Positions 1 to 64,000 of a stretch of DNA of 64,000 nucleotides are shown in pieces. Under the pieces are notes generated by a model that saw nothing but the letters and a program-made list of their open reading frames with translations, ran no database searches and was not told the origin of the DNA. Origin of the DNA: Georgenia satyanarayanai (GTDB lineage: Bacteria; Actinomycetota; Actinomycetes; Actinomycetales; Actinomycetaceae); the NCBI RefSeq assembly GCF_009193135.1, contig NZ_VUKC01000006.1:124001-188000 (forward strand), read 5' to 3'. Position 1 is the first letter of the stretch. Every line of letters starts with the position of its first letter. Position numbers and translations under genes: made by a program.

Positions 1-2
1 CC

Positions 3-875
3 CTCGCCCCACCCGTCCCGAAATCGACGACCGACGCCGTGCTCGCGGCCGACCCGACTCTGGATGAGGACCTCACGCTGTGGCGAATGGGTGACAAGTG
101 CCCGGTGCCGCGGGTCATGCTCCTGGGAAAGCTCCGCGCGACCGCGCACGGCGTCAGCCAGGAGGTCTCCGAGCGCAAGCACCACTACATCGAACTCCTG
201 ACCTACCTGTGGTCACACCCGCACGGTGTCACCGCAGCGACCTTGGCCGACGAGTTCGGGTACAAGCGCGAGCGCGCCCGCGTCGAGATCAGCCACCTGC
301 GCAAGTACCTCGGCACCGACCCGCGCACAGGAGAGAGCTACCTGCCCACCGCCCCAGGCACTCGGGAGCGCACCGAGAACGGCTGGAGGGGGTACACGTT
401 GCGCGGCGTGCTGTTCGACGTCGACCTTTTCCGCCGCCTGCGCGTGCGCGGCCAGGCACGCGGTGCGGAGGGGCTGCCTGACCTCGTCACCGCTTTGCAC
501 CTGGTGCGCGGTGAGCCGTTCGCGGACCTGCGCGCCGACTCGTGGACGTGGATGTTCGAGGGCGAACGCCTCGACCAGGAGTTCGCCGCGGCAATTATCG
601 ACGTCGCCCACCTCGTCGCCACCCGCTCCATGAACGACGGCGACCTGCCAACCGCGCGCCGCGCCGCCGAGATCGCGCTCAGTGCCTCCCCATACGACGA
701 GATCTCCCGCCTCGACCTTGCCAGGGTCGCCGAACTCGAAGGCAACCACGCCGAAGCCGCACAGATCAGGGGCGAAGGCATCTTCAAACGCACCGACGAC
801 TATCGCGCCCCGCTCGACCCCGCGGAGCGAACCGAGAAGATCACCGCGGCACCAAGACGCCCGGGCAAACGGTAG
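3..875 (+). CDS. BTAD-domain protein of the ICE, C-terminal part (5' truncated by window edge)
   Basis: The frame is open to the left edge, so the true start lies outside the window; 290 residues are visible. After a short linker comes a winged-helix-like segment (about residues 45-115, containing SHPHGVTAATLADEFGYKR). It is followed by a helical segment resembling the bacterial transcriptional activator domain (LHLVRGEPFADLR, then TPR-like helices ending in YDEISRLDLARVAELEGNHAEA). Proteins of this build, often with N-terminal LysM or membrane segments, recur in actinobacterial conjugative elements; that is family knowledge and the N-terminus cannot be seen here. It is followed 11 bases later by a small gene with a strong ribosome binding site. 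Its role, regulatory or structural, is unknown. Confidence 0.75.
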   Translation, partial: LAPPVPKSTTDAVLAADPTLDEDLTLWRMGDKCPVPRVMLLGKLRATAHGVSQEVSERKHHYIELLTYLWSHPHGVTAATLADEFGYKRERARVEISHLRKYLGTDPRTGESYLPTAPGTRERTENGWRGYTLRGVLFDVDLFRRLRVRGQARGAEGLPDLVTALHLVRGEPFADLRADSWTWMFEGERLDQEFAAAIIDVAHLVATRSMNDGDLPTARRAAEIALSASPYDEISRLDLARVAELEGNHAEAAQIRGEGIFKRTDDYRAPLDPAERTEKITAAPRRPGKR

Positions 876-886
876 GAGGCAGCACA

Positions 887-1222
887 GTGGATCGGACTCG
901 GCAGCTTCGGTGTCACAGCCTCGAATCGGCTGGGCTGGTGATGGCGCGAACCAACCGAAAGGACGATGCGCGGGAACGTCCACGGCGCGCACAGTTGCGA
1001 ACGGCGCCGGAAGCGACACACGGGACATGCAGATCGAGGACGCCCGATGCTTCATGGCGCACGACGACCACGGTGAGCCCCTCCACCACCTCGAGGCGGT
1101 CAAGAGCCCCCTTGCCGGCGGCCGTCTGCGAGCTGCTTGACCTGGGCGAATCCGAGTCCGCACCCGTCGATATCCGCAACGATGCGGCACTATCCGGTGC
1201 CGGTGGGGATGGGCGGGCGTGA
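887..1222 (+). CDS. Small hypothetical ICE protein
   Basis: A 111-residue frame starts with GTG at 887, eight bases after a strong Shine-Dalgarno sequence (GGAGG at 874-878). Its TGA overlaps the GTG start of the next gene (1219), which argues for translational coupling. The N-terminal two thirds is Arg/Thr-rich and not convincing as folded protein, while the last 35 residues (CELLDLGESESAPVDIRND) look coding. A competing frame carries a short acidic peptide from 1027, so a frameshift in this gene is possible. No family recognised. Confidence 0.45.
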   Translation: MDRTRQLRCHSLESAGLVMARTNRKDDARERPRRAQLRTAPEATHGTCRSRTPDASWRTTTTVSPSTTSRRSRAPLPAAVCELLDLGESESAPVDIRNDAALSGAGGDGRA

Positions 1223-1536
1223 GCGGTATGAACGCGTTCCAGACCCGGCCCCAGAGTGAGCAGATGTCCACCGCGCGTCGGTTGCTCAAGCGCCGCGCCA
1301 GTCACGGTGACGAGCTCGACCTCCGCGACGGCCTCAGAGCCAACGCGGCCTTTTGGACCGTCGAGGGGCTCCACCCGCCCTATCCCCCGATCGGCGACGT
1401 CAGCGACCTGCCACTGCCGACCTTGCACGAGATCCGAGCCGCGCTGATTGCCGCCGCCCAGGCGACGAGCAACGTTCACGAGGCCAGCCTGATCGGTCAG
1501 GCGGCGGCCGAGCTCAACGGGGACGGGCTGGCATGA
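1219..1536 (+). CDS. Hypothetical ICE protein, 105 aa
   Basis: The protein is predicted soluble, with a basic N-terminus (STARRLLKRRASHGDELDLRDGLRAN) and a helical C-terminus rich in alanine. I do not recognise a family. GTG at 1219 overlaps the previous stop, and an in-frame ATG at 1228 is an alternative. The stop overlaps the ATG of the next gene at 1533, so the three genes 887-2858 appear to be one translationally coupled unit. Confidence 0.7.
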   Translation: MSGMNAFQTRPQSEQMSTARRLLKRRASHGDELDLRDGLRANAAFWTVEGLHPPYPPIGDVSDLPLPTLHEIRAALIAAAQATSNVHEASLIGQAAAELNGDGLA

Positions 1537-2858
1537 CCTACCGCGAGCACAGCACCGCCCTCGCCTGGCACCTGGCCACGCTCGTCACCACCAGCTCCTC
1601 GCGTCAGCTCGACGCCACCGCGCTCGGCGTCGCGCTCCTGGCCCGGCACGAAACCCTCCGGCTCGTGCAAGAGGCGACAACCGTGGCCACCGGACGAACT
1701 CCACCCGCGCCGCACCTGCTCGCCTCGACAGCCGCCCGCACGTTGCTGGAGGACGTGGTCCTAGACCCCGTGCGTGCGTTCGAGCGCGCCATCCTCACCT
1801 ACCCAGACATCAAGCCCAGCGTCGTCTACACGGCCATCGATCCCGACCATCTCGATGAGGGCGGGCAGACCTGGCGCCTCGCCGCCCGCGCTGCCATCCT
1901 CGCGCGCCACGATCTCACAGCCGAGGCCAGCACCTACGCCGGTGACCACCGGTGGGGCCTGGTGGCGGACGCCGCGGCGCTCACGCCACTACTGCAGCGG
2001 CTCGACCACCAGCTGATGGACTCCGCTCGCCGGCTCGATCCTGACGCCGGTCCCACTGTCAAGGCTCTGTCCGCGGCCCGGTACAGCCCGGCCGCGCTTG
2101 TCGCGAGCGAGGTTGACGCACTCGCCCACGGAGGTCGGCTGCCGAACCTGTCCGTCCTGGCGCTGCCGCCTACCTCGACCCAGCCCGTCCGGGTCGACTC
2201 CCCCACCACCCTGCTCGAGGCCCAGCGACGTCTACCCGCCCAACTGCGTGCAACCGACATCTCACCCGCCGTTATCGCGCACACCGCCATCGGCCAGGCC
2301 TACCTGCTCGACGTCGCCGCCGGCACCCTCGACGCACACCACTTCGCTCCCGACGCTGCACGCACCGCCCGGCAGCTCGGCGCTGAGCTCGCCGCGCGGA
2401 TCCGCCCTGAGCCGCGCGACGTCGTCGCGCTTGTGCCCGGTGATACCAGCGCCGTGATGCAGACGCGGGCGATGACCATCTACCTCAGCACCGACCGAAG
2501 CGTTGGCAGCGCCGACCTGGTGGCGATGCGTGGCCTGGTCCAGCACGCCCCCACGGTGGTCGACGCGCTCTGCCGCGCCGCCGACCGGCAGCTGACCTCC
2601 GGACGCTGGCTGACCTCTGCCGACGACCCCGACCTCCGCTGGGCGCCCTACCGGATCGTGGACGACCCGCCCCGACTCGTCACCGCACTCCGAGCTGTGC
2701 GCGAACAGTTCCCCGCTGAACAAGCCACCGCCCGACCCCGTCTCGACTCTGCCCACGCGGTTCTCGCGTCCATGCGGGCCCGCACCCACGACACCCGCCC
2801 GAACTCTCCTGCCATTGCGGCCCGTCGGTCACGGCGCGAGGGCCCCACCATCGCCTAA
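1533..2858 (+). CDS. Hypothetical ICE protein, 441 aa
   Basis: A long, mostly helical, Ala/Arg/Asp/Leu-rich soluble protein with no signal peptide, membrane segment or nucleotide-binding loop that I can see. The ATG at 1533 overlaps the preceding TGA, which supports the start. I do not recognise a family, though proteins of this kind travel with actinobacterial conjugative elements next to BTAD proteins, which is the reason for assigning it to the ICE. Its TAA (2856-2858) overlaps the stop codon of the convergent cargo oxidoreductase gene by four bases, leaving no room for a terminator between them. Confidence 0.75.
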   Translation: MTYREHSTALAWHLATLVTTSSSRQLDATALGVALLARHETLRLVQEATTVATGRTPPAPHLLASTAARTLLEDVVLDPVRAFERAILTYPDIKPSVVYTAIDPDHLDEGGQTWRLAARAAILARHDLTAEASTYAGDHRWGLVADAAALTPLLQRLDHQLMDSARRLDPDAGPTVKALSAARYSPAALVASEVDALAHGGRLPNLSVLALPPTSTQPVRVDSPTTLLEAQRRLPAQLRATDISPAVIAHTAIGQAYLLDVAAGTLDAHHFAPDAARTARQLGAELAARIRPEPRDVVALVPGDTSAVMQTRAMTIYLSTDRSVGSADLVAMRGLVQHAPTVVDALCRAADRQLTSGRWLTSADDPDLRWAPYRIVDDPPRLVTALRAVREQFPAEQATARPRLDSAHAVLASMRARTHDTRPNSPAIAARRSRREGPTIA

Positions 2859-4093
2859 AGGGAGATTTCTACGGAGCCGGCTGTCGGGTCGGCGTTGGTC
2901 ACGAGGTCCCAGGGGAGGCGGAAGACGCGGCCGGGGGACGCGGGCCAGGGGATCGTGCGGCGGGCGATGACCCGGCCGTCCTGTCGCACGGTCACCCGCG
3001 GGACGCGGACGTGCTCGCTCACCCAGGTCTCCAGCCGGCCGCGGGATGGAGCCGGTAGACCCGGCTGGTACAGCCCCGGCGCCACCCAGATGAACGGTGC
3101 GGCGCCGACGATCGGCACCGCTCCCCCTTCGGGGAACGCCACCCCGTCGAGGTGCTTCTCGACGGCGCGGGCCACGTGGGCGCCCCCTAGCGCGGCGACG
3201 TCGGCGGTGTCGACGGGGTGGACGAGGTTGCCGGCGGCGAAGACGCCGGGGCGGTCGGTCCGGCCGATGGAGTCAACCAGCGGCCCGAGGGTACCCCGGT
3301 CGAGCGTGATGCCGCCGCTGCGTGCGAGCTCGTGGTCGGGGATCCAGTCGCCGGTGAAGACCACCGTGTCGCACTCGACCACGCGCCGCACACCGGTACG
3401 CAGATCCTCGATCTCCACGCCCGTCACCCGTGTCCGCCCGAGCACCTGCGTCACGCGGCTGCGGGTCGCCACGCTGGCGCGGAACATCGCCCGACCGCCC
3501 AGGTTGAAGGCGGCGTAGGACTCGGGTCGGTCGTGCCGGGTGACAAGCAGCTCGGTGCGGCAGCCGGCCTCCTTGAGCGTCATGACGGCGGACCACGAGA
3601 CGAGCTCGGCACCGACCACCACGGCCCGGGTCCCCACCTCCTGGTGGTGCAGGTGGATCTTGTTCTGCAGCTCGCCGGTGGTGAACACCCCGGCGGGCCG
3701 CCCGCCGGGGATCATCCGGGCCGGCCGCGGACGCTCGCGAGCGCCGGTGGCCAGCACGACCACCGAAGCCGAGACGCACTCGCGCCCGCGGGGGCTGGTG
3801 ATCTCCAGTGAACCGTCCTCACCCCAGGACGTCACCATCGTCCCCGTGAGGAGTGACGCCCCGGCGTCGAGAGCCTCCCTGACCAGCCGCCGGGCGTACC
3901 GCGGCCCCGTGGTGAAGGTGCGCTTGTCCCGGATGCCGTACCCCGGGTGGTCGGAGTGGCGCGGGATGCCACCGGCCTCCTGCTCCCGCTCCAGCACGAG
4001 CACCCGAGCGGACGTCCGCGAGGCCAGCGTCGCAGCAGCCGTCAGCCCGGCAGGGCCGCCGCCGATGATGGCGACGTCGGTGGTAATGGTCAT
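2855..4093 (-). CDS. FAD-dependent pyridine nucleotide-type oxidoreductase
   Basis: A 412-residue flavoprotein of the class that pairs with GlpA-like dehydrogenases and opine oxidase A-type subunits. The N-terminus has the dinucleotide motif GGGPAG (about residues 11-16) followed by EREQEAGGIPRH. A central ATGARERPR segment, a second nucleotide-binding region around VVVGAELVSWSA and a C-terminal FAD-contact GVFAAGN are visible. The second motif lacks a classical GxGxxG, so NAD(P) binding there is uncertain. The ATG overlaps the upstream gene's stop by four bases (4090-4093), so the two are probably made together and may form a complex. It is the promoter-distal gene of the cargo operon. Likely role: electron-transfer partner in oxidation of a phosphorylated substrate (inference). 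Confidence 0.85.
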   Translation of the reverse strand: MTITTDVAIIGGGPAGLTAAATLASRTSARVLVLEREQEAGGIPRHSDHPGYGIRDKRTFTTGPRYARRLVREALDAGASLLTGTMVTSWGEDGSLEITSPRGRECVSASVVVLATGARERPRPARMIPGGRPAGVFTTGELQNKIHLHHQEVGTRAVVVGAELVSWSAVMTLKEAGCRTELLVTRHDRPESYAAFNLGGRAMFRASVATRSRVTQVLGRTRVTGVEIEDLRTGVRRVVECDTVVFTGDWIPDHELARSGGITLDRGTLGPLVDSIGRTDRPGVFAAGNLVHPVDTADVAALGGAHVARAVEKHLDGVAFPEGGAVPIVGAAPFIWVAPGLYQPGLPAPSRGRLETWVSEHVRVPRVTVRQDGRVIARRTIPWPASPGRVFRLPWDLVTNADPTAGSVEISL

Positions 4094-5475
4094 CGCGATG
4101 CCCCCTGGAGGTGCTTGGTGATGCAGGCGTCAACGTTCGCTCCGCAGTAAAAGCCCTGGCAGCGCCCGTTGGTGGCGCGGGTGCGCTTGCTGACGCCGGC
4201 GCGGTCGACGGCCGGCACGGTCGAGGTGAGCGCGTCGCGGATCTCCCCGGCGGTCACCCGCTCGCAGAAGCAGACGACCTCGCCGTAGGCCGGGTCCGCG
4301 GCGATGAGGTCGCCGCGCTCGAACGGCCGGTGCCCGCACTCGCCGATGTTCGGCATCCGCGGCGGATCCGCCACCACGGCCTTCTCCTCGAGCGCCAGAC
4401 CCGCCCCGTGCAGCAGACCCGCTACCTCCTCGGCGATCGCCATCGACGACGTCAGCCCGGTGGACCGGATCCCCCCGACCAGCACGTACCGCTGGGCAGA
4501 CTCCGGGACGATGAGGTAGTCGCCGTGGTCGATGGAGGCCCGCAACCCGGCGTAGGCGGTGGTGACCTCCTCCTCGAAGAGCACCGGCATGAGCTTCTCG
4601 CCCTTGGTGCGCAGGAAGTCGAAGCCCTTCTCGGAGGTGCCGGTCGCGGTCTTGTCCTCGAGGTCCTCGGCGGTGGGGCCGAGCATGACGTTGCCGTAGA
4701 CGGTGGGGCTGACGAGCACGCCCTTGCCGAGCTTGCTCGGCACCGGCAGCACGATCTTGTCCACCAGCGGCCGGGCGAGCTTGTCGAACACCAGCAGCTC
4801 ACCGCGGCGCGGGGTGACGGTGAAGCGGTCGTGCCCCATGACGCGGTCGAGGACGTCCGCCCCCAGGCCGGCGGCGTTGATCATCCACCGGGTGCGGACC
4901 GGCCCCCGAGACGTCTGGAGCGTGGTGGTTCCGTCGTCGTGCACGACGACGTCGCGCACCTCGTGCTCGAGCAGCAGCGTGGCCCCATTCTCGACAGCCT
5001 CGGTCGCGTAGGCGATCGACGGCGTCCACGGGCAGATGATCGACTCGTCGGGAACCGACAGCCCGCCGAGCACCCCCGGCCCGAGGTCCGGCACCGCGGC
5101 GTAGACCTCCTCCGCGGTCAGCCGCTCGCACCGCTCGTACCCGTTGGCCACCGCCTTCTCCTGCAGCGCGGGAAGGTTGGCGAGCTCCTCCTCAGTCCAC
5201 GCGACGAGAACGGCGCCGGTGCGCTCCAGCGGGATGCCGGTCTGCGCGGCGTAGTCGGCCAGCAGCTCGTACCCGCGCCGCACCAGCCGGGACTCGGTCG
5301 TCCCTGGCTTGGCGTCGAAGCCGGTGTGCAGGATCGCGGTGTTGGCCTTGCTCGTGCCCTGGCCCACGTCGTTGGCGGCGTCGAGCAGGGCGACGTCGAG
5401 TTCGTACCGGCTCAGGGCGCGGGCGATGGCGGTGCCGACCACGCCGGCTCCGACGACGGTGACGTCGTAGGTCAT
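4090..5475 (-). CDS. GlpA-like FAD-dependent dehydrogenase with C-terminal [2Fe-2S] domain
   Basis: A 461-residue DAO-type flavoprotein related to anaerobic glycerol-3-phosphate dehydrogenase. The N-terminus carries VVGAGVVGTAIARAL (FAD), then KANTAILHTGFDAKPGT typical of GlpA/LhgO-like enzymes. The last ~60 residues are a BFD-like iron-sulfur module with cysteines in VVCFCERVTAGEI and RCQGFYC. An in-frame ATG at 5493 exists, but the purine-rich ribosome binding site (GAGAGGAAG) lies inside that extension, so 5475 is preferred. The 4-base overlap with the following flavoprotein suggests a two-subunit enzyme. Glycerol-3-phosphate itself is not assured; the neighbouring FGGY kinase could make another polyol phosphate. 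Confidence 0.88.
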   Translation of the reverse strand: MTYDVTVVGAGVVGTAIARALSRYELDVALLDAANDVGQGTSKANTAILHTGFDAKPGTTESRLVRRGYELLADYAAQTGIPLERTGAVLVAWTEEELANLPALQEKAVANGYERCERLTAEEVYAAVPDLGPGVLGGLSVPDESIICPWTPSIAYATEAVENGATLLLEHEVRDVVVHDDGTTTLQTSRGPVRTRWMINAAGLGADVLDRVMGHDRFTVTPRRGELLVFDKLARPLVDKIVLPVPSKLGKGVLVSPTVYGNVMLGPTAEDLEDKTATGTSEKGFDFLRTKGEKLMPVLFEEEVTTAYAGLRASIDHGDYLIVPESAQRYVLVGGIRSTGLTSSMAIAEEVAGLLHGAGLALEEKAVVADPPRMPNIGECGHRPFERGDLIAADPAYGEVVCFCERVTAGEIRDALTSTVPAVDRAGVSKRTRATNGRCQGFYCGANVDACITKHLQGASR

Positions 5476-5505
5476 CGTCTTCCTCTCAGTCATGCTGACA
5501 CCACG

Positions 5506-7020
5506 TCAGCGCGCGACGGCGGGGCTGAAGGCCACCGGGAAGGTGACGTCCTCGGCGTCCGTCCAGGGGTAGAGCGTCCGGGGCAGGCGTTGGAAGTCGA
5601 GCCGGTCCAGCGACGCAGCGGCGGAGCCGGGGGTGTCGGTCTCGCAGATCTCCCCGGCGAAGGCGGTGTACCCGGCACGGAAGGAGGTGTTCGCTTTGAC
5701 GCCCACGAGGTCGTACAGCGTCGGCTCGACGCCGTGCGCGCGAAAGAGCTGCGGGTCGCCGTTGCCGGCCATCCACTCGCACACGACGATGTCCAGCGTG
5801 CCCACCCGCAGGACGGCGGTGCGCCCGATCCGGTTGACCATCCCCCGCCCGGCGGGCCCCTCCTGGGTGAAGACGCCGTCGTGGAGGGACCTCACGTAGG
5901 CCTCGACCTCCACGCGCACCACCTTGGGGTCGCGCGTGCCGCCGATGGTGAACCGGGCACGGTTGCCGACGCCGACCTCGTGGGCCTGGCGGGCCGCCGT
6001 GGAGTCGTTGACGACGACGGCGGCGCGCACCGTGGTCCCCCGCTCCAGGATCCGGGCGGCCACGGCCATGCTGTCGCCCGGCGCACCGGCGTTGCAGGAG
6101 TCGGCGGAGTCCACGAGGATCACCGGCTTCGCGGCGTCGGCGCTCTCTGCGCGGTCGATGACGTCGTCGATGCTCATGAGGTTGGTGGTGAACTCGTGGC
6201 GCGCGGCGTAGAGCCGGCCGGCGAGCTCACGGGCGTAACTCGCGGCCGTCTCCCGGTCCGTGGCAATCGCGAGCGCCGTGGAGTTGCCCACCGGGATGTC
6301 CAGCCACGGCTGCATCTGGTAGAGGGAGAAGTCGAGCAGGGTCCCCTCGGCGACGAGGGATTCCCCGTACTCCATGAGCTCGCGGAACGGCCCGCGGTGG
6401 GTGTTGTAGGTGGAGGCCGAGACGATCATCGGGATCGGGGCCCACGCCATGACGGGCTTGACCTCCGCCGTCGCCGCCGCCAGGCCGAGCGTGGCCGTAC
6501 GGTGCCCGGTCTCGAAGTAGTCCACGTGCGGGTAGGTGTGGTAAGCGCACAGGATGTTCAGGGTCGTGATGAGGTCCTGGGAGATGTACCCGTGCAGGTC
6601 GGTGGAGGCGGCGATGACACACCCCTCCCCCACGAGCTCGCGCACCCGGCGGGCGATGAGCGCCTCGGGGTCGTCCACCTCGGTGGTCTGCAGCGCGCCA
6701 TGGAAGGAGAGGAAGACACCGTCGAGCGGCAGGCTCTCGATGATCTCCCGCTCGAGGTTTTCGAGAAAGTAGTCGAGCACCTCCTGCTCGGCCTTCCCGC
6801 CGCTCTGGCAAGACATGGTGGTGCCGTAGACGATCTCCGGCTGCAGCTCGGACTCCTCCAGGGCGGCGATCATGCCGCCGACGGCGCTGGGCGTGCCGCC
6901 GAGGGTCTCACGCACCTGCGAGCCCCGCAGGATCCCGTTCTGCTGCCAGAACTCCATCGGTGAGGTCACCGGGGTGAAGGAGTTGCTCTCCTGCCGGAAC
7001 TCGGCCACAAGGACGCGCAT
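5506..7020 (-). CDS. M81 family metallopeptidase-like protein (MlrC type)
   Basis: A 504-residue protein matching the two-part MlrC/DUF1485 architecture. The N-terminus is MRVLVAEFRQESNSFTP, the central part contains DLHGYIS and an ETGHRTA segment with probable metal-ligand His/Asp/Glu residues, and the C-terminal half has DSADSCNAGAPGDSMAVAA. The named member, microcystinase C, cleaves linear microcystin; most family members have no known substrate. The start at 7020 fits conserved family N-termini. It lies between the kinase and the GlpA-like genes, so a metabolic amidohydrolase or isomerase-like role on the operon's substrate is more likely than peptide degradation (inference). Confidence 0.88.
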   Translation of the reverse strand: MRVLVAEFRQESNSFTPVTSPMEFWQQNGILRGSQVRETLGGTPSAVGGMIAALEESELQPEIVYGTTMSCQSGGKAEQEVLDYFLENLEREIIESLPLDGVFLSFHGALQTTEVDDPEALIARRVRELVGEGCVIAASTDLHGYISQDLITTLNILCAYHTYPHVDYFETGHRTATLGLAAATAEVKPVMAWAPIPMIVSASTYNTHRGPFRELMEYGESLVAEGTLLDFSLYQMQPWLDIPVGNSTALAIATDRETAASYARELAGRLYAARHEFTTNLMSIDDVIDRAESADAAKPVILVDSADSCNAGAPGDSMAVAARILERGTTVRAAVVVNDSTAARQAHEVGVGNRARFTIGGTRDPKVVRVEVEAYVRSLHDGVFTQEGPAGRGMVNRIGRTAVLRVGTLDIVVCEWMAGNGDPQLFRAHGVEPTLYDLVGVKANTSFRAGYTAFAGEICETDTPGSAAASLDRLDFQRLPRTLYPWTDAEDVTFPVAFSPAVAR

Positions 7021-7072
7021 GTGTCTGTCTTTCCTTCGTCGAGAGAGTGTCGGGTGAGGCGGCGGACCGGCC

Positions 7073-8566
7073 CTAGTAGTCGCCGTTGAGCTCGGTGAAG
7101 ACCTCCCGCAGCGCGGGGTAGAGCTTGGTGTAGACGGAGAACAGCCGGTCGTAGGAGGCGCAGGCGGCCGGGTCGGGATGGAAGCGGCGCTCGATGCGGA
7201 CCGCGTCGGCGACGGCGGCGTAGTCCCGCAGCCGCCCGAGGCCCACCATGCCGCAGTAGTACGCCCCCATGGCACCGGTGTGCGTCGGCCCCTCGGGGAT
7301 CTCGACCGGCACCTGGAGGACGTCGGCCAGCATCTGCATCCACACGTCGCTGGTGGCCCCGCCACCGACCACGCGGATGCTGGGCAGCTCCGGCCCGCCG
7401 GCCGCCCGGTACTGCTCGTAGCTCATCCGGTGCGTGTAGCAGATGCTCTCCATGACGGCGCGCACCATGTGGCGGCGGTCGTGGCGGCCGGTGAGGTTGA
7501 GGAACAGACCCTTGGCGTTCTTGCCCAGCGGGGGCAGCTCCCCACTGAGCCAGTGCGTGGCCAGCAGGTTCTCCGCGCCGGGCTCGATCTGGGCGACCTC
7601 GCGGTTGACCAGATCGTTCACGGCCGGCCCCAGCGACTCCTTCTCCGCGCGGTAGAGCTGCTCCACCGCCCAGTCGTAGGCCAGGCAGCCGGTCTGCAGC
7701 GGGTAGGTCTCGCCGTGGAAGTCAGCGCCCATGGTGAAGCGCAGCGGAGCGGACCCAGCAGACCCGCCCGACTCCACGGTGCGCACCAGCCAGGAGGAGC
7801 TGCCAAGGTAGATGTGCACGCCGCCGGCCCGGGCGGTGCCGGTCCCGACGGTGATCGCCGGCAGGTCACCGAAGCCGTTGAACACCCGGGTCGCGCTGGT
7901 CAGTCCCAGCTCGGCGGCCGCCGCCTCGGTGAGCGTGCCCACCCCGGCGGTCGAGGGCCGTGACGGCGGGAACTTCCCGACGTCGTCGGCAAGCCCCGCG
8001 GCCGCGACGGTCCGCTCGTAGCGCTCCTGGGTGACGGCGTCGGGAGCATGGAAGAAGTCGTCGGAGGGCTCGGTGACCAGAGTCCCGGTGGCCCGGTACT
8101 TGAAGTAGGTGTTGAGGCCGACGACGTGCCGGGCGCGGTCCCACACCTCCGGCTCGTTCTCCTTGAGCCACATGAGCCGGGGCCAGTACTCCTGCCCGGT
8201 GCCCACGAACGTGCCCATCGCCTCGTTGAGGCGCTGGGCCTGCTCGGTAGCCCGGGAGTCCAACCAGATCATCGCCTCGGTGAGCGGGGCGCCGTCAGCG
8301 TCGAGCGGGACGATGGCTTTCCAGGTGGCGGCAATGACGAGGCCGGCGACGTCGGCCGGGTCCGCGCCGGCCTGGCCCACGACCGTCCGGGCGGCGCGGG
8401 TGATCGCCGCCCAGATCTCGGTGGGAGACTGCTCCGCCCATCCGGCCGCGGGTTGGGACAGCGAGTAGGACTCGCCGACCTCCGCGAGGATGGCGCCGTT
8501 CTCGTCGGCGAGGATCGCCTTGAGGGACGTGGTGCCGCAATCGCAGGCCAGGACCAGCTTGCTCAT
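7073..8566 (-). CDS. FGGY-family carbohydrate kinase (xylulokinase-like)
   Basis: A 497-residue sugar or polyol kinase of the ASKHA fold. The N-terminal phosphate loop DCGTTSLKAIL is present at residues 8-18, with LVIAATWKAIVPLD and DSRATEQ (substrate-side region), and the C-terminal adenosine motif VVGGGATSDVWMQMLADVLQVPVEIPEG. It probably phosphorylates the compound imported by the adjacent symporter; xylulose, ribulose or another polyol cannot be distinguished by eye. It starts with ATG at 8566, 28 bases after the symporter gene, and is followed by the MlrC-type gene, all on the minus strand as one operon. Confidence 0.9.
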   Translation of the reverse strand: MSKLVLACDCGTTSLKAILADENGAILAEVGESYSLSQPAAGWAEQSPTEIWAAITRAARTVVGQAGADPADVAGLVIAATWKAIVPLDADGAPLTEAMIWLDSRATEQAQRLNEAMGTFVGTGQEYWPRLMWLKENEPEVWDRARHVVGLNTYFKYRATGTLVTEPSDDFFHAPDAVTQERYERTVAAAGLADDVGKFPPSRPSTAGVGTLTEAAAAELGLTSATRVFNGFGDLPAITVGTGTARAGGVHIYLGSSSWLVRTVESGGSAGSAPLRFTMGADFHGETYPLQTGCLAYDWAVEQLYRAEKESLGPAVNDLVNREVAQIEPGAENLLATHWLSGELPPLGKNAKGLFLNLTGRHDRRHMVRAVMESICYTHRMSYEQYRAAGGPELPSIRVVGGGATSDVWMQMLADVLQVPVEIPEGPTHTGAMGAYYCGMVGLGRLRDYAAVADAVRIERRFHPDPAACASYDRLFSVYTKLYPALREVFTELNGDY

Positions 8567-8594
8567 CGTTGCCTTTCTCCTTCTCCCGGTGCCG

Positions 8595-10076
8595 TCAGCG
8601 GCCCGGGGTGGCGGCGCCCTCGGTGGCGGACTCGGCGTGCCCGTGGGCGACGGCGAAGAACTTCTCCACCGCCTCGTCGTCGGAGGTGTCCGGCTTGACG
8701 AGGGTGACGATGACGCCGACGACAACGCTGATCGCCACGCCCACCGGGCTGATCAAGTGGTACGGGAAGTCGGCGATCAGTGCCACCGTGACGTAGACGA
8801 TGCTCGCGGCGAGGCTGAGCAGCGCCGCCAGGGTGGTGAACCGCTTCCAGAAGAGCCCGGCGAGGATCGGGAAGGCGAGCAGCGCGGTGAACACCGAGAC
8901 GTAGGTGAGCACGAGCAGGATGTTGCCGACGATCGTCAGCGCGAATACCAGGGTGGAGATGCCGAGGACGACGAAGACGCCGCGGCTGAGCCGGACGTAG
9001 AACTTGTCGTCGCGCGCCTTGAAGACGTACCGGCCGAGCAGGTCATTGACGACGATGGAGACGGCGGAGTTCCAGATGGCCACCATGGTGCTGATGCCCA
9101 CGAGCAGCAGGGTGACGAGCAGCAGGCCCTGCAGGACGGGCGGTGCGTAGTCGAGCACCATGCGCGGGAGGGCCTCCTCCGGGGCGTCGAGGTTGGGCAT
9201 GAGCACGCGGCTGAACATCGTGGCGAGCGCGACCAGCAGGTAGAGTCCGGTGATGAGGAGCGTGTTGATGAGCATGCCCTTGTAGGCGGTGGACTCGTTG
9301 CGGGCGGAGAAGACCCGCTGGCCGTACCAGGGGGCGGCGATGTACAGCATGATGTTCTGGAAGCCCCAGGTGAGGATGGCGGCGAAGCCGTAGTTCTCCA
9401 AGTCCCAGATCGGCTCGAGGGAGAGGTACTCGGCCTCGAACACCGTGCTCAGCGACTCGAAGCCGCCGGAGTTGCTGTACCCGATGTAGAAGATGATCGG
9501 GATGAACACGAGGATCATCGCGTAGGCGACGACGTCGAAGGACAGCGCCGTGATGAACCCCGCCGCGAGAGCGAGGACGAGGGTGAAGATCGTGATGGCG
9601 ACGACGGTCGTCAGCGGGTCGATGCCCAGCAGCACCGAGACGACGACGGACAAGCCGGCGAGGTAGGTGGCCGGGGCGATCCAAGTGAAGGTCAGGGTGA
9701 CCACGCTGGCCAGGGCACGCGTCGGCTCGCTGAGCCGACCGGTGAAGCGGCGCTCAAAGAACTCCGCGATCGTCGTGATGTGCAGGCGCCGGTAGGGCTT
9801 GGCGACCGTGAAGGCGTAGATGCCGAACACGAAGATGAATATGAGGGACGTGTACCAGATGCCGACGGTGCCGTAGAGATAGGCCACCGAGGCGCCACCG
9901 ATGAGGGTGGCAGTGTTGAACTCCGCGGCGCCCAGGGTCGCGACGAGCGCGGGCAGACCGGTGCGCCGGCCGTTGAGGTTGTAGTCCTCGTAAGCGTTGA
10001 CCTTGCGCGCGGCACGCACAGCCACCGCTGTGAGGATCCCCGCGAATAGCAGCAGGATCACGATCTTTTCGGTCAT
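8595..10076 (-). CDS. Sodium:solute symporter family transporter
   Basis: A 493-residue integral membrane protein with about 13 hydrophobic segments. The first is MTEKIVILLLFAGILTAVAVRAA. The SSS-family region YEDYNLNGRRTGLPALVATLGAAEFNTATLIGGAS follows, and further helices alternate with short loops to a cytoplasmic C-terminal tail. The family couples Na+ (or H+) entry to uptake of sugars, polyols, organic acids or amino acids. It is the first gene of the cargo operon; a good AGAGGT ribosome binding site precedes ATG 10076. The promoter region (10077-10363) carries phased TGCCCG repeats shared with the divergent DeoR-type gene, so expression is probably inducible. Confidence 0.9.
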   Translation of the reverse strand: MTEKIVILLLFAGILTAVAVRAARKVNAYEDYNLNGRRTGLPALVATLGAAEFNTATLIGGASVAYLYGTVGIWYTSLIFIFVFGIYAFTVAKPYRRLHITTIAEFFERRFTGRLSEPTRALASVVTLTFTWIAPATYLAGLSVVVSVLLGIDPLTTVVAITIFTLVLALAAGFITALSFDVVAYAMILVFIPIIFYIGYSNSGGFESLSTVFEAEYLSLEPIWDLENYGFAAILTWGFQNIMLYIAAPWYGQRVFSARNESTAYKGMLINTLLITGLYLLVALATMFSRVLMPNLDAPEEALPRMVLDYAPPVLQGLLLVTLLLVGISTMVAIWNSAVSIVVNDLLGRYVFKARDDKFYVRLSRGVFVVLGISTLVFALTIVGNILLVLTYVSVFTALLAFPILAGLFWKRFTTLAALLSLAASIVYVTVALIADFPYHLISPVGVAISVVVGVIVTLVKPDTSDDEAVEKFFAVAHGHAESATEGAATPGR

Positions 10077-10205
10077 GTCTACCTCTCTGAACACAGCGCC
10101 GTCGCAACGTTCGGCGGCAAGGAAGGGAGCTTGCGCGGATCGGGCTCGACCACGCCTGCACGCCTCCTTCTCGACTACGAACGCGGCGGCGGTGGCGCAA
10201 TGCTC

Positions 10206-10350
10206 TGCCCGAGCCCGACAGACTATGCCCGTGTTTGCCCGCATCTGCAAGAACATGCCCGCATATCGGAACGCGGGATCTGACGGCGACTTTCATCTTC
10301 CGATCAGTAACGTAGGGTGAACGCCCGACAGGACCGGGCAATCTCGGGCA
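10206..10350. promoter_or_regulatory. Divergent operator region with phased TGCCCG repeats
   Basis: TGCCCG occurs at 10206-10211, 10226-10231, 10236-10241 and 10256-10261, with start-to-start spacings of 20, 10 and 20 bases. Its reverse complement CGGGCA occurs at 10335-10340 and 10345-10350, again 10 apart. Copies at 10-base multiples lie on one DNA face. This 287-base gap separates the symporter operon (minus strand) from the DeoR-type regulator gene (plus strand), so the repeats are most likely the repressor's operators. Confidence 0.65.
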
Positions 10351-10363
10351 CAGGGAGACGGAG

Positions 10364-11131
10364 ATGTTAGCTGCAGTTCGCCGGGCGGAGATCCTGGAGA
10401 TGCTCCGCCACCGCAGGGCCATCCGCAGCGAGGAGGTCGCCGCGACGCTGGGCGTCTCGGTGGAGACCGTGCGCCGGGACCTCGAGCACCTCGACCACGC
10501 CGGTGAGCTCGTGCGCGTCCACGGCGGCGCCGTCCCGGTCCAGGTGGCGGCGGCCTCCGAGCCGCCGTTCGAGGCGCGCACGTCTCTGGCGGCGGCGTCC
10601 AAGCAGGCCATTGGGCGGTTAGCGGCCGGCCTCGTCCAGGCTGCACGGACCGTCTTCCTTGACGTCGGCACCACGGCCATGCAGGTCGCCCACTCGATCT
10701 CGGGCGACGCCCACGCCACCGTCATCACGCCGTCGTTCCGGGTGGCCGAGATCCTCGTCCAGCACCCGACGATCACCGTCATGGTGCCCGGCGGCATAGT
10801 GCGGAACGGCGACCTCGCCATCTCCGGCGCCACCGCCGTGGACTTCCTGCAGGACATCTCCCCCGACGTCGCCCTGCTGGGCTCCGGCGGACTCACCGCC
10901 GAACGCGGGCTCACCGACTTCGAGCTCGCTGAGATGCCGCTCAAGCGGGTGGCGCTGCACAACAGCGCCCGCGCCTACGTGCTGGCCGACTCCACCAAGA
11001 TCGGGGTCGTCGCGCCGTACCGGGTGTGCGGGCTAGCGGAGCTCACCGGCGTCGTCACCGATGCCGAGATCTCCCCGGCGTACCAGGAGAACCTCACCGC
11101 GGCCGGCTTGGAGGTCCTCACAGCCGACTAG
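10364..11131 (+). CDS. DeoR/GlpR-family transcriptional regulator
   Basis: A 255-residue regulator. The N-terminal DeoR winged helix is clear: RRAEILEMLRHRRAIRSEEVAATLGVSVETVRRDLEHLDHAGELVRVHGGAV, residues 5-57. The C-terminal sensor domain shows DVGTTAMQVA (phosphosugar pocket type) and ADSTKIGVVAPYRV. Family members usually repress and are released by a phosphorylated sugar or polyol, which fits the kinase in the divergent operon. It is transcribed away from the symporter gene across the repeat-bearing operator. Likely controls both units. Confidence 0.9.
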   Translation: MLAAVRRAEILEMLRHRRAIRSEEVAATLGVSVETVRRDLEHLDHAGELVRVHGGAVPVQVAAASEPPFEARTSLAAASKQAIGRLAAGLVQAARTVFLDVGTTAMQVAHSISGDAHATVITPSFRVAEILVQHPTITVMVPGGIVRNGDLAISGATAVDFLQDISPDVALLGSGGLTAERGLTDFELAEMPLKRVALHNSARAYVLADSTKIGVVAPYRVCGLAELTGVVTDAEISPAYQENLTAAGLEVLTAD

Positions 11132-11145
11132 TCCACACATGAAGC

Positions 11146-11454
11146 GTGGCATTCCCCTGGCAGGCACTCATTGACAGGCTGGCTACCGTGAAACTCGTGC
11201 CCTACCCGTCGCGCCCGATCCTCGATTCGATGGCGCCGTTCAAGCACGACCTCAAGAACGGGTACAACCAGTTCCAGCGAGACCGCTTCGACGCGTTCGT
11301 GGCCCAGCAGTACACCGCCGGGCTGTCCCTGCGCCAAGTGGCCGAGCTCACCGGTCGAACGCAGACCGCAGTACGCCGTAGCCTCGACCGATCCGGCGTC
11401 CCTCGTCGAGACCGAGGCGCACCGCGCCTCTCAGAAACGCCGAAGCGCCAGTAG
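11146..11454 (+). CDS. Helix-turn-helix protein
   Basis: A small basic protein ending in a resolvase- or HTH_38-like helix-turn-helix: FVAQQYTAGLSLRQVAELTGRTQTAVRRSLDRSGVPRRDRGAPR. The start is uncertain. GTG 11146 gives 102 residues; GTG 11188 and ATG 11230 are in-frame alternatives, and none has a good ribosome binding site. It resembles small HTH proteins at the replication end of actinobacterial ICEs and may regulate the downstream prim-pol operon, possibly through the iterons at 11704-11774 (inference). It is the first ICE-type gene right of the cargo operon. Confidence 0.65.
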   Translation: MAFPWQALIDRLATVKLVPYPSRPILDSMAPFKHDLKNGYNQFQRDRFDAFVAQQYTAGLSLRQVAELTGRTQTAVRRSLDRSGVPRRDRGAPRLSETPKRQ

Positions 11455-11703
11455 TTGCTCGCGCAGCCGGCAACTTCCAGCTGGCTGCTGCCGGCCAGGC
11501 GACTCGCCCTTGCGGCTCTAGTGGCTCAGCCCACGTGTGCCGTGGGGGCCGCGCGTCCATTGCATGAGCGGTAACGGGCCCGTGACCAACACTCTCGCCG
11601 GCGTGCGCTCCGCGACGCCTTCAGGATCCCTGCTCGCCGGTGGTGCCGTCCGCCAAAACTGCACCGTCGACGCCGAGCACCCGGTTGAATGTCGAGCTTT
11701 TCC

Positions 11704-11774
11704 CCGTACGCACCCTGACCTGCGCTGATACCCGCGCTCAAGGTGCGTACGGGGTGCGTACGGGGTGCGTACGG
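11704..11774. repeat. 11-bp iteron-like repeat cluster upstream of prim-pol
   Basis: Three perfect head-to-tail copies of GGTGCGTACGG lie at 11742-11752, 11753-11763 and 11764-11774, about one helical turn each. A perfect inverted copy (CCGTACGCACC) is at 11704-11714 and a partial inverted copy starts at 11785. The cluster sits in the 371-base gap between the HTH gene and the prim-pol gene, which otherwise shows no gene. The spacing and position suit a replication-origin iteron set or an operator for an ICE regulator. Confidence 0.7.
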
Positions 11775-11825
11775 GGTGGGTGCCCCGTACGTTCCCGGCA
11801 ACCCACCGGGGTCAACGTGGGTCGC

Positions 11826-12743
11826 ATGGACCCCGCTACCGCTTCGGTGCGTTGGACGCCGGCGACGATCGCGATGGCGTCATCGGCGCCATCGCTCGAG
11901 CTCGCCGCGCTGGCGTACGCGCAGGCGGGTGTGCCGGTATTCCCGTGCCTGCCCGAGGGGAAAGCACCGTTGACGCAGCGCGGCTTCCACGACGCGTCGC
12001 GCGATTCGCGGCAGGTGGGGGTGTGGTGGCGGCGGTGGCCGGAGGCGAATATCGGGCTGTCGACGGGTGCGGCCTCCGGGGTCGACGTCGTGGATATCGA
12101 CATGCACGACGGCGAGGGCGGGTTCGCCGGCTTCGAGCGAGCCCGGCACGCGGGCCTGGGTGCGTCATGGGCATGGCTCGTGCGAACGCCGTCGGGCGGG
12201 GTCCACGCCTACTACCCACACGGGCCCCAGCAGCGGTCCTGGGCGTTGGCGACGGCGCACCTCGACTTCCGTGGCGACGGCGGGTACGTCATCGCCCCAC
12301 CGTCGCGGGTGTGCACCGCGTCGGGTGTAGTGCGCGAGTACGAGCTGATGGTCGTCGCCCACCGCGTCCCTGCCCCGGTTGATGCGACCGCCCTCCGGAA
12401 GTTGCTCGCTCCACCGCAGCGCGAGCACCCGCTCACGGCCGTACCGGTCGCGGGCAGCGCGCCCGAGCGGCTGGCCCAGTGGGTGGCAACCCGGCCGGAG
12501 GGCGGGCGCAACGGCGGACTGTTCTGGGCGGCGTGCCGGATGGTCGAGGACGGCTTCGATCACGCCTCGGTGCTCGGTCTACTCGGTGAGGCGGCCAGGT
12601 GTGCCGGCCTGGGCGAGCGGGAGGTCGCCGCCACGATCCGTTCCGCCTTTCGCCGGACCAATCGAGGAGAACCGAAGGGCTCGCGCCGCCTGAGTCACGC
12701 CCATGCAGTGTCCCGATCAAGCAGAGAGGCGATGTCCCGGTGA
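11826..12743 (+). CDS. Bifunctional DNA primase/polymerase (prim-pol domain) protein
   Basis: A 305-residue protein with an N-terminal prim-pol (archaeo-eukaryotic primase-like) domain. AGVPVFPCLPEGKAPLTQRGFHDASRD leads in, the acidic pair VVDIDMHDG (D90, D92) and the TPSGGVHAYY histidine motif form the expected catalytic site, and a small C-terminal helical domain with RNGGLFWAACRMVEDG resembles primase-C regions. No helicase domain is attached. It probably primes replication of the excised ICE or complementary-strand synthesis after transfer. Start 11826 is chosen because upstream sequence is repeat-bearing and non-coding in character. The stop overlaps GTG of the next gene. Confidence 0.88.
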   Translation: MDPATASVRWTPATIAMASSAPSLELAALAYAQAGVPVFPCLPEGKAPLTQRGFHDASRDSRQVGVWWRRWPEANIGLSTGAASGVDVVDIDMHDGEGGFAGFERARHAGLGASWAWLVRTPSGGVHAYYPHGPQQRSWALATAHLDFRGDGGYVIAPPSRVCTASGVVREYELMVVAHRVPAPVDATALRKLLAPPQREHPLTAVPVAGSAPERLAQWVATRPEGGRNGGLFWAACRMVEDGFDHASVLGLLGEAARCAGLGEREVAATIRSAFRRTNRGEPKGSRRLSHAHAVSRSSREAMSR

Positions 12744-13117
12744 ACGCGCACGACGACATGCAGCTCGACGAACCCCATCCCCCGCGCCCCCTTCCGGACG
12801 TGCACCCGCAGCACTCGCAGTTCGCACTTCACGGCGACCCATCACGCGCTGGCGTCCGCGGCCAGGGAGTGGCGCCGACGCCCAATGCGGAGACCGCGCC
12901 CGGTCCGGCTAAGCGAGAGGTGGCATGGGTGCTGCCGTCGGACCTGCCGATGGTCTTCCTCGTCCCCGCGCTGGGCAACGTCGTCGACCGCACGCTGAGC
13001 GCACAGTCGAACGTCACACGGCCCGTGGTCCGTGCCCCGGCCGCCGCAGTGCGGACGACGTCGCGGCGAATGCGTGCGCGCCGGGCGGCATCCCGCGTGA
13101 AGGGCCTAGGCCAATGA
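12740..13117 (+). CDS. Hypothetical ICE protein, 125 aa
   Basis: GTG at 12740 overlaps the prim-pol stop (GTGA), and its own TGA overlaps the next ATG (13114), so it reads as part of the operon. The N-terminal 55 residues are Pro/His/Ala-rich and probably disordered. A short hydrophobic stretch (WVLPSDLPMVFLVPALGNVV) and a strongly basic Arg-rich C-terminus follow. No family recognised; the basic tail could contact nucleic acid. Confidence 0.6.
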   Translation: MNAHDDMQLDEPHPPRPLPDVHPQHSQFALHGDPSRAGVRGQGVAPTPNAETAPGPAKREVAWVLPSDLPMVFLVPALGNVVDRTLSAQSNVTRPVVRAPAAAVRTTSRRMRARRAASRVKGLGQ

Positions 13118-13941
13118 GCACGCCGCCGCGTTTCACTCATGCAAGCGGGCTGCGGCGCCTGCTCATTGAGCTGCACCGCTGCCCGGACGGGTGGAGCGGG
13201 CCGGAGGCGCAGGCACTACTCGCCTACTGCACGGAGCGATACCGCACCCTGGCGCGCAAGTACGGACAGAGCGGCGAGGACGCGGCTACGGCCGCGTACG
13301 AGGCACTGACCGCGACCGCGACCCGTTGGGCCCGCGACCCGTGGGGCGTGGTGACTACGGCCGTGCAGCGAACGTTGCAGGCCGAGCAGCGCGCGCACGG
13401 CCTGCTGTGCGGAGCCGAGCGGGCACGGCACCTCATGCACGCCCCGGTCCACGACGTGACGCGGTTCGCCGACAACGAACTGGTTGAGCGGGACCCCGCC
13501 TTCCAGGTCACCGGCGTCGCCGACGAGGACGCCACAGCGACCAGCGGCGTGACGGCGCGGTTCGTGCCGACGGACGAGGCGCTGGCCGAGGCGGCGAGAA
13601 TCTTCGTCGCGTGCGGGTGGCCTGCGGACGTCGCACGCGGTGCCCTGGAACTCGTCTGTTCGCGTCTCATCGAGGCCGGGCACCGCCGTCGGGCCTTCGA
13701 GTACCTGCGCCGGCACCCGGAGGCATGGGCGCACCTGGACCTGAGCCAGGAGCAATGGACGCGCGTGCTGACCGTTGTCCTCGGCACACAGCATCCCGAC
13801 CTCGCCGCCACCGATCTTGGCCGCGGGCTGCTGTGGCGGCTGTTCGTCGGGCAGCGCCGCGAGGAGATCTCCTGCGACCCGGCCGTGACCAGGGCACTGG
13901 CCACCGCCGCGCCACTGTCCTTGGAGGCGCGTCATGCCTGA
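13114..13941 (+). CDS. Hypothetical ICE protein, 275 aa (replication/partition operon)
   Basis: A soluble helical protein. The N-terminal part (RRLLIELHRCPDGWSGPEAQALLAYCTERYRTLARKYGQSGEDAATAAYEAL) is reminiscent of sigma-like helical packing, but no signature is complete. ATG 13114 overlaps the previous stop and the stop region overlaps the ParB-like start at 13934 by eight bases, so it is co-translated with its neighbours. Position between prim-pol and the ParB-like gene suggests a DNA-transaction role (inference only). Confidence 0.7.
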   Translation: MSTPPRFTHASGLRRLLIELHRCPDGWSGPEAQALLAYCTERYRTLARKYGQSGEDAATAAYEALTATATRWARDPWGVVTTAVQRTLQAEQRAHGLLCGAERARHLMHAPVHDVTRFADNELVERDPAFQVTGVADEDATATSGVTARFVPTDEALAEAARIFVACGWPADVARGALELVCSRLIEAGHRRRAFEYLRRHPEAWAHLDLSQEQWTRVLTVVLGTQHPDLAATDLGRGLLWRLFVGQRREEISCDPAVTRALATAAPLSLEARHA

Positions 13942-14938
13942 GTCCAGGGAGTACCTCGGTGCGGAGCGGCTGGTCGAGTCGATCACGGTCGGCATCCGCC
14001 ACCGGTCCGAGCTGGGTGACCTGGGCCCGCTCATGGCGTCCATTGAGAAGGTTGGGCTGTTGCAGCCGATCACCGTCACCCCCGACGGAGTGCTCGTGTG
14101 CGGTCGCCGCCGGCTGGAAGCCATCACGAGGCTCGGCTGGCGAAGCGTGAAGGTGTGGGTCCGGGCCGGGATCTCCGACAACCTCTCCGGACTCCTGGCT
14201 CAGCAGGACGAGAACGTGCTGCACAAGCCGCTGACCCCAACCGAGGCCGCCGGGCTGTACCGCGAGCTGAAGGCCGTGCTCGCCGAGGACGCCCGCCGCC
14301 GTCAGGAGGCGACGCGATTCGGCAGTAACGGCGACCGTGGGGAAGACAGCGGTGGTGATGACTCATCACCACCGCGCGGTGACGCCTCACGCACCCGCTT
14401 CCGAGCAGCCCAGATGGTGACCGGTACCCCGTCGTTCCAACGCATGGAACGCATCGGGAAGATCCAGGAGGTCGTCGACGACGAGTCCTACCCGCTGGAG
14501 GTCCGCCGCCTCGCCGAGGCCGAGCTGGACAAGATCAACGCCGGCGCCCCAGTGGCCCCCTCCTACGAGGCCGTCCTGGAGGCGCTCGCGTCCCGGTCGG
14601 GTCCGCGCACACCGTCCAGCGAGCCCGAGGTCGACGTGGAGCCGACACCGGAGGACACGACGGAGCTGGGCACCGAGGCGGTAGCCCGCGCCAGGGCCGG
14701 GCGCAGCCGCCGCATCGCGCTCCTCTCGGCGCACCGCACCCCGACCGAACCGGTCAAGCGCTCCGTCCGGGCCCTGGTCATGACCTGGGCCGACCTGGAC
14801 GGCTGGACGGGGCACTACGACCCGGCCGACGTCGCGGCAAAGCTCACCGACGCCGAGTGGACGATGCTCGAGCGGGTGCTGGTCGAGTCCACCGGCTTCT
14901 TCGACGCGGTGCGCGCCAGCCGCACAGGCGCGGCGTAA
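13934..14938 (+). CDS. ParB N-terminal domain protein
   Basis: A 334-residue protein with a ParB/Srx-like domain at residues about 10-100: SIEKVGLLQPITVTPDGVLVCGRRRLEAITRLGWRSVKVWV, where GRRRLEA is the characteristic CTP or nuclease-loop motif, then QQDENVLHKPLTPTEAAGLYRELK as the start of the helix-turn-helix-like region. The C-terminal half is acidic or variable with a final helical domain. No ParA is adjacent, so it may act as a regulator or DNA-spreading factor of the excised ICE instead of a full partition system. It overlaps the preceding gene by eight bases. Confidence 0.85.
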   Translation: MPESREYLGAERLVESITVGIRHRSELGDLGPLMASIEKVGLLQPITVTPDGVLVCGRRRLEAITRLGWRSVKVWVRAGISDNLSGLLAQQDENVLHKPLTPTEAAGLYRELKAVLAEDARRRQEATRFGSNGDRGEDSGGDDSSPPRGDASRTRFRAAQMVTGTPSFQRMERIGKIQEVVDDESYPLEVRRLAEAELDKINAGAPVAPSYEAVLEALASRSGPRTPSSEPEVDVEPTPEDTTELGTEAVARARAGRSRRIALLSAHRTPTEPVKRSVRALVMTWADLDGWTGHYDPADVAAKLTDAEWTMLERVLVESTGFFDAVRASRTGAA

Positions 14939-14949
14939 GGAGGCCGGTC

Positions 14950-15642
14950 ATGCTCACCTTTCCGTGGCCCACCGCCCACCCCCACCGCAGGGCGCGCATC
15001 GCGCTCGGCACCCTGCTGCTCCTGGCCGTGGCCGCGGTCACCGGCTACGGACTGCTCGCCACCCGCAACGCCGAACCCGCCGGACAGGCGCACCTCACCG
15101 CGGCGTCGAACCCGCCGGACCCGGCGACCGCGGCCATGTCCCCGGCGTTAGCGCCGACCGGGTCGGCGCCGATCCTCGCGACCGCCGACCCGGTCGCCTT
15201 TGCCACCACCGTGGCCCGCGCACTGTTCGACTGGGACACGACCGGCCAGCACACCCTTGCCGAGCACGAGGGCCGGCTCCTCGCTGTCGCCGACCCGAGC
15301 GGCGTCGAGTCGCCGGGACTGGTCGCCGACCTGGAGGCCTACCTGCCCTCCGTGCAGACGTGGGACTTCCTGACCCAGTACGAGACCCGGCAGTGGATCG
15401 AGGTCACCGACGCCCGGGTGCCGGGTCAGTGGCGCGAGACAGTCACCGCCGCTGAGGGTGCCCTCGCGCCGGGAACGACGGCGGTGACGGTGACCGGGGT
15501 GCGGCACCGGGCCGGGACATGGGAAGGGCGTGAGGTCGCCGAAGAGTTCGACGTCGCATTCACCGCGATCGTCGTGTGCGGACCGACCTACCCCCAGTGC
15601 TACCTGCTGCGCCTGTCCCGGCTCGATGAGCCGCTGCGATGA
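14950..15642 (+). CDS. Membrane-anchored conjugation-associated protein
   Basis: A 230-residue protein with an N-terminal transmembrane anchor (residues about 17-36, IALGTLLLLAVAAVTGYGLLA) preceded by basic residues, an Ala/Pro-rich linker, and an extracellular domain starting near DPVAFATTVARALFDWDT. This resembles the NTF2-like VirB8/TcpC-type extracellular domains of Gram-positive conjugation systems, an inference from topology and location. ATG 14950 follows AAGGAGGCCGGTC. It ends just before the muralytic enzyme gene. Confidence 0.75.
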   Translation: MLTFPWPTAHPHRRARIALGTLLLLAVAAVTGYGLLATRNAEPAGQAHLTAASNPPDPATAAMSPALAPTGSAPILATADPVAFATTVARALFDWDTTGQHTLAEHEGRLLAVADPSGVESPGLVADLEAYLPSVQTWDFLTQYETRQWIEVTDARVPGQWRETVTAAEGALAPGTTAVTVTGVRHRAGTWEGREVAEEFDVAFTAIVVCGPTYPQCYLLRLSRLDEPLR

Positions 15643-15656
15643 GGAAGGGCGGATCG

Positions 15657-16832
15657 ATGAAGCGTCTACTCGTCTTCGGTGCGGTGATCGCGGTCCTCGC
15701 CGTCGCGATCGGCGTGCTGCCACTGCTCGCCCTCACCATGCCCCCCGGTGCCCCGTCCTCGTGCCTGAAGGCCGGCCGCGTCGTGCATGTTCCCGAGGAG
15801 CTCGCCGCGACCACCGGCGACGGAACGGGCGTGGCGCTGGACCACGCGCAGCTCACGCACGCCGCGACGATCATCACCATCGGCGCCCGGATCGACGGCG
15901 TCGGACGGAAGGGCCTGCTCGTCGCGCTCATGGCCGGGCTGACCGAGTCGAGACTGCGCATGTACGCGAACACCGGCGCCTACCCGGACTCGGCACGCTA
16001 CCCGCACGACGCGGACGGCTCCGACCACGACTCCCTGGGCATCTTCCAGATGCGCCCAGCCGCCGGGTGGGGCACTGTCGCCGAACTTATGGACCCCGCC
16101 TACCAGGCGCGAGCGTTCTTCGGTGGCCCCACCGGACCCAACGCCGGCTCCCCGCGCGGGCTGCTCGACATCGTCGGCTGGGCCTCACTCCCCAAGGGCG
16201 CCGCCGCCCAGGCCGTGGAAGTCTCCGCCCACCCCGACCGGTATGCCACGTGGGAACCGGTCGCCGAGACGATCCTCACCGCCCTCACCGCCCCCGCCAG
16301 CCCCGCACCTGGGACGTCCTCGCCAACCGTCGGCAGCACGCTCCCGACGGCGACCACGACCGTCTTCCCGCTGCCCGCCGGGACGTGGACACGCACCAGC
16401 AGCTACGGGATGCGCCTGAACCCAGTGCTGCAGATCTGGCAGGTACACACCGGCGTCGACCTGGCCGCACCAACCGGCACACCGGTGCTCGCCACGGCCG
16501 CCGGTCGGGTCGAGTTCGCCGGCTACCGCACCGGCCGGGGCAACCAGGTGGTCGTGGAGCACTTGGTCGGCGGGCAGGTGGTGGCGTCGTCCTACGGGCA
16601 CCTGCGCGACGGTGGAATCCACGTCGCCACCGGTGACCTCGTCTCCGCCGGGCAGCAGATCGGCGGGGTCGGCTCGACCGGCAACTCCACCGGACCGCAC
16701 CTGCATTTCGAGATCCGCCCCGGCGGCGCCGGCAACACCGGGGTCGACCCGCACGGCTGGCTGAGCTCGGCCGCCGAGGTCACCGCGGCGGACGTCGACC
16801 CGCTAGGACCGTGCCCGGTGGTGACCCCGTGA
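15657..16832 (+). CDS. Two-domain peptidoglycan hydrolase (lysozyme/transglycosylase-like plus M23 peptidase)
   Basis: A 391-residue exported wall-degrading enzyme. The signal or anchor MKRLLVFGAVIAVLAVAIGVLPLLAL is followed by a lytic-transglycosylase-like domain (LLVALMAGLTESRLRMYAN, then SLGIFQMRPAAGWG) at about residues 85-185 and a C-terminal M23 zinc peptidase at about 250-370. The Zn site is visible in HTGVD (H264, D268) and HLHF (H348, H350). It probably opens the wall for the mating channel. ATG 15639 overlaps the previous stop, but AGGAAGGG sits ideally before ATG 15657, so the later start is chosen. Confidence 0.9.
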   Translation: MKRLLVFGAVIAVLAVAIGVLPLLALTMPPGAPSSCLKAGRVVHVPEELAATTGDGTGVALDHAQLTHAATIITIGARIDGVGRKGLLVALMAGLTESRLRMYANTGAYPDSARYPHDADGSDHDSLGIFQMRPAAGWGTVAELMDPAYQARAFFGGPTGPNAGSPRGLLDIVGWASLPKGAAAQAVEVSAHPDRYATWEPVAETILTALTAPASPAPGTSSPTVGSTLPTATTTVFPLPAGTWTRTSSYGMRLNPVLQIWQVHTGVDLAAPTGTPVLATAAGRVEFAGYRTGRGNQVVVEHLVGGQVVASSYGHLRDGGIHVATGDLVSAGQQIGGVGSTGNSTGPHLHFEIRPGGAGNTGVDPHGWLSSAAEVTAADVDPLGPCPVVTP

Positions 16833-17098
16833 CCGCCGTCGCGCCGAACTTCGGCGCCGTAACCGCTTCGGGCGAGCTCGCCAGGGTCATCGGCGCGCTC
16901 CTGACGATCACGCTCGTCATCGCGGTCGGTGCGCTCGTGGTCTGCGCGGTCACGTGGGCGCTGACCGCCTCCACGGGGCACTGGCACACCGCGATGCGAG
17001 CCCGCACCGGCGTGTGGGTTGCCCTGGGCGCCGCAGCCCTCGCCGGGGCCGCGCTCGCCTGCACGAACTACTTCCTCGGCGTCGGCGCCAACTTGTGA
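16829..17098 (+). CDS. DUF6112-like small membrane protein (first copy)
   Basis: An 89-residue protein with two transmembrane helices (VIGALLTITLVIAVGALVVCAVTWAL and VWVALGAAALAGAALACTNYFLGVG) joined by a short basic loop, the layout of VirB2/TrbC-like subunits and of DUF6112 proteins in actinobacterial ICEs. GTG 16829 overlaps the preceding stop. The next gene encodes a second protein of the same topology, so the pair may form two subunits of the mating channel or pilus-like assembly (inference). Confidence 0.78.
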   Translation: MTAVAPNFGAVTASGELARVIGALLTITLVIAVGALVVCAVTWALTASTGHWHTAMRARTGVWVALGAAALAGAALACTNYFLGVGANL

Positions 17099-17142
17099 AA
17101 CCCGGTGCCTCGATCAGGCCACCAAAGAGACGGAGAACTGCC

Positions 17143-17445
17143 ATGGACCTCAACGACGTCGGCGCCATCCTGGCGCAGATCAACATCGACCCGAACACCG
17201 ACGGACTACCCGGCATCGCACAGCTGCGCACCGTCGTCGGTGCCGTCATGACCGTGGGTCTGATCCTCGCCGTCCTCGCGCTGATCGTCTCAGCGATCGT
17301 GTGGGCGATGGGCGCCAACTCCGCCAACCCGCACCTCGCCGGCCGCGGAAAGAGTGGCGTACTCATCGCCCTCGGCGCCGCCATCCTGTGCGGCGGTGCG
17401 GTCACCCTCGTGAACTTCTTCTGGAACGTCGGACAGGCGGTGTGA
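17143..17445 (+). CDS. DUF6112-like small membrane protein (second copy)
   Basis: A 100-residue protein with MDLNDVGAILAQINIDPNTDGLPGIAQLR as its soluble N-terminus and two transmembrane helices (about residues 31-56 and 72-97), ending FFWNVGQAV. Helix spacing and the AxPH/GRGKSGVLIALGAAILCGGAVTLVNFFW end match the upstream copy in layout, so the pair looks like an old tandem duplication. GGAG lies seven bases before ATG 17143. It precedes the VirB6-like gene by two bases. Confidence 0.8.
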   Translation: MDLNDVGAILAQINIDPNTDGLPGIAQLRTVVGAVMTVGLILAVLALIVSAIVWAMGANSANPHLAGRGKSGVLIALGAAILCGGAVTLVNFFWNVGQAV

Positions 17446-17446
17446 C

Positions 17447-18820
17447 ATGGGCGTGTGCGACCTGCCGGTCCTGGGCACCGTCTGCGACACGGTCGGCGAG
17501 GGGGCCGCCGCCGCGATCATCAGCCCGTTCCAGATGCTCGCCGACGCCACCGTCGCCGCCGCCGCATGGACCATCGACATCATGTGGGCGGCGTTCGAGA
17601 CCACGACGTTCGTCGACATCACCAGCGGCCACTTCACCGCGATCTACAACATCATCTTCGGCATCTCGGTCTTCGTGATGCTGATCTTCTTCCTCTTCCA
17701 GCTCATCGGCGCCACGATCCGCCGCGAACCGGCCGCCCTGTCCCGCGCCATCGTCGGGTCCGGCAAGGGCATCCTCGGCTCATTCATCGCGCTCGGTCTG
17801 CTGGCTACGGCGTTGGAGATCACCGACCGCCTGTGCCTGGGGCTGATGAACGCCGCCGGGACCAACGTCGAGGAGATGGGCGGGCGCATCTCTGCGCTCA
17901 CCGCCGGTCTAGCGCTCTCGGGTGCGGGCGGGCCGGCCATGCCGGTCCTGGTCGTCATCGCCCTGGCGGGCTTGCTGATCGCGGCGTCGTTCATCGTGTG
18001 GATCTCACTCCTGGTGCGCAAGTCCTTGCTGCTGGTCGCGGTCGTGCTCGCGCCCATCGCGTTCGCCGGTGCGACCTGGGACGCCACCCGCGGGTGGGCC
18101 ACTCGGTGGGGCGCGTTCGTGCTGGCACTGATCGCCTCCAAGCTCGTCGTCGTGGTGGTGTTCCTCCTTGCCACTGCTCAGGTCGCAGCCCCGATCTCAG
18201 CCGACCTCCAGTCCTTCGCCGACCCAATGGCGGGGATCGTGCTGATGATGGTTGCGGGGTTCGCGCCCTACCTGACGTACAAGTTCATCTCTTTTATGGG
18301 CTTTGACATGCACCACGCCATGTCCGCCGAACAGGAGACCAAGCACGCCCTGAACCGCCCCACCCCCGTGCCGCATCGCGCCGCGCCCCGGCGGTCCCCG
18401 GCCAAAGTCCTTGATAGTCAGCCATCCCCGAGCGGGCGCGGAGCCGGCACGTCGGCCTCCCCTGGCGGCAGCGGATCTCCAGGCGCTCACATGTCGGGCC
18501 CCACGGCCGCCGCCCGAGGCGGCTCGGGAGCCTCGAGCGGCGCCACCGACGCCGGGGCAGGCGCTTCTGGTGGCGCGAGCGCTACCGGTGGCGCTGCCGG
18601 CAGTGCCGGTGCCGGTGCGGCGGGCGGTGCCGGTGCCAGTTCGGCGGGCGGTGCCGGTGCCAGTGCGACGGGCGGCGCCGGTGCCGGTGCGGCGACCGGT
18701 GGCGTGGCGGCTGGCGCCGTCATCGTCGCGGAGGCGGCCAAGGCCGGCCCGAGGGCCGGACGATCCGTTGCGGGCCATGTGGCCGATTACGACGCCGGCG
18801 CTCGAGGAGAACGCTCATGA
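17447..18820 (+). CDS. VirB6/TrbL-like polytopic conjugal transfer membrane protein
   Basis: A 457-residue protein. After an amphipathic N-terminus come about six to seven transmembrane helices between residues 60 and 285 (IYNIIFGISVFVMLIFFLFQLIGA; ILGSFIALGLLATALEI; PVLVVIALAGLLIAASFIVWISLLV; LLLVAVVLAPIAFAG; AFVLALIASKLVVVVVFLLATAQV; MAGIVLMMVAGFAPYLTYKFI). A charged segment follows, then a C-terminal tail of about 110 residues made almost only of Gly, Ala and Ser in imperfect repeats. This is the inner-membrane core of the mating channel by topology and position. The stop overlaps ATG of the SCO6880-like gene. Confidence 0.85.
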   Translation: MGVCDLPVLGTVCDTVGEGAAAAIISPFQMLADATVAAAAWTIDIMWAAFETTTFVDITSGHFTAIYNIIFGISVFVMLIFFLFQLIGATIRREPAALSRAIVGSGKGILGSFIALGLLATALEITDRLCLGLMNAAGTNVEEMGGRISALTAGLALSGAGGPAMPVLVVIALAGLLIAASFIVWISLLVRKSLLLVAVVLAPIAFAGATWDATRGWATRWGAFVLALIASKLVVVVVFLLATAQVAAPISADLQSFADPMAGIVLMMVAGFAPYLTYKFISFMGFDMHHAMSAEQETKHALNRPTPVPHRAAPRRSPAKVLDSQPSPSGRGAGTSASPGGSGSPGAHMSGPTAAARGGSGASSGATDAGAGASGGASATGGAAGSAGAGAAGGAGASSAGGAGASATGGAGAGAATGGVAAGAVIVAEAAKAGPRAGRSVAGHVADYDAGARGERS

Positions 18821-20271
18821 CCGCCCCTCGCGATGATGCCGGGCTCGAGCCGGTCACGTTCTCCCGGCTGTCCACGCGTGGGGTGCTGCTCGGCATGTCC
18901 ATCGGGCAGCTGGCAGTGGTGGCCGTGGCGGCAGCGACGTTCGTTGCCACGCTCTACCTCGGCGGGGATGCGGTGCTCTACGCGGTTCCCGTCGTCGGTG
19001 TGTGCGCGGGCCTCGTCTGGGTCAAGGTCGCCGGCCGCCCACTCGTGCAGTGGTTGCCGCTCCTCGCCCGGTGGCAGCAGCGTGCCACGACCGGCCAGCT
19101 CGACTACCGGGCACGCATCGGCAAACCGCGCCCTGCCGGGACACTCGCTCTCCCGGGCGACGCTGCCCGGATGCGGCAGTGGATCGACGCCGAGACCGGC
19201 AGCGTCTACGTCCACGACCCGCACGCCAACACCCTCGCCGCCGTCCTGGAGGTCTCACACTCCGCGTTCGTCCTGCTCGACCCCGCCGAGCAGAACCGGC
19301 GCACCACCGGCTGGTCCCGTGTGCTCGCCACAGCGTGCCGATCCGGGCGCATCGGGTACCTGCAGGTCCTCGAACGCACACTGCCCGACTCCGGCAAAGG
19401 GCTCGGTGACTGGTGGACCACCCACGGCCACGACGACGGCTCCTTCGCCGCGACCACCTACGCCGACCTCATCGCTCGCGCCGGCCCTGCCGGCGAACGG
19501 CACGCCACCACGATCTCCATCGCCCTCGACCTCACCGCCGCCGCCCGCGCGATCCGAGCCGCCGGAGGTGGCACGCGTGGGGCCATCGCCGTTCTGCATC
19601 AAGAGGTCGACACGCTCACCACAGCACTGCGCGCCGCCGACCTCGCACCCTCCGTTCCGCTCGGCCCCGGCGAGCTGGCGCTGGTGCTGCGCTCGGCCTA
19701 CGACCCCGTCGTCGCCGCGGCCCTCGAACGCCACGGGGCTCTCGGTCGAGAGCTCGCCACCGCCGGCCCCGTCTCCGTGACCGAGACCTGGGGGCACCTG
19801 CGCTCGGACTCCGCCCACCACGCCGTGCTGTGGATCTCCGAATGGCCCCGCTCCCTGGTCTACCCCGACTTCCTGCACCCCCTGTTGCTCGCCTCGGGCG
19901 TGCGGCGCACCTTCTCCATCCTGTTCACGCCCGTACGCGCCGACGTCGCCGCACGTGACATCCGTAAGAAGAAGACCGAGCACATCTCCGACGCGGCCCA
20001 ACGCGCCCGCATGGGCCAGATCGAAGACGCGACACAGTCGGCCGAATACGCCGACGTCCTCCAGCAGGAGAACGACCTCACCGCCGGGCACGGCATCCTG
20101 CGCGCCGTCGGCCTCGTCTCCGTCAGCGCCCTCGACCGGGACGAGCTCGAACGCGCCGTCGCCGCCATCGAACAAGCTGCGATCCAGGCTTCATGCGAAA
20201 CCCGGCGACTGTGGGGCCAGCAGGCCCAAGCGTTCACCGCTGCTGCGCTCCCGCTATGCCGCACGGTCTAG
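18817..20271 (+). CDS. SCO6880-family type IV secretion component
   Basis: A 484-residue protein with two N-terminal transmembrane helices (about residues 25-65, LGMSIGQLAVVAVAAATFVATLYLGGDAVLYAVPVVGVCAGLVWV), a PrgI-like arrangement, followed by a long cytoplasmic domain. The stretch from residue 110 (MRQWIDAETGSVYVHDPHANTLAAVLEVSHSAFVLLDPAEQNRRT) is the segment found in SCO6880 proteins, which correspond to a VirB3 plus VirB4 N-terminal region. The ATPase half is encoded separately at 21461. ATG 18817 overlaps the preceding stop. Confidence 0.88.
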   Translation: MTAPRDDAGLEPVTFSRLSTRGVLLGMSIGQLAVVAVAAATFVATLYLGGDAVLYAVPVVGVCAGLVWVKVAGRPLVQWLPLLARWQQRATTGQLDYRARIGKPRPAGTLALPGDAARMRQWIDAETGSVYVHDPHANTLAAVLEVSHSAFVLLDPAEQNRRTTGWSRVLATACRSGRIGYLQVLERTLPDSGKGLGDWWTTHGHDDGSFAATTYADLIARAGPAGERHATTISIALDLTAAARAIRAAGGGTRGAIAVLHQEVDTLTTALRAADLAPSVPLGPGELALVLRSAYDPVVAAALERHGALGRELATAGPVSVTETWGHLRSDSAHHAVLWISEWPRSLVYPDFLHPLLLASGVRRTFSILFTPVRADVAARDIRKKKTEHISDAAQRARMGQIEDATQSAEYADVLQQENDLTAGHGILRAVGLVSVSALDRDELERAVAAIEQAAIQASCETRRLWGQQAQAFTAAALPLCRTV

Positions 20272-20319
20272 CAGGGCCCACGGGGTAGCGGAAACGCGCT
20301 CGAGCTCGCGGTTGCTGGG

Positions 20320-20568
20320 TTATCGCCGGGTCACTGCTGAGGCCCATACCCAAGCGAAGCCTTCGCGGCCGTGGTCGTCGATGTAGCGAATCCACACCGC
20401 CTTCTGCGTCCATGCCAGAGCGATGGCATCGACGCGCGAGTGGCCACGGCGGGTGTGGATCCAGGCCGAAACCTCCAGAGGTTCGTCCGTCCGACGTACT
20501 GGTTCTCCATACTGTGCCGGCTCCAAGGTGGCGGCCTGTTCGCTCAGTGGCACCTGCTCGATCGCCAT
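20320..20568 (-). CDS. Small hypothetical protein, 82 aa, antisense within the transfer operon
   Basis: A compact soluble protein (VSAWIHTRRGHSRVDAIALAWTQKAVWIRYIDDHGREGFAWVWASAVTRR) with the look of a small beta-rich domain, encoded on the opposite strand between the SCO6880-like and following genes. Reading-frame composition is good and similar small proteins occur at this place in actinobacterial ICEs. No specific function recognised; it could be a regulator or entry-exclusion factor. Confidence 0.65.
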   Translation of the reverse strand: MAIEQVPLSEQAATLEPAQYGEPVRRTDEPLEVSAWIHTRRGHSRVDAIALAWTQKAVWIRYIDDHGREGFAWVWASAVTRR

Positions 20569-20994
20569 GCGGCCAGGTTACGCCGATATCGAACATCTGT
20601 TCCACTCTGCCGGTTTTTCGGATGAGTTCAGCGGGTCGTGGGCCGCCCAGCCGCACGGCCTGACTTGTCGCCAGTGTCGTTGGTCGACGTCTCGTCGGAG
20701 ATTCTGCGCGCGCAGCCACGGGTCCTGCCGCTGGACATGCGCCTTGAAGTCGGTGCGTTCAGCGCGCCACGTGCCGTGACGCCGCCTTGGATGGCGGGAC
20801 TGTTGGGTGGACCAAGCGCGATCGCGAGCTGCTCGAGAGATCGCGCGCTCCTCGAAGAGGCCATCGAAGACTGATGCAACGGGACGCCTCCCGTCGCGGG
20901 TCCCTGAGACGGTCGCGCGCACCGGCCAGCAGCCGCCGTCCCGGTGGAGGCCCCGCACCTGCCCGGTAAACGCACCGCTCCCAGGAGGTCCATC
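20569..20994. other. Intergenic stretch without a convincing gene
   Basis: A 426-base interval in the transfer region. Short frames exist on both strands (for example a plus-strand 78-codon frame from 20638) but none has a ribosome binding site plus convincing composition. The only clear element is AGGAGG at 20982-20987 serving the next gene. It may hold promoters for the divergent small gene and the VirB4 unit. Confidence 0.4.
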
Positions 20995-21447
20995 ATGGCG
21001 GACTACGATCGCCCCGTGCCCTCGGCCGACGAGGCCGCCGAGCACCTGCGCGCATTGGCGCACGCCACGAGCCACTTCCAAGATCCTGGTGAGACGTACT
21101 GGGTCCTCGGTGACCTGGGCGCGATCGCCAGCCGCCTCCGGGAGGCACTGGTCAACGTCGCCTCCGCGCACATGAACCACCGCGACCTCGCGCACACGGA
21201 CGATGGCAGCCAGCTCGAGGGCCGACAGCACGCGTACGAGGCAGCGATGGCTCTGCGGCGGGCGTCGGTCCTACTGGAGGACGTAGGCCGTCACGTCGAC
21301 GACGCGCAGTCCCACTCCGGGCGGATCGCCTGGCACGAGGCCACCACGGCCGGTGAGCGCGAGGGCCCCGAGCGAGAACCTCGGGCCACGGTCACGCACC
21401 GTGGCACCAAGCGCGCTGGTCGTTCCCGGCCAGGCCCGACCTTGTGA
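20995..21447 (+). CDS. Hypothetical ICE protein, 150 aa
   Basis: A soluble helical protein (SADEAAEHLRALAHATSHFQDPGETYWVLGDLGAIASRLREALVNVASAHMNH, then a second helical block AMALRRASVLLEDVGRHVDDAQSHSGRIAWH) with a disordered basic C-terminus. AGGAGG lies eight bases before ATG 20995. It is encoded 13 bases upstream of the VirB4-like ATPase gene and is likely co-transcribed; a chaperone or transfer-accessory role is possible but unproven. Confidence 0.75.
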   Translation: MADYDRPVPSADEAAEHLRALAHATSHFQDPGETYWVLGDLGAIASRLREALVNVASAHMNHRDLAHTDDGSQLEGRQHAYEAAMALRRASVLLEDVGRHVDDAQSHSGRIAWHEATTAGEREGPEREPRATVTHRGTKRAGRSRPGPTL

Positions 21448-21460
21448 GTGGGAGATCGTC

Positions 21461-23002
21461 ATGTCCCGTGTTCGAGCACCCAAGGTCGGGGCAATCGGCG
21501 TGAACGGCGAGCGTCTGCACACCGCGGTCCTCATCGCACCGAACGGGGAACGGCGCCGTCTGCGCAAAGCCCGCCGCCGCGCCGCGGCCAAGATCGCAGC
21601 CGGCGACCGCGCCGCCCGCAAGTCCGCCGGCCAGGCCCGCCGCATAGCTGAGGCGGCCGAGCGCCGGGCAACCGTGATCCTGCCCAAGGCGGGCGAGCCT
21701 GGGCCCGCGACTCTGCGCACGCCGAGCCGGTTCCGCCTGCCCAAGCACCAGGACACCTCAGCGACCTGGGGCCGCGCCTACCCGTTCCTCGCCGAGGGCG
21801 GCCTGGGCGCCGACGGCATGTTCGTCGGTCAAGACCTCTACTCCGGTTCCGCGTTCGTCTACGACCCGTGGGTGTTGTACGCGCGCGGCCTTATCACCGC
21901 ACCCAACGTCGTCGTCGCCGGCATCGTGGGCTCTGGCAAGTCCTCCCTCGCGAAGTCACTGTGCACCCGGTCCATCCCGTTCGGGCGACGCGTCTACGTA
22001 GCCTGCGACCCGAAGGGCGAATGGACACCCGTCGCGCACGCCGTCGGCGGCCAGGCCATCACGCTCGGCCACGGGCAACGCACGAGACTCAACCCCCTTG
22101 ACGCAGGCCACCGCCGCACCGATCTCGACGACACGGAGTGGACCGCTCAACTCGCGGCGCGCCGCCGTGACCTTCTCGGCGCCCTCGCCGAGGCGGTACT
22201 CGACCGGCGCCTGACCCCGCTCGAGCACACCGCGATCGACATCGCACTGGAAGGCGTGGTCCGCACGGCCGACGTGCCAATCCTGCCCATGGTCGTCGAC
22301 CGGCTCATGGCCCCAGACCGACGCGACGACATCGACGGGCGCCTGGCCGACGATGGCCGGCTGCCCGGGCACGCACTGCGACGCCTAGTCGCCGGAGACC
22401 TGGCCGGCATGTTCGACGGCCCCTCGACCGTGAGATTCGACCCGACCCTGCCGATGGTCACTCTCGACCTGTCCGCCGTCGCGGAGAACGACACGGCGAT
22501 CTCCCTGCTCATGACCTGCGCCTCGGCGTGGATGGAGTCGGCGCTGCTCGACCCCACCGGCGGGCAGCGCTGGGTCGTCTACGACGAGGCCTGGCGGCTC
22601 ATGTCCCACCCGGCGCTACTACGGCGCATGGACGCCCAGTGGCGCCTGGCCCGCTGGTTCGGGATCGCGAACATGCTCATCTTCCACAAGCTCTCGGACC
22701 TGGAGAACGTCGGCAACGCTGGCTCCGCCATGCGGGCGCTCGCCAACTCCCTCCTGGCAAACGCGGAGACGCGAGTGATCTACCGACAGGAATCCGACCA
22801 GCTCGGCGCCACCGCCGCAGCCCTCGGGCTGACCCGCACCGAACGCGCACTCCTTCCCACACTCGATACCGGCCAAGGCCTGTGGCGCATCCGCGAACGA
22901 TCCTTCGTCGTACAGCACCAGCTCCACCCCGCCGAAGCCCAGCTCTTCGACACCTCCGCCCGCCTCGCCGGTGGTGTTGACGGCCTCCACAGTGCCCCGT
23001 GA
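21461..23002 (+). CDS. VirB4/TraC-like conjugation ATPase
   Basis: A 513-residue P-loop ATPase. The N-terminal 75 residues are basic and probably coiled. The Walker A loop AGIVGSGKSSL lies at about 153-163, CDPKGEWTPVA follows, and the Walker B QRWVVYDEAWRLM is near 370, then FHKLSDLENVGNAGSAMRALANSLLANAETRVIYRQE, all typical of VirB4/TraC-type proteins. It powers assembly of the mating channel or substrate transfer at the membrane. ATG 21461 has GTGGGAG upstream. The protein lacks the N-terminal half found in full VirB4; that part resides in the SCO6880-like protein. Confidence 0.9.
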   Translation: MSRVRAPKVGAIGVNGERLHTAVLIAPNGERRRLRKARRRAAAKIAAGDRAARKSAGQARRIAEAAERRATVILPKAGEPGPATLRTPSRFRLPKHQDTSATWGRAYPFLAEGGLGADGMFVGQDLYSGSAFVYDPWVLYARGLITAPNVVVAGIVGSGKSSLAKSLCTRSIPFGRRVYVACDPKGEWTPVAHAVGGQAITLGHGQRTRLNPLDAGHRRTDLDDTEWTAQLAARRRDLLGALAEAVLDRRLTPLEHTAIDIALEGVVRTADVPILPMVVDRLMAPDRRDDIDGRLADDGRLPGHALRRLVAGDLAGMFDGPSTVRFDPTLPMVTLDLSAVAENDTAISLLMTCASAWMESALLDPTGGQRWVVYDEAWRLMSHPALLRRMDAQWRLARWFGIANMLIFHKLSDLENVGNAGSAMRALANSLLANAETRVIYRQESDQLGATAAALGLTRTERALLPTLDTGQGLWRIRERSFVVQHQLHPAEAQLFDTSARLAGGVDGLHSAP

Positions 23003-23222
23003 CTCCTGGTCGGCGGCCAGCCCCGACCTCGTGGCCGATACCGCGATCTGGCGGGCTCCTCCGGTTCTGTCGAGGCGGCCTACGCTCCCGCGGACGCCGT
23101 AACCGGATCGGCGAGCGGAACTCCTACGGCAACGACCTCGCCCTCCAAAGGCTGAGCCAAGCGCAGCCCATCGCCGCAAGGCGAATCGCCGGTGCGGGCT
23201 CCCTGCTGCGTGGGTAGAGCGG

Positions 23223-23654
23223 CTACGAGCCGGTGTTCATGTCGATGACTTCACGATGACCGATCGGCGAGCCGATCTCGACGTCAACGTGCGAAGCGAA
23301 GGCCATGGCAATGCAGTCAACCGACGCCATGGACTCGAGAGTCCCTACCCTCACGCCGACCTGGACCTCGCTCTCGCTCTCCTCGACCTCGACGGTCGCG
23401 CCGAAGCACTCAGCGGTGCCGGCACTGAAGCGAAGGCGCAGGACACCATCGTCAAGCTCCGCCCAGCCGCTGAGCCTCACCGGCTCGGCGGCTGCCAACG
23501 GCTCGCCGGTAGGCAGCTCGTTGTCCGACTCCGCGCTGTTCGAGGCGAGAAAGCGCGGTGCTGCTGTCTCGTTCGGGTTGGGGATGTCACCACCACCGCA
23601 ACCCGCCGCGAGAGTCACGGCAGCCACAACGGCTATGAGACGTAGGGGTTTCAC
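23223..23654 (-). CDS. Putative lipoprotein
   Basis: A 143-residue exported protein. The signal peptide MKPLRLIAVVAAVTLAAGC ends in a lipobox (LAAGC, Cys19), followed by Gly/Asn/Pro-rich linker and a small acidic beta-rich domain (RLSGWAELDDGVLRLRFSAGTAECFGATVEVEESESEVQVGVRVGTL) with two further Cys. GTG start at 23654 follows GGAGAG. It is the first of a set of small exported or membrane proteins placed between the conjugation ATPase and the ArdC-like gene. Function unknown; surface exclusion would suit the context. Confidence 0.75.
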   Translation of the reverse strand: MKPLRLIAVVAAVTLAAGCGGGDIPNPNETAAPRFLASNSAESDNELPTGEPLAAAEPVRLSGWAELDDGVLRLRFSAGTAECFGATVEVEESESEVQVGVRVGTLESMASVDCIAMAFASHVDVEIGSPIGHREVIDMNTGS

Positions 23655-23814
23655 AAGTTCTCTCCATCCTCGCTCTCGTTGTGCACCATGGTGGAGACGG
23701 CAGTGTCGAAGACGAGACGCGGTGGATGTGTCGGGGCGGCGGAACTGTCAAGTTCTTGTTGCGGTCGTTGCGCGATTTCCGCATTCTTGAGTGGGAAAAG
23801 AAGGGAAGCCACCG

Positions 23815-24024
23815 GTGGCCGAGAGACCCAAAAACTACACTTGGCTATTCATGTTGCTGCTAGGGGGCGCCTTGGGTGTCCTTGGCGTCGGGATGCTTAT
23901 GGACCCAGGTGGGGGCTCACCACCCCCTCAGTGGCCGTTTGGTACCACTGCTTTGGGGATCTCTTGTGTCGTCATATCAATTGCGCTGCTCTGCGGAGCG
24001 CTCTGGCAGCGCCGGAAACGATAG
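23815..24024 (+). CDS. Small two-helix membrane protein
   Basis: A 69-residue protein: short charged N-terminus, helix LFMLLLGGALGVLGVGMLM, Gly/Pro loop, helix ALGISCVVISIALLCGALW and a basic tail RRKR. AGGGAAG lies just upstream of GTG 23815; GTG 23791 is an alternative. Base composition is noticeably less GC-rich than neighbours. No family recognised. Confidence 0.5.
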   Translation: MAERPKNYTWLFMLLLGGALGVLGVGMLMDPGGGSPPPQWPFGTTALGISCVVISIALLCGALWQRRKR

Positions 24025-24093
24025 GCGATCCTTCACCGGGTCGGCAACGCACTTGGGGGCGGCACCGTGCTCCGCGGCGCTCGGCCGGCGGCC

Positions 24094-24121
24094 GGCGGGC
24101 GGCGGGCGGCGGGCGGCGGGC
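24094..24121. repeat. Heptanucleotide tandem repeat
   Basis: Four uninterrupted copies of GGCGGGC occupy 24094-24121, with a degenerate start of a fifth. The tract lies about 80 bases upstream of the small membrane-protein gene at 24201 and could change length by slippage. Confidence 0.75.
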
Positions 24122-24200
24122 GGCGGCGTCAGGATCGATCATCCGTGGCCGCCTATGGGCGCTGTCCCATCCGCATGGCTACTCTGCAACGGTGAGGAAC

Positions 24201-24386
24201 ATGAAACCGTGGTCGCGACAGTTCGCCTGGTTCGCCCTGATCACTGCGGCGCTGGCGATCCTCCTCGGCCTGTTCAATATGGCCGCCAACACCGCGCATC
24301 TCGGCTCTTGGCTGCCTCTGCTCCTGCTCATGCCGTGGCCGCTCTACCTGGCGATATGGAGCCTGCGAGCTCGATCTCAAGACTGA
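24201..24386 (+). CDS. Small two-helix membrane protein
   Basis: A 61-residue protein with helices FAWFALITAALAILLGLFNMAA and WLPLLLLMPWPLYLAIWSL. GGTGAGGAAC precedes ATG 24201. The size and topology resemble many actinobacterial small membrane proteins; no function can be given. It is part of the small-membrane-protein patch of the ICE. Confidence 0.55.
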   Translation: MKPWSRQFAWFALITAALAILLGLFNMAANTAHLGSWLPLLLLMPWPLYLAIWSLRARSQD

Positions 24387-24468
24387 CGACGTTCAGCGCT
24401 TCGAGGACTCCGCTAGCATCACCTCCCACCAGACGACGGCGGGTGAGGTTGTTGAGTGAGGAGGCGAG

Positions 24469-24759
24469 TTGGACCGGGATCCGGACCCGCAGAGGCCTCC
24501 GACCGTAGCAATCCTGATCTTCATTGGAACGCAGGCTGCCTTGGCGGTAATGGGCGGCATTTGGTCAACTTTCGGATCGAACACCGACGGTGGCGTGGTC
24601 TACCTCACCGGCGGTCTGGCAGGGGCGATGGCTGGCCTCACATACTTGGCCCTACGAGGCTCTGCGCTAGCCACCGCCGTCAGATGGACACTTGTTTTGT
24701 TGGCATCCGGTGTCGGCGCAGGCGTTGGGTATCTTATCGCTCAGGCTCTAATCAGCTAA
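24469..24759 (+). CDS. Small three-helix membrane protein
   Basis: A 96-residue protein beginning at TTG 24469 with GTGAGGAGG placed upstream. Three hydrophobic segments (TVAILIFIGTQAALAVMGGIW; GGVVYLTGGLAGAMAGLTYLAL; WTLVLLASGVGAGVGYLIAQAL) follow a charged N-terminus. It contains Gly-rich packing motifs but no catalytic residues. Unknown function. Confidence 0.6.
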   Translation: MDRDPDPQRPPTVAILIFIGTQAALAVMGGIWSTFGSNTDGGVVYLTGGLAGAMAGLTYLALRGSALATAVRWTLVLLASGVGAGVGYLIAQALIS

Positions 24760-25076
24760 CTGACCGAGGTCGCGGTGCTTGGGTCCTATCCAGATCGGAC
24801 AAGCGACGGATGCCTGAGTGTCACAGTCCCAAGCCTGCGCTTGGCTAACGCCACTCCCGCAGAGCGATCTCCTCGTGGCACCAGCCCGACGCTGCTGCCT
24901 TGCCATGGAGTCACGGATGTTAGCAGTGGGCTCTGGCCACTCCTCAGCAGCAGTACCCGAGCGTTCGCGTCACCCATCTTGCCGACAGAAGTCGACGTAC
25001 TCCCACCCCGTTGGTAGCGTGAAACAGGCCACAGCGCCCACTTTGGATCGCCCACAACACTGTCGGGAGGGCCGAC
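24760..25076. other. Intergenic stretch without a gene
   Basis: A 317-base interval between two small genes. Frames present are shadows with no ribosome binding site. The last bases (CGGGAGGGCCGAC) provide the ribosome binding site of the following exported protein. Confidence 0.4.
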
Positions 25077-25511
25077 ATGAGGACGAACTCGACCAGGACG
25101 CGCCGAGGGTTCGCGATCACAGCGAGCCTCACGCTTGCCGGCGCTCCACTCGCCGCGGCCGCGCCCGCACTGGCCGGTCCGAGCATCCCTGAAGATGTCT
25201 TGCGGGCTGGTATTGCGGTTGACCGCGAGTTCCGTGAACGGGTCGACCGAGAGCTGCCGGGGGTTTTCAAGCCCGAACAGCCAGGCCTGGCACCCCTCTC
25301 GTTCTTCGGTCAGACGAGTTGCGGCGCGCTCGTTTATGCGCTCGACCCAGACGCGGAGAACTGGAACGAAGTCCTCGGTGGGCTGTATCAAGGTGGCGTC
25401 ATCCGGGTTCGTCAGAATCTGATCGAGATGTGGGCCGAGGAGATCGGGCCTGCCAACGCAGAAGTGTTCGTCGACATCTCCATCGACACGTACTGCCCGA
25501 CTCTCATCTAG
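25077..25511 (+). CDS. Exported hypothetical protein with Tat-like signal
   Basis: A 144-residue protein. The N-terminus MRTNSTRTRRGFAITASLTLAGAPLAAAAPALAG has twin arginines before a hydrophobic run and an Ala-rich cleavage region, so Tat export is plausible. The mature part (about residues 35-144) contains EFRERVDRELPGVFKPEQPG and two Cys. GGGAGG lies upstream of ATG 25077. No family recognised. Confidence 0.65.
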   Translation: MRTNSTRTRRGFAITASLTLAGAPLAAAAPALAGPSIPEDVLRAGIAVDREFRERVDRELPGVFKPEQPGLAPLSFFGQTSCGALVYALDPDAENWNEVLGGLYQGGVIRVRQNLIEMWAEEIGPANAEVFVDISIDTYCPTLI

Positions 25512-25670
25512 GGGATCGAGCTGGCCGACCGGGGGACTGGAAGAGGTCACGCAGCCGGGGGCTGTCCCGCGTGTGAATTGTCTGCTGGGAGAGACTTCCC
25601 TGATGGGACGGAGTGTCGCGGGCAGTCGCCAGTCCGCCTGTGAGAGTCTCGCGGCCCGCCACTTCTCCGC

Positions 25671-25877
25671 TCAGCGATTTTTCCGAGCGCGGAATGCTTG
25701 GAAGAACATACCGATCCCGGCGATAACGCCAATGAACCCGAAAGCGGTCGGGCCGAGGGGTAGCAGTGCGCCCCGCCCTGCAGCGGGCATCATGAAGGCT
25801 GCCACACCACTGGCGACGAAAACCAATCCGGCGGCGATGAAGGCCATCCAGGCATTCTCCGGCTGTTTCTTGGGCAC
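25671..25877 (-). CDS. Small two-helix membrane protein
   Basis: A 68-residue protein starting at GTG 25877, just after AGGAGGGG. It reads VPKKQPENAW then helices AFIAAGLVFVASGVAAFMM and LGPTAFGFIGVIAGIGMFFQAF and ends RARKNR. A longer frame to 25946 lacks a ribosome binding site, so the short form is preferred. Unknown function; same patch as the other small membrane proteins. Confidence 0.6.
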   Translation of the reverse strand: MPKKQPENAWMAFIAAGLVFVASGVAAFMMPAAGRGALLPLGPTAFGFIGVIAGIGMFFQAFRARKNR

Positions 25878-26373
25878 TACTTCCCCTCCTATCGGCGACA
25901 GGCGAACGGTCGAAAACTCTCGATGACGCCCCGTATCCGAGGGCATTCGCAGCCCCAGCGCTGCGGCCCATGTCCCTACTGCCAGGTAGTCCGGAGCCCG
26001 ACCGTAGCAATATTCAGTAGTGCCCGCTGCGCGGGCGCGTGCGCACAGGCTCGGAGTCGGAGCCGGCGCTCATGCTGTTCACGGAGGGTGCGTCTGCCGA
26101 GTCACCGGAACCCGTCCCGGTTGAGGAACCGTCATCGGTGAGCCGCCACGCTGGCCTGCGAGGACACTCGCTCTCGACCAGAGGGTTCCGCAAGGCCCGT
26201 CCGGTCGGGTTCCCGGTGATGGGGGCCTATGTGAGCCGCTAACAGGGTGCCAGGAGAACGCTGTAGGCGGCCCGCCCACGCAGAGGCGTCCTGGGCCGCC
26301 GTCACCTCGTCGGAGGAATGCAAGGCGGCGATCGCACACCTAGCCAGCGAGCACTGCCTGGAGGGTGTGGGAG
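25878..26373. other. Intergenic stretch without a convincing gene
   Basis: A 496-base interval separating the small-membrane-protein patch from the ArdC-like gene. A plus-strand frame from 26039 exists but has no ribosome binding site and a low-complexity product. It may contain the promoter for the operon 26374-32453. The only clear signal is GGAGGG at 26360-26365 serving the next gene. Confidence 0.35.
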
Positions 26374-27456
26374 ATGGGACGCTGGACCCAAGCGGACGCT
26401 GAGGCCGCGGCCGCGGCGCGCGACGCGAAGCTCGAGGAGGCGCACAAGCGCCTCGCCACCGCGGTCGACGCGATGGCCAGCGGTGACGGCTTCCGACGGG
26501 CAATCGAGTTTGCGGCGCGGTTCCGCACCCGCTCGTTCAACAACACGCTGTTGATCATGCTCCAGCACGCCGAGGCACACCGTGCAGGGCGGGTGCCGTC
26601 ACCGGAACCGGCATTCGTCGCCGGATATCAGCAGTGGCAGCACTTGGGCCGGCAGGTGATGAAGGGCCAGTCCGGTTACGTGATCGTGGCTCCGGTCACC
26701 GCGAAGTACGCCACCGACAACCCCGCGGGCGGGCCGTGGCGCTTGCTCGCCCGCGGTGAGCGGGCCGCTCCGGACGAGGTTGTGCGCGAGCGTCTCAGGG
26801 GCACTAAGCCCGTCTACGTGTGGGACGTGACCCAGACCGAGGGTGATCCGATCCCGCAACAGCCGATGCCACAGCTCCTGCGTGGCGCGGCACCCGAGGG
26901 GCTGTGGGACGGGTTGGCCGCACAGGTGGTCGGCGACGGGTACGCGCTGCTCCGAGCTCCGACGGCGGCCGGCATTGCGGGGGCGAACGGCCTGACCGAC
27001 TATCTGGCGAGGACCGTGACCGTTCGCGGCGATATGGACGACGCCGCACAGGTCAAGACGCTGGCGCACGAGCTGGGGCATGTACGACTCCACTCCCCCG
27101 ATGCGGCCGACGCGCGCGCGCACCGCGGCATTGTCGAGGTTGAGGCCGAGGCGGTCGCCCTGATGATCGGTGCCGCTCACGGCCTGGACACCTCGGAGTA
27201 CTCGGTGCCGTACGTGACGTCGTGGGCCGGCTCGGTGCCGGACAGGACCGTGTTCGACGTGGTCACGGCCACGGCGGAACGCGCCCGCAAGGCCGCGGCC
27301 GCGATCCTCGACGCGCTGGAAACCCACCAGATCAGCAACGGTGAGCCGCCCGGAATGGCCGCTCCCCACGCCCAGCGTGCCGCGCGTGAGCGCGAGACAT
27401 CCCGGCCTGCCAGACGGCGCGGGCCCAGCACACGATCGACGGTGGTGACCCGGTGA
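26374..27456 (+). CDS. ArdC-like antirestriction protein with zincin motif
   Basis: A 360-residue protein. The N-terminal ArdC-type ssDNA-binding domain is recognisable (residues about 45-130: FRTRSFNNTLLIMLQHA, FVAGYQQWQHLGRQVMKGQSGYVIVAPV). A C-terminal metallopeptidase-like domain carries HELGH (232-236) and a downstream Glu-rich helix (IVEVEAEAVALMIGAAHGLDTSEYSVPYVTSWA). ArdC proteins protect incoming single-stranded DNA from restriction. GGAGG lies nine bases before ATG 26374. It heads an operon with overlapping genes running to the coupling protein. Confidence 0.88.
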   Translation: MGRWTQADAEAAAAARDAKLEEAHKRLATAVDAMASGDGFRRAIEFAARFRTRSFNNTLLIMLQHAEAHRAGRVPSPEPAFVAGYQQWQHLGRQVMKGQSGYVIVAPVTAKYATDNPAGGPWRLLARGERAAPDEVVRERLRGTKPVYVWDVTQTEGDPIPQQPMPQLLRGAAPEGLWDGLAAQVVGDGYALLRAPTAAGIAGANGLTDYLARTVTVRGDMDDAAQVKTLAHELGHVRLHSPDAADARAHRGIVEVEAEAVALMIGAAHGLDTSEYSVPYVTSWAGSVPDRTVFDVVTATAERARKAAAAILDALETHQISNGEPPGMAAPHAQRAARERETSRPARRRGPSTRSTVVTR

Positions 27457-27989
27457 ACCGTAACGACCCACAGACCGAGCTGGCCAAGGTACGCATCGAC
27501 TACCAGCCGGACTGGGTCCCGGCGGTGACGGTGGCCGGCGAGCCGTACGAGCTGCCCGAGGCCCCGGTGCCGATCAATGTGCGCGACCCGCGGGACGTGG
27601 GCCGGCTGGTCGCGCTCGAGCTCGGGCAGGCCGTGCACGTGCTCGCGGTCAACCCCGAGGGCGGGGTATACACCCAGATCTGCGAGCCCGAGCCGTTCCC
27701 CAGCGCCCGCCCGGTCGTGGGCGCGGGCCCGGTTCCACGGTCGGAGGCCGTGCCCCTTGTCGAGGTCCCGTTTGGGATCGTCGGTCAGGGATTTCTGCCC
27801 GGTGAGCAGGTGTGCATCGCCGTCGTCGTCGCTGCGCGTGACGCCGACGCCGACGGTCGGGCCGCCCTGCCACTGCCAACTCCTCTCCTCGAGCGCCTCC
27901 CCTCGACGCTCGTGCTGCTCGGCCGCACCTCGGGCACCGTGGTGATCCACGACCCCGCTGCGGATGTGCTCGCGGGCGGTGTGGCGTGA
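27453..27989 (+). CDS. Hypothetical ICE protein, 178 aa
   Basis: A soluble protein (VRIDYQPDWVPAVTVAGEPYELPEAPVPINVRDPRDVGRLVALELGQAVHVLAVNPEGGVYTQICEPE) with alternating beta and loop character. GTG 27453 overlaps the ArdC stop, and its TGA overlaps the GTG of the coupling protein gene, so all three are translationally linked. No family recognised; an accessory to DNA delivery is the likely context. Confidence 0.7.
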   Translation: MNRNDPQTELAKVRIDYQPDWVPAVTVAGEPYELPEAPVPINVRDPRDVGRLVALELGQAVHVLAVNPEGGVYTQICEPEPFPSARPVVGAGPVPRSEAVPLVEVPFGIVGQGFLPGEQVCIAVVVAARDADADGRAALPLPTPLLERLPSTLVLLGRTSGTVVIHDPAADVLAGGVA

Positions 27990-29752
27990 GCGTCCCGTCC
28001 TCCCCCCGCGGCGGTGACGAGCTGACGAACCTCGGGCTCATCATGCTCCTCGCCGCGGTCGCGGGCGCCGTCCTTCTGCGGGTGGCCGGCACGGCCGCCG
28101 CATACATCACCGGCATCGACCCACCGACGTCAGGCCTCGCGGCGGGGATCAGGGTGCTCGGCTCCCCCCAGAACCCCGGCTCCGCCCTTGACGCACCCGG
28201 ATTGAACCCGGTCGTGTACTGGGCGGTGGTCGGGGTCCTGCTCATCGGCCTCGGCGCGGCGGCCCGGGGGGTGTGGCACCTGTCCCGCCGTGACACGACC
28301 CGGGTCTCGCGTGATCCGCACCGGCTCGTCGGAACCGCCACCCGCCGGGATGTCGACAAGGTGGCATCCACCAGGGCTTTGCTCGCCCGCTCTGGAACGC
28401 TGCGACCCTCGCATCCGAACCCCGCCCCGTCCGACGTCGGCTACCTGCTCGGTTCCTCCGCGGGGAGGGAGGTGTGGGCCTCGGTGGAAGACTCCGTCCT
28501 CGTGCTCGGCCCGCCCCGCTCCGGGAAGGGCCTGCACCTGGTCGTCAACGCGATCCTCGACGCGCCGGGGGCCGTCATCACCACCTCCACCCGCCCAGAC
28601 AACCTCACCGCCACCATGACGGCACGACAACGGCGCGGCCCGGTCGCCGTCTTCGATCCCCAGCACCTGGCCGAAGGACTACCGACAGGGCTGCGCTGGT
28701 CACCGGTGCGCGGGTGCGAGAACCCGCTCACGGCGATGATCCGCGCCACCGGGTTCAGCTCGGCCACCGGGCTGTCCACCGGCGGGGTCGAGTCCGGCGG
28801 GTTCTGGGAGGGCAAGACCCGCACCGCCCTGCAAGCCCTCCTGCACGCCGCCGCCCTGGGGCACTGCTCGCCACGTGACCTGTTCGCCTGGTCCCTGTCC
28901 CCCTCGGCCGCAGCCGACGCCGTCGCCATCTTGTCCTCCCAGCCCCACGCAGCACCCGGGTGGGCCGAGTCGCTGGAATCGACCATCCACTCCGACCCCC
29001 GCACCCGGGACTCGATCTGGATGGGCGTCTCCTTGGCACTGACGTGCCTGGCGGACCCGCGCGTCATGGACGCCGTCTCCCCCGGGCCCGGTGAGTCGTT
29101 CGACCCCGCCACATTCCTGCGCGACAACGGCACGATGTACCTGCTGTCCACCGGAGCCGGTGCCTCTGCGTCCTGGTCGCTCGTCGCCGCGTTCCTCGAG
29201 GACCTCGTCGAGACCGCCCGGACGCTAGCCGCCGCCTCACCAGGTGCCCGGCTGGACCCTCCACTGCTCCTCGCGCTCGACGAGATCGGCAACCTCTCCC
29301 CCTTGCCGTCCCTTCCCGTGCTCATGGCCGAAGGCGGCGGCACCGGGATCACCACCATGCCCGTCCTGCAGTCCCTGTCCCAAGCCCGCGCCAGGTGGGG
29401 TGACCACAACGCCGGAGCGATCTGGGACGCTTCCATCGTCAAAGTCGTCCTCGGCGGAGCCTCAGTCGCAAAGGACCTTCAGGACGTCTCCGCCCTCCTC
29501 GGTGAACGCGATGAGATCACCCACTCCACCTCCACCGGCGACCACGGTTCCCGCTCCGTCCAACGATCCGTGCGCCGCGTCCCGGTCATGCCACCCGAGG
29601 CCATCCGGATGCTGCCCTTCGGCACGGCCCTGGTGCTCCTGCGCTCCGCTCCCCCACTCGTCACCGATCTCCGCGCGTGGACCATGCGCCCGGACGCCAG
29701 AGAGCTCGTCGCCGAGCGGGCTGCGATCGAACTGACCCTGCGTCGGGCCTAG
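27986..29752 (+). CDS. Type IV coupling protein (VirD4/TraG family)
   Basis: A 588-residue membrane ATPase. Two N-terminal transmembrane helices (about residues 15-40 and 70-95) are followed by the NTPase core with Walker A LGPPRSGKGLHLV near residue 174 and Walker B PPLLLALDEIGNLSPLPSLPVLMAEGGGTGI near 430, with an all-alpha insertion between them. It ends in the TraG-like C-terminus (PPEAIRMLPFGTALVLLRSAPPLVTDLRAW). It links the relaxosome to the channel and drives DNA translocation. Start GTG 27986 overlaps the preceding stop. Confidence 0.92.
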   Translation: MSVPSSPRGGDELTNLGLIMLLAAVAGAVLLRVAGTAAAYITGIDPPTSGLAAGIRVLGSPQNPGSALDAPGLNPVVYWAVVGVLLIGLGAAARGVWHLSRRDTTRVSRDPHRLVGTATRRDVDKVASTRALLARSGTLRPSHPNPAPSDVGYLLGSSAGREVWASVEDSVLVLGPPRSGKGLHLVVNAILDAPGAVITTSTRPDNLTATMTARQRRGPVAVFDPQHLAEGLPTGLRWSPVRGCENPLTAMIRATGFSSATGLSTGGVESGGFWEGKTRTALQALLHAAALGHCSPRDLFAWSLSPSAAADAVAILSSQPHAAPGWAESLESTIHSDPRTRDSIWMGVSLALTCLADPRVMDAVSPGPGESFDPATFLRDNGTMYLLSTGAGASASWSLVAAFLEDLVETARTLAAASPGARLDPPLLLALDEIGNLSPLPSLPVLMAEGGGTGITTMPVLQSLSQARARWGDHNAGAIWDASIVKVVLGGASVAKDLQDVSALLGERDEITHSTSTGDHGSRSVQRSVRRVPVMPPEAIRMLPFGTALVLLRSAPPLVTDLRAWTMRPDARELVAERAAIELTLRRA

Positions 29753-29754
29753 CG

Positions 29755-30190
29755 TCAGCGGTGGAGAGCGTCGAGCAGAGAGGCGATGGCGAGTCGATCG
29801 TCACCGGGGCGACGGACGATCTTTCCTCGGCGGCTCTCGAAGGCGTCGAGCGTGACAATCACCAACGTGATCCCGTGCTGAGGGATGAGCTCGCGGCGAC
29901 GCTCGTCCTGCAGCGCCCGTTGCAGCCCGCGATGCACACCAGAGACGGTCAGCCGCTCCGGCTTATCGAAGAAGACCACCGCTTCGTCGTGCTGGCGCTC
30001 GTGGTACTCCACGACGAGGTCGAAGCCGGACCAGTACGCATCGACGGGTAGAGCGACCTGGCGCGCCGTCTTGGGCGACGCATCTCCCAGCAGCCAGGGG
30101 AAGCGGTGCTGGCGAAGCCCCCGTCACGCCGAGCACTGCATCACACAGGTCGATCACATAGTGCTCATCGCTGCATGCTCGTGAGGCCAC
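29755..30190 (-). pseudogene. Frameshifted PD-(D/E)XK-like nuclease gene
   Basis: The minus-strand frame 29755-30123 encodes GLRQHRFPWLLGD, then PVDAYWSGFDLVVEYHERQHDEA and TVSGVHRGLQRALQDERRRELIPQHGITLV. The D...(V)EY..RQH pattern resembles the EYxGxQH core of small restriction-like nucleases. A TGA (30126-30124) interrupts this frame. The other frame supplies a plausible N-terminus (SDEHYVIDLCDAVLGVTG, possible GTG start 30190). The two frames would join if one G were removed from the five-G run at 30118-30122 (as read on the minus strand). Either a real inactivation or a sequencing error. Nuclease assignment is inference. Confidence 0.55.
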
Positions 30191-30211
30191 GACTCCACGT
30201 GAGGAGGGGCC

Positions 30212-30811
30212 GTGTCGAACGTCGCGCACCTGCTTGTTGACGCGGTCGCTCGGACAGAGGGCGCCGCCCGACATGAGGACCGGTGCATGATGACCATCCC
30301 CGTGCAGCAGTCCCTGGCAGGGTTCATCGCCAGCGACGCGGACGTGTCGTTTACCGACGCCGGCACCACTCGAGTCCACTTCCGTGCCGGCGTTGAGCAC
30401 TGGCGCCGGGAGCAGGACGGGACCTTCACCAAGCTCGACAACTCGTTCCACGACCTCCTGATCTTCGGCAAGACCGCCGAACGGGCCGCGGCACGGTTCC
30501 GCAAGGGCGACCAGTTCATCGCCCACGGTTACGTCGACACCCGATCCGCCGAGCCGCCCGCCCGGCCTGTCGAGCGCGAGGTGTTCGTCGCCCGCAAGAT
30601 CGGGCACGACCTCGCCCGGACGGCCTACGACGTGGACCGCACCCCCGCCACCGCACGGCAAGATGCTCAGCATCTCGAGCAGGCCGCGGTCGGTGCGACG
30701 TCCCCGCAGAGCCGCGACGCACAGCGCGCGCCGACGACACCGCCACCGGGTGCGACGCATCCGAGCGCGCTGCGCCCCGGCACCTCGCCTGCCCCGGGGA
30801 TGGGGTTGTGA
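30212..30811 (+). CDS. ssb: Single-stranded DNA-binding protein
   Basis: A 199-residue SSB-type OB-fold protein. The fold spans about residues 28-135: QQSLAGFIASDADVSFTDAGTTRVHFRAGVEHWRREQDGTFTKLDNSFHDLLIFGKTAERAAARFRKGDQFIAHGYV. An N-terminal extension of about 26 residues precedes the fold, and in-frame ATGs at 30287 and 30290 could be the real start. GAGGAGGGG supports GTG 30212. The C-terminus ends PAPGMGL, not the acidic DDDIPF-type tip of housekeeping SSB. It probably coats transferred ICE strands. Confidence 0.88.
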   Translation: MSNVAHLLVDAVARTEGAARHEDRCMMTIPVQQSLAGFIASDADVSFTDAGTTRVHFRAGVEHWRREQDGTFTKLDNSFHDLLIFGKTAERAAARFRKGDQFIAHGYVDTRSAEPPARPVEREVFVARKIGHDLARTAYDVDRTPATARQDAQHLEQAAVGATSPQSRDAQRAPTTPPPGATHPSALRPGTSPAPGMGL

Positions 30812-31440
30812 TCATGGAGGGCGAGGTGCCCTGGGAGTTCGATACCGAGCCGCTCGACGGGCCTGGAGTGACCGTCCCTGAGGGGCCGCTCGCGGTATTC
30901 GAGGCCGGGCTCACCGATGGCCTCGACCGCCTCGGCGGCTCGGGTGTTCGGGACGGCCCGGTCGAGCCCGTCGACTGGCCGACGCTGACCGCGGCCGAGG
31001 CCGAGGCGCAGTGGCGGGCGTTGGACCAGTTCGTCAGCTGGCTGCGCACTACCTACGGGCTGCCACCGACCGTGGTCCCGCCACTGTGGCACCGCCATCC
31101 CGAGCTGGTGGAGGAGCTCTCCGCCCTCCACACCCACCGGCTGGCGTGCTACGAACCCGGCAGCTCCGGCTCAGGACCGCTCGCCTGGCACGCCGATTTC
31201 GCCGACGCCCGCGAACGCCTGCGCGAGTGGGTCGCCACCTCCGGCACCCGCCTAGACCGCGACCGGCCTACCCGCGCCACCTCCTGGCCCGGCGAGCCCG
31301 CCGTGGCCCCGGCCGAGGAGAAGTCCATCACCGACCGGCAGGCCGACTTCGCGGCATTCGTCGCCGCCGACCTCGACTCCCGCCGCGCCACCAGGGCAGG
31401 CGCCGCGGCCCGCACCGGCGAGCAAAGGCGAGGTGTGTGA
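30808..31440 (+). CDS. DUF4913-like hypothetical protein
   Basis: A 210-residue protein. The central block LTAAEAEAQWRALDQFVSWLRTTYGLPPTVVPPLWHRHPELVEELSALHTHRLACYEPGSSGSGPLAWHADFADARERLREWVA matches the DUF4913 pattern of actinobacterial mobile elements: a helical W-rich core with PPLWHRHPELVEEL. Function is not known. GTG 30808 overlaps the ssb stop, and the stop overlaps ATG of the next gene, indicating one operon. Confidence 0.78.
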   Translation: MIMEGEVPWEFDTEPLDGPGVTVPEGPLAVFEAGLTDGLDRLGGSGVRDGPVEPVDWPTLTAAEAEAQWRALDQFVSWLRTTYGLPPTVVPPLWHRHPELVEELSALHTHRLACYEPGSSGSGPLAWHADFADARERLREWVATSGTRLDRDRPTRATSWPGEPAVAPAEEKSITDRQADFAAFVAADLDSRRATRAGAAARTGEQRRGV

Positions 31441-32453
31441 TGACCGGGGCCCCCTACCGCGACGACGCGAACGACCCGCACGCCCTGCGCCTGGAAGCTG
31501 ACCACCTCGCACTCCAGGACCACAGCACGACCTCCGCCCAGCCCGCGCACCGCATTATCGCGACCCACCTGTGGACCATGCTCCGCGATCTGGGCTTTAC
31601 CGAGGGCCGGGTGCTGGCCCTCGGTGACGACGCCGCGACCTTCATCGGGCTGCCGCACACCGACGGCTCCTCGCCCGCGTCCGTGGTCGCGGACATCACC
31701 GATACCCACACCCCGAGCACTCAGTTCCTGGTGCAGCTGCGGCCCCCGAAGGCGCACGACAGGTTCGACGTCGTGATGGCGTCCCTGCCCTACAACGACG
31801 TGCGTCTCCAACACCCCGGGCACGTCATCGTACGGCGCACCGTCCAAGCCCAGCTCGCCCTCACTCTGGCAACACTCACCCGCTCCGGCGGGTACACAAT
31901 CCTCCTCGCCTCCCACGACCTGATGGACCAACCGTTCCCCGAAGCGCGCCGCCACCTGCACCTGGTCGCCGACCTGCTCGGCGCGGTCCGCCTCCCGGCC
32001 GGCGCCCACCGCAGGCTCCCCGGCCTGGACTCGCCCACCGACCTGCTTGTCCTAAGGCACCGGCCCGACGGTCAAAGCACACGGTCGCAGGACTTCGAGA
32101 ACACCACCACCATCCACGTCGATGACCGCGACGTGGAGATCAACACCTACTTCGAGAACAACATCGGCCAGGTCCTCGGCACGGTCGGCGCCGACCCCCT
32201 AGCCTGGGGACCCGCCGCCGTCACCGTCTCCAGCACACCCGACCGACTCGACCGCGACCTGGCGCAAGCGCTCAGCAACGTCACTGCCGAAGCACTCCGC
32301 GCCGGTCTGGCCGACACGCCAGACACCACCCATCGTGGACCCCAGCGGCCGCCTTTCGGCGAGATCGTCCGCCCGGGCGACCGCCCGGCGCCGGCCACCC
32401 CGCCACGCCCTCACCTCCGCCACGTCCACGGCCACACCGGGCTCGACCGATGA
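31440..32453 (+). CDS. Degenerate N6-adenine methylase-like protein
   Basis: A 337-residue protein resembling the methylase part of the large DarB/N12-class helicase-methylase proteins of mobile elements: HRIIATHLWTMLRDLGF, then FDVVMASLPYNDVRL where the catalytic NPPY is replaced by ASLPYN, then GGYTILLASHDLMDQPF, GAVRLPAGAHRR and VEINTYFENNIGQVLGTVG. The helicase half is absent. Loss of N and the first P of NPPY suggests no methylation, so it may be a DNA-binding relic or decoy (inference). ATG 31440 overlaps the preceding stop. Confidence 0.65.
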   Translation: MTGAPYRDDANDPHALRLEADHLALQDHSTTSAQPAHRIIATHLWTMLRDLGFTEGRVLALGDDAATFIGLPHTDGSSPASVVADITDTHTPSTQFLVQLRPPKAHDRFDVVMASLPYNDVRLQHPGHVIVRRTVQAQLALTLATLTRSGGYTILLASHDLMDQPFPEARRHLHLVADLLGAVRLPAGAHRRLPGLDSPTDLLVLRHRPDGQSTRSQDFENTTTIHVDDRDVEINTYFENNIGQVLGTVGADPLAWGPAAVTVSSTPDRLDRDLAQALSNVTAEALRAGLADTPDTTHRGPQRPPFGEIVRPGDRPAPATPPRPHLRHVHGHTGLDR

Positions 32454-32586
32454 CCGTCGAGGACACGCGACAAGGTTCCGCCGGGTGCGGGGGCCTCCTC
32501 TACGTCCTGCGTGCGACCTTCCTTCAGCGCCCGGGCTGGGCACCGGCCCCCGACGAGAATCCCGACCCGTAGAGGAGATGTGCAAC

Positions 32587-32814
32587 ATGCGGTCCTCAAA
32601 GACCACCACTGTCCGGAACACTGTGGTTTCAGCCAACCTCGTCTCGTTGGCAGTCGCCGCCGAACACATCGGCGTCCACCCGAAGACGCTGCGCCGGCGC
32701 ATTGCCGATGGCACTCTCACCGGGTATCGCATTGGCCGGATGGTCCGGGTCGACCTCGACGAGGTCGACCGGTGCCTGATAACGACCATCACCACGACGC
32801 GGACCGTTGCCTGA
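32587..32814 (+). CDS. Excisionase-like MerR/AlpA-type HTH protein
   Basis: A 75-residue winged-helix protein: LVSLAVAAEHIGVHPKTLRRRIADGTLTGYRIGRMVRVDLDEVDRCL, residues about 18-62, the standard excisionase HTH. AGAGGAG is nine bases before ATG 32587; ATG 32578 overlaps the ribosome binding site, so it is rejected. It is encoded close to and convergent with the integrase gene; small HTH proteins in this position act as recombination directionality factors, converting the integrase to excision. Confidence 0.85.
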   Translation: MRSSKTTTVRNTVVSANLVSLAVAAEHIGVHPKTLRRRIADGTLTGYRIGRMVRVDLDEVDRCLITTITTTRTVA

Positions 32815-32846
32815 GAGTGGGCGACACTGGTCGTTGCGGGATTCCT

Positions 32847-32989
32847 GTGGGCCTACGGACGCGGCCCGTAGGCCCATGCGGCCATCGGGCTCCGGCATCG
32901 GTCCTGGCCACGTGCCGCGTCACCGGCCGTCATTTGGCCATCGGAGCCCGACGCCGTGGGCCTACGCCTGTCGAAACTGTGGGCCTCCG
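32847..32989. repeat. GTGGGCCT repeats between xis-like gene and integrase
   Basis: GTGGGCCTACG at 32847-32857 and 32956-32966, GTGGGCCTCCG at 32979-32989, and the inverted CGTAGGCCCA at 32867-32876. The first copy and the inverted copy form a perfect 10-bp inverted repeat (32848-32857 and 32867-32876) with a nine-base spacer, which could also be a hairpin between the convergent genes. The same core recurs on the other side of the integrase gene. Confidence 0.7.
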
Positions 32990-33004
32990 GACGAGCCGTG
33001 GAGC

Positions 33005-34222
33005 TCACTCGGATCGTTTCTCACCGGTGGCGTTCGGTTGGGAGTTCTTCCTGCCATGAGGCGCGTGCGCCTTCTTCTTCGGCGCCGTCAGGTCGATCGG
33101 CACCAAGATGAAGTCATCCAGCGCGTCGGCGATGTGAGCGTCGCGCGCCGCGGCGGCCGTCTGGTACTTCATGGCCGCGTTGGGTGTGGTGTGCCCCAGT
33201 CGCGCCTGCAGCTCCGCGATCGTCGCCCCGGTGCGTGCCGCCTGCGTCGCTGCGGTCGCACGTAGGTCGTGGATGCGCAGGTCCGGCCGGCCGATCGCCC
33301 GTCGCGCCTCATCCCACACCTGGTGAAGCACTGACTGAGAGATCGGCGTGCCCACGTGGGAAGGGAAGACCAGCCCGTCGGGACCGGCCTGGGAGAACGT
33401 GACCATGTGTGTCGCGAGGACGTTCGTCACCGAGGCCGGCAGGTGAACGATCCGCGCACCCGCCTCGGTCTTGACCGCCCGCACGACCTTGCCCTGGCCG
33501 CGCAGGTTCTGAATCTGCTCATCGACGACGACCCTGCGGCCGACGAGGTCGATGTTTCGGCGACGGAGGTTGCGGAACTCTCCGGATCGCAGGCCCGACC
33601 AGGCCGCCAGGAGAATCATGGCCCGATACCGCTCGTCGAGGTGAAGCAGCGCCTCGGCGATCTGCTCAGGGGTGGCGATGGTCTTCTTCGACCTGCGCGG
33701 CGCCTCGGAGGCACCACGGATCGTGCACGGGTTGTGGTCCACGAGCCGGTCGCGCACCGCGGCGTTGAAGACCGAGGACAGCAACCCGTATGCGCGCGCG
33801 GTCATCGTCTTGCCGGTCTGGCGCTGCAGCCTCGTGTACCAGGAGGTGATGTCGCGGGCGGAGATCGCCCTCAGCGACTTCCTGCCGAGCTCGTCGTTGG
33901 CGAGGAACCGCTCCACGTAGCTCTCATACTCCTCGCGGGTGCGAGGGGCGAGACTGCGAACGCTCAGGTTGGCCGCGATGTACTCGTTAAGGGTCACCGT
34001 GACACGCGCCACCCGCTGGTCGGGCGGGAGCCACTCCCCACGTGCGATGAGCGCCTCCTCCGAGCGCAACCATGCCTCGGCGTCGATCTTGGTCGTGAAG
34101 GTCTGGTGGTACCGGGCTTCGTCCGGCCCGAAGTACCGCGCCCGCCATCCGGTCGTCTTGCCGGTCCTCGCGTTCTTGCGACGTTCGGTGTTGCCGAACC
34201 CTCGCCTGCTTCCTGTTGCCAT
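33005..34222 (-). CDS. Tyrosine recombinase (ICE integrase)
   Basis: A 405-residue integrase with an N-terminal arm-binding-like segment (KTTGWRARYFGPDEARYHQTFTTKIDAEAWL), a SAM-like core-binding domain (about 70-160: LNEYIAANLSVRSLAPRTREEYESYVERFL) and the catalytic domain. Catalytic residues visible are R212 in SGLRSGEF, K251 area, H318-x-x-R321 in IHDLR, H344 in LGH and Y353 in MKYQT. ATG 34222 is chosen because its GGAGG ribosome binding site lies within the longer GTG 34240 frame. It probably recombines att in the adjacent tRNA-Val(GAC). Confidence 0.93.
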   Translation of the reverse strand: MATGSRRGFGNTERRKNARTGKTTGWRARYFGPDEARYHQTFTTKIDAEAWLRSEEALIARGEWLPPDQRVARVTVTLNEYIAANLSVRSLAPRTREEYESYVERFLANDELGRKSLRAISARDITSWYTRLQRQTGKTMTARAYGLLSSVFNAAVRDRLVDHNPCTIRGASEAPRRSKKTIATPEQIAEALLHLDERYRAMILLAAWSGLRSGEFRNLRRRNIDLVGRRVVVDEQIQNLRGQGKVVRAVKTEAGARIVHLPASVTNVLATHMVTFSQAGPDGLVFPSHVGTPISQSVLHQVWDEARRAIGRPDLRIHDLRATAATQAARTGATIAELQARLGHTTPNAAMKYQTAAAARDAHIADALDDFILVPIDLTAPKKKAHAPHGRKNSQPNATGEKRSE

Positions 34223-34268
34223 CGGCTTCTCGCCTCCCACGGGCTAGGTGTCTGTCGATCACCAGTCC

Positions 34269-34300
34269 GTGGGCCTCTGGTGGGCCTCCAGGAGGCCCAC
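34269..34300. repeat. GTGGGCCT repeats between integrase and tRNA (att region)
   Basis: GTGGGCCTC at 34269-34277 is followed 11 bases on by a 21-bp near-palindrome at 34280-34300 (GTGGGCCTCC, central A, GGAGGCCCAC). It lies between the integrase start and the tRNA-Val(GAC) 3' end, where arm-type integrase or excisionase sites would be expected. The same GTGGGCCT core occurs beyond the integrase stop (32847-32989). Confidence 0.65.
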
Positions 34301-34348
34301 AGGGGGCATTCGGGTCCTCTCGTGTCCATCTGGTGCGGACACAAGAAG

Positions 34349-34382
34349 GGCCCCTGACCTGCGCTTTCGCTGGTCAGGGGCC
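34349..34382 (-). terminator. Hairpin after tRNA-Val(GAC)
   Basis: An 11-bp perfect stem (GGCCCCTGACC with its complement, 34349-34359 and 34372-34382) with a 12-base loop lies ten bases beyond the tRNA 3' end in its transcription direction. A short pyrimidine-rich stretch follows. It resembles the terminator after the other tRNA-Val gene (36926-36958). It is either the chromosomal terminator or has been brought in with the att region. Confidence 0.65.
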
Positions 34383-34391
34383 TCTTCGATG

Positions 34392-34466
34392 TGGTGGGCG
34401 ATACTGGGATCGAACCAGTGACCTCTTCCGTGTCAGGGAAGCGCGCTACCGCTGCGCCAATCGCCC
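34392..34466 (-). tRNA. tRNA-Val (anticodon GAC), ICE attachment site
   Basis: A 75-base minus-strand tRNA, including an encoded CCA end (34392-34394). The acceptor stem pairs GGGCGAT with ATCGCCC, the anticodon loop reads CTGACAC, and the T-arm GGTTCGATCCC is intact. The integrase gene lies about 170 bases beyond its 3' end, which makes this the most probable attB target with the right ICE end here. The left end is not in the window. Confidence 0.95.
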
Positions 34467-34484
34467 TTTCGGGTACTGCTACCG

Positions 34485-34555
34485 AGGTGGCGACGGGATT
34501 CGAACCCGTGTGTACGGCTTTGCAGGCCGCTGCCTCGCCTCTCGGCCACGCCACC
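34485..34555 (-). tRNA. tRNA-Cys (anticodon GCA)
   Basis: A 71-base minus-strand tRNA with acceptor GGTGGCG, the anticodon arm CGGCC-TGCAAAG-CCG region carrying GCA, and T-arm GGGTTCGAATCCC. No CCA is encoded. It is transcribed together with the Gly and Val tRNAs, in the order Gly, Cys, Val on the minus strand. Confidence 0.95.
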
Positions 34556-34593
34556 CTGAGGCTTGTACTGCCCCACCGGGGGGTGGTACCTCG

Positions 34594-34666
34594 AGCGGAT
34601 GACGGGACTCGAACCCGCGACCCTCACCTTGGCAAGGTGATGCTCTACCAACTGAGCCACATCCGC
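34594..34666 (-). tRNA. tRNA-Gly (anticodon GCC)
   Basis: A 73-base minus-strand tRNA with acceptor GCGGATG, anticodon stem CACCT-TGCCAAG-GTG carrying GCC, and T-arm GGGTTCGAGTCCC. No CCA is encoded. It is the first of the three-tRNA cluster. Confidence 0.95.
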
Positions 34667-34738
34667 GTTGCTGCCGGGCTTCCCCGGCGGCGTTGCCAAC
34701 ATTAGCCCAGGGATGGACCGCTCGTCCAACTCGCCTAC

Positions 34739-34754
34739 TAGCGTGGCGCGGGTG
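34739..34754 (+). promoter_or_regulatory. Near-leaderless promoter of pabB-like gene
   Basis: TAGCGT (34739-34744) lies seven bases before GTG 34752, so transcription would begin at or next to the start codon. No ribosome binding site precedes it. This selects GTG 34752 over longer in-frame starts at 34713 or 34743. Confidence 0.5.
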
Positions 34755-35870
34755 ACCTCAGCAGCCCCGCCCGGGCACCTCCCGGAGCCCCGCGCGGACT
34801 TCCCCGGCGTGCGCGCCCGCGGCCTCGTCGAGTGCGCTGACCTGCGTAGACACCCGGACGCCCTGGCCTCCGGGTGGTGGGCGGTGGTGGCCGACTTCGA
34901 GGGCCGCATCACCGGTTGGCGCTTCGCCGACGTGACCCCCGACGTCCACGATGTGACAAGGACCACGGACCGTTCTGGACCGGCCGACGCCGCTGCCTGG
35001 GAGGGCCCCGCCCCCGCGTCCTGGCGCAGCTCCCTGGACGAGGCGGGGTACGTCGCGGCGGTCCGCCGGGTGCGGGAGGCGGTCCGCGAGGGGGAGGTCT
35101 ACCAGGCCAACATCTGCCGGGTGCTGTCCGCGCCGCTGGGCTCGGCGGCGGCCGAGCCGGACGCGACCGCACTCGCCGCGGTCCTGGCCGCCGGCAACCC
35201 CGCCCCCCACGCCGGGACGGTCCACGTCCCGCTCGGGGCGGCCGAGCGCCCGGTGTGGGTGGTCAGCGCCTCCCCCGAGCTCTTCCTGTCCGTCCAGGAC
35301 GGGCGGGTGCTCTCCGGCCCGATCAAGGGCACCGCCACCCGGGCGGAGGACCTGGGGGCGAAGGACCGCGCGGAGAACGTCATGATCACCGACCTCGTGC
35401 GCAACGACCTCCAGCGGGTCTGTCTCCCCGGCACGGTGGAGGTCCTCGACCTGTGCGCCGTGGAGCACCACCCCGGGCTCGTCCACCTCGTCTCGCGGGT
35501 GGGCGGCACCCTGCGCGACCCGCTCGACGCCGTCGGCTGGGCGGCCCTGCTCGGCGCCACCCTGCCACCCGCCTCCGTGAGCGGCGCCCCGAAGTCGAGC
35601 GCCCTGCGGCTCATCGCCGAGCTCGAGCCGCAGGCACGGGGCCCGTACTGCGGGGCGGTCGGGTGGGTCGACGCGGACGCGGGCCGGGCCGAGCTCGCCG
35701 TCGGGATCCGCACCTTCTGGTGGACCGCGCCCGCCGGCACCGGCGCGGGCACTCTTCGCTTCGGCACGGGCGCGGGCATCACGTGGGGCAGCGACCCGCA
35801 GGCCGAGTGGGAGGAGACCGAGCTCAAGGCGTCCCGCCTCGTGTCCCTCGCCTCGGCGCCGCCCCGCTGA
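34752..35870 (+). CDS. pabB: Chorismate-binding enzyme, aminodeoxychorismate synthase component I type
   Basis: A 372-residue protein of the anthranilate/aminodeoxychorismate/isochorismate synthase family. The catalytic landmarks are QANICRVLSAP, PELFLSVQDGRVLSGPIKGTATR, ENVMITDLVRNDLQRVC, LLGATLPPASVSGAPK and AVGWVDADAG. The PIKGT motif, instead of PIAGT, favours aminodeoxychorismate synthase (folate pathway) over anthranilate synthase. The following gene encodes a class IV aminotransferase that could act as aminodeoxychorismate lyase. The N-terminus (from GTG 34752) is shorter than full-length PabB, as in many actinobacterial forms. Confidence 0.85.
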   Translation: MTSAAPPGHLPEPRADFPGVRARGLVECADLRRHPDALASGWWAVVADFEGRITGWRFADVTPDVHDVTRTTDRSGPADAAAWEGPAPASWRSSLDEAGYVAAVRRVREAVREGEVYQANICRVLSAPLGSAAAEPDATALAAVLAAGNPAPHAGTVHVPLGAAERPVWVVSASPELFLSVQDGRVLSGPIKGTATRAEDLGAKDRAENVMITDLVRNDLQRVCLPGTVEVLDLCAVEHHPGLVHLVSRVGGTLRDPLDAVGWAALLGATLPPASVSGAPKSSALRLIAELEPQARGPYCGAVGWVDADAGRAELAVGIRTFWWTAPAGTGAGTLRFGTGAGITWGSDPQAEWEETELKASRLVSLASAPPR

Positions 35871-35942
35871 CCTGCCCCGCCCCCTACCTCCACACGCGAC
35901 TCGCTGCGGTCGCTGAGACCCCCGTGGTGGCACGCTGTGCCC

Positions 35943-36800
35943 ATGAGCACTCTCGTGTGGTTCGACGGTGAGGTCCGGCCCGCCGAGGAGCCCGTCGTCA
36001 CGGCCCTGGACCGGGGCCTCACGGTGGGCGACGGCGTCTTCGACACCTGCGTCGTCGTCTCCGGACGGCCGTTCGCGCTACGGCGCCACGTCGCCCGCCT
36101 CGTCCGCTCGGCCACCACCGCCGGGCTGCCCGTCCCGCCCGCGGACGTCGTCACGAGCGCCGCCCTCGACCTGGCCGCACGGCTCGAGGGCGGGAGCGGG
36201 CGGCTGCGAGTGACATGGACCGCCGGGCCCCTGCCGGCCGGGGCGGCGCGCGCCGACGCGAGCCCGACCCTCCTCCTCACCGCCTCCGCCGAACCCGTCC
36301 CCCACCCGGGCGCGGACGGACCGCGCCCGCGCACCGCCGTCGTCGTCGTGCCGTGGGTGCGCAACGAGCGGTCCCCCCTCGTCGGGGTGAAGTCCACCTC
36401 CTATGGGGAGAATGTCCTCGCCCTCGAGCACGCCCGCCGGCGGGGCGGGACGGAGGCGGTCCTCGCCAACACGCGGGAGGAGCTGTGCGAGGGGGCGGCG
36501 TCCAACGTCTTCCTCGAGGCCGACGGCGAGCTGCTCACGCCGCCGCTCGCCTCCGGCTGCCTGGCGGGCGTCACCCGCGAGCTCGTCCTCGAGTGGGCGC
36601 AGCAGGCCGGCCTGCCCGTGCGCGAGGCGGTCGTGCCGATGGCCCACTTCCTCGCGGCGGAGCACGCCGCCGTGACGTCCGCCACGCGCGGCATCGTCCC
36701 CGTGGACAGCATCGACGGCCGCGAGATCACGCCGGGGCCCGTGACGCTGCGGGTCCAGGAGCTCTACGCCGCCCGGGCCGCGGACGACCTCGACCCGTGA
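35943..36800 (+). CDS. pabC: Class IV aminotransferase, 4-amino-4-deoxychorismate lyase type
   Basis: A 285-residue PLP enzyme: VWFDGEVRPAEEPVVTALDRGLTVGDGVFDT at the N-terminus, the likely PLP lysine K150 in GVKSTSYGENVLALEHARRRGGTEAVLAN, and EGAASNVFLEADGELLTPPLASGCLAGVTR. Together with the adjacent pabB-like gene it would complete p-aminobenzoate formation. Branched-chain or D-amino-acid aminotransferase activity cannot be excluded by sequence alone. It starts at ATG 35943, with GTG 35937 as an in-frame alternative. Confidence 0.82.
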   Translation: MSTLVWFDGEVRPAEEPVVTALDRGLTVGDGVFDTCVVVSGRPFALRRHVARLVRSATTAGLPVPPADVVTSAALDLAARLEGGSGRLRVTWTAGPLPAGAARADASPTLLLTASAEPVPHPGADGPRPRTAVVVVPWVRNERSPLVGVKSTSYGENVLALEHARRRGGTEAVLANTREELCEGAASNVFLEADGELLTPPLASGCLAGVTRELVLEWAQQAGLPVREAVVPMAHFLAAEHAAVTSATRGIVPVDSIDGREITPGPVTLRVQELYAARAADDLDP

Positions 36801-36845
36801 GCGGTTTGGGGACGCGCCCGCCCGTGGGCTAACATCGTCCAGCGC

Positions 36846-36920
36846 GGGCGATTGGCTCAGTGGTAGAGCGCCTCGTTCACACCGAGGAGGTCACTGGTTC
36901 GAACCCAGTATCGCCCACCA
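36846..36920 (+). tRNA. tRNA-Val (anticodon CAC)
   Basis: A 75-base tRNA including encoded CCA. The anticodon stem CCTCG/CGAGG closes a loop TTCACAC with CAC. The 3' half from GAGGTCACTGGTTCGA onward is nearly identical to the tRNA-Val(GAC) gene at 34392 (one base differs in the T-loop region). A TAACAT -10-like element lies at 36831-36836, ten bases upstream. Confidence 0.95.
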
Positions 36921-36925
36921 GCGCA

Positions 36926-36958
36926 GCAGGGCCCCTGACCCGTGGTCAGGGGCCCTGC
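36926..36958 (+). terminator. Terminator after tRNA-Val(CAC)
   Basis: A 15-bp perfect stem (GCAGGGCCCCTGACC and its complement) with a three-base loop begins six bases after the tRNA CCA, followed by TCGTCTCC. Strong hairpin, weak T-run, typical of high-GC actinobacteria. Confidence 0.8.
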
Positions 36959-36970
36959 TCGTCTCCCGGC

Positions 36971-37606
36971 TCAGGCCGAGAGGTCGAGGACGTAGCGGTC
37001 CCCGCGCCTCTTGAAGCCCACCTGCTCGTAGTACGGCTCTGCGGTGTCGGGAGCGGAGGCCACCGCCCGGTAGCCGCGCTCCGCGAGGACCCCGCTGCGC
37101 CGGAACACGAAGCGGCCCGGGGAGAGGTCGCGGAAGCGCTCGGTGACGTAGTCCAGCTCGATCTGTGCCACGCCGTCCTCGTCGTGGACGACGACGCACC
37201 CGACCACCTCGTCCCCCGACATGATGACGAAGGCCTCCGCGTCCGCCGTCGGCGCGGTGAACCCGGGGTGGAAGCGGGCCACGTCGTCGCGGTGCCGCTC
37301 GACGAGCTGCGCGAGGAGCGGTCCGTGGGCCGGCACGTCGGCCACCGAGTACGACGCCGGGTCCTCCCGGCCCCGCAGCAGGCGTGTGAGGTTGATCACC
37401 TGGACGACGGCGAGGACGACGTTGAGGGCGACCACGGGCCACACCCCGAGCACCCCGTTGTAGAGCACCTGGACGAGGCAGCCGACGAGGTTGTACACGC
37501 GCAGACGCAGGATTCGCTGCTGCATCATCGACCAGACGACGATGCCCGAGCCGACCCAGCCGACCACCTCCAGCGCCACCTGCCAGCCCGGCGACAGATC
37601 GAGCAC
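36971..37606 (-). CDS. YgjV-like membrane protein fused to GNAT-like domain
   Basis: A 211-residue protein. The first ~80 residues are a three-helix membrane part (VALEVVGWVGSGIVVWSMMQQRILRLRVYNLVGCLVQVLYNGVLGVWPVVALNVVLAVVQVINL) like YgjV proteins. The remainder resembles a GNAT acyltransferase fragment: AFVIMSGDEVVGCVVVHDEDGVAQIELDYVTERFRDLSPGRFVF, then AEPYYEQVGFKRRGDRYVLDL. GAGGGAGG precedes GTG 37606. The soluble part is short for a complete GNAT, so catalytic activity is uncertain. It is divergent from glgX by 68 bases. Confidence 0.75.
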   Translation of the reverse strand: MLDLSPGWQVALEVVGWVGSGIVVWSMMQQRILRLRVYNLVGCLVQVLYNGVLGVWPVVALNVVLAVVQVINLTRLLRGREDPASYSVADVPAHGPLLAQLVERHRDDVARFHPGFTAPTADAEAFVIMSGDEVVGCVVVHDEDGVAQIELDYVTERFRDLSPGRFVFRRSGVLAERGYRAVASAPDTAEPYYEQVGFKRRGDRYVLDLSA

Positions 37607-37674
37607 GTGTCCTCCCTCGGACGTCGTCTCCGCATGGCGGGCCGAATCGGCCCAGCGGTGAGAACCTATCGCTC

Positions 37675-39795
37675 ATGCAGCCTTGGCCTGGACGTCCTTA
37701 CCCCCTGGGTGCCACTTTCGACGGCACCGGTACCAACTTTGCGCTCTTCTCCTCCGTCGCGGAACGGGTCGAGCTGTGCCTCCTCGACGAGGCCGGCAAC
37801 GAGGAGCGGATCGAGCTCACCGAGGTCGACGGTCACGTCTGGCACGGGTACCTGCGCGCCGCCCAGCCGGGTCAGCGCTACGGGTACCGCGTGCACGGGC
37901 CCTACGACCCGGAGAACGGGCACCGCTGTGACCCGTCCAAGCTCCTCCTCGACCCGTACGCCAAGGCGATCGACGGGCAGATCTCTACCGACCCCTCCCT
38001 GTACTCCTACCAGTTCGAGGACCCCACCCAGCGCAACACCGACGACTCCGCGCCGCACACGATGGTGTCGGTCGTCATCAACCCGTTCTTCGACTGGGAG
38101 TTCGACCGTCCGCCCGCCCACGAGTACCACGACTCGGTCATCTACGAGGCCCACGTCAAGGGCCTCACCGAGCTCCACCCGGAGGTCCCGGAGGAGCTGC
38201 GCGGTACCTACGCCGGCATCGCCCACCCGGCCGTCATCGACCACCTCACGGCCCTGGGGGTCACCGCCCTCGAGCTCATGCCGGTGCACCAGTTCGTCAA
38301 CGACCCCCACCTGCAGGAGAAGGGGCTGACCAACTACTGGGGCTACAACACCATCGGCTTCTTCGCGCCGCAGAACACCTACAGCTCCCTCGGTGGGGCG
38401 GGGCAGCAGGTGCAGGACTTCAAGACGATGGTCAAGGCGCTGCACGAGGCCAACATCGAGGTCATCCTCGACGTCGTCTACAACCACACGGCCGAGGGCA
38501 ACCACCTGGGCCCCACCCTGTCGTTCAAGGGCATCGACAACGCCTCGTACTACCGGCTCGTCGAGGACGACAAGGCGCACTACTTCGACACGACCGGCAC
38601 GGGCAACTCGCTGCTCATGCGCTCCCCGCACACGCTCCAGATGATCATGGACTCGCTGCGGTACTGGATCACCGAGATGCACGTCGACGGCTTCCGCTTC
38701 GACCTCGCCTCGACGCTCGCGCGCGAGCTCCACGCCGTGGACCGCCTCTCGTCCTTCTTCGACATCATCCAGCAGGACCCGGTCATCTCCCAGGTCAAGC
38801 TCATCGCCGAGCCGTGGGACCTCGGCGAGGGCGGTTACCAGGTCGGTGGGTTCCCCCCGCTGTGGACGGAGTGGAACGGGCGCTACCGCGACACCGTCCG
38901 CGACTACTGGCGCGGCGAGCCGGCGACCCTCGCGGAGTTCGCCAGCCGCATCACCGGCTCGGCCGACCTCTACGAGCACTCCGGCCGCCGGCCGATGGCC
39001 TCGATTAACTTCGTCACCGCCCACGACGGCTTCACCATGCGCGACCTCGTCTCCTACAACGAGAAGCACAACGAGGCCAACGGCGAGGACAACAACGACG
39101 GCGAGGAGCACAACCGCTCGTGGAACAGCGGCGCGGAGGGTGAGACCGAGGATCCCGAGGTCCGCGCGCTGCGCCTGCGCCGGCACCGCAACTTCCTCGC
39201 CACGCTCCTGTTCTCCCAGGGCGTGCCGATGATCGCCCACGGTGACGAGCTCGGCCGCACGCAGCAGGGCAACAACAACGTCTACTGCCAGGACAACGAG
39301 CTGGCGTGGGTGGACTGGAACCTCGGCGACGAGCAGGTGCACCTCCTGGACTTCGCCCAGCGGATGGTCCACTTCCGCATGGCCCATCCCGTGCTGCGCC
39401 GTCGCCGGTTCTTCGCCGGCGACCCCGGCCACGGCGGCCAGTCCGAGGTGGGCGAGATCGCCTGGCTCAAGCCATCGGCCGAGCCGATGGAGGACGAGGA
39501 CTGGGACCAGTCCCACGCCCGGTCGATCTCGATCTTCTACAACGGTGACGCGATCCCCGAGCCGGACGCCCGTGGCGAGCGGGTGTCCGACGACAACCTC
39601 CTCGTCATGCTCAACGCGGCCGCCGAGCCCGTCACGTTCACCATCCCCGACGAGGGGTTCGGGGCGGTGTGGCGCATGGCGATCAACACCGACCCGACGC
39701 ACACGGAGAACGGGGACTACCACCCCGGGGACACCCTCGAGGTGCTGCCCCACAACACCGTCATCCTCGTGTGCCCGCGCGAGGAGGAGGCGTGA
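37675..39795 (+). CDS. glgX: Glycogen debranching enzyme / isoamylase-type
   Basis: A 706-residue GH13 protein with an N-terminal CBM48 (about 10-105) and a catalytic barrel. The nucleophile is D343 in DGFRFDLAS and the acid E379 in AEPWDLGEGGYQVGGFPPLWTEWNGRYRD, with FVTAHDGFTMRDLVSYNEKHNEANGE as the conserved His/Asp region. It removes alpha-1,6 branches to release linear maltooligosaccharides, feeding TreY and TreZ encoded downstream. The stop overlaps the GTG of treY. glgX-treY-treZ is a common actinobacterial trehalose operon. Confidence 0.95.
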   Translation: MQPWPGRPYPLGATFDGTGTNFALFSSVAERVELCLLDEAGNEERIELTEVDGHVWHGYLRAAQPGQRYGYRVHGPYDPENGHRCDPSKLLLDPYAKAIDGQISTDPSLYSYQFEDPTQRNTDDSAPHTMVSVVINPFFDWEFDRPPAHEYHDSVIYEAHVKGLTELHPEVPEELRGTYAGIAHPAVIDHLTALGVTALELMPVHQFVNDPHLQEKGLTNYWGYNTIGFFAPQNTYSSLGGAGQQVQDFKTMVKALHEANIEVILDVVYNHTAEGNHLGPTLSFKGIDNASYYRLVEDDKAHYFDTTGTGNSLLMRSPHTLQMIMDSLRYWITEMHVDGFRFDLASTLARELHAVDRLSSFFDIIQQDPVISQVKLIAEPWDLGEGGYQVGGFPPLWTEWNGRYRDTVRDYWRGEPATLAEFASRITGSADLYEHSGRRPMASINFVTAHDGFTMRDLVSYNEKHNEANGEDNNDGEEHNRSWNSGAEGETEDPEVRALRLRRHRNFLATLLFSQGVPMIAHGDELGRTQQGNNNVYCQDNELAWVDWNLGDEQVHLLDFAQRMVHFRMAHPVLRRRRFFAGDPGHGGQSEVGEIAWLKPSAEPMEDEDWDQSHARSISIFYNGDAIPEPDARGERVSDDNLLVMLNAAAEPVTFTIPDEGFGAVWRMAINTDPTHTENGDYHPGDTLEVLPHNTVILVCPREEEA

Positions 39796-42306
39796 GCAGC
39801 CCTCAGCCCACCGCCGCCTCCCGCCACCTGCCCTCGCCGGGCCACCGCCTGCCGGTGAGCACCTACCGGCTCCAGCTGGGACCGGACCTCGGCTTCGCCG
39901 ACGCCGAGGCGCTCGTGCCCTACCTCGCCGGTCTCGGTGTCACGGACCTGTACCTGTCCCCCGTCCTCGAGGCGGCGCCGGGGTCGACGCACGGCTACGA
40001 CGTCGTCGACCACAGCCGCATCTCGGCCGTCATGGGCGGCCGAGAAGGCCTCGAGCGCCTGTGCACGACGGCGCACGCGGCGGGGCTGGGAGTCGTCGTC
40101 GACGTCGTGCCCAACCACATGGCCGTCCCGACGCCCACGTGGCACAACCGGGCGCTGTGGTCTGTCCTCAAGGACGGGCCGGACTCCCCCTACGCGGGGT
40201 GGTTCGACGTCGACCTCGGGTCCGAGCGGCCCGGGATCCTCATGCCCGTGCTCGGCGAGCGGGTCGGGGCCGCCCTGGCCGGGGGTGAGCTGCGCGTGGA
40301 GCAGATGGTCGTGCCGAGCGAGCCCGAGCTCGGCGCGCAGCCGGTGCTGCGGTACTACGAGCACACCTTCCCCGTGCGGCCGAGCACCGAGCACCTGCCG
40401 CTGGCCGAGCTGCTCGAGCGGCAGTTCTACCGGCTGTCCTACTGGCGGGTGGCCGACGAGGAGCTCAACTACCGCCGCTTCTTCGACGTCGACACCCTCG
40501 CCGCGCTGCGCGTCGAGGACCCCGACGTCTTCGACGCGAGCCACGCCCTGCTCCTCGACCTCATGCGCTCCGGTCACATCGACGCCCTGCGCATCGACCA
40601 CCCCGACGGCCTGGCCGACCCGCGCGGCTACTTCGAGCGGCTCGACGAGGCCACCGGCGGTGCCTGGGTCGTGGCCGAGAAGATCCTCGAGGGCGAGGAG
40701 ACCCTCGCCCCGGACTGGCCCGCGGCCGGCACCACCGGGTACGACGCCGCCTGGCGGATCAACTCCGTCCTGACCGACCCCTCCGGCTCCGGCGCGCTGG
40801 GCACCGCGATGTCCGAGATCGCCGGCGACTCCCGCGGCGAGTTGGCCGACATGATCACCGCCGCCAAGCGGCAGATCATCGGCACCTCGCTGTACGCCGA
40901 GGTCCACCGCCTCGCGACGATCCTGCGCGAGCTGTGCGACGACGACGTGCGTCTGCGGGACCACACCTACCGGTCCCTCGAGGACTGCGTCGTCGAGCTC
41001 CTCGTCGCGTTCGACCGCTACCGCGCCTACGTCGTGCCCGGCGAGCCCGCGCCGCAGATGAGCGAGCGCGTGGTGCGCGAGGCCGCCGAGGAGGCCCGCG
41101 CCCGGCTGGACGAGGACCGCCACGAGACGCTGGACGTCGTCGTCGACCTCGTCCTGGGGCACGAGGTCGGCAGCGCCGGCCGGACCCAGGACGCCCGCCG
41201 CGCCGAGCTCATCGTCCGCTTCCAGCAGACCTGCGGCGCGGTCATGGCCAAGGGCGTGGAGGACACCGCGTACTACCGGTGGACGCACCTGGTGAGCCTG
41301 TGCGAGGTGGGCGGCTCCCCCCGCCGCTTCGGCATCAGCGTCGACGAGCTCCACGCGTGGGTCGCCCAGACCATCACCGCGCACCCGGCGACGATGACCG
41401 CGGGCAGCACCCACGACACCAAGCGCGGGGAGGACGTGCGCGCCCGCATCGGCGTGCTCTCGGAGTACGCCGAGGAGTGGCTGGTGCTCGTGCGCCGGCT
41501 GCGCGAGGCGACGGCGGACATCCGTCCCGCGGACCTCGACGGACGCGCCGAGAACCTCCTGTGGCAGGTGCTCGTCGGGACGTGGACCGACTCCGACCCG
41601 ATGACCGCCGAGCGCCTGCGCGGCTACCTCGTCAAGGCGGTGCGCGAGCAGAAGTCCTGGACGACGTGGACCGACCCGGACACCGTCCGCGAGGGCGCCC
41701 TGCTCGACTACGCGGCCGCCCTCCTGGAGCACCCGGCCGTCGTCGAGGCCCTCACCGAGTGGGAGCGGACGACGGCGCAGGCCGTGCGCGCCGCCGTGCT
41801 CGGCACGAAGCTGCTCCAGCTCACCGTGCTGGGTGTCGCCGACGTCTACCAGGGCACCGAGGTGACCCGCACGTCGCTCGTCGACCCGGACAACCGGCGC
41901 CCGGTGGACTTCACCGAGCTCGCCCGGCAGCTCGACCGTCTCGACGACGGCGCCACGCCCAGCACGCTGGACGAGGTCAAGCTCGCGCTCACCGCCCGGG
42001 CGCTGCGCCTGCGTCGCCGGGAGGCCGCCGCCTTCGTCGGAGCCTCCTCGCAGTACCTGCCGCTGCCCTCGTCGACCGGCCACGCCATCGCCTTCGCGCG
42101 CGGCGACGACTCCGGCCCGCGGGCCGTCACGGTCGTCACCCGCCTCGCCCGCGGGCTCGACGCCCTCGGCGGTTTCGGTGAGCACACCGTCGTCCTGCCC
42201 GAGGGGCGGTGGCGCGACGTCCTCACCGGACGCGAGGTGCCCGGAGGCTCGTGCCGTCTCGCCGACCTCCTCGACCCTCACCCCGTCGCACTGCTGGAGA
42301 GAGCCG

Positions 42307-42314
<8 letters not shown>
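39792..42314 (+). CDS. treY: Maltooligosyl trehalose synthase
   Basis: An 840-residue GH13 enzyme: VSTYRLQLGPDLGFADAEALVPYLAGLGVTDLYLSPVLEAAPGSTHGYDVVDHSRIS at the N-terminus is the TreY signature, followed by VVDVVPNHMAV, IDALRIDHPDGLADPRGYF (nucleophile Asp) and VVAEKILEGEETL (acid Glu), then TAGSTHDTKRGEDVRAR. It converts the reducing end of maltooligosaccharides to a trehalose linkage. GTG 39792 overlaps the glgX stop; its own end overlaps treZ by eight bases. Confidence 0.95.
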
Positions 42315-44073
<1,759 letters not shown>

Positions 44074-44202
44074 GGCCCCGCCCCCGCCCGCCCGCCCCCG
44101 CCCCTTTCCGCCGGGGCGCACATATGGTCGTCTGGACGCACCTCCGGACGACTCCGGCCGGACCGATGTGCGTCCCGGAGGACCGAGACACCTGGAGGAC
44201 CA

Positions 44203-44688
44203 GTGACGCAGACCGTCGTCATCCTGACCGAGGACACCCTGCTCGACACCGATGTGGCACAGATCGTCGAGCACTACGCGGAGCGAGACGTGCGCTTCGA
44301 GGTGCTCGTCCCGGCGGACACCGACCACCACGTCCTCCGGGAGGTCGTCAACGACCTCGGTCTGCTCGACCTGCGCCGGCTCTGGCACGACATCACCAAC
44401 CCGGACCCGGACGACCGTCAGGCTCGGACGGAGGCCGCCGAGGCGCTCCGGCTCTCCCTCGCGCTGCTCGAGGCCGCCGGGGCGACGGCGGACGGTGTGG
44501 TTGTCGCCGACGACCCGCTGCCAGCCCTCAGCCAAGCCGTGGCCAACCACAGGGCCTTCGAGGTGATCGTCGTGACGACCCCCAAGCTCCTCGACGACAC
44601 CCTCCGCCGCGACTGGGCGAGCCGAGCCCGCGAGGCGCTGGGAGTCCCGGTGCTCCACCTCTACACGGGCAGCAGCATCGTCGGCTGA
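44203..44688 (+). CDS. Hypothetical protein, Rossmann-like (USP-like)
   Basis: A 161-residue soluble protein with alternating beta strands and helices: QTVVILTEDTLLDTDVAQIVEHYAERDVRFEVLVPADTDHH at the start and FEVIVVTTPKLLDDTLRRDWASRAREALGVPVLHLYTGSS at the end, like a universal-stress-type fold. GGAGGACCA precedes GTG 44203. Upstream, TATGGT (44123-44128) is a candidate -10 and a 9-bp hairpin (44127-44135/44144-44152) lies in the region of the transcription start. Function unknown. Confidence 0.7.
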   Translation: MTQTVVILTEDTLLDTDVAQIVEHYAERDVRFEVLVPADTDHHVLREVVNDLGLLDLRRLWHDITNPDPDDRQARTEAAEALRLSLALLEAAGATADGVVVADDPLPALSQAVANHRAFEVIVVTTPKLLDDTLRRDWASRAREALGVPVLHLYTGSSIVG

Positions 44689-44713
44689 CCCGTCCCCGTC
44701 CGGGGGCGCGAGG

Positions 44714-45643
44714 TCAGGCGGTGAAGCGCACGCGCACGAGTCGCTCGGACTCCTCCCAGAGCCTGCGGGCATCGTCCATGTTCGCCATCGGGCCCCACTG
44801 CGGCAGCAGCGCGGGCGGACCGCTCAGCGTGCGACGCGGCCCGTAGAACTGGTCACCCGCTGACGCCGGGTCCGTCGCCGCCACCACGGCGGGAAGAGCT
44901 GCGGACTCGGCGGTCCCGGCGATGCCGAGGCGTGAGAGAAGTCGGATCGCACGACGCCCGCCGGTCTCTCGCTCCCGCCCCATGCCCGGCTGCGCGGCGA
45001 GGAGGTTCGTGGGTGAGACGCCCGGGTGAGCCACGTTGCTGGAGATCCCCCACCCTGCGGCCCTGCTCCGCGCGTCGAGCTCGCGGGCGAAGAGCGCGAC
45101 GGCGATCTTGGACTGGCGGTAGGCCCTCATGGCGTCATAGCCGGTCTCCCAGTTCAGGTCCGCCCAGTTCATCTCCCCACTCCTCGCCGCGATGCTCGTC
45201 TGGTGGGTGACCCTTGCCCCGCCCTCCCTGAGTAGCGGCAGCAGCCCCAGGGTGAGCGCGAAGTGACCGAGGTGGTTGGTGCCGAGCTGGAGCTCGAACC
45301 CGTCCGCCGTGATCTGGCGCTCCGGCGGCGTCATGACGCCCGCGTTGTTGACGAGGATGTCGATCGGGCGCCCCTCCGAGCTGAGCCGGTCCACCAGCCC
45401 GGCCACGGACTCGAGGGACGACAGGTCCAGGGCGCGTGTCGTGACCGTGGCGCCCGGGACCTGTCCGCGGATGCGGGCCGCTGCGGCATCACCCTTGATC
45501 GCCGATCGCACGGGCATGACGACCTCGGCGCCTGCCCTGGCCAGACAGGTGGCGATGACCTGCCCGATGCCGTCGCTGGCGCCCGTGACCACCGCGATCG
45601 AGCCGCTGAGGTCGGGGACCGATGTACCGGAGCTGTGTGCCAT
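44714..45643 (-). CDS. Short-chain dehydrogenase/reductase
   Basis: A 309-residue SDR with NAD(P)-binding TGASDGIG (about residues 20-27), NNAGVM, and the catalytic YRQSK (Tyr and Lys) in [26 protein letters not shown]. It resembles retinol dehydrogenase-like SDRs. ATG 45643 has AAGGACGG upstream and is preferred to ATG/GTG 45697. It is divergent from the XRE-family regulator gene, which probably controls it. The substrate is unknown. Confidence 0.88.
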
Positions 45644-45876
45644 GAGCCGTCCTTCGTTCGTCGGTGCGCCGGCCTCGGACCGGCGTGCGGGCACCATCCT
45701 GCGATCTCGCCGTCCGGCGTTTCAGGGCCGGCGTATCCACTGACCGGGAGTCCACCCCTGGGGGACCTCGCGATGCCGGCCGGCCGCCACGAGGGGTGGA
45801 TCGACAGGGCCTGGCTGTCGCGCGCGTGCCGCGGTAGAAACGACACCCGAGGGGTCGGGGACGAGGAGGACACACG

Positions 45877-46716
45877 ATGATCGACCGCGCGGGACTGGCG
45901 ACGTTCCTCCGACGCAGGCGGGAGTCGCTCCAGCCCGAGGACGTCGGGCTGCCACGTGGCCCGCGGAGGAGGACCGACGGGCTGCGGCGCGAGGAGGTGG
46001 CTGCGCTGTGCCACATGTCGACCGACTACTACGCCCGCCTCGAGCGGGGGACGGGTCCCCAGCCCTCGGAGCAGATGATCGCGGCGATGGCACAGGGCCT
46101 GCACCTGTCGTTGGACGAGCGCGACCACATGTTCCGGCTGTCCGGTCACCAGCCACCTCCACGCGCAGCGACGAGCGACCACATCGGCCCGGGCCTGCTC
46201 CGGGTCCTCGACCGGCTCCAGGACACGCCGGCCGAGATCATCACCGAGCTCGGTGAGACGCTCCGGCAGTCCCCGATGGGGGTTGCCCTCACCGGTGACG
46301 CCAGCCGGCACTCCGGCCCGGAGCGCAGCATCGGGTACCGGTGGTTCACCGACCCCGCGGCGGCGGAGGCGTACCCGCCGGAGGAGCGCTCGGTGCTCTC
46401 ACGCGTGTACGTGGCCGGACTTCGGGAGGTGGCCACACTCCGCGGGCCCGGCTCGAGGGCCGAGCACCTCGTCGACCTCCTTCGTGGGCGGAGCGCGGAG
46501 TTCCACGACCTCTGGGAGAGGCACGAGGTCGGCCTCCGGCCGCCGGAGGTCAAGCGGTTCGCGCATCCGTTGGTCGGGGCGCTGGAGCTCAGCTGTCAGA
46601 CACTCCTCGACCCCGACCAGTCGCACCGCCTGCTCGTCTACACCGCTCAGCCCGGCAGCGACAGCCACGCCAGGCTCCGGCTCCTGTCGGTCGTCGGCGG
46701 AGCTGCCAGCCGTTGA
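45877..46716 (+). CDS. XRE-family regulator with MmyB-like ligand domain
   Basis: A 279-residue protein. An N-terminal Cro/C1 HTH spans about residues 8-75 (LATFLRRRRESLQPEDVGLPRGPRRRTDGLRREEVAALCHMSTDYYARLERGTGPQPSEQMIAAMAQGL). The remainder matches the MmyB-like ligand-binding domain (LDRLQDTPAEIITELGETLRQSPMGVALTGD, SEFHDLWERHEVGLRPPEVKRFAHPLVGALELSCQTLLDPDQSHRLLVYTAQPGS). Such proteins commonly regulate an adjacent divergent SDR. GAGGAGG precedes ATG 45877. Confidence 0.9.
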   Translation: MIDRAGLATFLRRRRESLQPEDVGLPRGPRRRTDGLRREEVAALCHMSTDYYARLERGTGPQPSEQMIAAMAQGLHLSLDERDHMFRLSGHQPPPRAATSDHIGPGLLRVLDRLQDTPAEIITELGETLRQSPMGVALTGDASRHSGPERSIGYRWFTDPAAAEAYPPEERSVLSRVYVAGLREVATLRGPGSRAEHLVDLLRGRSAEFHDLWERHEVGLRPPEVKRFAHPLVGALELSCQTLLDPDQSHRLLVYTAQPGSDSHARLRLLSVVGGAASR

Positions 46717-46771
46717 CCACTGCCTGAGGAGCTGCGCCCGGGACGCGGCAGGCCGCGCTGTCGCGGTCCGG

Positions 46772-47803
46772 TCAGGGGCGGAGGCGGGACCTCACCCGGC
46801 CCAGCGCTGCCGTGGCGTGACGCTTCGCGGTCAGGGCCTGGACGAGCGCGGTGTACGCGCGGCGGTGGAGCGGCATGTCCCATGCCGGGGAGACCTCGGT
46901 GATCTCCTTCTCGAACTTCGTCTTGAACTGCGTGAGACCCGAGAGCCCCGGGAAGCGCTCGGAGCCGGCGCCGGCGAGGTCGTAGGAGCGCACGCCCTCG
47001 GCGAGCAGCGTACGGATGACCTCCCAGTGGAGGAGGTCGGCGGCGTAGGCGCCGCGCGCCTCGGAGTTGGAGGCGCCCACCGAGTAGAGGGCCGCGCCGT
47101 CGTTGACGAGGACCAGCGCCCAGGCCAGCGCCCGGCCGTCGCGCCGGGTGACGAACACCCGGGCGTGCTCGGGCCCGAGGGTTGCGAGCATGTCGAGGTA
47201 GCGCCGGGCCGGGTGAGGGCCGAAGCCCTCACGCTCGCCGGTCTCGACGAAGACGTCGTACAGCTCGGCGAAGGCCGCCTCGTCCAGGCCGGTCTCCTCG
47301 CCCACGGTGAGCGACTCGTCCTTGAGCGCCTTGCGGATGGCGCGTCGGCCCTGCTGCTTCATCGCGGCGAAGACCTCGTCCTCGCTGCGGTCGAGGTTGA
47401 CGACCACCGTCCGGTCGTAGGTGATGCCCTGCATGACCGGGCGCAGGTCCGGCGCCTCGTGCCGCGCGTGGAGGCGGACGAACACGAGCCGCGGGTCGAC
47501 CCGACGCAGCCGCTCCCCCAGCTCGTGGCGCAGCGCCGCCTCCCGCTCCGGCGTCGGCTCCACGAGCCACACCGGACCGTTCTTCGCCCACAGGTACCGG
47601 AACCCTCCCGGACCACGGACCTCGGCGAGCGTGACGACGGCGGCCGTGACGCCGTCGTCGTCGTCGAAGGCGAGCCGGCCCCAGTGGGAGCGGCCGGGGA
47701 CGACGGCGTCGAAGGCGGCCCAGACGGGCGCCTGCTCCACGGGCAGCGGGGTGCCGGCGGCCAGGGCGGTGTAGGTGGTGTCGTCGACGGGGCGCAGGGT
47801 CAC
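46772..47803 (-). CDS. FemAB/FmhB-like peptidoglycan bridge aminoacyltransferase (second of pair)
   Basis: A 343-residue Fem-family protein with two GNAT-like halves: YLWAKNGPVWLVEPTPEREAALRHELGERLRRVDPRLVFVRLHAR and VVVNLDRSEDEVFAAMKQQGRRAIRKALKDESLTV, then LYSVGASNSEARGAYAADLLHWEVIRTLLAEGVRSYDLAGAG and LTQFKTKFEKEITEVSPAWDMPL. It would add an amino acid from aminoacyl-tRNA to the lipid II stem peptide. GTG 47803 overlaps the upstream paralogue's TGA, so the two enzymes are translationally coupled. Confidence 0.88.
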   Translation of the reverse strand: MTLRPVDDTTYTALAAGTPLPVEQAPVWAAFDAVVPGRSHWGRLAFDDDDGVTAAVVTLAEVRGPGGFRYLWAKNGPVWLVEPTPEREAALRHELGERLRRVDPRLVFVRLHARHEAPDLRPVMQGITYDRTVVVNLDRSEDEVFAAMKQQGRRAIRKALKDESLTVGEETGLDEAAFAELYDVFVETGEREGFGPHPARRYLDMLATLGPEHARVFVTRRDGRALAWALVLVNDGAALYSVGASNSEARGAYAADLLHWEVIRTLLAEGVRSYDLAGAGSERFPGLSGLTQFKTKFEKEITEVSPAWDMPLHRRAYTALVQALTAKRHATAALGRVRSRLRP

Positions 47804-48861
47804 GCGGTCTCCTCCTCGCGGCTGATGGCACGGCGCGCAGCAGGCACCGCGCGACGGGCCGCCGCGACGGCGCTGCGCTTGGCGGCCAGCGCCTTCGTCA
47901 GCGCGGTGTAGGTCAGGGGGCGGACGGGGACGTCCCAGGCGGGGGCGACCTCCGTGGGCTCGGGGTTGAACTTCGTCTTCATCGTCGTCAGCGCCTCGAG
48001 GGACGGGGCCAGCTCCGAGCCGATGCCCATGAAGTCGAAGCTCCGCGCCCCCTCGTCGCGCAGGGTGCGGATGATGTGCCAGTACAGCTGGGTAGGGGCG
48101 TCGTGGACACGACCGGCGGCGGTGCTCGCCGCGTAGTAGGCGGTGGCGAGACCGTCGTGGACGGTGACGATGACCCAGGCCTGGACCTCGCCGTCGTGCC
48201 GCCCGACGAACAGGCGGGCGTGCTGGGGGCCGAGGGCGTCGAGCATGGTCGTGTAGACGCTCATCGGGTGGACGCCGAAGCCGTCGCGCTCGGCGGTCTC
48301 GCGCAGCACGTCGTAGAACGGCGTGAAGTCCGCGGTGCCGGTCTCCTCGGCGCACTCGACGGGCTGCTCGCGCAGACCCTTGCGGAGGTCGCGGCGGCCG
48401 CGCTTCTTCATCCCGGCGAGCAGCTCGTCGTCGGTGCGGCCGTCGAGCCGGACGACGACGGTGCGGTCGTAGGTGACCGACTGGAGCAGCGGGTGGAGGT
48501 CCTCGGCGGGGTGGGCGGCGTGGAGGCGCACGAAGGCGAGCCGCGGGTCGACGGCACGCACGCCGGTGACGAGCCGCTCCCGCAGGGCCCGCTCGAGCTC
48601 CGGCGTCGGCTCGGTGAGCCAGACCGGGCCGTGCTTGGCCCACAGGTAGTGGAAGCCGCGCCCGAGGTACTCCGACAGGGCGACGACGGCGGTCGGCTCC
48701 TCGTCGACGAGGAAGGCGAAGCGCTTCCACGGCCGCCGTCCGGGGACGGCGCGGTCGTAGGCGTCCCAGGCGAGGGACTGCTCCACCGGGAGGTCGACGT
48801 CCGCCGTCAGCGCGGCGAACTCACCGTCGTCCAGCGGCACGAGCCTGATGCTGTGCTCCAC
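47800..48861 (-). CDS. FemAB/FmhB-like peptidoglycan bridge aminoacyltransferase (first of pair)
   Basis: A 353-residue paralogue of the downstream protein, sharing YLWAKHGPVWLTEPTPELERALRERLVTGVRAVDPRLAFVRLHA, VTYDRTVVVRLDG, MKKRGRRDLRKGL and TTMKTKFNPEPTEVAPAWDVPV. A TAGGGT -10-like element (48892-48887) overlaps the in-frame GTG at 48888, so the GTG at 48861, which follows AAGGGGATGAG, is the better start. Two consecutive transferases suggest an interpeptide bridge with at least two residues. Confidence 0.88.
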   Translation of the reverse strand: MEHSIRLVPLDDGEFAALTADVDLPVEQSLAWDAYDRAVPGRRPWKRFAFLVDEEPTAVVALSEYLGRGFHYLWAKHGPVWLTEPTPELERALRERLVTGVRAVDPRLAFVRLHAAHPAEDLHPLLQSVTYDRTVVVRLDGRTDDELLAGMKKRGRRDLRKGLREQPVECAEETGTADFTPFYDVLRETAERDGFGVHPMSVYTTMLDALGPQHARLFVGRHDGEVQAWVIVTVHDGLATAYYAASTAAGRVHDAPTQLYWHIIRTLRDEGARSFDFMGIGSELAPSLEALTTMKTKFNPEPTEVAPAWDVPVRPLTYTALTKALAAKRSAVAAARRAVPAARRAISREEETA

Positions 48862-48933
48862 CTCATCCCCTTTCGCGTCGCCCCCCACCCTAGGTGCGGG
48901 AGGGGGCGACGCACGGCAGGCGGGCCGGTCCGC

Positions 48934-49914
48934 TCAGGTGAGGTAGGCCTCGGCGAGCAGCTCGGCCGAGCGCAGCCGCTCCTCCACCGTGGGGCCCTGG
49001 TGGGCGACGATGATCTCGTCGGCGCCGGTCTGCTCGCCGAACTCGGTGACCTTGTCACGCACGACGTCGGGGGTGCCGATGGCGCTGTAGGTCATCATCT
49101 GGGTGAGGTGGCGGCCCTGGGGCGAGGCGAGGAGGGCGTCGGCCTGCTCGTCGGTGTACTGGGTGCCCGGGCGCAGGAGCAGCGCGACGCGGCCGCGCAT
49201 GACCTCCTGCTGCTGGCGCTCGGCGTCCTCCTGCCGGTCGGCCGCCACGACGTTGTACGCGGCGATGACGTGGGGCTTGTCGAGCTGGGCGGAGGGCTCG
49301 AACTCGCGCCGGTACAGCGCGATCGCCTCGTGCAGCGCGGCGGGCGCGAAGTGGGAGGCGAAGGCGTACGGGAGGCCGAGGGTCGCGGCGAGCCCGGCGC
49401 CGAACAGCGAGGAGCCGAGGATGTAGAGCGGGACGTCGGTGCCCTTGCCGGGGTAGGCGTCCACGCCCGGGACACGCGACTGTCCCTGCAGGTAGCCCTG
49501 GAGCTCGAGGACGTCCTCGGGGAAGGAGTCGGCCGAGCTGTTGTCCCTGCGCAGGGCGCGCATCGTGTTCTGGTCGGTGCCCGGCGCGCGGCCCAGGCCG
49601 AGGTCGATGCGCCCCGGGTGGAGCGTCTCGAGGGTCCCGTACTGCTCAGCGATGGTGAGCGGGGAGTGGTTGGGCAGCATGACGCCGCCCGAGCCGAGCC
49701 GGATGGTCCTCGTGTGCGCGGCGACGTGCGCGATGAGCACGGACGTGGCCGAGGACGCGATCGCGGCCATGTTGTGGTGCTCGGCGTACCAGACCCGCGT
49801 GTAGCCCGTCTCCTCGGCCTTCTGCGCCAGGGCGACGGTCCCGTCGAGGGACTCGGCGACGGTCTGGCTGCGGCCCACGGTGGCGAGGTCGAGGATCGAG
49901 AGCGGGAGTGGCAT
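48934..49914 (-). CDS. LLM class flavin-dependent oxidoreductase
   Basis: A 326-residue luciferase-like (TIM barrel) flavin protein of the MsnO8/YhbW subgroup: [110 protein letters not shown]. It uses reduced FMN and oxygen; the substrate is not predictable. ATG 49914 follows CGAAAGGTC. Single gene between the Fem pair and yaaA on the minus strand. Confidence 0.92.
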
Positions 49915-49968
49915 CGGGGACCTTTCGTCTGGGGTGGTCTACCCGGGTCCAACCGGGAGGGCCCGGGT

Positions 49969-50718
49969 CTATTCCGCGGTGACGTCGAGCACCCACGGCC
50001 TGCCGGCGCGGGCGGGCGCGCTGAGACCGACGACGGTGAAGGCGCCGTCCAGCTCCTCGGCGAGCCGCTGTGGGGTCCGAGGCGAGGCGCCCGTGCGGCA
50101 CAGGTGGCCGGCGACGAGCCCGCGGGTGTGCTTGGCCATGTGGCTGGCGCCCGGGACGCGGACCTGGACCCACGTCGCGGCGGCGCTCCCGCGCGGGGAC
50201 CCGGCGGCCGCGTAGGTCGAGGACCGGCAGTCGACGACGACGCCGTCCCCGGCCGCCGTCGTCAGCGCGACGTCGAGGTGCTCGCGCCAGAAGCGGGCGA
50301 GCGGCCCGGTGCCGGGCAGCGTGACGTTCATCGCGAGCCGGTAGGGGGCGACGCGGTCGCTGAGCCGCAGGGCCCCGTGGAGAGCGGAGACGACGACGGT
50401 CCAGCGGGCGGCCCGGCGGCGGGCGACGGCGTCCATGCCGTCGAGGTCGAGGGCGTCGTAGAGGACGCCGGTGTAGAGCTCACGCACCGGGAGGGCGGGC
50501 GCCGTGTCGAGCCGGAGGTTGGCGGCCACCTCCTCGACGAGGCTGGCACCGACACCGAGCACCTCGAGGGCGTCCGGGCGGGCGCTGACGGCGGCGAGCT
50601 CGGCCGCGACCGTACGGCGCGGGCCGACGAGCTCGCGGAAGCTCAGCGCGGCCGGGTCGGCCGCCCTGCCCCTGCTGCGGGTGGACTTGGACTCCGAGGG
50701 CGGCAGCAGGATGAGCAC
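49969..50718 (-). CDS. yaaA: YaaA family peroxide stress protein
   Basis: A 249-residue DUF328/UPF0246 protein: MLILLPPSESKSTRSRGRAADPAALSFREL at the N-terminus and PVRELYTGVLYDALDLDG, VVVSALHGALRLSDRVAPYRLAMNVTLPG, VDCRSSTYAAAG. The founding member limits intracellular iron and DNA damage during peroxide stress. GTG 50718 is 38 bases from the divergent methyltransferase gene. Confidence 0.9.
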   Translation of the reverse strand: MLILLPPSESKSTRSRGRAADPAALSFRELVGPRRTVAAELAAVSARPDALEVLGVGASLVEEVAANLRLDTAPALPVRELYTGVLYDALDLDGMDAVARRRAARWTVVVSALHGALRLSDRVAPYRLAMNVTLPGTGPLARFWREHLDVALTTAAGDGVVVDCRSSTYAAAGSPRGSAAATWVQVRVPGASHMAKHTRGLVAGHLCRTGASPRTPQRLAEELDGAFTVVGLSAPARAGRPWVLDVTAE

Positions 50719-50756
50719 CGGACAACCCTAAGCGACCCCATAGGCTGGCGGCCGTC

Positions 50757-51611
50757 ATGGAGAACCCGCGCATCGACCTCGTCCTGCCGCAGCTGCGCTG
50801 CCCGGTGTGCGCGGCCGCGCTCGAACGGACCGACCGCTCGGTGCACTGCGCCGGGGGTCACGGCTTCGACCTCGCGCGACAGGGCTACCTCACGCTGCTG
50901 GGCGGCGGCAGCCGGGCGGGCAGCGGGGACACCGCGGACATGGTGGCCGCACGGGAGGCCTTCCTCGGACGGGGACACTACGCGCCGATCGCCGCTGCCC
51001 TCGCCGAGGCGGTCGCCACCGTGCCGGCACCCGACGGCGCCTCGCCTCTCGTCGTCGACCTCGCGGGTGGCACCGGCTACTACCTCGCCACGGTGCTCGA
51101 CGCCCTGCCCGCCGCCGTCGGCCTCGACGTCGAGCTCTCCCCCTACGCCGCCCGCCGTGCCGCGCGCGCCCACCCGCGACTGGCGGCGGTGCGCGCCGAC
51201 GTCTGGCAGCGCCTGCCGCTCGCCACCGGCTCGGCCGGTGCCGTGCTCAGCGTCTTCGGGCCGCGCAACGCGCCGGAGATCGTCAGGGTGCTCGCGCCGG
51301 CCGGGCGGCTCGTCGTCGTCGCCCCCGCGCAGGACCACCTGACGGAGATCATCGGGCCGCTCGGGATGATCGGCGTCGCCCCGGACAAGGCGGACCGGCT
51401 CGCCCGCCAGCTCGCCGACTTCGCCGTCGTCGAGGAGCGCGCGGTGCGGTACCGCGCGGCGATGACCCGGGAGGACGTCACCCTCGAGGCGCTCATGGGC
51501 CCCAGCGCCCACCACGTCGACCGGGACGCGCTCACCGCCGCCGTCGCGGCGCTGCCCGACGCCGTCGACGTCACCGTCTCGGTGACGGTGGCCGTCTACC
51601 GACCTGCCTGA
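50757..51611 (+). CDS. RlmA-type rRNA guanine-N1 methyltransferase
   Basis: A 284-residue SAM methyltransferase with an N-terminal zinc finger (C15, C18, C31, H35 in LRCPVCAAALERTDRSVHCAGGHGFD), ARQGYLTLLGGGSRAGSGDTADMVAAREAFLGRGHY, and Rossmann motif VVDLAGGTGYYLATVLD. Matches RlmA(I)/RlmA(II) (TlrB) proteins that methylate 23S rRNA G745 or G748; the actinobacterial form can give macrolide tolerance, which is family knowledge. A TAGGCT element (50741-50746) lies ten bases before ATG 50757. Confidence 0.9.
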   Translation: MENPRIDLVLPQLRCPVCAAALERTDRSVHCAGGHGFDLARQGYLTLLGGGSRAGSGDTADMVAAREAFLGRGHYAPIAAALAEAVATVPAPDGASPLVVDLAGGTGYYLATVLDALPAAVGLDVELSPYAARRAARAHPRLAAVRADVWQRLPLATGSAGAVLSVFGPRNAPEIVRVLAPAGRLVVVAPAQDHLTEIIGPLGMIGVAPDKADRLARQLADFAVVEERAVRYRAAMTREDVTLEALMGPSAHHVDRDALTAAVAALPDAVDVTVSVTVAVYRPA

Positions 51612-51660
51612 GCCCCTCCCACCCCACGGGGTCCGTCGGGGACCTGGGTGTGGAGGCATG

Positions 51661-51688
51661 GAGCGGCCGCTGGGGCCTCGGGCCGCTC
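51661..51688. terminator. Candidate bidirectional terminator
   Basis: An 8-bp perfect stem (GAGCGGCC at 51661-51668 and GGCCGCTC at 51681-51688) with a 12-base loop lies between the convergent methyltransferase and ATP-grasp genes and just overlaps the stop of the latter. Confidence 0.5.
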
Positions 51689-52940
51689 ACAGCCCTGTGG
51701 GCGTCGGCTCGGGGTAGTGCTCCTTGAAGTCGCGGACGAGGTTGACGGTGGAGGCGGCGCGGTAGAAGCCGCGCCGCGGGTCGCGGTCGAGCGGGTAGGC
51801 GAGCGGGTGGGTGAAGCGACGCGTGCGGTGGATGCGCCCCACCCGGCGGCGCAGCTCGGTGCCGGTGAGGTAGCGCCGCACGAGCCGCCACGGCAGGTAG
51901 GAGTAGACCCCGATCTCCTGCTCGGCGCGGTACAGGGGTGCGGAGGCGGGAGCCACGCCCAGCTCGGCCGCGAAGTCCGCGACGACGGCGCGAGCGGGGT
52001 TCCGGCCCGCCACGTTGAGGTAGTAGTTCGGCCGCCCGATGCGCGGGTTGAGGTCGAGGAAGTTGGCGCGGCCGTCGCGCGGGTCGACCTTGACGTCGAA
52101 GTTCGCGAAGCCGGTGAAGCCGAGCTCGCCGAGGACCGCGGCGGCCTGCGCCTCGATCTCCGGCTGGGCCTCGGTGAGGATGGTCGCCGAGTTCCCGATC
52201 ATCGTCGGCGCGTGCAGCTGGAGGAGCAGCTGCCCGGAGGCCATGAGCGTGACCTCCCCGGAGCGGTCCACGTAGCAGGTGACGGTGCGGCCCTGCGTGT
52301 CGTCGCCGGGGACGAGCTCCTGGACGAGGACGACGTCGCGCAGCCCGGCCGCCGCGAGGCGGCGCAGCACGGCGTCGGCCTCCTCCTGCGTGGCGGCGCT
52401 GTAGACCTTGCGCTTGCCCTCGTAGGACAGGAGCAGGTGCTCCGCGCTGACCGCCGGTTTGAGCACCACGGGGAAGGTGAGGTCCAGGCGCGGGGGCGCC
52501 CACCCGCCGTCGTCGGCGCCGGCGAGGTCGACGGCGCGGCTGGCCGGCGTCGCGACCCCCAGCCGCTCGCAGGCGGCCGCGAGCACCTCCTTGTCGCCCG
52601 CGGCGGTGAGCACCGCGTCGGCGGCGTAGGGGACGACGAAGTGCTCCTCCAGGACCGCGCGGTGGCGCACGAGCATCTCGACCTCGTGCTCGGCGTTGAC
52701 GATCAGGAGGAGCGGGGTGCCGGCGTGCCGGCGCGCGACGTCGACGAGGGCCGCGACGGTCTGCTCCTCGCTCGCGCCCGCTCCGACGAGGACGTTGTCG
52801 AGGATGCGGGAGTGGTCGACCGGCCCGCGGCGCTGGTTGGACACGACGATCGAGCGGACCCCGTACGCCTCGTGGAACGAGCGGGCGATCGAGTACACGC
52901 CGAGGTCGGTGCCGAGCAGGACGGGACGGAAGTCGGCCAC
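51687..52940 (-). CDS. ATP-grasp carboxylate-amine ligase (D-aspartate ligase-like)
   Basis: A 417-residue ATP-grasp protein: PVLLGTDLGVYSIARSFHEAYGVRSIVVSNQRRGPVDHSRI (preATP-grasp), GDKEVLAAACERLGVATPASRAVDLAGADDGG, FPVVLKPAVSAEHLLLSYEGKRKVY (ATP lysine), and FANFDVKVDPRDGRANFLDLNPRIGRPNYYLNVAGRNPARAVVADFAAE (metal Asp/Asn). The second domain LDLNPRIGR is typical. Members such as D-aspartate ligase add acidic residues to the peptidoglycan stem. With the Fem pair nearby, bridge formation is likely (inference). GGAGGAG precedes GTG 52940. Confidence 0.85.
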   Translation of the reverse strand: MADFRPVLLGTDLGVYSIARSFHEAYGVRSIVVSNQRRGPVDHSRILDNVLVGAGASEEQTVAALVDVARRHAGTPLLLIVNAEHEVEMLVRHRAVLEEHFVVPYAADAVLTAAGDKEVLAAACERLGVATPASRAVDLAGADDGGWAPPRLDLTFPVVLKPAVSAEHLLLSYEGKRKVYSAATQEEADAVLRRLAAAGLRDVVLVQELVPGDDTQGRTVTCYVDRSGEVTLMASGQLLLQLHAPTMIGNSATILTEAQPEIEAQAAAVLGELGFTGFANFDVKVDPRDGRANFLDLNPRIGRPNYYLNVAGRNPARAVVADFAAELGVAPASAPLYRAEQEIGVYSYLPWRLVRRYLTGTELRRRVGRIHRTRRFTHPLAYPLDRDPRRGFYRAASTVNLVRDFKEHYPEPTPTGL

Positions 52941-53017
52941 GGGCTCCTCCGGAGTTGGGCGGCGGGGGCGCGGCGAGTCTACCGGCGCGCCACGTCCCAC
53001 TTCGGGGCGCGCCGCCC

Positions 53018-53032
53018 TAGCCTGAGGGCGTG
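53018..53032 (+). promoter_or_regulatory. Near-leaderless promoter of the DUF3000 gene
   Basis: TAGCCT at 53018-53023 is separated by six bases from GTG 53030, with no ribosome binding site between them, indicating a leaderless transcript. Confidence 0.5.
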
Positions 53033-53605
53033 AACAGCGACGGTGCGCAGGTTCCGCCCGCATTCGAGGAGGCGCTCCTCAGCCTGCGCGGGCACCGCCA
53101 GCGGCCCGAGGTCCGCCTCGAGGAGGTGCCTGCCCCCACCCGGATCGCGCCCTACGCCCTCGCCCTCACCGCCGAGGTCAACCCGAGCGACGATCCCGAG
53201 ACGCTCCTCGGCAGTGGCCGCTTCGTCGTCCTCCACGACCCCGAGGGACAGAGCGCCTGGAACGGGACCTTCCGGATCATCGTCATGGCGCGCGCGCGGC
53301 TGGAGGACGAGCTGGGCGCCGACCCGCTCCTCGGCGAGGTCGGCTGGGCGTGGCTCACCGACGCCCTGGCCGCCGCGGGGGCCGGTTACCACTCCCTGTC
53401 CGGCACGGTCACCCGGGTGCTCTCGGAGAGCTTCGGCGGGCTCGTCCTGCGGGACCAGGACGTCGAGATCGAGGTGCGCGCGTCGTGGTCGCCCAACACG
53501 ACCGACCTCGGCCCGCACCTCCTGGCGTGGACCCAGCTCGCATCCTCGGCCTCCGGCCTCGAACCGCTGCCCGACGGGGTCACCGCGCTGACGCCGCGCC
53601 GCTGA
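53030..53605 (+). CDS. DUF3000 family protein
   Basis: A 191-residue protein conserved across Actinobacteria: PPAFEEALLSLRGHRQRPEVRLEEVPAPTRIAPYALALTAEVNPSDDPETLLGSGRFVVLHDPEGQSAWNGTFRIIVMARARLEDELGADPLLGEVGWAWLTDAL and SWSPNTTDLGPHLLAWTQLA. Function unknown. The usual genomic neighbour, RNase D, follows 82 bases downstream, supporting the call. Leaderless start at GTG 53030. Confidence 0.92.
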   Translation: MNSDGAQVPPAFEEALLSLRGHRQRPEVRLEEVPAPTRIAPYALALTAEVNPSDDPETLLGSGRFVVLHDPEGQSAWNGTFRIIVMARARLEDELGADPLLGEVGWAWLTDALAAAGAGYHSLSGTVTRVLSESFGGLVLRDQDVEIEVRASWSPNTTDLGPHLLAWTQLASSASGLEPLPDGVTALTPRR

Positions 53606-53674
53606 GCCGAGCGGCGTTCGTCACGGTCTGGGCCGCTGCCGCGTGCCCACGCGGCCGACCGGCCACCCCGGGCA

Positions 53675-53690
53675 TACCGTGGCCCCCATG
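53675..53690 (+). promoter_or_regulatory. Near-leaderless promoter of the RNase D gene
   Basis: TACCGT at 53675-53680 is seven bases before ATG 53688 with no ribosome binding site in between, which fixes the start at 53688 over an upstream in-frame ATG at 53643. Confidence 0.5.
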
Positions 53691-54917
53691 ACCGAGCCCG
53701 TCGACGCCGAGACGCCCCCGCTGGTCCCCGTCACCGAGCCGCGCGAGGGCACCCCGCCCGTCATCACGACCCGTGACGGCCTCGCCCGCGCCGCGGCGGC
53801 GCTGGCCTCGGGCACCGGCCCCGTCGCCGCCGACGCCGAGCGCGCGTCCGGCTACCGCTACGGCCAGCGCACCTACCTCGTCCAGCTCCGGCGTGAGGGC
53901 GTCGGCACGCTCCTCGTCGATCCCATCGCGGTCGGTGACCTCAGCGAGGTCGGGGAGGCGCTCGCCGGCACCGAGTGGGTCCTCCACGCCGCCAACCAGG
54001 ACCTGCCCGGCTTCCACGACCTCGGCATGTACCCCGCGTCCCTCTTCGACACCGAGCTCGCCGCGCGCCTGCTCGGGCGCAGCAAGGTCGGCCTCGGCGC
54101 GATCATCGCCGAGGAGCTCGGGTACTCCCTGGCCAAGGAGCACTCCGCGGCGGACTGGTCGACCCGCCCGCTGCCCGACGACTGGCTGCGGTACGCCGCG
54201 CTCGACGTGGAGTTCCTCGTCGAGCTGCGCGACCGGCTGGCCGCGGCGCTGGAGGAGGCCGGCAAGCTCGAGTGGGCCCGCCAGGAGTTCGAGGCCGTGC
54301 GGCTGGCCCCCGACCCGGCCCCGCGGGTGGACCCGTGGCGGCGGACCTCGGGCATGCACGCCGTCCGCGGCAGCCAGGGCATCGCCGTCGTCCGCGAGCT
54401 GTGGCAGGCGCGGGACGAGCTGGCCCGCAAGCGGGACCGTTCTCCCGGCCGCGTGCTGCCCGACCGCGCCATCGTCGCGGCCGCCCTCGCGGTCCCCCGC
54501 AGCGAGCAGGCGCTCGCCGCGCTCCCGGAGTTCTCCGGCAAGGGCACGCGCCGGTCGAGCGGCTACTGGTGGTCCGCCGTCGAGCGTGCGCTCGCGCTGC
54601 CCGCCTCGGAGCACCCGCCGCGCCGGCTCGCCTCGGCGACCGGCACCCCGCCCCCGCCGCGCTCCTGGGCGGACAAGGACCCGGCCGCCGCAGCACGGCT
54701 CGACGCCGTCCGATCCGCCATCCGCACCCTCGCCGAGGCGCACGACGTCCCCCAGGAGAACCTCCTGTCCCCCGCCGTGCAGCGCCAGCTCGCCTGGACG
54801 CCCCCGGACGTCGTGGACGAGACCACGGTCCGCGAGGCCCTTGCCGACCAGGGTGCGCGCCCGTGGCAGGTGGACCTGACGGCGGCGGCGCTGACCGAGG
54901 CGCTGCGCGCCGGCTGA
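53688..54917 (+). CDS. rnd: Ribonuclease D (HRDC domain)
   Basis: A 409-residue DEDD exonuclease. Exo I is PVAADAERASGYRYGQRTYLVQLRR (D49, E51), followed by VLHAANQDLPGFHDLGMYPASLFDTELAARLLG and SLAKEHSAADWSTRPLPDDWLRYAALDVEFLVELRDRL (Exo III, Tyr/Asp). HRDC follows at about 225-300 and a second helical domain at the C-terminus. Acts in tRNA 3' maturation and RNA degradation. It directly follows DUF3000, the usual arrangement. Confidence 0.93.
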   Translation: MTEPVDAETPPLVPVTEPREGTPPVITTRDGLARAAAALASGTGPVAADAERASGYRYGQRTYLVQLRREGVGTLLVDPIAVGDLSEVGEALAGTEWVLHAANQDLPGFHDLGMYPASLFDTELAARLLGRSKVGLGAIIAEELGYSLAKEHSAADWSTRPLPDDWLRYAALDVEFLVELRDRLAAALEEAGKLEWARQEFEAVRLAPDPAPRVDPWRRTSGMHAVRGSQGIAVVRELWQARDELARKRDRSPGRVLPDRAIVAAALAVPRSEQALAALPEFSGKGTRRSSGYWWSAVERALALPASEHPPRRLASATGTPPPPRSWADKDPAAAARLDAVRSAIRTLAEAHDVPQENLLSPAVQRQLAWTPPDVVDETTVREALADQGARPWQVDLTAAALTEALRAG

Positions 54918-54987
54918 CCGCGGAGGGAGACGCCGGGCGAGGTACCCGGTACTGTCGGTCGTCGGTACCCATCACGAGGGAGTGACG

Positions 54988-57060
54988 ATGACACCCACCA
55001 CGACGATCAGCGTCGAGAACGTCTCGCTGGCCACCGGCACGCTCGCCCTGGTCACCATGGCCGGGACCGACGGACGGCCCGCCACGCTCGGCCCGCGGAG
55101 CATCGCCGCCCTGGAGGAGGCCCTCGCCGCCTGCGCCACGCGCGTGCACGACGGCGAGATCACCGCCGTCGCCCTCACCGGCACACCGGGCTGCTTCGCG
55201 GCGGGCGCGGACCTGCGCGCCATCGGCTCGATGGCACGCGTCGAGGACGCCCGCGCGGTGGCCGAGGCCGGCCACCGGATCGTCACCCTCCTGCGCGACC
55301 TGCCGAGCTTCGCGCTCCTCAGCGGCCTCGCCCTGGGCGGCGGGCTCGAGCTCGCCCTCGCCTGCCGCTACCGGGTCGCCGCGGCCGACGCCGCACCGCT
55401 GGGCCTGCCCGAGACCTCCCTCGGGCTCGTGCCCGGCTGGGGCGGGTGCTACCTCCTCCCCCGGCTCATCGGCCCGGAGGCGGCGCTGCAGGTCATCGTC
55501 GACAACCCTGCCCGCCAGCGCACGCTCGACACCCAGCAGGCCCTGGACCTCGGGCTCGTCGACGGCGTGCAGCGCGGCGGGGAGGACTTCCGCGACGGCG
55601 CGCTCGCCTGGGTCACCGAGGTGCTCTCCGGCGCCATCGACCCGGCGCGCACGGACCACACGTCCGACGCCGCCGCCTGGGACGAGGCGGTCGGTGCGCG
55701 CCGGGAGCTCGTCGCCCGCCGCGCCGAGGGCGGGGCGCCCGCGCCGCAGCGCGCGCTGGAGCTCGTCGCCGCCGCTCGCACCGCCTCGCGCGCGGAGGGG
55801 TTCGCGGCCGAGGACCTCGCGCTCACCGAGCTCATCATGTCCGACCAGCTGCGCGCCGGTCTCTACGCCTTCGACCTCACCCGCAGCCGCGCGCGCCGGC
55901 CTGCCGGTGCCCCGTCCGAGGAGCTCGCACGGCCGGTGCGCCGGGTGGGCCTGCTCGGGGCCGGGCTCATGGCGAGCCAGCTCGCCGTCCTCCTCGCCCG
56001 GACGCTACGGGTGCCCGTCGTCATGCGTGACCTCGACGACGAGCGCGCCGCCGCCGGGCTGCGCCACGTCCACGACCAGGTCGCGCGGCTGGAGCGCTCC
56101 GGCCGGCTGGACGAGGCGCGCGCCGAGGAGCTGCGTGCCCGGGTGACGGCCACCGCGGACCTGGCCGAGCTCGCGGGGTGCGACCTCGTCGTCGAGGCCG
56201 TCTTCGAGGAGCTCGCCGTCAAGCGGCGGGTGTTCGCCGAGGTGGAGCCCGTCGTCGGGCCCGACTGCGTCCTCGCGACGAACACCTCCGCCCTGTCGGT
56301 GACCGCGATGGCGGCCGGCCTCGAGCACCCCGAGCGCGTGGTGGGGCTGCACTTCTTCAACCCGGTCGCGCAGATGCCGCTCGTCGAGGTCGTCCGCACC
56401 TCCCACACCTCCGACGCCGCCTATGCCACGGCCTTCGCCGTCGCGGCCGGTGCCCGCAAGAGCGCGATCGCGTGCCAGGACGCGCCGGGCTTCGTCGTCA
56501 ACCGGGTGCTCGTCCGGATGCTCGGGGAGGTGCTCGGGGCCCTGGAGGAGGGCACCGCGGTGTCGGTGGCCGACCGCGCCCTGCGGCCGATGGGACTCCC
56601 GATGGGCCCCTTCCAGCTCCTCCAGCTCGTCGGCCCCGCCGTGGCGATGCACGTGCTCGACGAGCTGCGGCGCACGCTCGGGGACCGCTACCCGCACTCC
56701 CCGGGACTCGAGCGGATGGTGGCCGAGGGGGAGCGCTTCACGGTCGAGGAGCGGCCGAGCGCCGCGTCCGCGGTGCGCGAGGACCTCGACCGGTTCTTCG
56801 GCTCCCGGCCCCTGCCCGAGCCGCTGGACGCCGACGGCGTGCTCGAGCGGGTGCGCCGCGCGCTGGCCCAGGAGGTGCGCCTCCTGCTCGACGACGGCGT
56901 CGTCGCCGACGTCCGCGACGTCGACCTCGCCATGGTGCTCGGCGCCGGCTGGCCCCTCCACAACGGCGGCATCACCCCCTACCTGGACAGGACGGGAGTG
57001 GCAGAGGCAGTGACGGGTCGCCGCTTCCTCGAGCCAGGCACCGCCACCCTCCCCACGTGA
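54988..57060 (+). CDS. fadB: Fatty acid oxidation multifunctional enzyme, FadB-like
   Basis: A 690-residue protein with an enoyl-CoA hydratase N-terminus ([66 protein letters not shown]) and a 3-hydroxyacyl-CoA dehydrogenase C-terminus with NAD site VGLLGAGLMASQLAVLLAR, GLHFFNPVAQMPLVEVVRT and GFVVNRVLVRMLGEVLGALEEGTAVSVADRALRPMGLPMGPF. It performs the hydration and oxidation steps of beta-oxidation. No thiolase partner gene is adjacent. GAGGGAG lies before ATG 54988; GTG 54982 is an alternative. Confidence 0.93.
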   Translation: MTPTTTISVENVSLATGTLALVTMAGTDGRPATLGPRSIAALEEALAACATRVHDGEITAVALTGTPGCFAAGADLRAIGSMARVEDARAVAEAGHRIVTLLRDLPSFALLSGLALGGGLELALACRYRVAAADAAPLGLPETSLGLVPGWGGCYLLPRLIGPEAALQVIVDNPARQRTLDTQQALDLGLVDGVQRGGEDFRDGALAWVTEVLSGAIDPARTDHTSDAAAWDEAVGARRELVARRAEGGAPAPQRALELVAAARTASRAEGFAAEDLALTELIMSDQLRAGLYAFDLTRSRARRPAGAPSEELARPVRRVGLLGAGLMASQLAVLLARTLRVPVVMRDLDDERAAAGLRHVHDQVARLERSGRLDEARAEELRARVTATADLAELAGCDLVVEAVFEELAVKRRVFAEVEPVVGPDCVLATNTSALSVTAMAAGLEHPERVVGLHFFNPVAQMPLVEVVRTSHTSDAAYATAFAVAAGARKSAIACQDAPGFVVNRVLVRMLGEVLGALEEGTAVSVADRALRPMGLPMGPFQLLQLVGPAVAMHVLDELRRTLGDRYPHSPGLERMVAEGERFTVEERPSAASAVREDLDRFFGSRPLPEPLDADGVLERVRRALAQEVRLLLDDGVVADVRDVDLAMVLGAGWPLHNGGITPYLDRTGVAEAVTGRRFLEPGTATLPT

Positions 57061-57066
57061 CCCCCA

Positions 57067-57149
57067 CCCCAGAACGTCGCAATTGGTCGACTGCGCGACA
57101 GCGTCGGCGCCGGAGGCGTCAGCCGGTCGACCAGTTGCGAAGTTTGGGG
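57067..57149. repeat. Imperfect inverted repeat between fadB and pflA
   Basis: Arms at 57067-57093 and 57124-57149 match in about 21 of 26 positions (TCGCAANTGGTCGAC core) and flank a 30-base GC-rich spacer. It lies between the convergent fadB-like and pflA genes, where it may end transcription, but its size and ordered arms also resemble small dispersed palindromic elements. Confidence 0.6.
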
Positions 57150-57166
57150 GCGGGCGACGCGGGCTG

Positions 57167-58069
57167 TCAGTAGGTGGTGAGGCCTCGTGACCTGAACTGG
57201 GTGCGCACTCTGTCCACCAGGTCCGGCGTCGGGGGCTCGGTGTCGGCGAGCTGGTAGGTGGCGCCGAGGCGCTGCCACTTGTCGCGGCCCATCTGGTGGA
57301 AGGGCAGCACCTCCACCCGGGTCACGGTGGCGAGGCTCGCGACGTAGTCGGCCACGGCCTCGACGTTGGCGTACCCGTCGGTGAGGCCGGGCACGAGGAC
57401 GAAGCGCACCCAGATCTCCTTGCCGTGCGCGACGAGCGTGCGCCCGAAGTCGAGCGTCGGCTGCAGCTCGCGCCCCGTCGTCGCCCGGTAGACGTCGGGC
57501 AGTCCGGACTTGACGTCGAGGAGGACGAGGTCGAGGGCGTCGAGCAGCCGGGTGCTCGCGTAGGAGCCGAGGAAGCCGGAGGTGTCGATCGTCGTGTGGA
57601 CGCCCATGGCCTTGGCGCCCTCGAGGAGGCGGGTGAGGAAGGCCGGCTGCATGAGCGGCTCGCCACCGGAGACGGTGAGGCCGCCGCCGGTCGCCCGGAA
57701 GACGGGGACGTAGCGCCGGACCCGCCGCAGCAGCTCGTCGACGCGGACGGCCTCACCGTCGCGCATCCGCAGGGTGTCGGGGTTGTGGCAGTAGAGGCAG
57801 CGCAGGGGGCAGCCGGCGAGGAAGACGGTGAGGCGCGTGCCGGGGCCGTCCACCGCTGTGACGAGCTCCCACGAGTGGACCGAGCCGATGTCCCCGGCCC
57901 GGACCGCGGCGAGGTGCTCGCTGCGGCCCATCTCCTCCACCGAGGCGAGACCGGCGGTGCCCGCCGAGCGCCGCAGCCGCGGCACCGCGTCCTCGGGGAT
58001 CGCCACGTACTCGCCGTTGATGCCGTCGGGGGCGACCACGCCGCTGACAAGCGTCTGCTCCTGGCTCAC
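57167..58069 (-). CDS. pflA: Pyruvate formate-lyase activating enzyme
   Basis: A 300-residue radical SAM enzyme. The [4Fe-4S] motif CPLRCLYC (C87, C91, C94) sits in TVFLAGCPLRCLYCHNPDTLRMRDG, followed by TVSGGEPLMQPAFLTRLLEGAKAMGVHTTIDTSGF and LLDVKSGLPDVYRATTGR. It generates the glycyl radical on PflB. The N-terminal 60 residues form an extension beyond the E. coli protein. It lies 63 bases after pflB on the minus strand. Confidence 0.95.
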   Translation of the reverse strand: MSQEQTLVSGVVAPDGINGEYVAIPEDAVPRLRRSAGTAGLASVEEMGRSEHLAAVRAGDIGSVHSWELVTAVDGPGTRLTVFLAGCPLRCLYCHNPDTLRMRDGEAVRVDELLRRVRRYVPVFRATGGGLTVSGGEPLMQPAFLTRLLEGAKAMGVHTTIDTSGFLGSYASTRLLDALDLVLLDVKSGLPDVYRATTGRELQPTLDFGRTLVAHGKEIWVRFVLVPGLTDGYANVEAVADYVASLATVTRVEVLPFHQMGRDKWQRLGATYQLADTEPPTPDLVDRVRTQFRSRGLTTY

Positions 58070-58132
58070 AAGTCTCCTCCCCGGCTCGGCGTGGTGGGCT
58101 CCCGGCCCCGGCCGGGGCCGGGAGCCGGTCGC

Positions 58133-60394
58133 TCAGACCTGTCCGTGGAAGGTCCGCGAGATGACGTCGAGCTGCTGCTCGCGGGTGAGCCGCACGAAGT
58201 TCACGGCATAGCCGGACACCCGGATCGTGAGCTGCGGGAACCTCTCCGGGTGCTCCATCGCCTCGTAGAGCGTGTCGCGGTTGAGGACGTTGACGTTCAT
58301 GTGGAAGCCCTGCGCCCCCATGTAGGCGTCGAGCAGGCCGACGAGGTTGCCCACCTGCTCGTCCTTGGTGCGGCCCAGCCCCGAGGGCACCACCGTGTTG
58401 GTGAGCGAGATGCCGTCCTGCGCCTCGGAGTAGGGCAGCTTGGCCACCGAGAGCGCCGAGGCGAGCATGCCGTGGGTGTCGCGCCCGTTCATCGGGTTCG
58501 CACCGGGGGCGAAGGACTCCCCCGCCCGCCGGCCGTCGGGGGTGTTGCCCGTGTGCTTGCCGTAGACGACGTTGGAGGTGATCGTCAGCACCGACTGGGT
58601 GTGCACGGCGTTCCGGTAGGTGGGCTGGCGGCGCACCTTCTCCATGAACCGCTCGACGAGCATGACGGCGATGTCGTCGACGCGGTCGTCGTCGTTGCCG
58701 AAGGTCGGGAAGTCGCCCTCGACCTCGTAGTCGACGACGAGCTCGTCCTCGCCCCGCACCGGCCGCACCGTCGCGTAGCGGATCGCCGACAGCGAGTCCG
58801 CGGCGACCGACAGGCCGGCGATGCCGCAGGCCATGGTCCGCAGCACGTCGCGGTCGTGCAGTGCCATCTCCAGGCGCTCGTAGGCGTACTTGTCGTGCAT
58901 GAAGTGGATGCAGTTGAGCGCGTCGACGTAGGTGGCGGCCAGCCAGTCGAGCAGGGCGTCGTACCGGCGCAGCACGTCGTCGTAGTCGAGGACGTCGCCG
59001 GCCACCGGGTCGGTGGCGGGGGCGATCTGCTTGCCGCTGATCTCGTCCCGGCCGCCGTTGATCGCGTACAGCAGCGCCTTCGCGATGTTGACCCGGGCCC
59101 CGAAGAACTGCATCTGCTTGCCGATCCCCATCGCGGACACGCAGCAGGCGATGCCGGCGTCGTCGCCGCACTGGGAGCGGATGAGGGAGTCGGACTCGTA
59201 CTGGATCGCCGAGGTGTCGATCGAGACCTGCGCGCAGAACCGCTTGAAGCCCTCGGGCAGGTTCTCGCTCCACAGCACGGTGAGGTTGGGCTCCGGCGCC
59301 GGGCCCAGGTTGTACAGGGTCTGGAGCATCCGGAAGGAGTTCTTCGTGACGAGGTGGCGTCCGTCGTCGCCGACGCCGCCGATCGACTCGGTCACCCACG
59401 TCGGGTCACCGGAGAAGAGCTCGTCGTACTCGGGCGTGCGCAGGAAGCGCACGATCCGCAGCTTGATGACGAAGTCGTCGATGATCTCCTGCGCCTCGGA
59501 CTCGGTGAGGAGACCGGCGGCGATGTCCCGCTCGAGGAAGACGTCCAGGAAGGTGGAGGTGCGCCCCAGCGACATGGCCGCGCCGTTCTGCTCCTTGACC
59601 GCGCCGAGGTAGGCGAAGTACAGCCACTGGACGGCCTCGCGGCCGGTGCGTGCCGGCCCGGAGATGTCGTAGCCGTAGGAGGCGGCCATCTCCTTGAGCT
59701 CCTGCAGCGCGCGGATCTGCTCGCTGTTCTCCTCGCGGTCGCGGATGACGTCCTCGACCGAGCGCTGCGCGTCGAGGTGGGCGCGGTCGGCCTGCTTGGC
59801 GGCGATGAGCGCGTCGACGCCGTAGAGCGCGACGCGGCGGTAGTCGCCGATGATGCGGCCGCGGCCGTAGGCGTCGGGCAGCCCGGTGACGATGTGGGCG
59901 CTGCGCGCCTTGCGCACGTCGGACGGGTAGACGTCGAAGACGCCCTGGTTGTGGGTCTTGCGGTAGGTCGTGAAGATCGTCTCGAGCGTCGGGTCGACCT
60001 CGTAGCCGTAGGTCTCCAGCGAGGTCGCGACCATCCGCCACCCCCCGTAGGGCATGATGGCTCGCTTGAGCGGCGCGTCGGTCTGCAGGCCGACGATGAC
60101 CTCGCGGTCCTTGTCGATGTACCCCGGCGCGTGGGCGGTGATGGTCGACGGCGTCGTGGCGTCGACGTCGTACACGCCCTTCTCGCGCTCCTCGGGGAAC
60201 ATCGCCGCGAGGGTCTGCCACACGTGCGTCGTGCGCTCGGTGGGCCCGGCGAGGAAGGAGCTGTCGCCGTCGTAGGCGGTGTAGTTGCGCTGGATGAAGT
60301 CGCGGACGTCGACGCTCTCCTGCCACGGGCCGGGCGCGAAGCCCCGCCAGGCGTCCGCGGTGTGCGGCGCCGTGTGGATGGTGGTGGTAGCCAT
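58133..60394 (-). CDS. pflB: Formate C-acetyltransferase (pyruvate formate-lyase)
   Basis: A 753-residue glycyl radical enzyme. The active-site Cys pair lies at 417-418 ([25 protein letters not shown]) and the glycyl radical glycine at about 728 in [15 protein letters not shown]-terminal [38 protein letters not shown] matches PflB. It cleaves pyruvate to acetyl-CoA and formate under anoxic conditions, so this organism is likely facultative. A GAGGAGAGGGAGA site precedes ATG 60394. A 24-bp palindrome at 60497-60520 may be its operator. Confidence 0.95.
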
Positions 60395-60496
60395 TGCTGT
60401 CTCCCTCTCCTCGCCGGCGTGTGCCGGTGGAACCACCGTACGGATCGACGGGACGGCATTCGTGGGACCTAGGACCGAGTACCCACGTCAGGCCCC

Positions 60497-60520
60497 TCAC
60501 ACGCGGCTAGCCGAGTGTGA
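60497..60520. promoter_or_regulatory. 24-bp near-perfect palindrome upstream of pflB
   Basis: TCACAC at 60497-60502 pairs with GTGTGA at 60515-60520 and the centre CGGCTAGCCG is itself palindromic; 22 of 24 positions are symmetric. It lies 103 bases upstream of the pflB ATG and 13 bases downstream of the dxs stop. A CRP/FNR-class or redox regulator site is possible; a transcription hairpin is an alternative, though no T-run follows. Confidence 0.55.
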
Positions 60521-60532
60521 CGGGGACCACGC

Positions 60533-62464
60533 TCAGGAGCGGGGGTCGGGCTCCACCGCACGGCCGAGGGGCTGCTCGGCCGTGGCCGGGAGGCCGGCGA
60601 CCGCACCGGCTGCCTGCCGGGCGACGTCCTGGGCCTGCAGGTGGTAGTGCTCGACCACCTGGGTCCGGGTGGCGTGGTCGAGGAACTCGTGGGGCAGGCC
60701 GTGGGTCTGCACGGGGACGGCGCGGCCGGCCTGCGCCAGGGCGTCGCGGACGGCGCTGCCGACCCCGCCCGTGCCCAGCCCGTCCTCGACGACGACGACG
60801 AGGTCGTGCTTCGCGGCCAGGTCCAGGAGGTCCTGGCTCACCGGGAGCACCCAGCGGGGGTCGACGACGGTCGAGCCGATGCCCTGCGCACCGAGCGCGG
60901 TAGCCGCGGCCATGGCGGTGTGCGCCATGACCCCGACGCCGACGAGGAGCACCCGGGGCCCGCCGTCGCCGGCGGTGCGGGCGAGGACGTCGACGTCGCC
61001 CTCGTGGCCGACCGCGGGCAGTGCCTCCGGCAGAGCGCCCTTGGGGTAGCGGACGACGGTCGGGGCGTCGTCGACGTCGACGGCCTCGCGCAGCTCGGCG
61101 CGCATCGTGTCCTCGTCGCGGGGCGCGGCCAGGCGCAGCCGCGGGACCGTGCGCAGCAGGGCGAGGTCCCACATGCCGTTGTGGCTGGCGCCGTCGTCGC
61201 CGGTGATGCCGGCGCGGTCCAGGACGATGGTGACGCCTGCGCGGTGCAGCGCGACGTCCATGAGGAGCTGGTCGTAGGCACGGTTGAGGAAGGTCGCGTA
61301 CAGCGCGACGACGGGGTGCAGGCCGGCGAACGCCATCCCCGCCGCGGAGGTGAGCGCGTGCTGCTCCGCGATGCCGACGTCGATGACGCGCTCGGGGAAC
61401 TCCTCGGCGAACGGCGCGAGCCCCACGGGGGCGAGCATCGCGGCGGTGACCGCGACGACGTCGCTGCGCCGGCGGGCGATCTCGACGATCTCCTCGGCGA
61501 ACACGGAGGTCCAGCCGAAGCGCGAGGGGGCGACCGGCAGGCCGGTCTCGGGGTGGATGACGCCGACGGCGTGGAAGCGGTCGGCGATGTCCTCCTCCGC
61601 GGGGGTGTACCCGCGGCCCTTCTCGGTGATGGCGTGGACGATGACGGGGCTGCCGAAGGCCTTGGCCCGGCGCAGGGCGAACTCCATGGCCGCGAGGTCG
61701 TGGCCGTCGACCGGCCCGATGTACTTCATGCCCAGGTCCTCGAACATGCCCTGGGGCGCGATGACGTCCTTGACGCCCTTCTTGAAGCCGTGAAGGGCGT
61801 CGTAGGTCATCCGCCCGGGCGGGCCGCTGCGCTGCAGCGCGCGCTTGCCCCAGCCGAGGACCTTCTCGTAGCCGCGCGCGGTGCGCAGCGCGTCGAGGTG
61901 GTGGGCGAAACCGCCGATCGTCGGGGCGTAGGAGCGGCCGTTGTCGTTGACGATGATGACGAGGCGGCGGTCCTGCGCCTCGGTGATGTTGTTGAGGGCC
62001 TCCCAGGCCATGCCCCCGGTGAGGGCGCCGTCGCCGATGACGGCGACGACGTGCCGGTCGCGCTGGCCGGTCAGCTCGTGGGCCCGGGCGATGCCGTCGG
62101 CCCAGGAGAGCGCGGTCGAGGCGTGGGAGTTCTCCACGATGTCGTGCTCGGACTCGCTGCGGCTCGGGTAGCCCGAGATGCCGCCGCGCTTGCGCAGGTC
62201 GGTGAAGTCCTGCCGCCCGGTGAGGAGCTTGTGGACGTAGGACTGGTGCCCGGTGTCGAAGACGACGCGGTCGCGCGGGGACTCGAAGACCCGGTGGATC
62301 GCCAGCGTGAGCTCGACGACCCCGAGGTTGGGCCCGAGGTGGCCGCCGGTCTTGGAGACCGAGTCGACGAGGTAGTCCCGCAGCTCCTTGGCCAGGACCT
62401 CGAGCTCGGGCCCGGTCAGGGAGTGCAGGTCAGCGGGCCTGCGGATGCGTCCGAGCAGACTCAT
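60533..62464 (-). CDS. dxs: 1-deoxy-D-xylulose-5-phosphate synthase
   Basis: A 643-residue thiamine-diphosphate enzyme: [38 protein letters not shown] (ThDP motif GDGALTGG), [58 protein letters not shown] and [24 protein letters not shown]. First step of the MEP isoprenoid pathway. GGAAGGGGAG lies before ATG 62464, and a -10-like TAGGGT (62504-62499) is 35 bases upstream. The 18-bp repeat array begins upstream of this promoter. Confidence 0.95.
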
Positions 62465-62538
62465 CGCTCCCCTTCCATCGGTGACAACACGCTGGTTCAC
62501 CCTACGACGCCGCGCCCCGCCACGCCCACTCCCCCGCC

Positions 62539-62736
62539 CACAGCCGACTTCCCGCCGACAGCCGACTTGTCGCCGACAGCCGACTTCCCGCCGACAGCCG
62601 ACTTGTCACCGACAGCCGACTTGTCGCCGAGCGCCGACTTCCCCCGGACAGCCGACTTGTCACCGACAGCCGACTTGTCACCGACAGCCGACTTGTCGCC
62701 GAGCGCCGACTTCCCCCGGACAGCCGACTCGCCGCG
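62539..62736. repeat. 18-bp tandem repeat array, 11 units (left array)
   Basis: Eleven consecutive 18-base units between dxs and the DinB-type gene. The consensus is GACAGCCGACTTGTCGCC; alternating variants end CCCGCC or CCCCCG, and unit starts are 62539, 62557, 62575, 62593, 62611, 62629, 62647, 62665, 62683, 62701 and 62719. The core GACTTGTC is partly palindromic. The repeat is a multiple of three, so all frames stay open, but no ribosome binding site supports a gene. The inverse array lies at 63435-63578. Confidence 0.85.
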
Positions 62737-62790
62737 AGAAGCCCCGACGACGGTGCACACGCCCCCTTCCGACGCGCCGCCGTCGGGCAC

Positions 62791-62815
62791 TACGGTGTGC
62801 GGAACGTCGCACACC
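62791..62815. promoter_or_regulatory. Promoter/operator of the DinB-type gene
   Basis: A TACGGT -10-like element (62791-62796) overlaps a perfect 8-bp inverted repeat GGTGTGCG-GAACGT-CGCACACC (62794-62815). It ends two bases before the AGGAGG ribosome binding site (62818-62823) of ATG 62831. A dimeric repressor bound here would block both the transcription start and the leader. Confidence 0.6.
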
Positions 62816-62830
62816 TCAGGAGGCGCACAG

Positions 62831-63430
62831 ATGCGAGGCGACTACGGCGCACCCGAGTTCGACTGGTCCATCCTCGAGGTGCCGACCCCAAAGGCGATGG
62901 CGCTCGGGCAGCTCGGCTTCTCGTGGCTCGAGCTGGCCGGCAGGCTCGCGACCGTGACCCAGGAGGAGTTCCTTCAGGAACCCCGACCCGGCGCGCTCAA
63001 CGTCGTGCATCGCGGGGCGGAACGGACGCCCCGCACGCTGGGGACCGGCGAGTGGGTGGCCGAGTGGCCCGAGGGCGCGGACGAGCCCGGACCACGAACG
63101 ATCGCCTGGCTCGTCGCCCACCTCACCGAGGCGTACCTCGAGCGGTGGGAATGGACCTTCGGTGAGCGTCAGCGGCGGCGGGAGGACGCCGTCGTCCACG
63201 GCGATGTCCACCTTGCCCGCGCGGAGCTGGCCAGCACGGTGGAGGCGTGGCGGGAAGGCGTCGAGTCGGTGCCCGACGACGAGTTCATGACCGTGGGCCT
63301 GAGCCAAGCGACCGAGATCGATGCGGCCGCGCCGTTCGGGCACCTCGTGCTCCACATGAACCGTGAACTCATCCACCACGGCTCGGAGATCTTCGTCCTC
63401 ACCGATCTGTACCGCACGGCAACGCCGTAG
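62831..63430 (+). CDS. DinB / mycothiol-dependent maleylpyruvate isomerase-like protein
   Basis: A 199-residue helical protein of the DinB-like superfamily. The metal triad is suggested by IAWLVAHLTEAYLERWEWTFGERQRRRED and HLVLHMNRELIHHGSEIFVLTDLY, with His residues in the first helix and in HMNRELIHHG. The start of the fold (TPKAMALGQLGFSWLELAGRLATVTQEEF) fits. Actinobacterial members use mycothiol or bacillithiol in thiol transfer or detoxification. AGGAGG precedes ATG 62831. It is flanked on both sides by inverted 18-bp repeat arrays. Confidence 0.75.
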   Translation: MRGDYGAPEFDWSILEVPTPKAMALGQLGFSWLELAGRLATVTQEEFLQEPRPGALNVVHRGAERTPRTLGTGEWVAEWPEGADEPGPRTIAWLVAHLTEAYLERWEWTFGERQRRREDAVVHGDVHLARAELASTVEAWREGVESVPDDEFMTVGLSQATEIDAAAPFGHLVLHMNRELIHHGSEIFVLTDLYRTATP

Positions 63431-63434
63431 CGGT

Positions 63435-63578
63435 CGACAAGTCGACTCTCGGCGACAAGTCGGCTGTCGGCGGGAACTCGACTCTCGGCGACAAGTCGGC
63501 TGTCGGCGGGAACTCGACTCTCGGCGACAAGTCGGCTGTCGGCGGGAAGGCGGCTGTCGGCGGGAAGTCGGCTGTCGG
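63435..63578. repeat. 18-bp tandem repeat array, 8 units (right array, inverted)
   Basis: Eight consecutive 18-base units (starts 63435, 63453, 63471, 63489, 63507, 63525, 63543, 63561) with consensus CGACAAGTCGGCTGTCGG and variants CGGGAACTCGACTCTCGG. The consensus is the reverse complement of the left array's unit in another register. Units alternate between two variants as in the left array. It lies between the stop of the DinB-type gene and the aconitase terminator. Confidence 0.85.
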
Positions 63579-63601
63579 CGGTAGGGCGGTGGAGGAAAAG
63601 G

Positions 63602-63634
63602 GGACGGGCCCCGGTCGGTGACCGGGGCCCGTCC
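63602..63634. terminator. Strong hairpin between DinB-type gene and aconitase
   Basis: A 15-bp perfect stem (GGACGGGCCCCGGTC at 63602-63616 with its complement at 63620-63634) and three-base loop between convergent genes; likely terminates both. A short A-run (63597-63600) on its left becomes a T-run for minus-strand transcripts. Confidence 0.8.
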
Positions 63635-63649
63635 GTCACTGCGGCTGTG

Positions 63650-64000
63650 TCAGGCGGCCTTTTCGACGAGGCTGCGCAGCACGTACTGGAGGATGCCGCC
63701 GTTGCGGAAGTAGTCCGCCTCGCCGGGGGTGTCGATGCGCAGGACGGCGTCGAACTCGACCGTCTCCCCACCCTCCTTCTCGGCGGTCACCTTGACCGTG
63801 CGGGGCGTGCGGCCCTCGTTGAGCTCGGTGACGCCCGCGACCGAGTAGGTCTCGGTGCCGTCCAGCCCCAGGGAGTCGGCGTTCTCGCCGGCCGGGAACT
63901 GGAGCGGCAGGACGCCCATGCCGATGAGGTTGGAGCGGTGGATCCGCTCGAAGCTCTCGGCGATGACGGCCTTGATGCCGAGGAGCGTGGTGCCCTTGGC
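63650..64000 (-). CDS. acn: Aconitate hydratase A, C-terminal end (5' beyond window)
   Basis: 117 residues of the C-terminal swivel domain are visible: [60 protein letters not shown], then [68 protein letters not shown] is the diagnostic AcnA segment with the substrate arginine. It isomerises citrate to isocitrate in the TCA cycle. The gene enters from beyond the right edge on the minus strand. Confidence 0.95.

Follow-up and report, generated by a model that had tools for sequence, protein, structure and literature searches.

The window analysed here, a 64,000-nucleotide stretch of Georgenia satyanarayanai DNA, contains a gene for a DinB_2-fold protein, located between dxs and the 3' part of a gene that we take to be acnA (aconitase). 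The Pfam hit denotes the metal-enzyme fold that is named DinB and is distinct from DNA polymerase IV. On both sides the gene is bordered by tandem arrays of an 18-bp unit (Table 1). The initial annotation counted eleven units upstream and eight downstream and described the two arrays as reverse complements of each other. Both points were borne out when the arrays were cut into 18-mers, the upstream one on the minus strand and the downstream one on the plus strand. Tandem Repeats Finder placed the upstream array at 62535-62729 (period 18, 10.8 copies) and offered two solutions for the downstream array, 63439-63581 with period 18 (7.9 copies) and 63442-63581 with period 36 (3.9 copies). The best ungapped match between the mutually inverted arrays is 124 of 144 nt. 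An alternation of two unit variants had been claimed for both arrays. It holds for approximately the first six units of the downstream array; upstream, the units follow no regular order, although a block of four is partially repeated. The core AAGTCGGCTGTCG, allowing up to two mismatches, occurs 19 times in the window compared to 2.97 ± 1.47 times in shuffled sequences, and 17 of these 19 matches fall within the two arrays. A chance origin of the arrays is hence excluded.

Table 1. Features of the DinB_2 locus (window coordinates) and three arrays located in reading frames elsewhere in the same genome (locus coordinates).
Feature	Position	Strand	Description
dxs, left neighbour	60533..62464	-	context
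Upstream array	62535..62732	-	11 units of 18 bp; commonest minus-strand unit ACAAGTCGGCTGTCGGCG and near variants
DinB_2-fold protein gene	62831..63430	+	199 aa; PF12867, E 8e-13
Downstream array	63437..63581	+	8 units of 18 bp, largely two variants alternating; starts 6 bp past the DinB_2 stop codon
G-rich stretch	63582..63606	+	GGCG side of the downstream array; G-richness on this side is a tendency seen across the family
acnA 3' part, right neighbour	63650..64000	-	939-aa frame in L063
In-frame array in MutM	L059:4542-4631		absent or other unit in relatives
In-frame array in TilS	L038:4583-4726		absent or other unit in relatives
In-frame array in SpoU rRNA methylase	L067:4876-4929		absent or other unit in relatives

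The unit turned out to be spread over the entire genome. The 3.44-Mb genome to which the window belongs (G000; the five other genomes of the genus are referred to as G001 to G005) contains 261 matches to the unit at up to two mismatches, compared to none for the reversed control. The same pattern has 26, 0, 2, 0 and 2 matches in G001 to G005, respectively. A relaxed exact core, ACAASTNNGCTGTCGGCG, occurs 64, 65, 9, 58 and 2 times in G000, G001, G002, G004 and G005, and is absent from the 57% complete genome G003. Genomes of other genera were probed with this relaxed core only, and none of the 145 sampled from the family outside the genus contained it. Overall, it is present in five of the 151 sampled family genomes and in one of 36 genera (the Georgenia/Oceanitalea group). 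The single-contig genome G005 has a variant of its own, AASTCSGCTSTCGYGC, with 671 matches at up to one mismatch (control 0), and twenty evenly spaced stretches of this chromosome (400 kb) hold 12 arrays and 63 units. A strand bias along the G005 chromosome, apparent among the matches listed, was rejected because the sampled stretches hold further minus-strand arrays. A scan of genome contigs with a strict two-unit pattern, which may omit the window's own and very near genomes, gave no matches. Carriage of the repeat by phages was also considered and rejected, as each of two pattern scans of viral contigs returned no match.

These counts bear directly on the earlier idea that the DinB gene and its arrays form one element. 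With units this abundant across the genome and at many other genes, that idea could not be upheld: the two arrays belong to a widespread, fast-changing repeat that is present in dozens of copies, so that the DinB gene itself is not special and is one of many array neighbours with no special role. The arrays are also only average in their mutual likeness, since 129 of 252 other pairs of long arrays match as well over 108 nt, and of the 55 other arrays in G000, 29 are as close to the upstream DinB array and 26 are as close to the downstream one. Hence, nothing suggests that the two arrays were selected together as a stem. We therefore find it quite unlikely that the gene and both arrays work together as one element, with recombination inverting the gene or a panhandle in the transcript regulating it, even though the arrays do pair with each other in the predicted fold of a 1047-nt transcript, as the initial annotation had anticipated, and even though arrays are found on both sides of the gene in G000 and G004, with weaker or degenerate units in G001 and G002.

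The DinB gene lies between dxs and acnA in five of the six genus genomes, i.e. in all that have the gene, and none of 51 outgroup loci outside the genus has dxs or acnA within the flanks examined (mostly 5 kb). Its orientation with respect to dxs and acnA is the same in G000, G001, G002 and G004 and reversed in G005 (L073:1383-2208). The predicted flipping of the gene is thus matched by an inversion, but no array was found at this locus in G005, where the gene persists between the same two neighbours. The inversion fits an array-mediated event without proving it, and the inverted gene without any array found beside it counts against a gene-specific element. The initial annotation had named both abundant units and a relative that has the gene but not the arrays as grounds for refutation, and both were observed. 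An array-flanked flavin reductase gene of G005 and an array-flanked phosphoribosyltransferase-like gene of G000 (presumably ComF-like, although Pfam returned nothing at 1e-5) have kept their orientation in five of five genomes, which is a weak test because, for either gene, the full pair of flanking arrays is present in a single genome and the others lack one or both. Orientation therefore differs at one of three array-flanked loci, that of DinB, with no array left in the differing genome. Some array (period 12-60, at least three copies) is present at 15 of the 51 outgroup DinB loci, and inspection by eye found the 18-bp unit in none of those arrays. In G004, a 47-bp repeat of a second variant, AGCGCCGAGCGCTGAGCTGTTG, adjoins the DinB gene (L070:1344-1487).

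The form of the repeat in the relatives is informative. The unit frequently makes up one side of a short palindrome, CGCCGASAGCTGAGTTGTT-loop-AACAACTCAGCTSTCGGCG, in G001, G002 and G004; this palindrome is 43-52 bp long and lies near the 3' ends of genes. G000 mostly contains amplified single arms. In eight hand-picked hairpins, two of which (L162 and L171) represent one site in two species, stem pairs 7, 8, 15 and 20 vary on both sides, and mismatches occur at pair 7 in two, at pair 17 in one and at pair 20, next to the loop, in four. In G001 and G004, arms located less than 60 bp from each other show a greater likeness than random array pairs do (five pairs with 0 of 500 nulls as low and four pairs with 8 of 500, respectively); G002 had one such pair and G005 none. 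The two close pairs of G000 do not differ from random ones in this respect (244 of 500 nulls as low), which means that pairing of the arms is not preserved in this genome. No compensatory change was seen within one 18-bp unit of G000 either (spacer/arm bases C/G 97, G/G 41, C/C 35 and G/C 9). Folding of three hairpins gave z-scores of -8.0 to -9.6, compared to -10.2 and -4.0 for the two strands of a one-orientation array of G000, and -5.6 for the downstream array of the window. The 25 nt beyond the GGCG end of the repeat are 57-60% G in all five species, compared to 35-42% before the ACAAG end.

We consider it probable that the arrays belong to a genus-restricted family of REP-like hairpin repeats, the arms of which have turned into minisatellites. 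As the sequences show, its basic element is the hairpin described above, which lies mostly just past stop codons and is overrepresented in convergent gaps. Tandem duplication of the unit in the window's species and in G005 has produced 18-bp minisatellites, several of them at sites where relatives have one unit. Local copying, by slippage or unequal exchange, would make the arrays, and exchange between sites would keep the units of one species alike, as their species-specific character suggests. Where transcribed, a hairpin or a one-orientation array is predicted to fold strongly, and its probable effect would therefore be on transcription ends or the stability of mRNA 3' ends. The lack of arm likeness in the close pairs of G000 is a point against the REP-like reading.

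The placement of the element relative to genes was analysed in five genomes, with genes from a home-made caller and at loci most of which were picked for holding the unit. Gaps with the element comprise 43 convergent, 57 tandem and 10 divergent ones, compared to 146, 877 and 178 gaps without it. Convergent gaps are enriched (odds ratio 4.6, p 1.5e-11; divergent gaps, p 0.12), although orthologous sites are counted once per genome, which makes these p-values too small. In 50 of the 57 tandem gaps, the element is nearer to the 3' end of the preceding gene (median distance 28 bp vs 93 bp). Its orientation shows no significant bias relative to transcription, either in tandem gaps (27 vs 22, p 0.57) or in genes (14 vs 6, p 0.12), which speaks against the REP-like reading.

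The same sites were also compared between genomes. The 169 sites yielded 177 site-by-genome comparisons in which both flanks were present in the other genome's DNA. In G000 and G005, the units have been amplified into 18-bp arrays, several of them where relatives hold one unit, and many sites are common to genomes with different copy numbers: the L036 site has 3, 2, 1 and 1 units in G000, G001, G002 and G004, and the L058/L169 site has three units vs one. Empty counterparts were found for L038 (in four genomes), L047/L215 and L049/L194. The units themselves differ by species. The dinucleotide following AAST is CG in 90% of cases in G000, CA in 81% in G004, CA in 38% and GC in 29% in G001, and CG in 73% and CC in 25% in G005. 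Sixteen orthologous array comparisons, which were hand-picked, were measured against the distances within each genome. Nine of them are farther apart than both within-genome medians (7 of 7 against G005 and 2 of 9 against G001); the other seven all involve G001, which has a mixture of units. Between G000 and G005 this looks like concerted evolution of the arrays, a conclusion that does not extend clearly to G001. A share of only 9 in 16 weakens the REP-like reading. Dispersed tandem repeats in a high-GC actinobacterium are also represented by the MIRU/VNTR minisatellites of mycobacteria, which the Georgenia arrays resemble in this respect. Unlike MIRU/VNTR, however, the Georgenia unit goes back to one arm of a hairpin and commonly occurs in inverted pairs.

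Tandem arrays of one species-specific unit on either strand might also be expected if a reverse transcriptase added templated units at DNA breaks in the manner of telomerase. We regard such an origin as most improbable, because the RVT_1 domain was found in one of the six genus genomes (G002) and in neither G000 nor G005, and because several sites are common to different species, one of which carries a single unit there, and thus point to amplification in place. A reverse transcriptase origin was rejected on the basis of this domain distribution. The single RVT_1 match in G002 is at L192 (G002:C109:188320-188709).

The occurrence of one core in species-specific variants, its inverted pairs close to the ends of genes and the presence of the unit in the genome-maintenance gene mutM would also be in line with a system resembling DNA uptake sequences, in which the unit would mark DNA of the own species and spread by natural transformation, with species dialects. 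Two papers on uptake sequences describe such dialects (PMC3630211) and a bias in orientation and towards the ends of genes (PMC2346458). An over-represented core with species dialects is indeed present in Georgenia, and so are inverted pairs at gene ends. Unlike uptake sequences, however, the Georgenia unit forms tandem arrays, so that its copies number in the hundreds and cluster at some tens of sites instead of being scattered in their thousands, and this makes such a system improbable.

A literature search, which covered few subscription journals, found no description of this repeat family or of the exact architecture, in agreement with the initial annotation, whose author knew of no named element of this kind. 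REP elements nevertheless share many of its habits. As outlined in one paper (PMC3733652), these are short hairpin repeats, often species-specific, which lie downstream of genes and between convergent genes, occur as inverted pairs or dimers and are sometimes found inside genes, including DNA-repair genes. The Georgenia family resembles REP elements and their dimers, as they are portrayed there, in all of these points: a palindromic stem-loop unit (in G001, G002 and G004), extragenic placement downstream of genes and in convergent gaps, inverted pairs, and copies in genes that include repair genes. It also differs from them. Half-hairpin arms have been multiplied into tandem arrays of 18-bp period, the members of an inverted pair can be separated by as much as 1.4 kb, enclosing whole genes and keeping a fixed polarity, and the genus appears to lack the REP-kind transposase, RAYT: its Y1_Tnp domain was found in none of the six genus genomes, while the same search was positive in 5 of 14 controls. 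We have therefore rejected mobility by a RAYT, and its absence also counts against the REP-like reading. The eight hairpins, inspected by eye, also carry neither of the terminal tags of REP elements, GTAG and CGTC. The close relatives present a series from a single unit and a hairpin to a long minisatellite, partly at the same sites and with species-specific units. The genus thus provides a natural test of how a REP-like repeat spreads, is amplified and is homogenised where no RAYT is found, and of how far in-frame repeats are tolerated in conserved enzymes.

The relative orientation of neighbouring arrays follows a short-range pattern. Of the 44 pairs of opposite-strand neighbour clusters within 1.5 kb of each other, 42 have the polarity (-,+). 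The pattern holds for all 16 pairs that are at least 300 bp apart, which represent 13 distinct loci after removal of three orthologous duplicates (L161 with L063, L187 with L044 and L177 with L223). The initial annotation had proposed a search of the genome and its relatives for other flanked genes; such genes do recur, and all 13 pairs with a called gene between them, from 11 distinct loci, are (-,+). The two exceptions (L187 and L198) are less than 20 bp apart, and the (-,+) pairs span 7 bp to 1.4 kb. Same-strand neighbours closer than 1.5 kb number six, a figure that is low by construction at short range because units of the same strand within 100 bp were merged. No polarity bias was found at 1.5-20 kb (++ 4, +- 3, -+ 1, -- 4). 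Thus, within 1.5 kb, the arrangement is almost always [CGCCGACAGC..]n gene [..GCTGTCGGCG]n. This short-range polarity is a quantitative fact that any mechanism must explain, and the REP-like reading leaves its long-range part unexplained.

In six genome-by-distance groups of at least two pairs each, pairs at least 60 bp apart are not significantly more alike than random (339, 186, 269, 497, 463 and 270 of 500 nulls as low), and in a seventh, G001 at 300-1500 bp (three pairs), 58 of 500 nulls are as low. As distant pairs are not more alike and the DinB pair is average, selection for such a stem is not seen. Tentatively, the polarity might arise from snap-back template switching at the replication fork, the second array being an inverted copy of the first, or from a protein that binds the arrays as paired oriented anchors. 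The length of Okazaki fragments is comparable to the range over which array pairs are polarised. In snap-back copying, the choice of strand could perhaps be set by the G-rich tail. If true, this would give bacteria a route to build large inverted repeats around genes and occasionally to flip these genes.

The polarity of pairs over these distances would also be in keeping with a true transposable element, one that ends in inverted arrays to which its transposase binds and that in some cases carries a gene along, and the absence of dxs and acnA beside the outgroup DinB genes would suit such cargo. We nevertheless think this unlikely. The flavin reductase and ComF-like genes keep the same neighbour in relatives that are missing one or both arrays, the flanked genes that were identified (DinB and those at L032, L050, L196 and L207) are not transposases, and Y1_Tnp, the one transposase family searched, was not found.

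Arrays also occur within coding sequences. In G000, they sit in frame within 12 predicted genes, and Pfam recognises all eight of the proteins that were scanned, including Fapy-DNA glycosylase (MutM), TilS and a SpoU methylase. Where G000 has its MutM array, arrays of their own units are present in G001, G003 and G005, and a short remnant in G002 and G004. The TilS site has arrays in G000 and G003 and none in G001, G002, G004 and G005. At the SpoU methylase site, arrays are present in G000, G001 and G002 and absent from G005, and the G004 gene is split there across two contigs. The arrays are read in several frames (ADSRLV, PTADLS, TSRLSA and others), so what spreads among genes seems to be the DNA and not a peptide. 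In these predicted genes, the arrays are evidently tolerated in frame inside protein segments because 18 is a multiple of three. Rickettsia palindromic elements are likewise described, in the same paper (PMC3733652), as repeats inserted into the reading frames of conserved genes. The Georgenia repeat is similar to them in being a nucleic-acid repeat within such frames, and differs from them in forming 18-bp arrays and in using several reading frames.

A search of five loci against Rfam gave no match above the gathering score at the repeat. Two further features were noted in the course of the analysis. A SAM riboswitch (RF00162, 46.9 bits), unrelated to the repeats, is located at L183:3124-3209 in G001. 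In G000, Tandem Repeats Finder reported a C-rich low-complexity tract of about 100 bp (L241:3345-3453) downstream of a gene that presumably encodes HPF.
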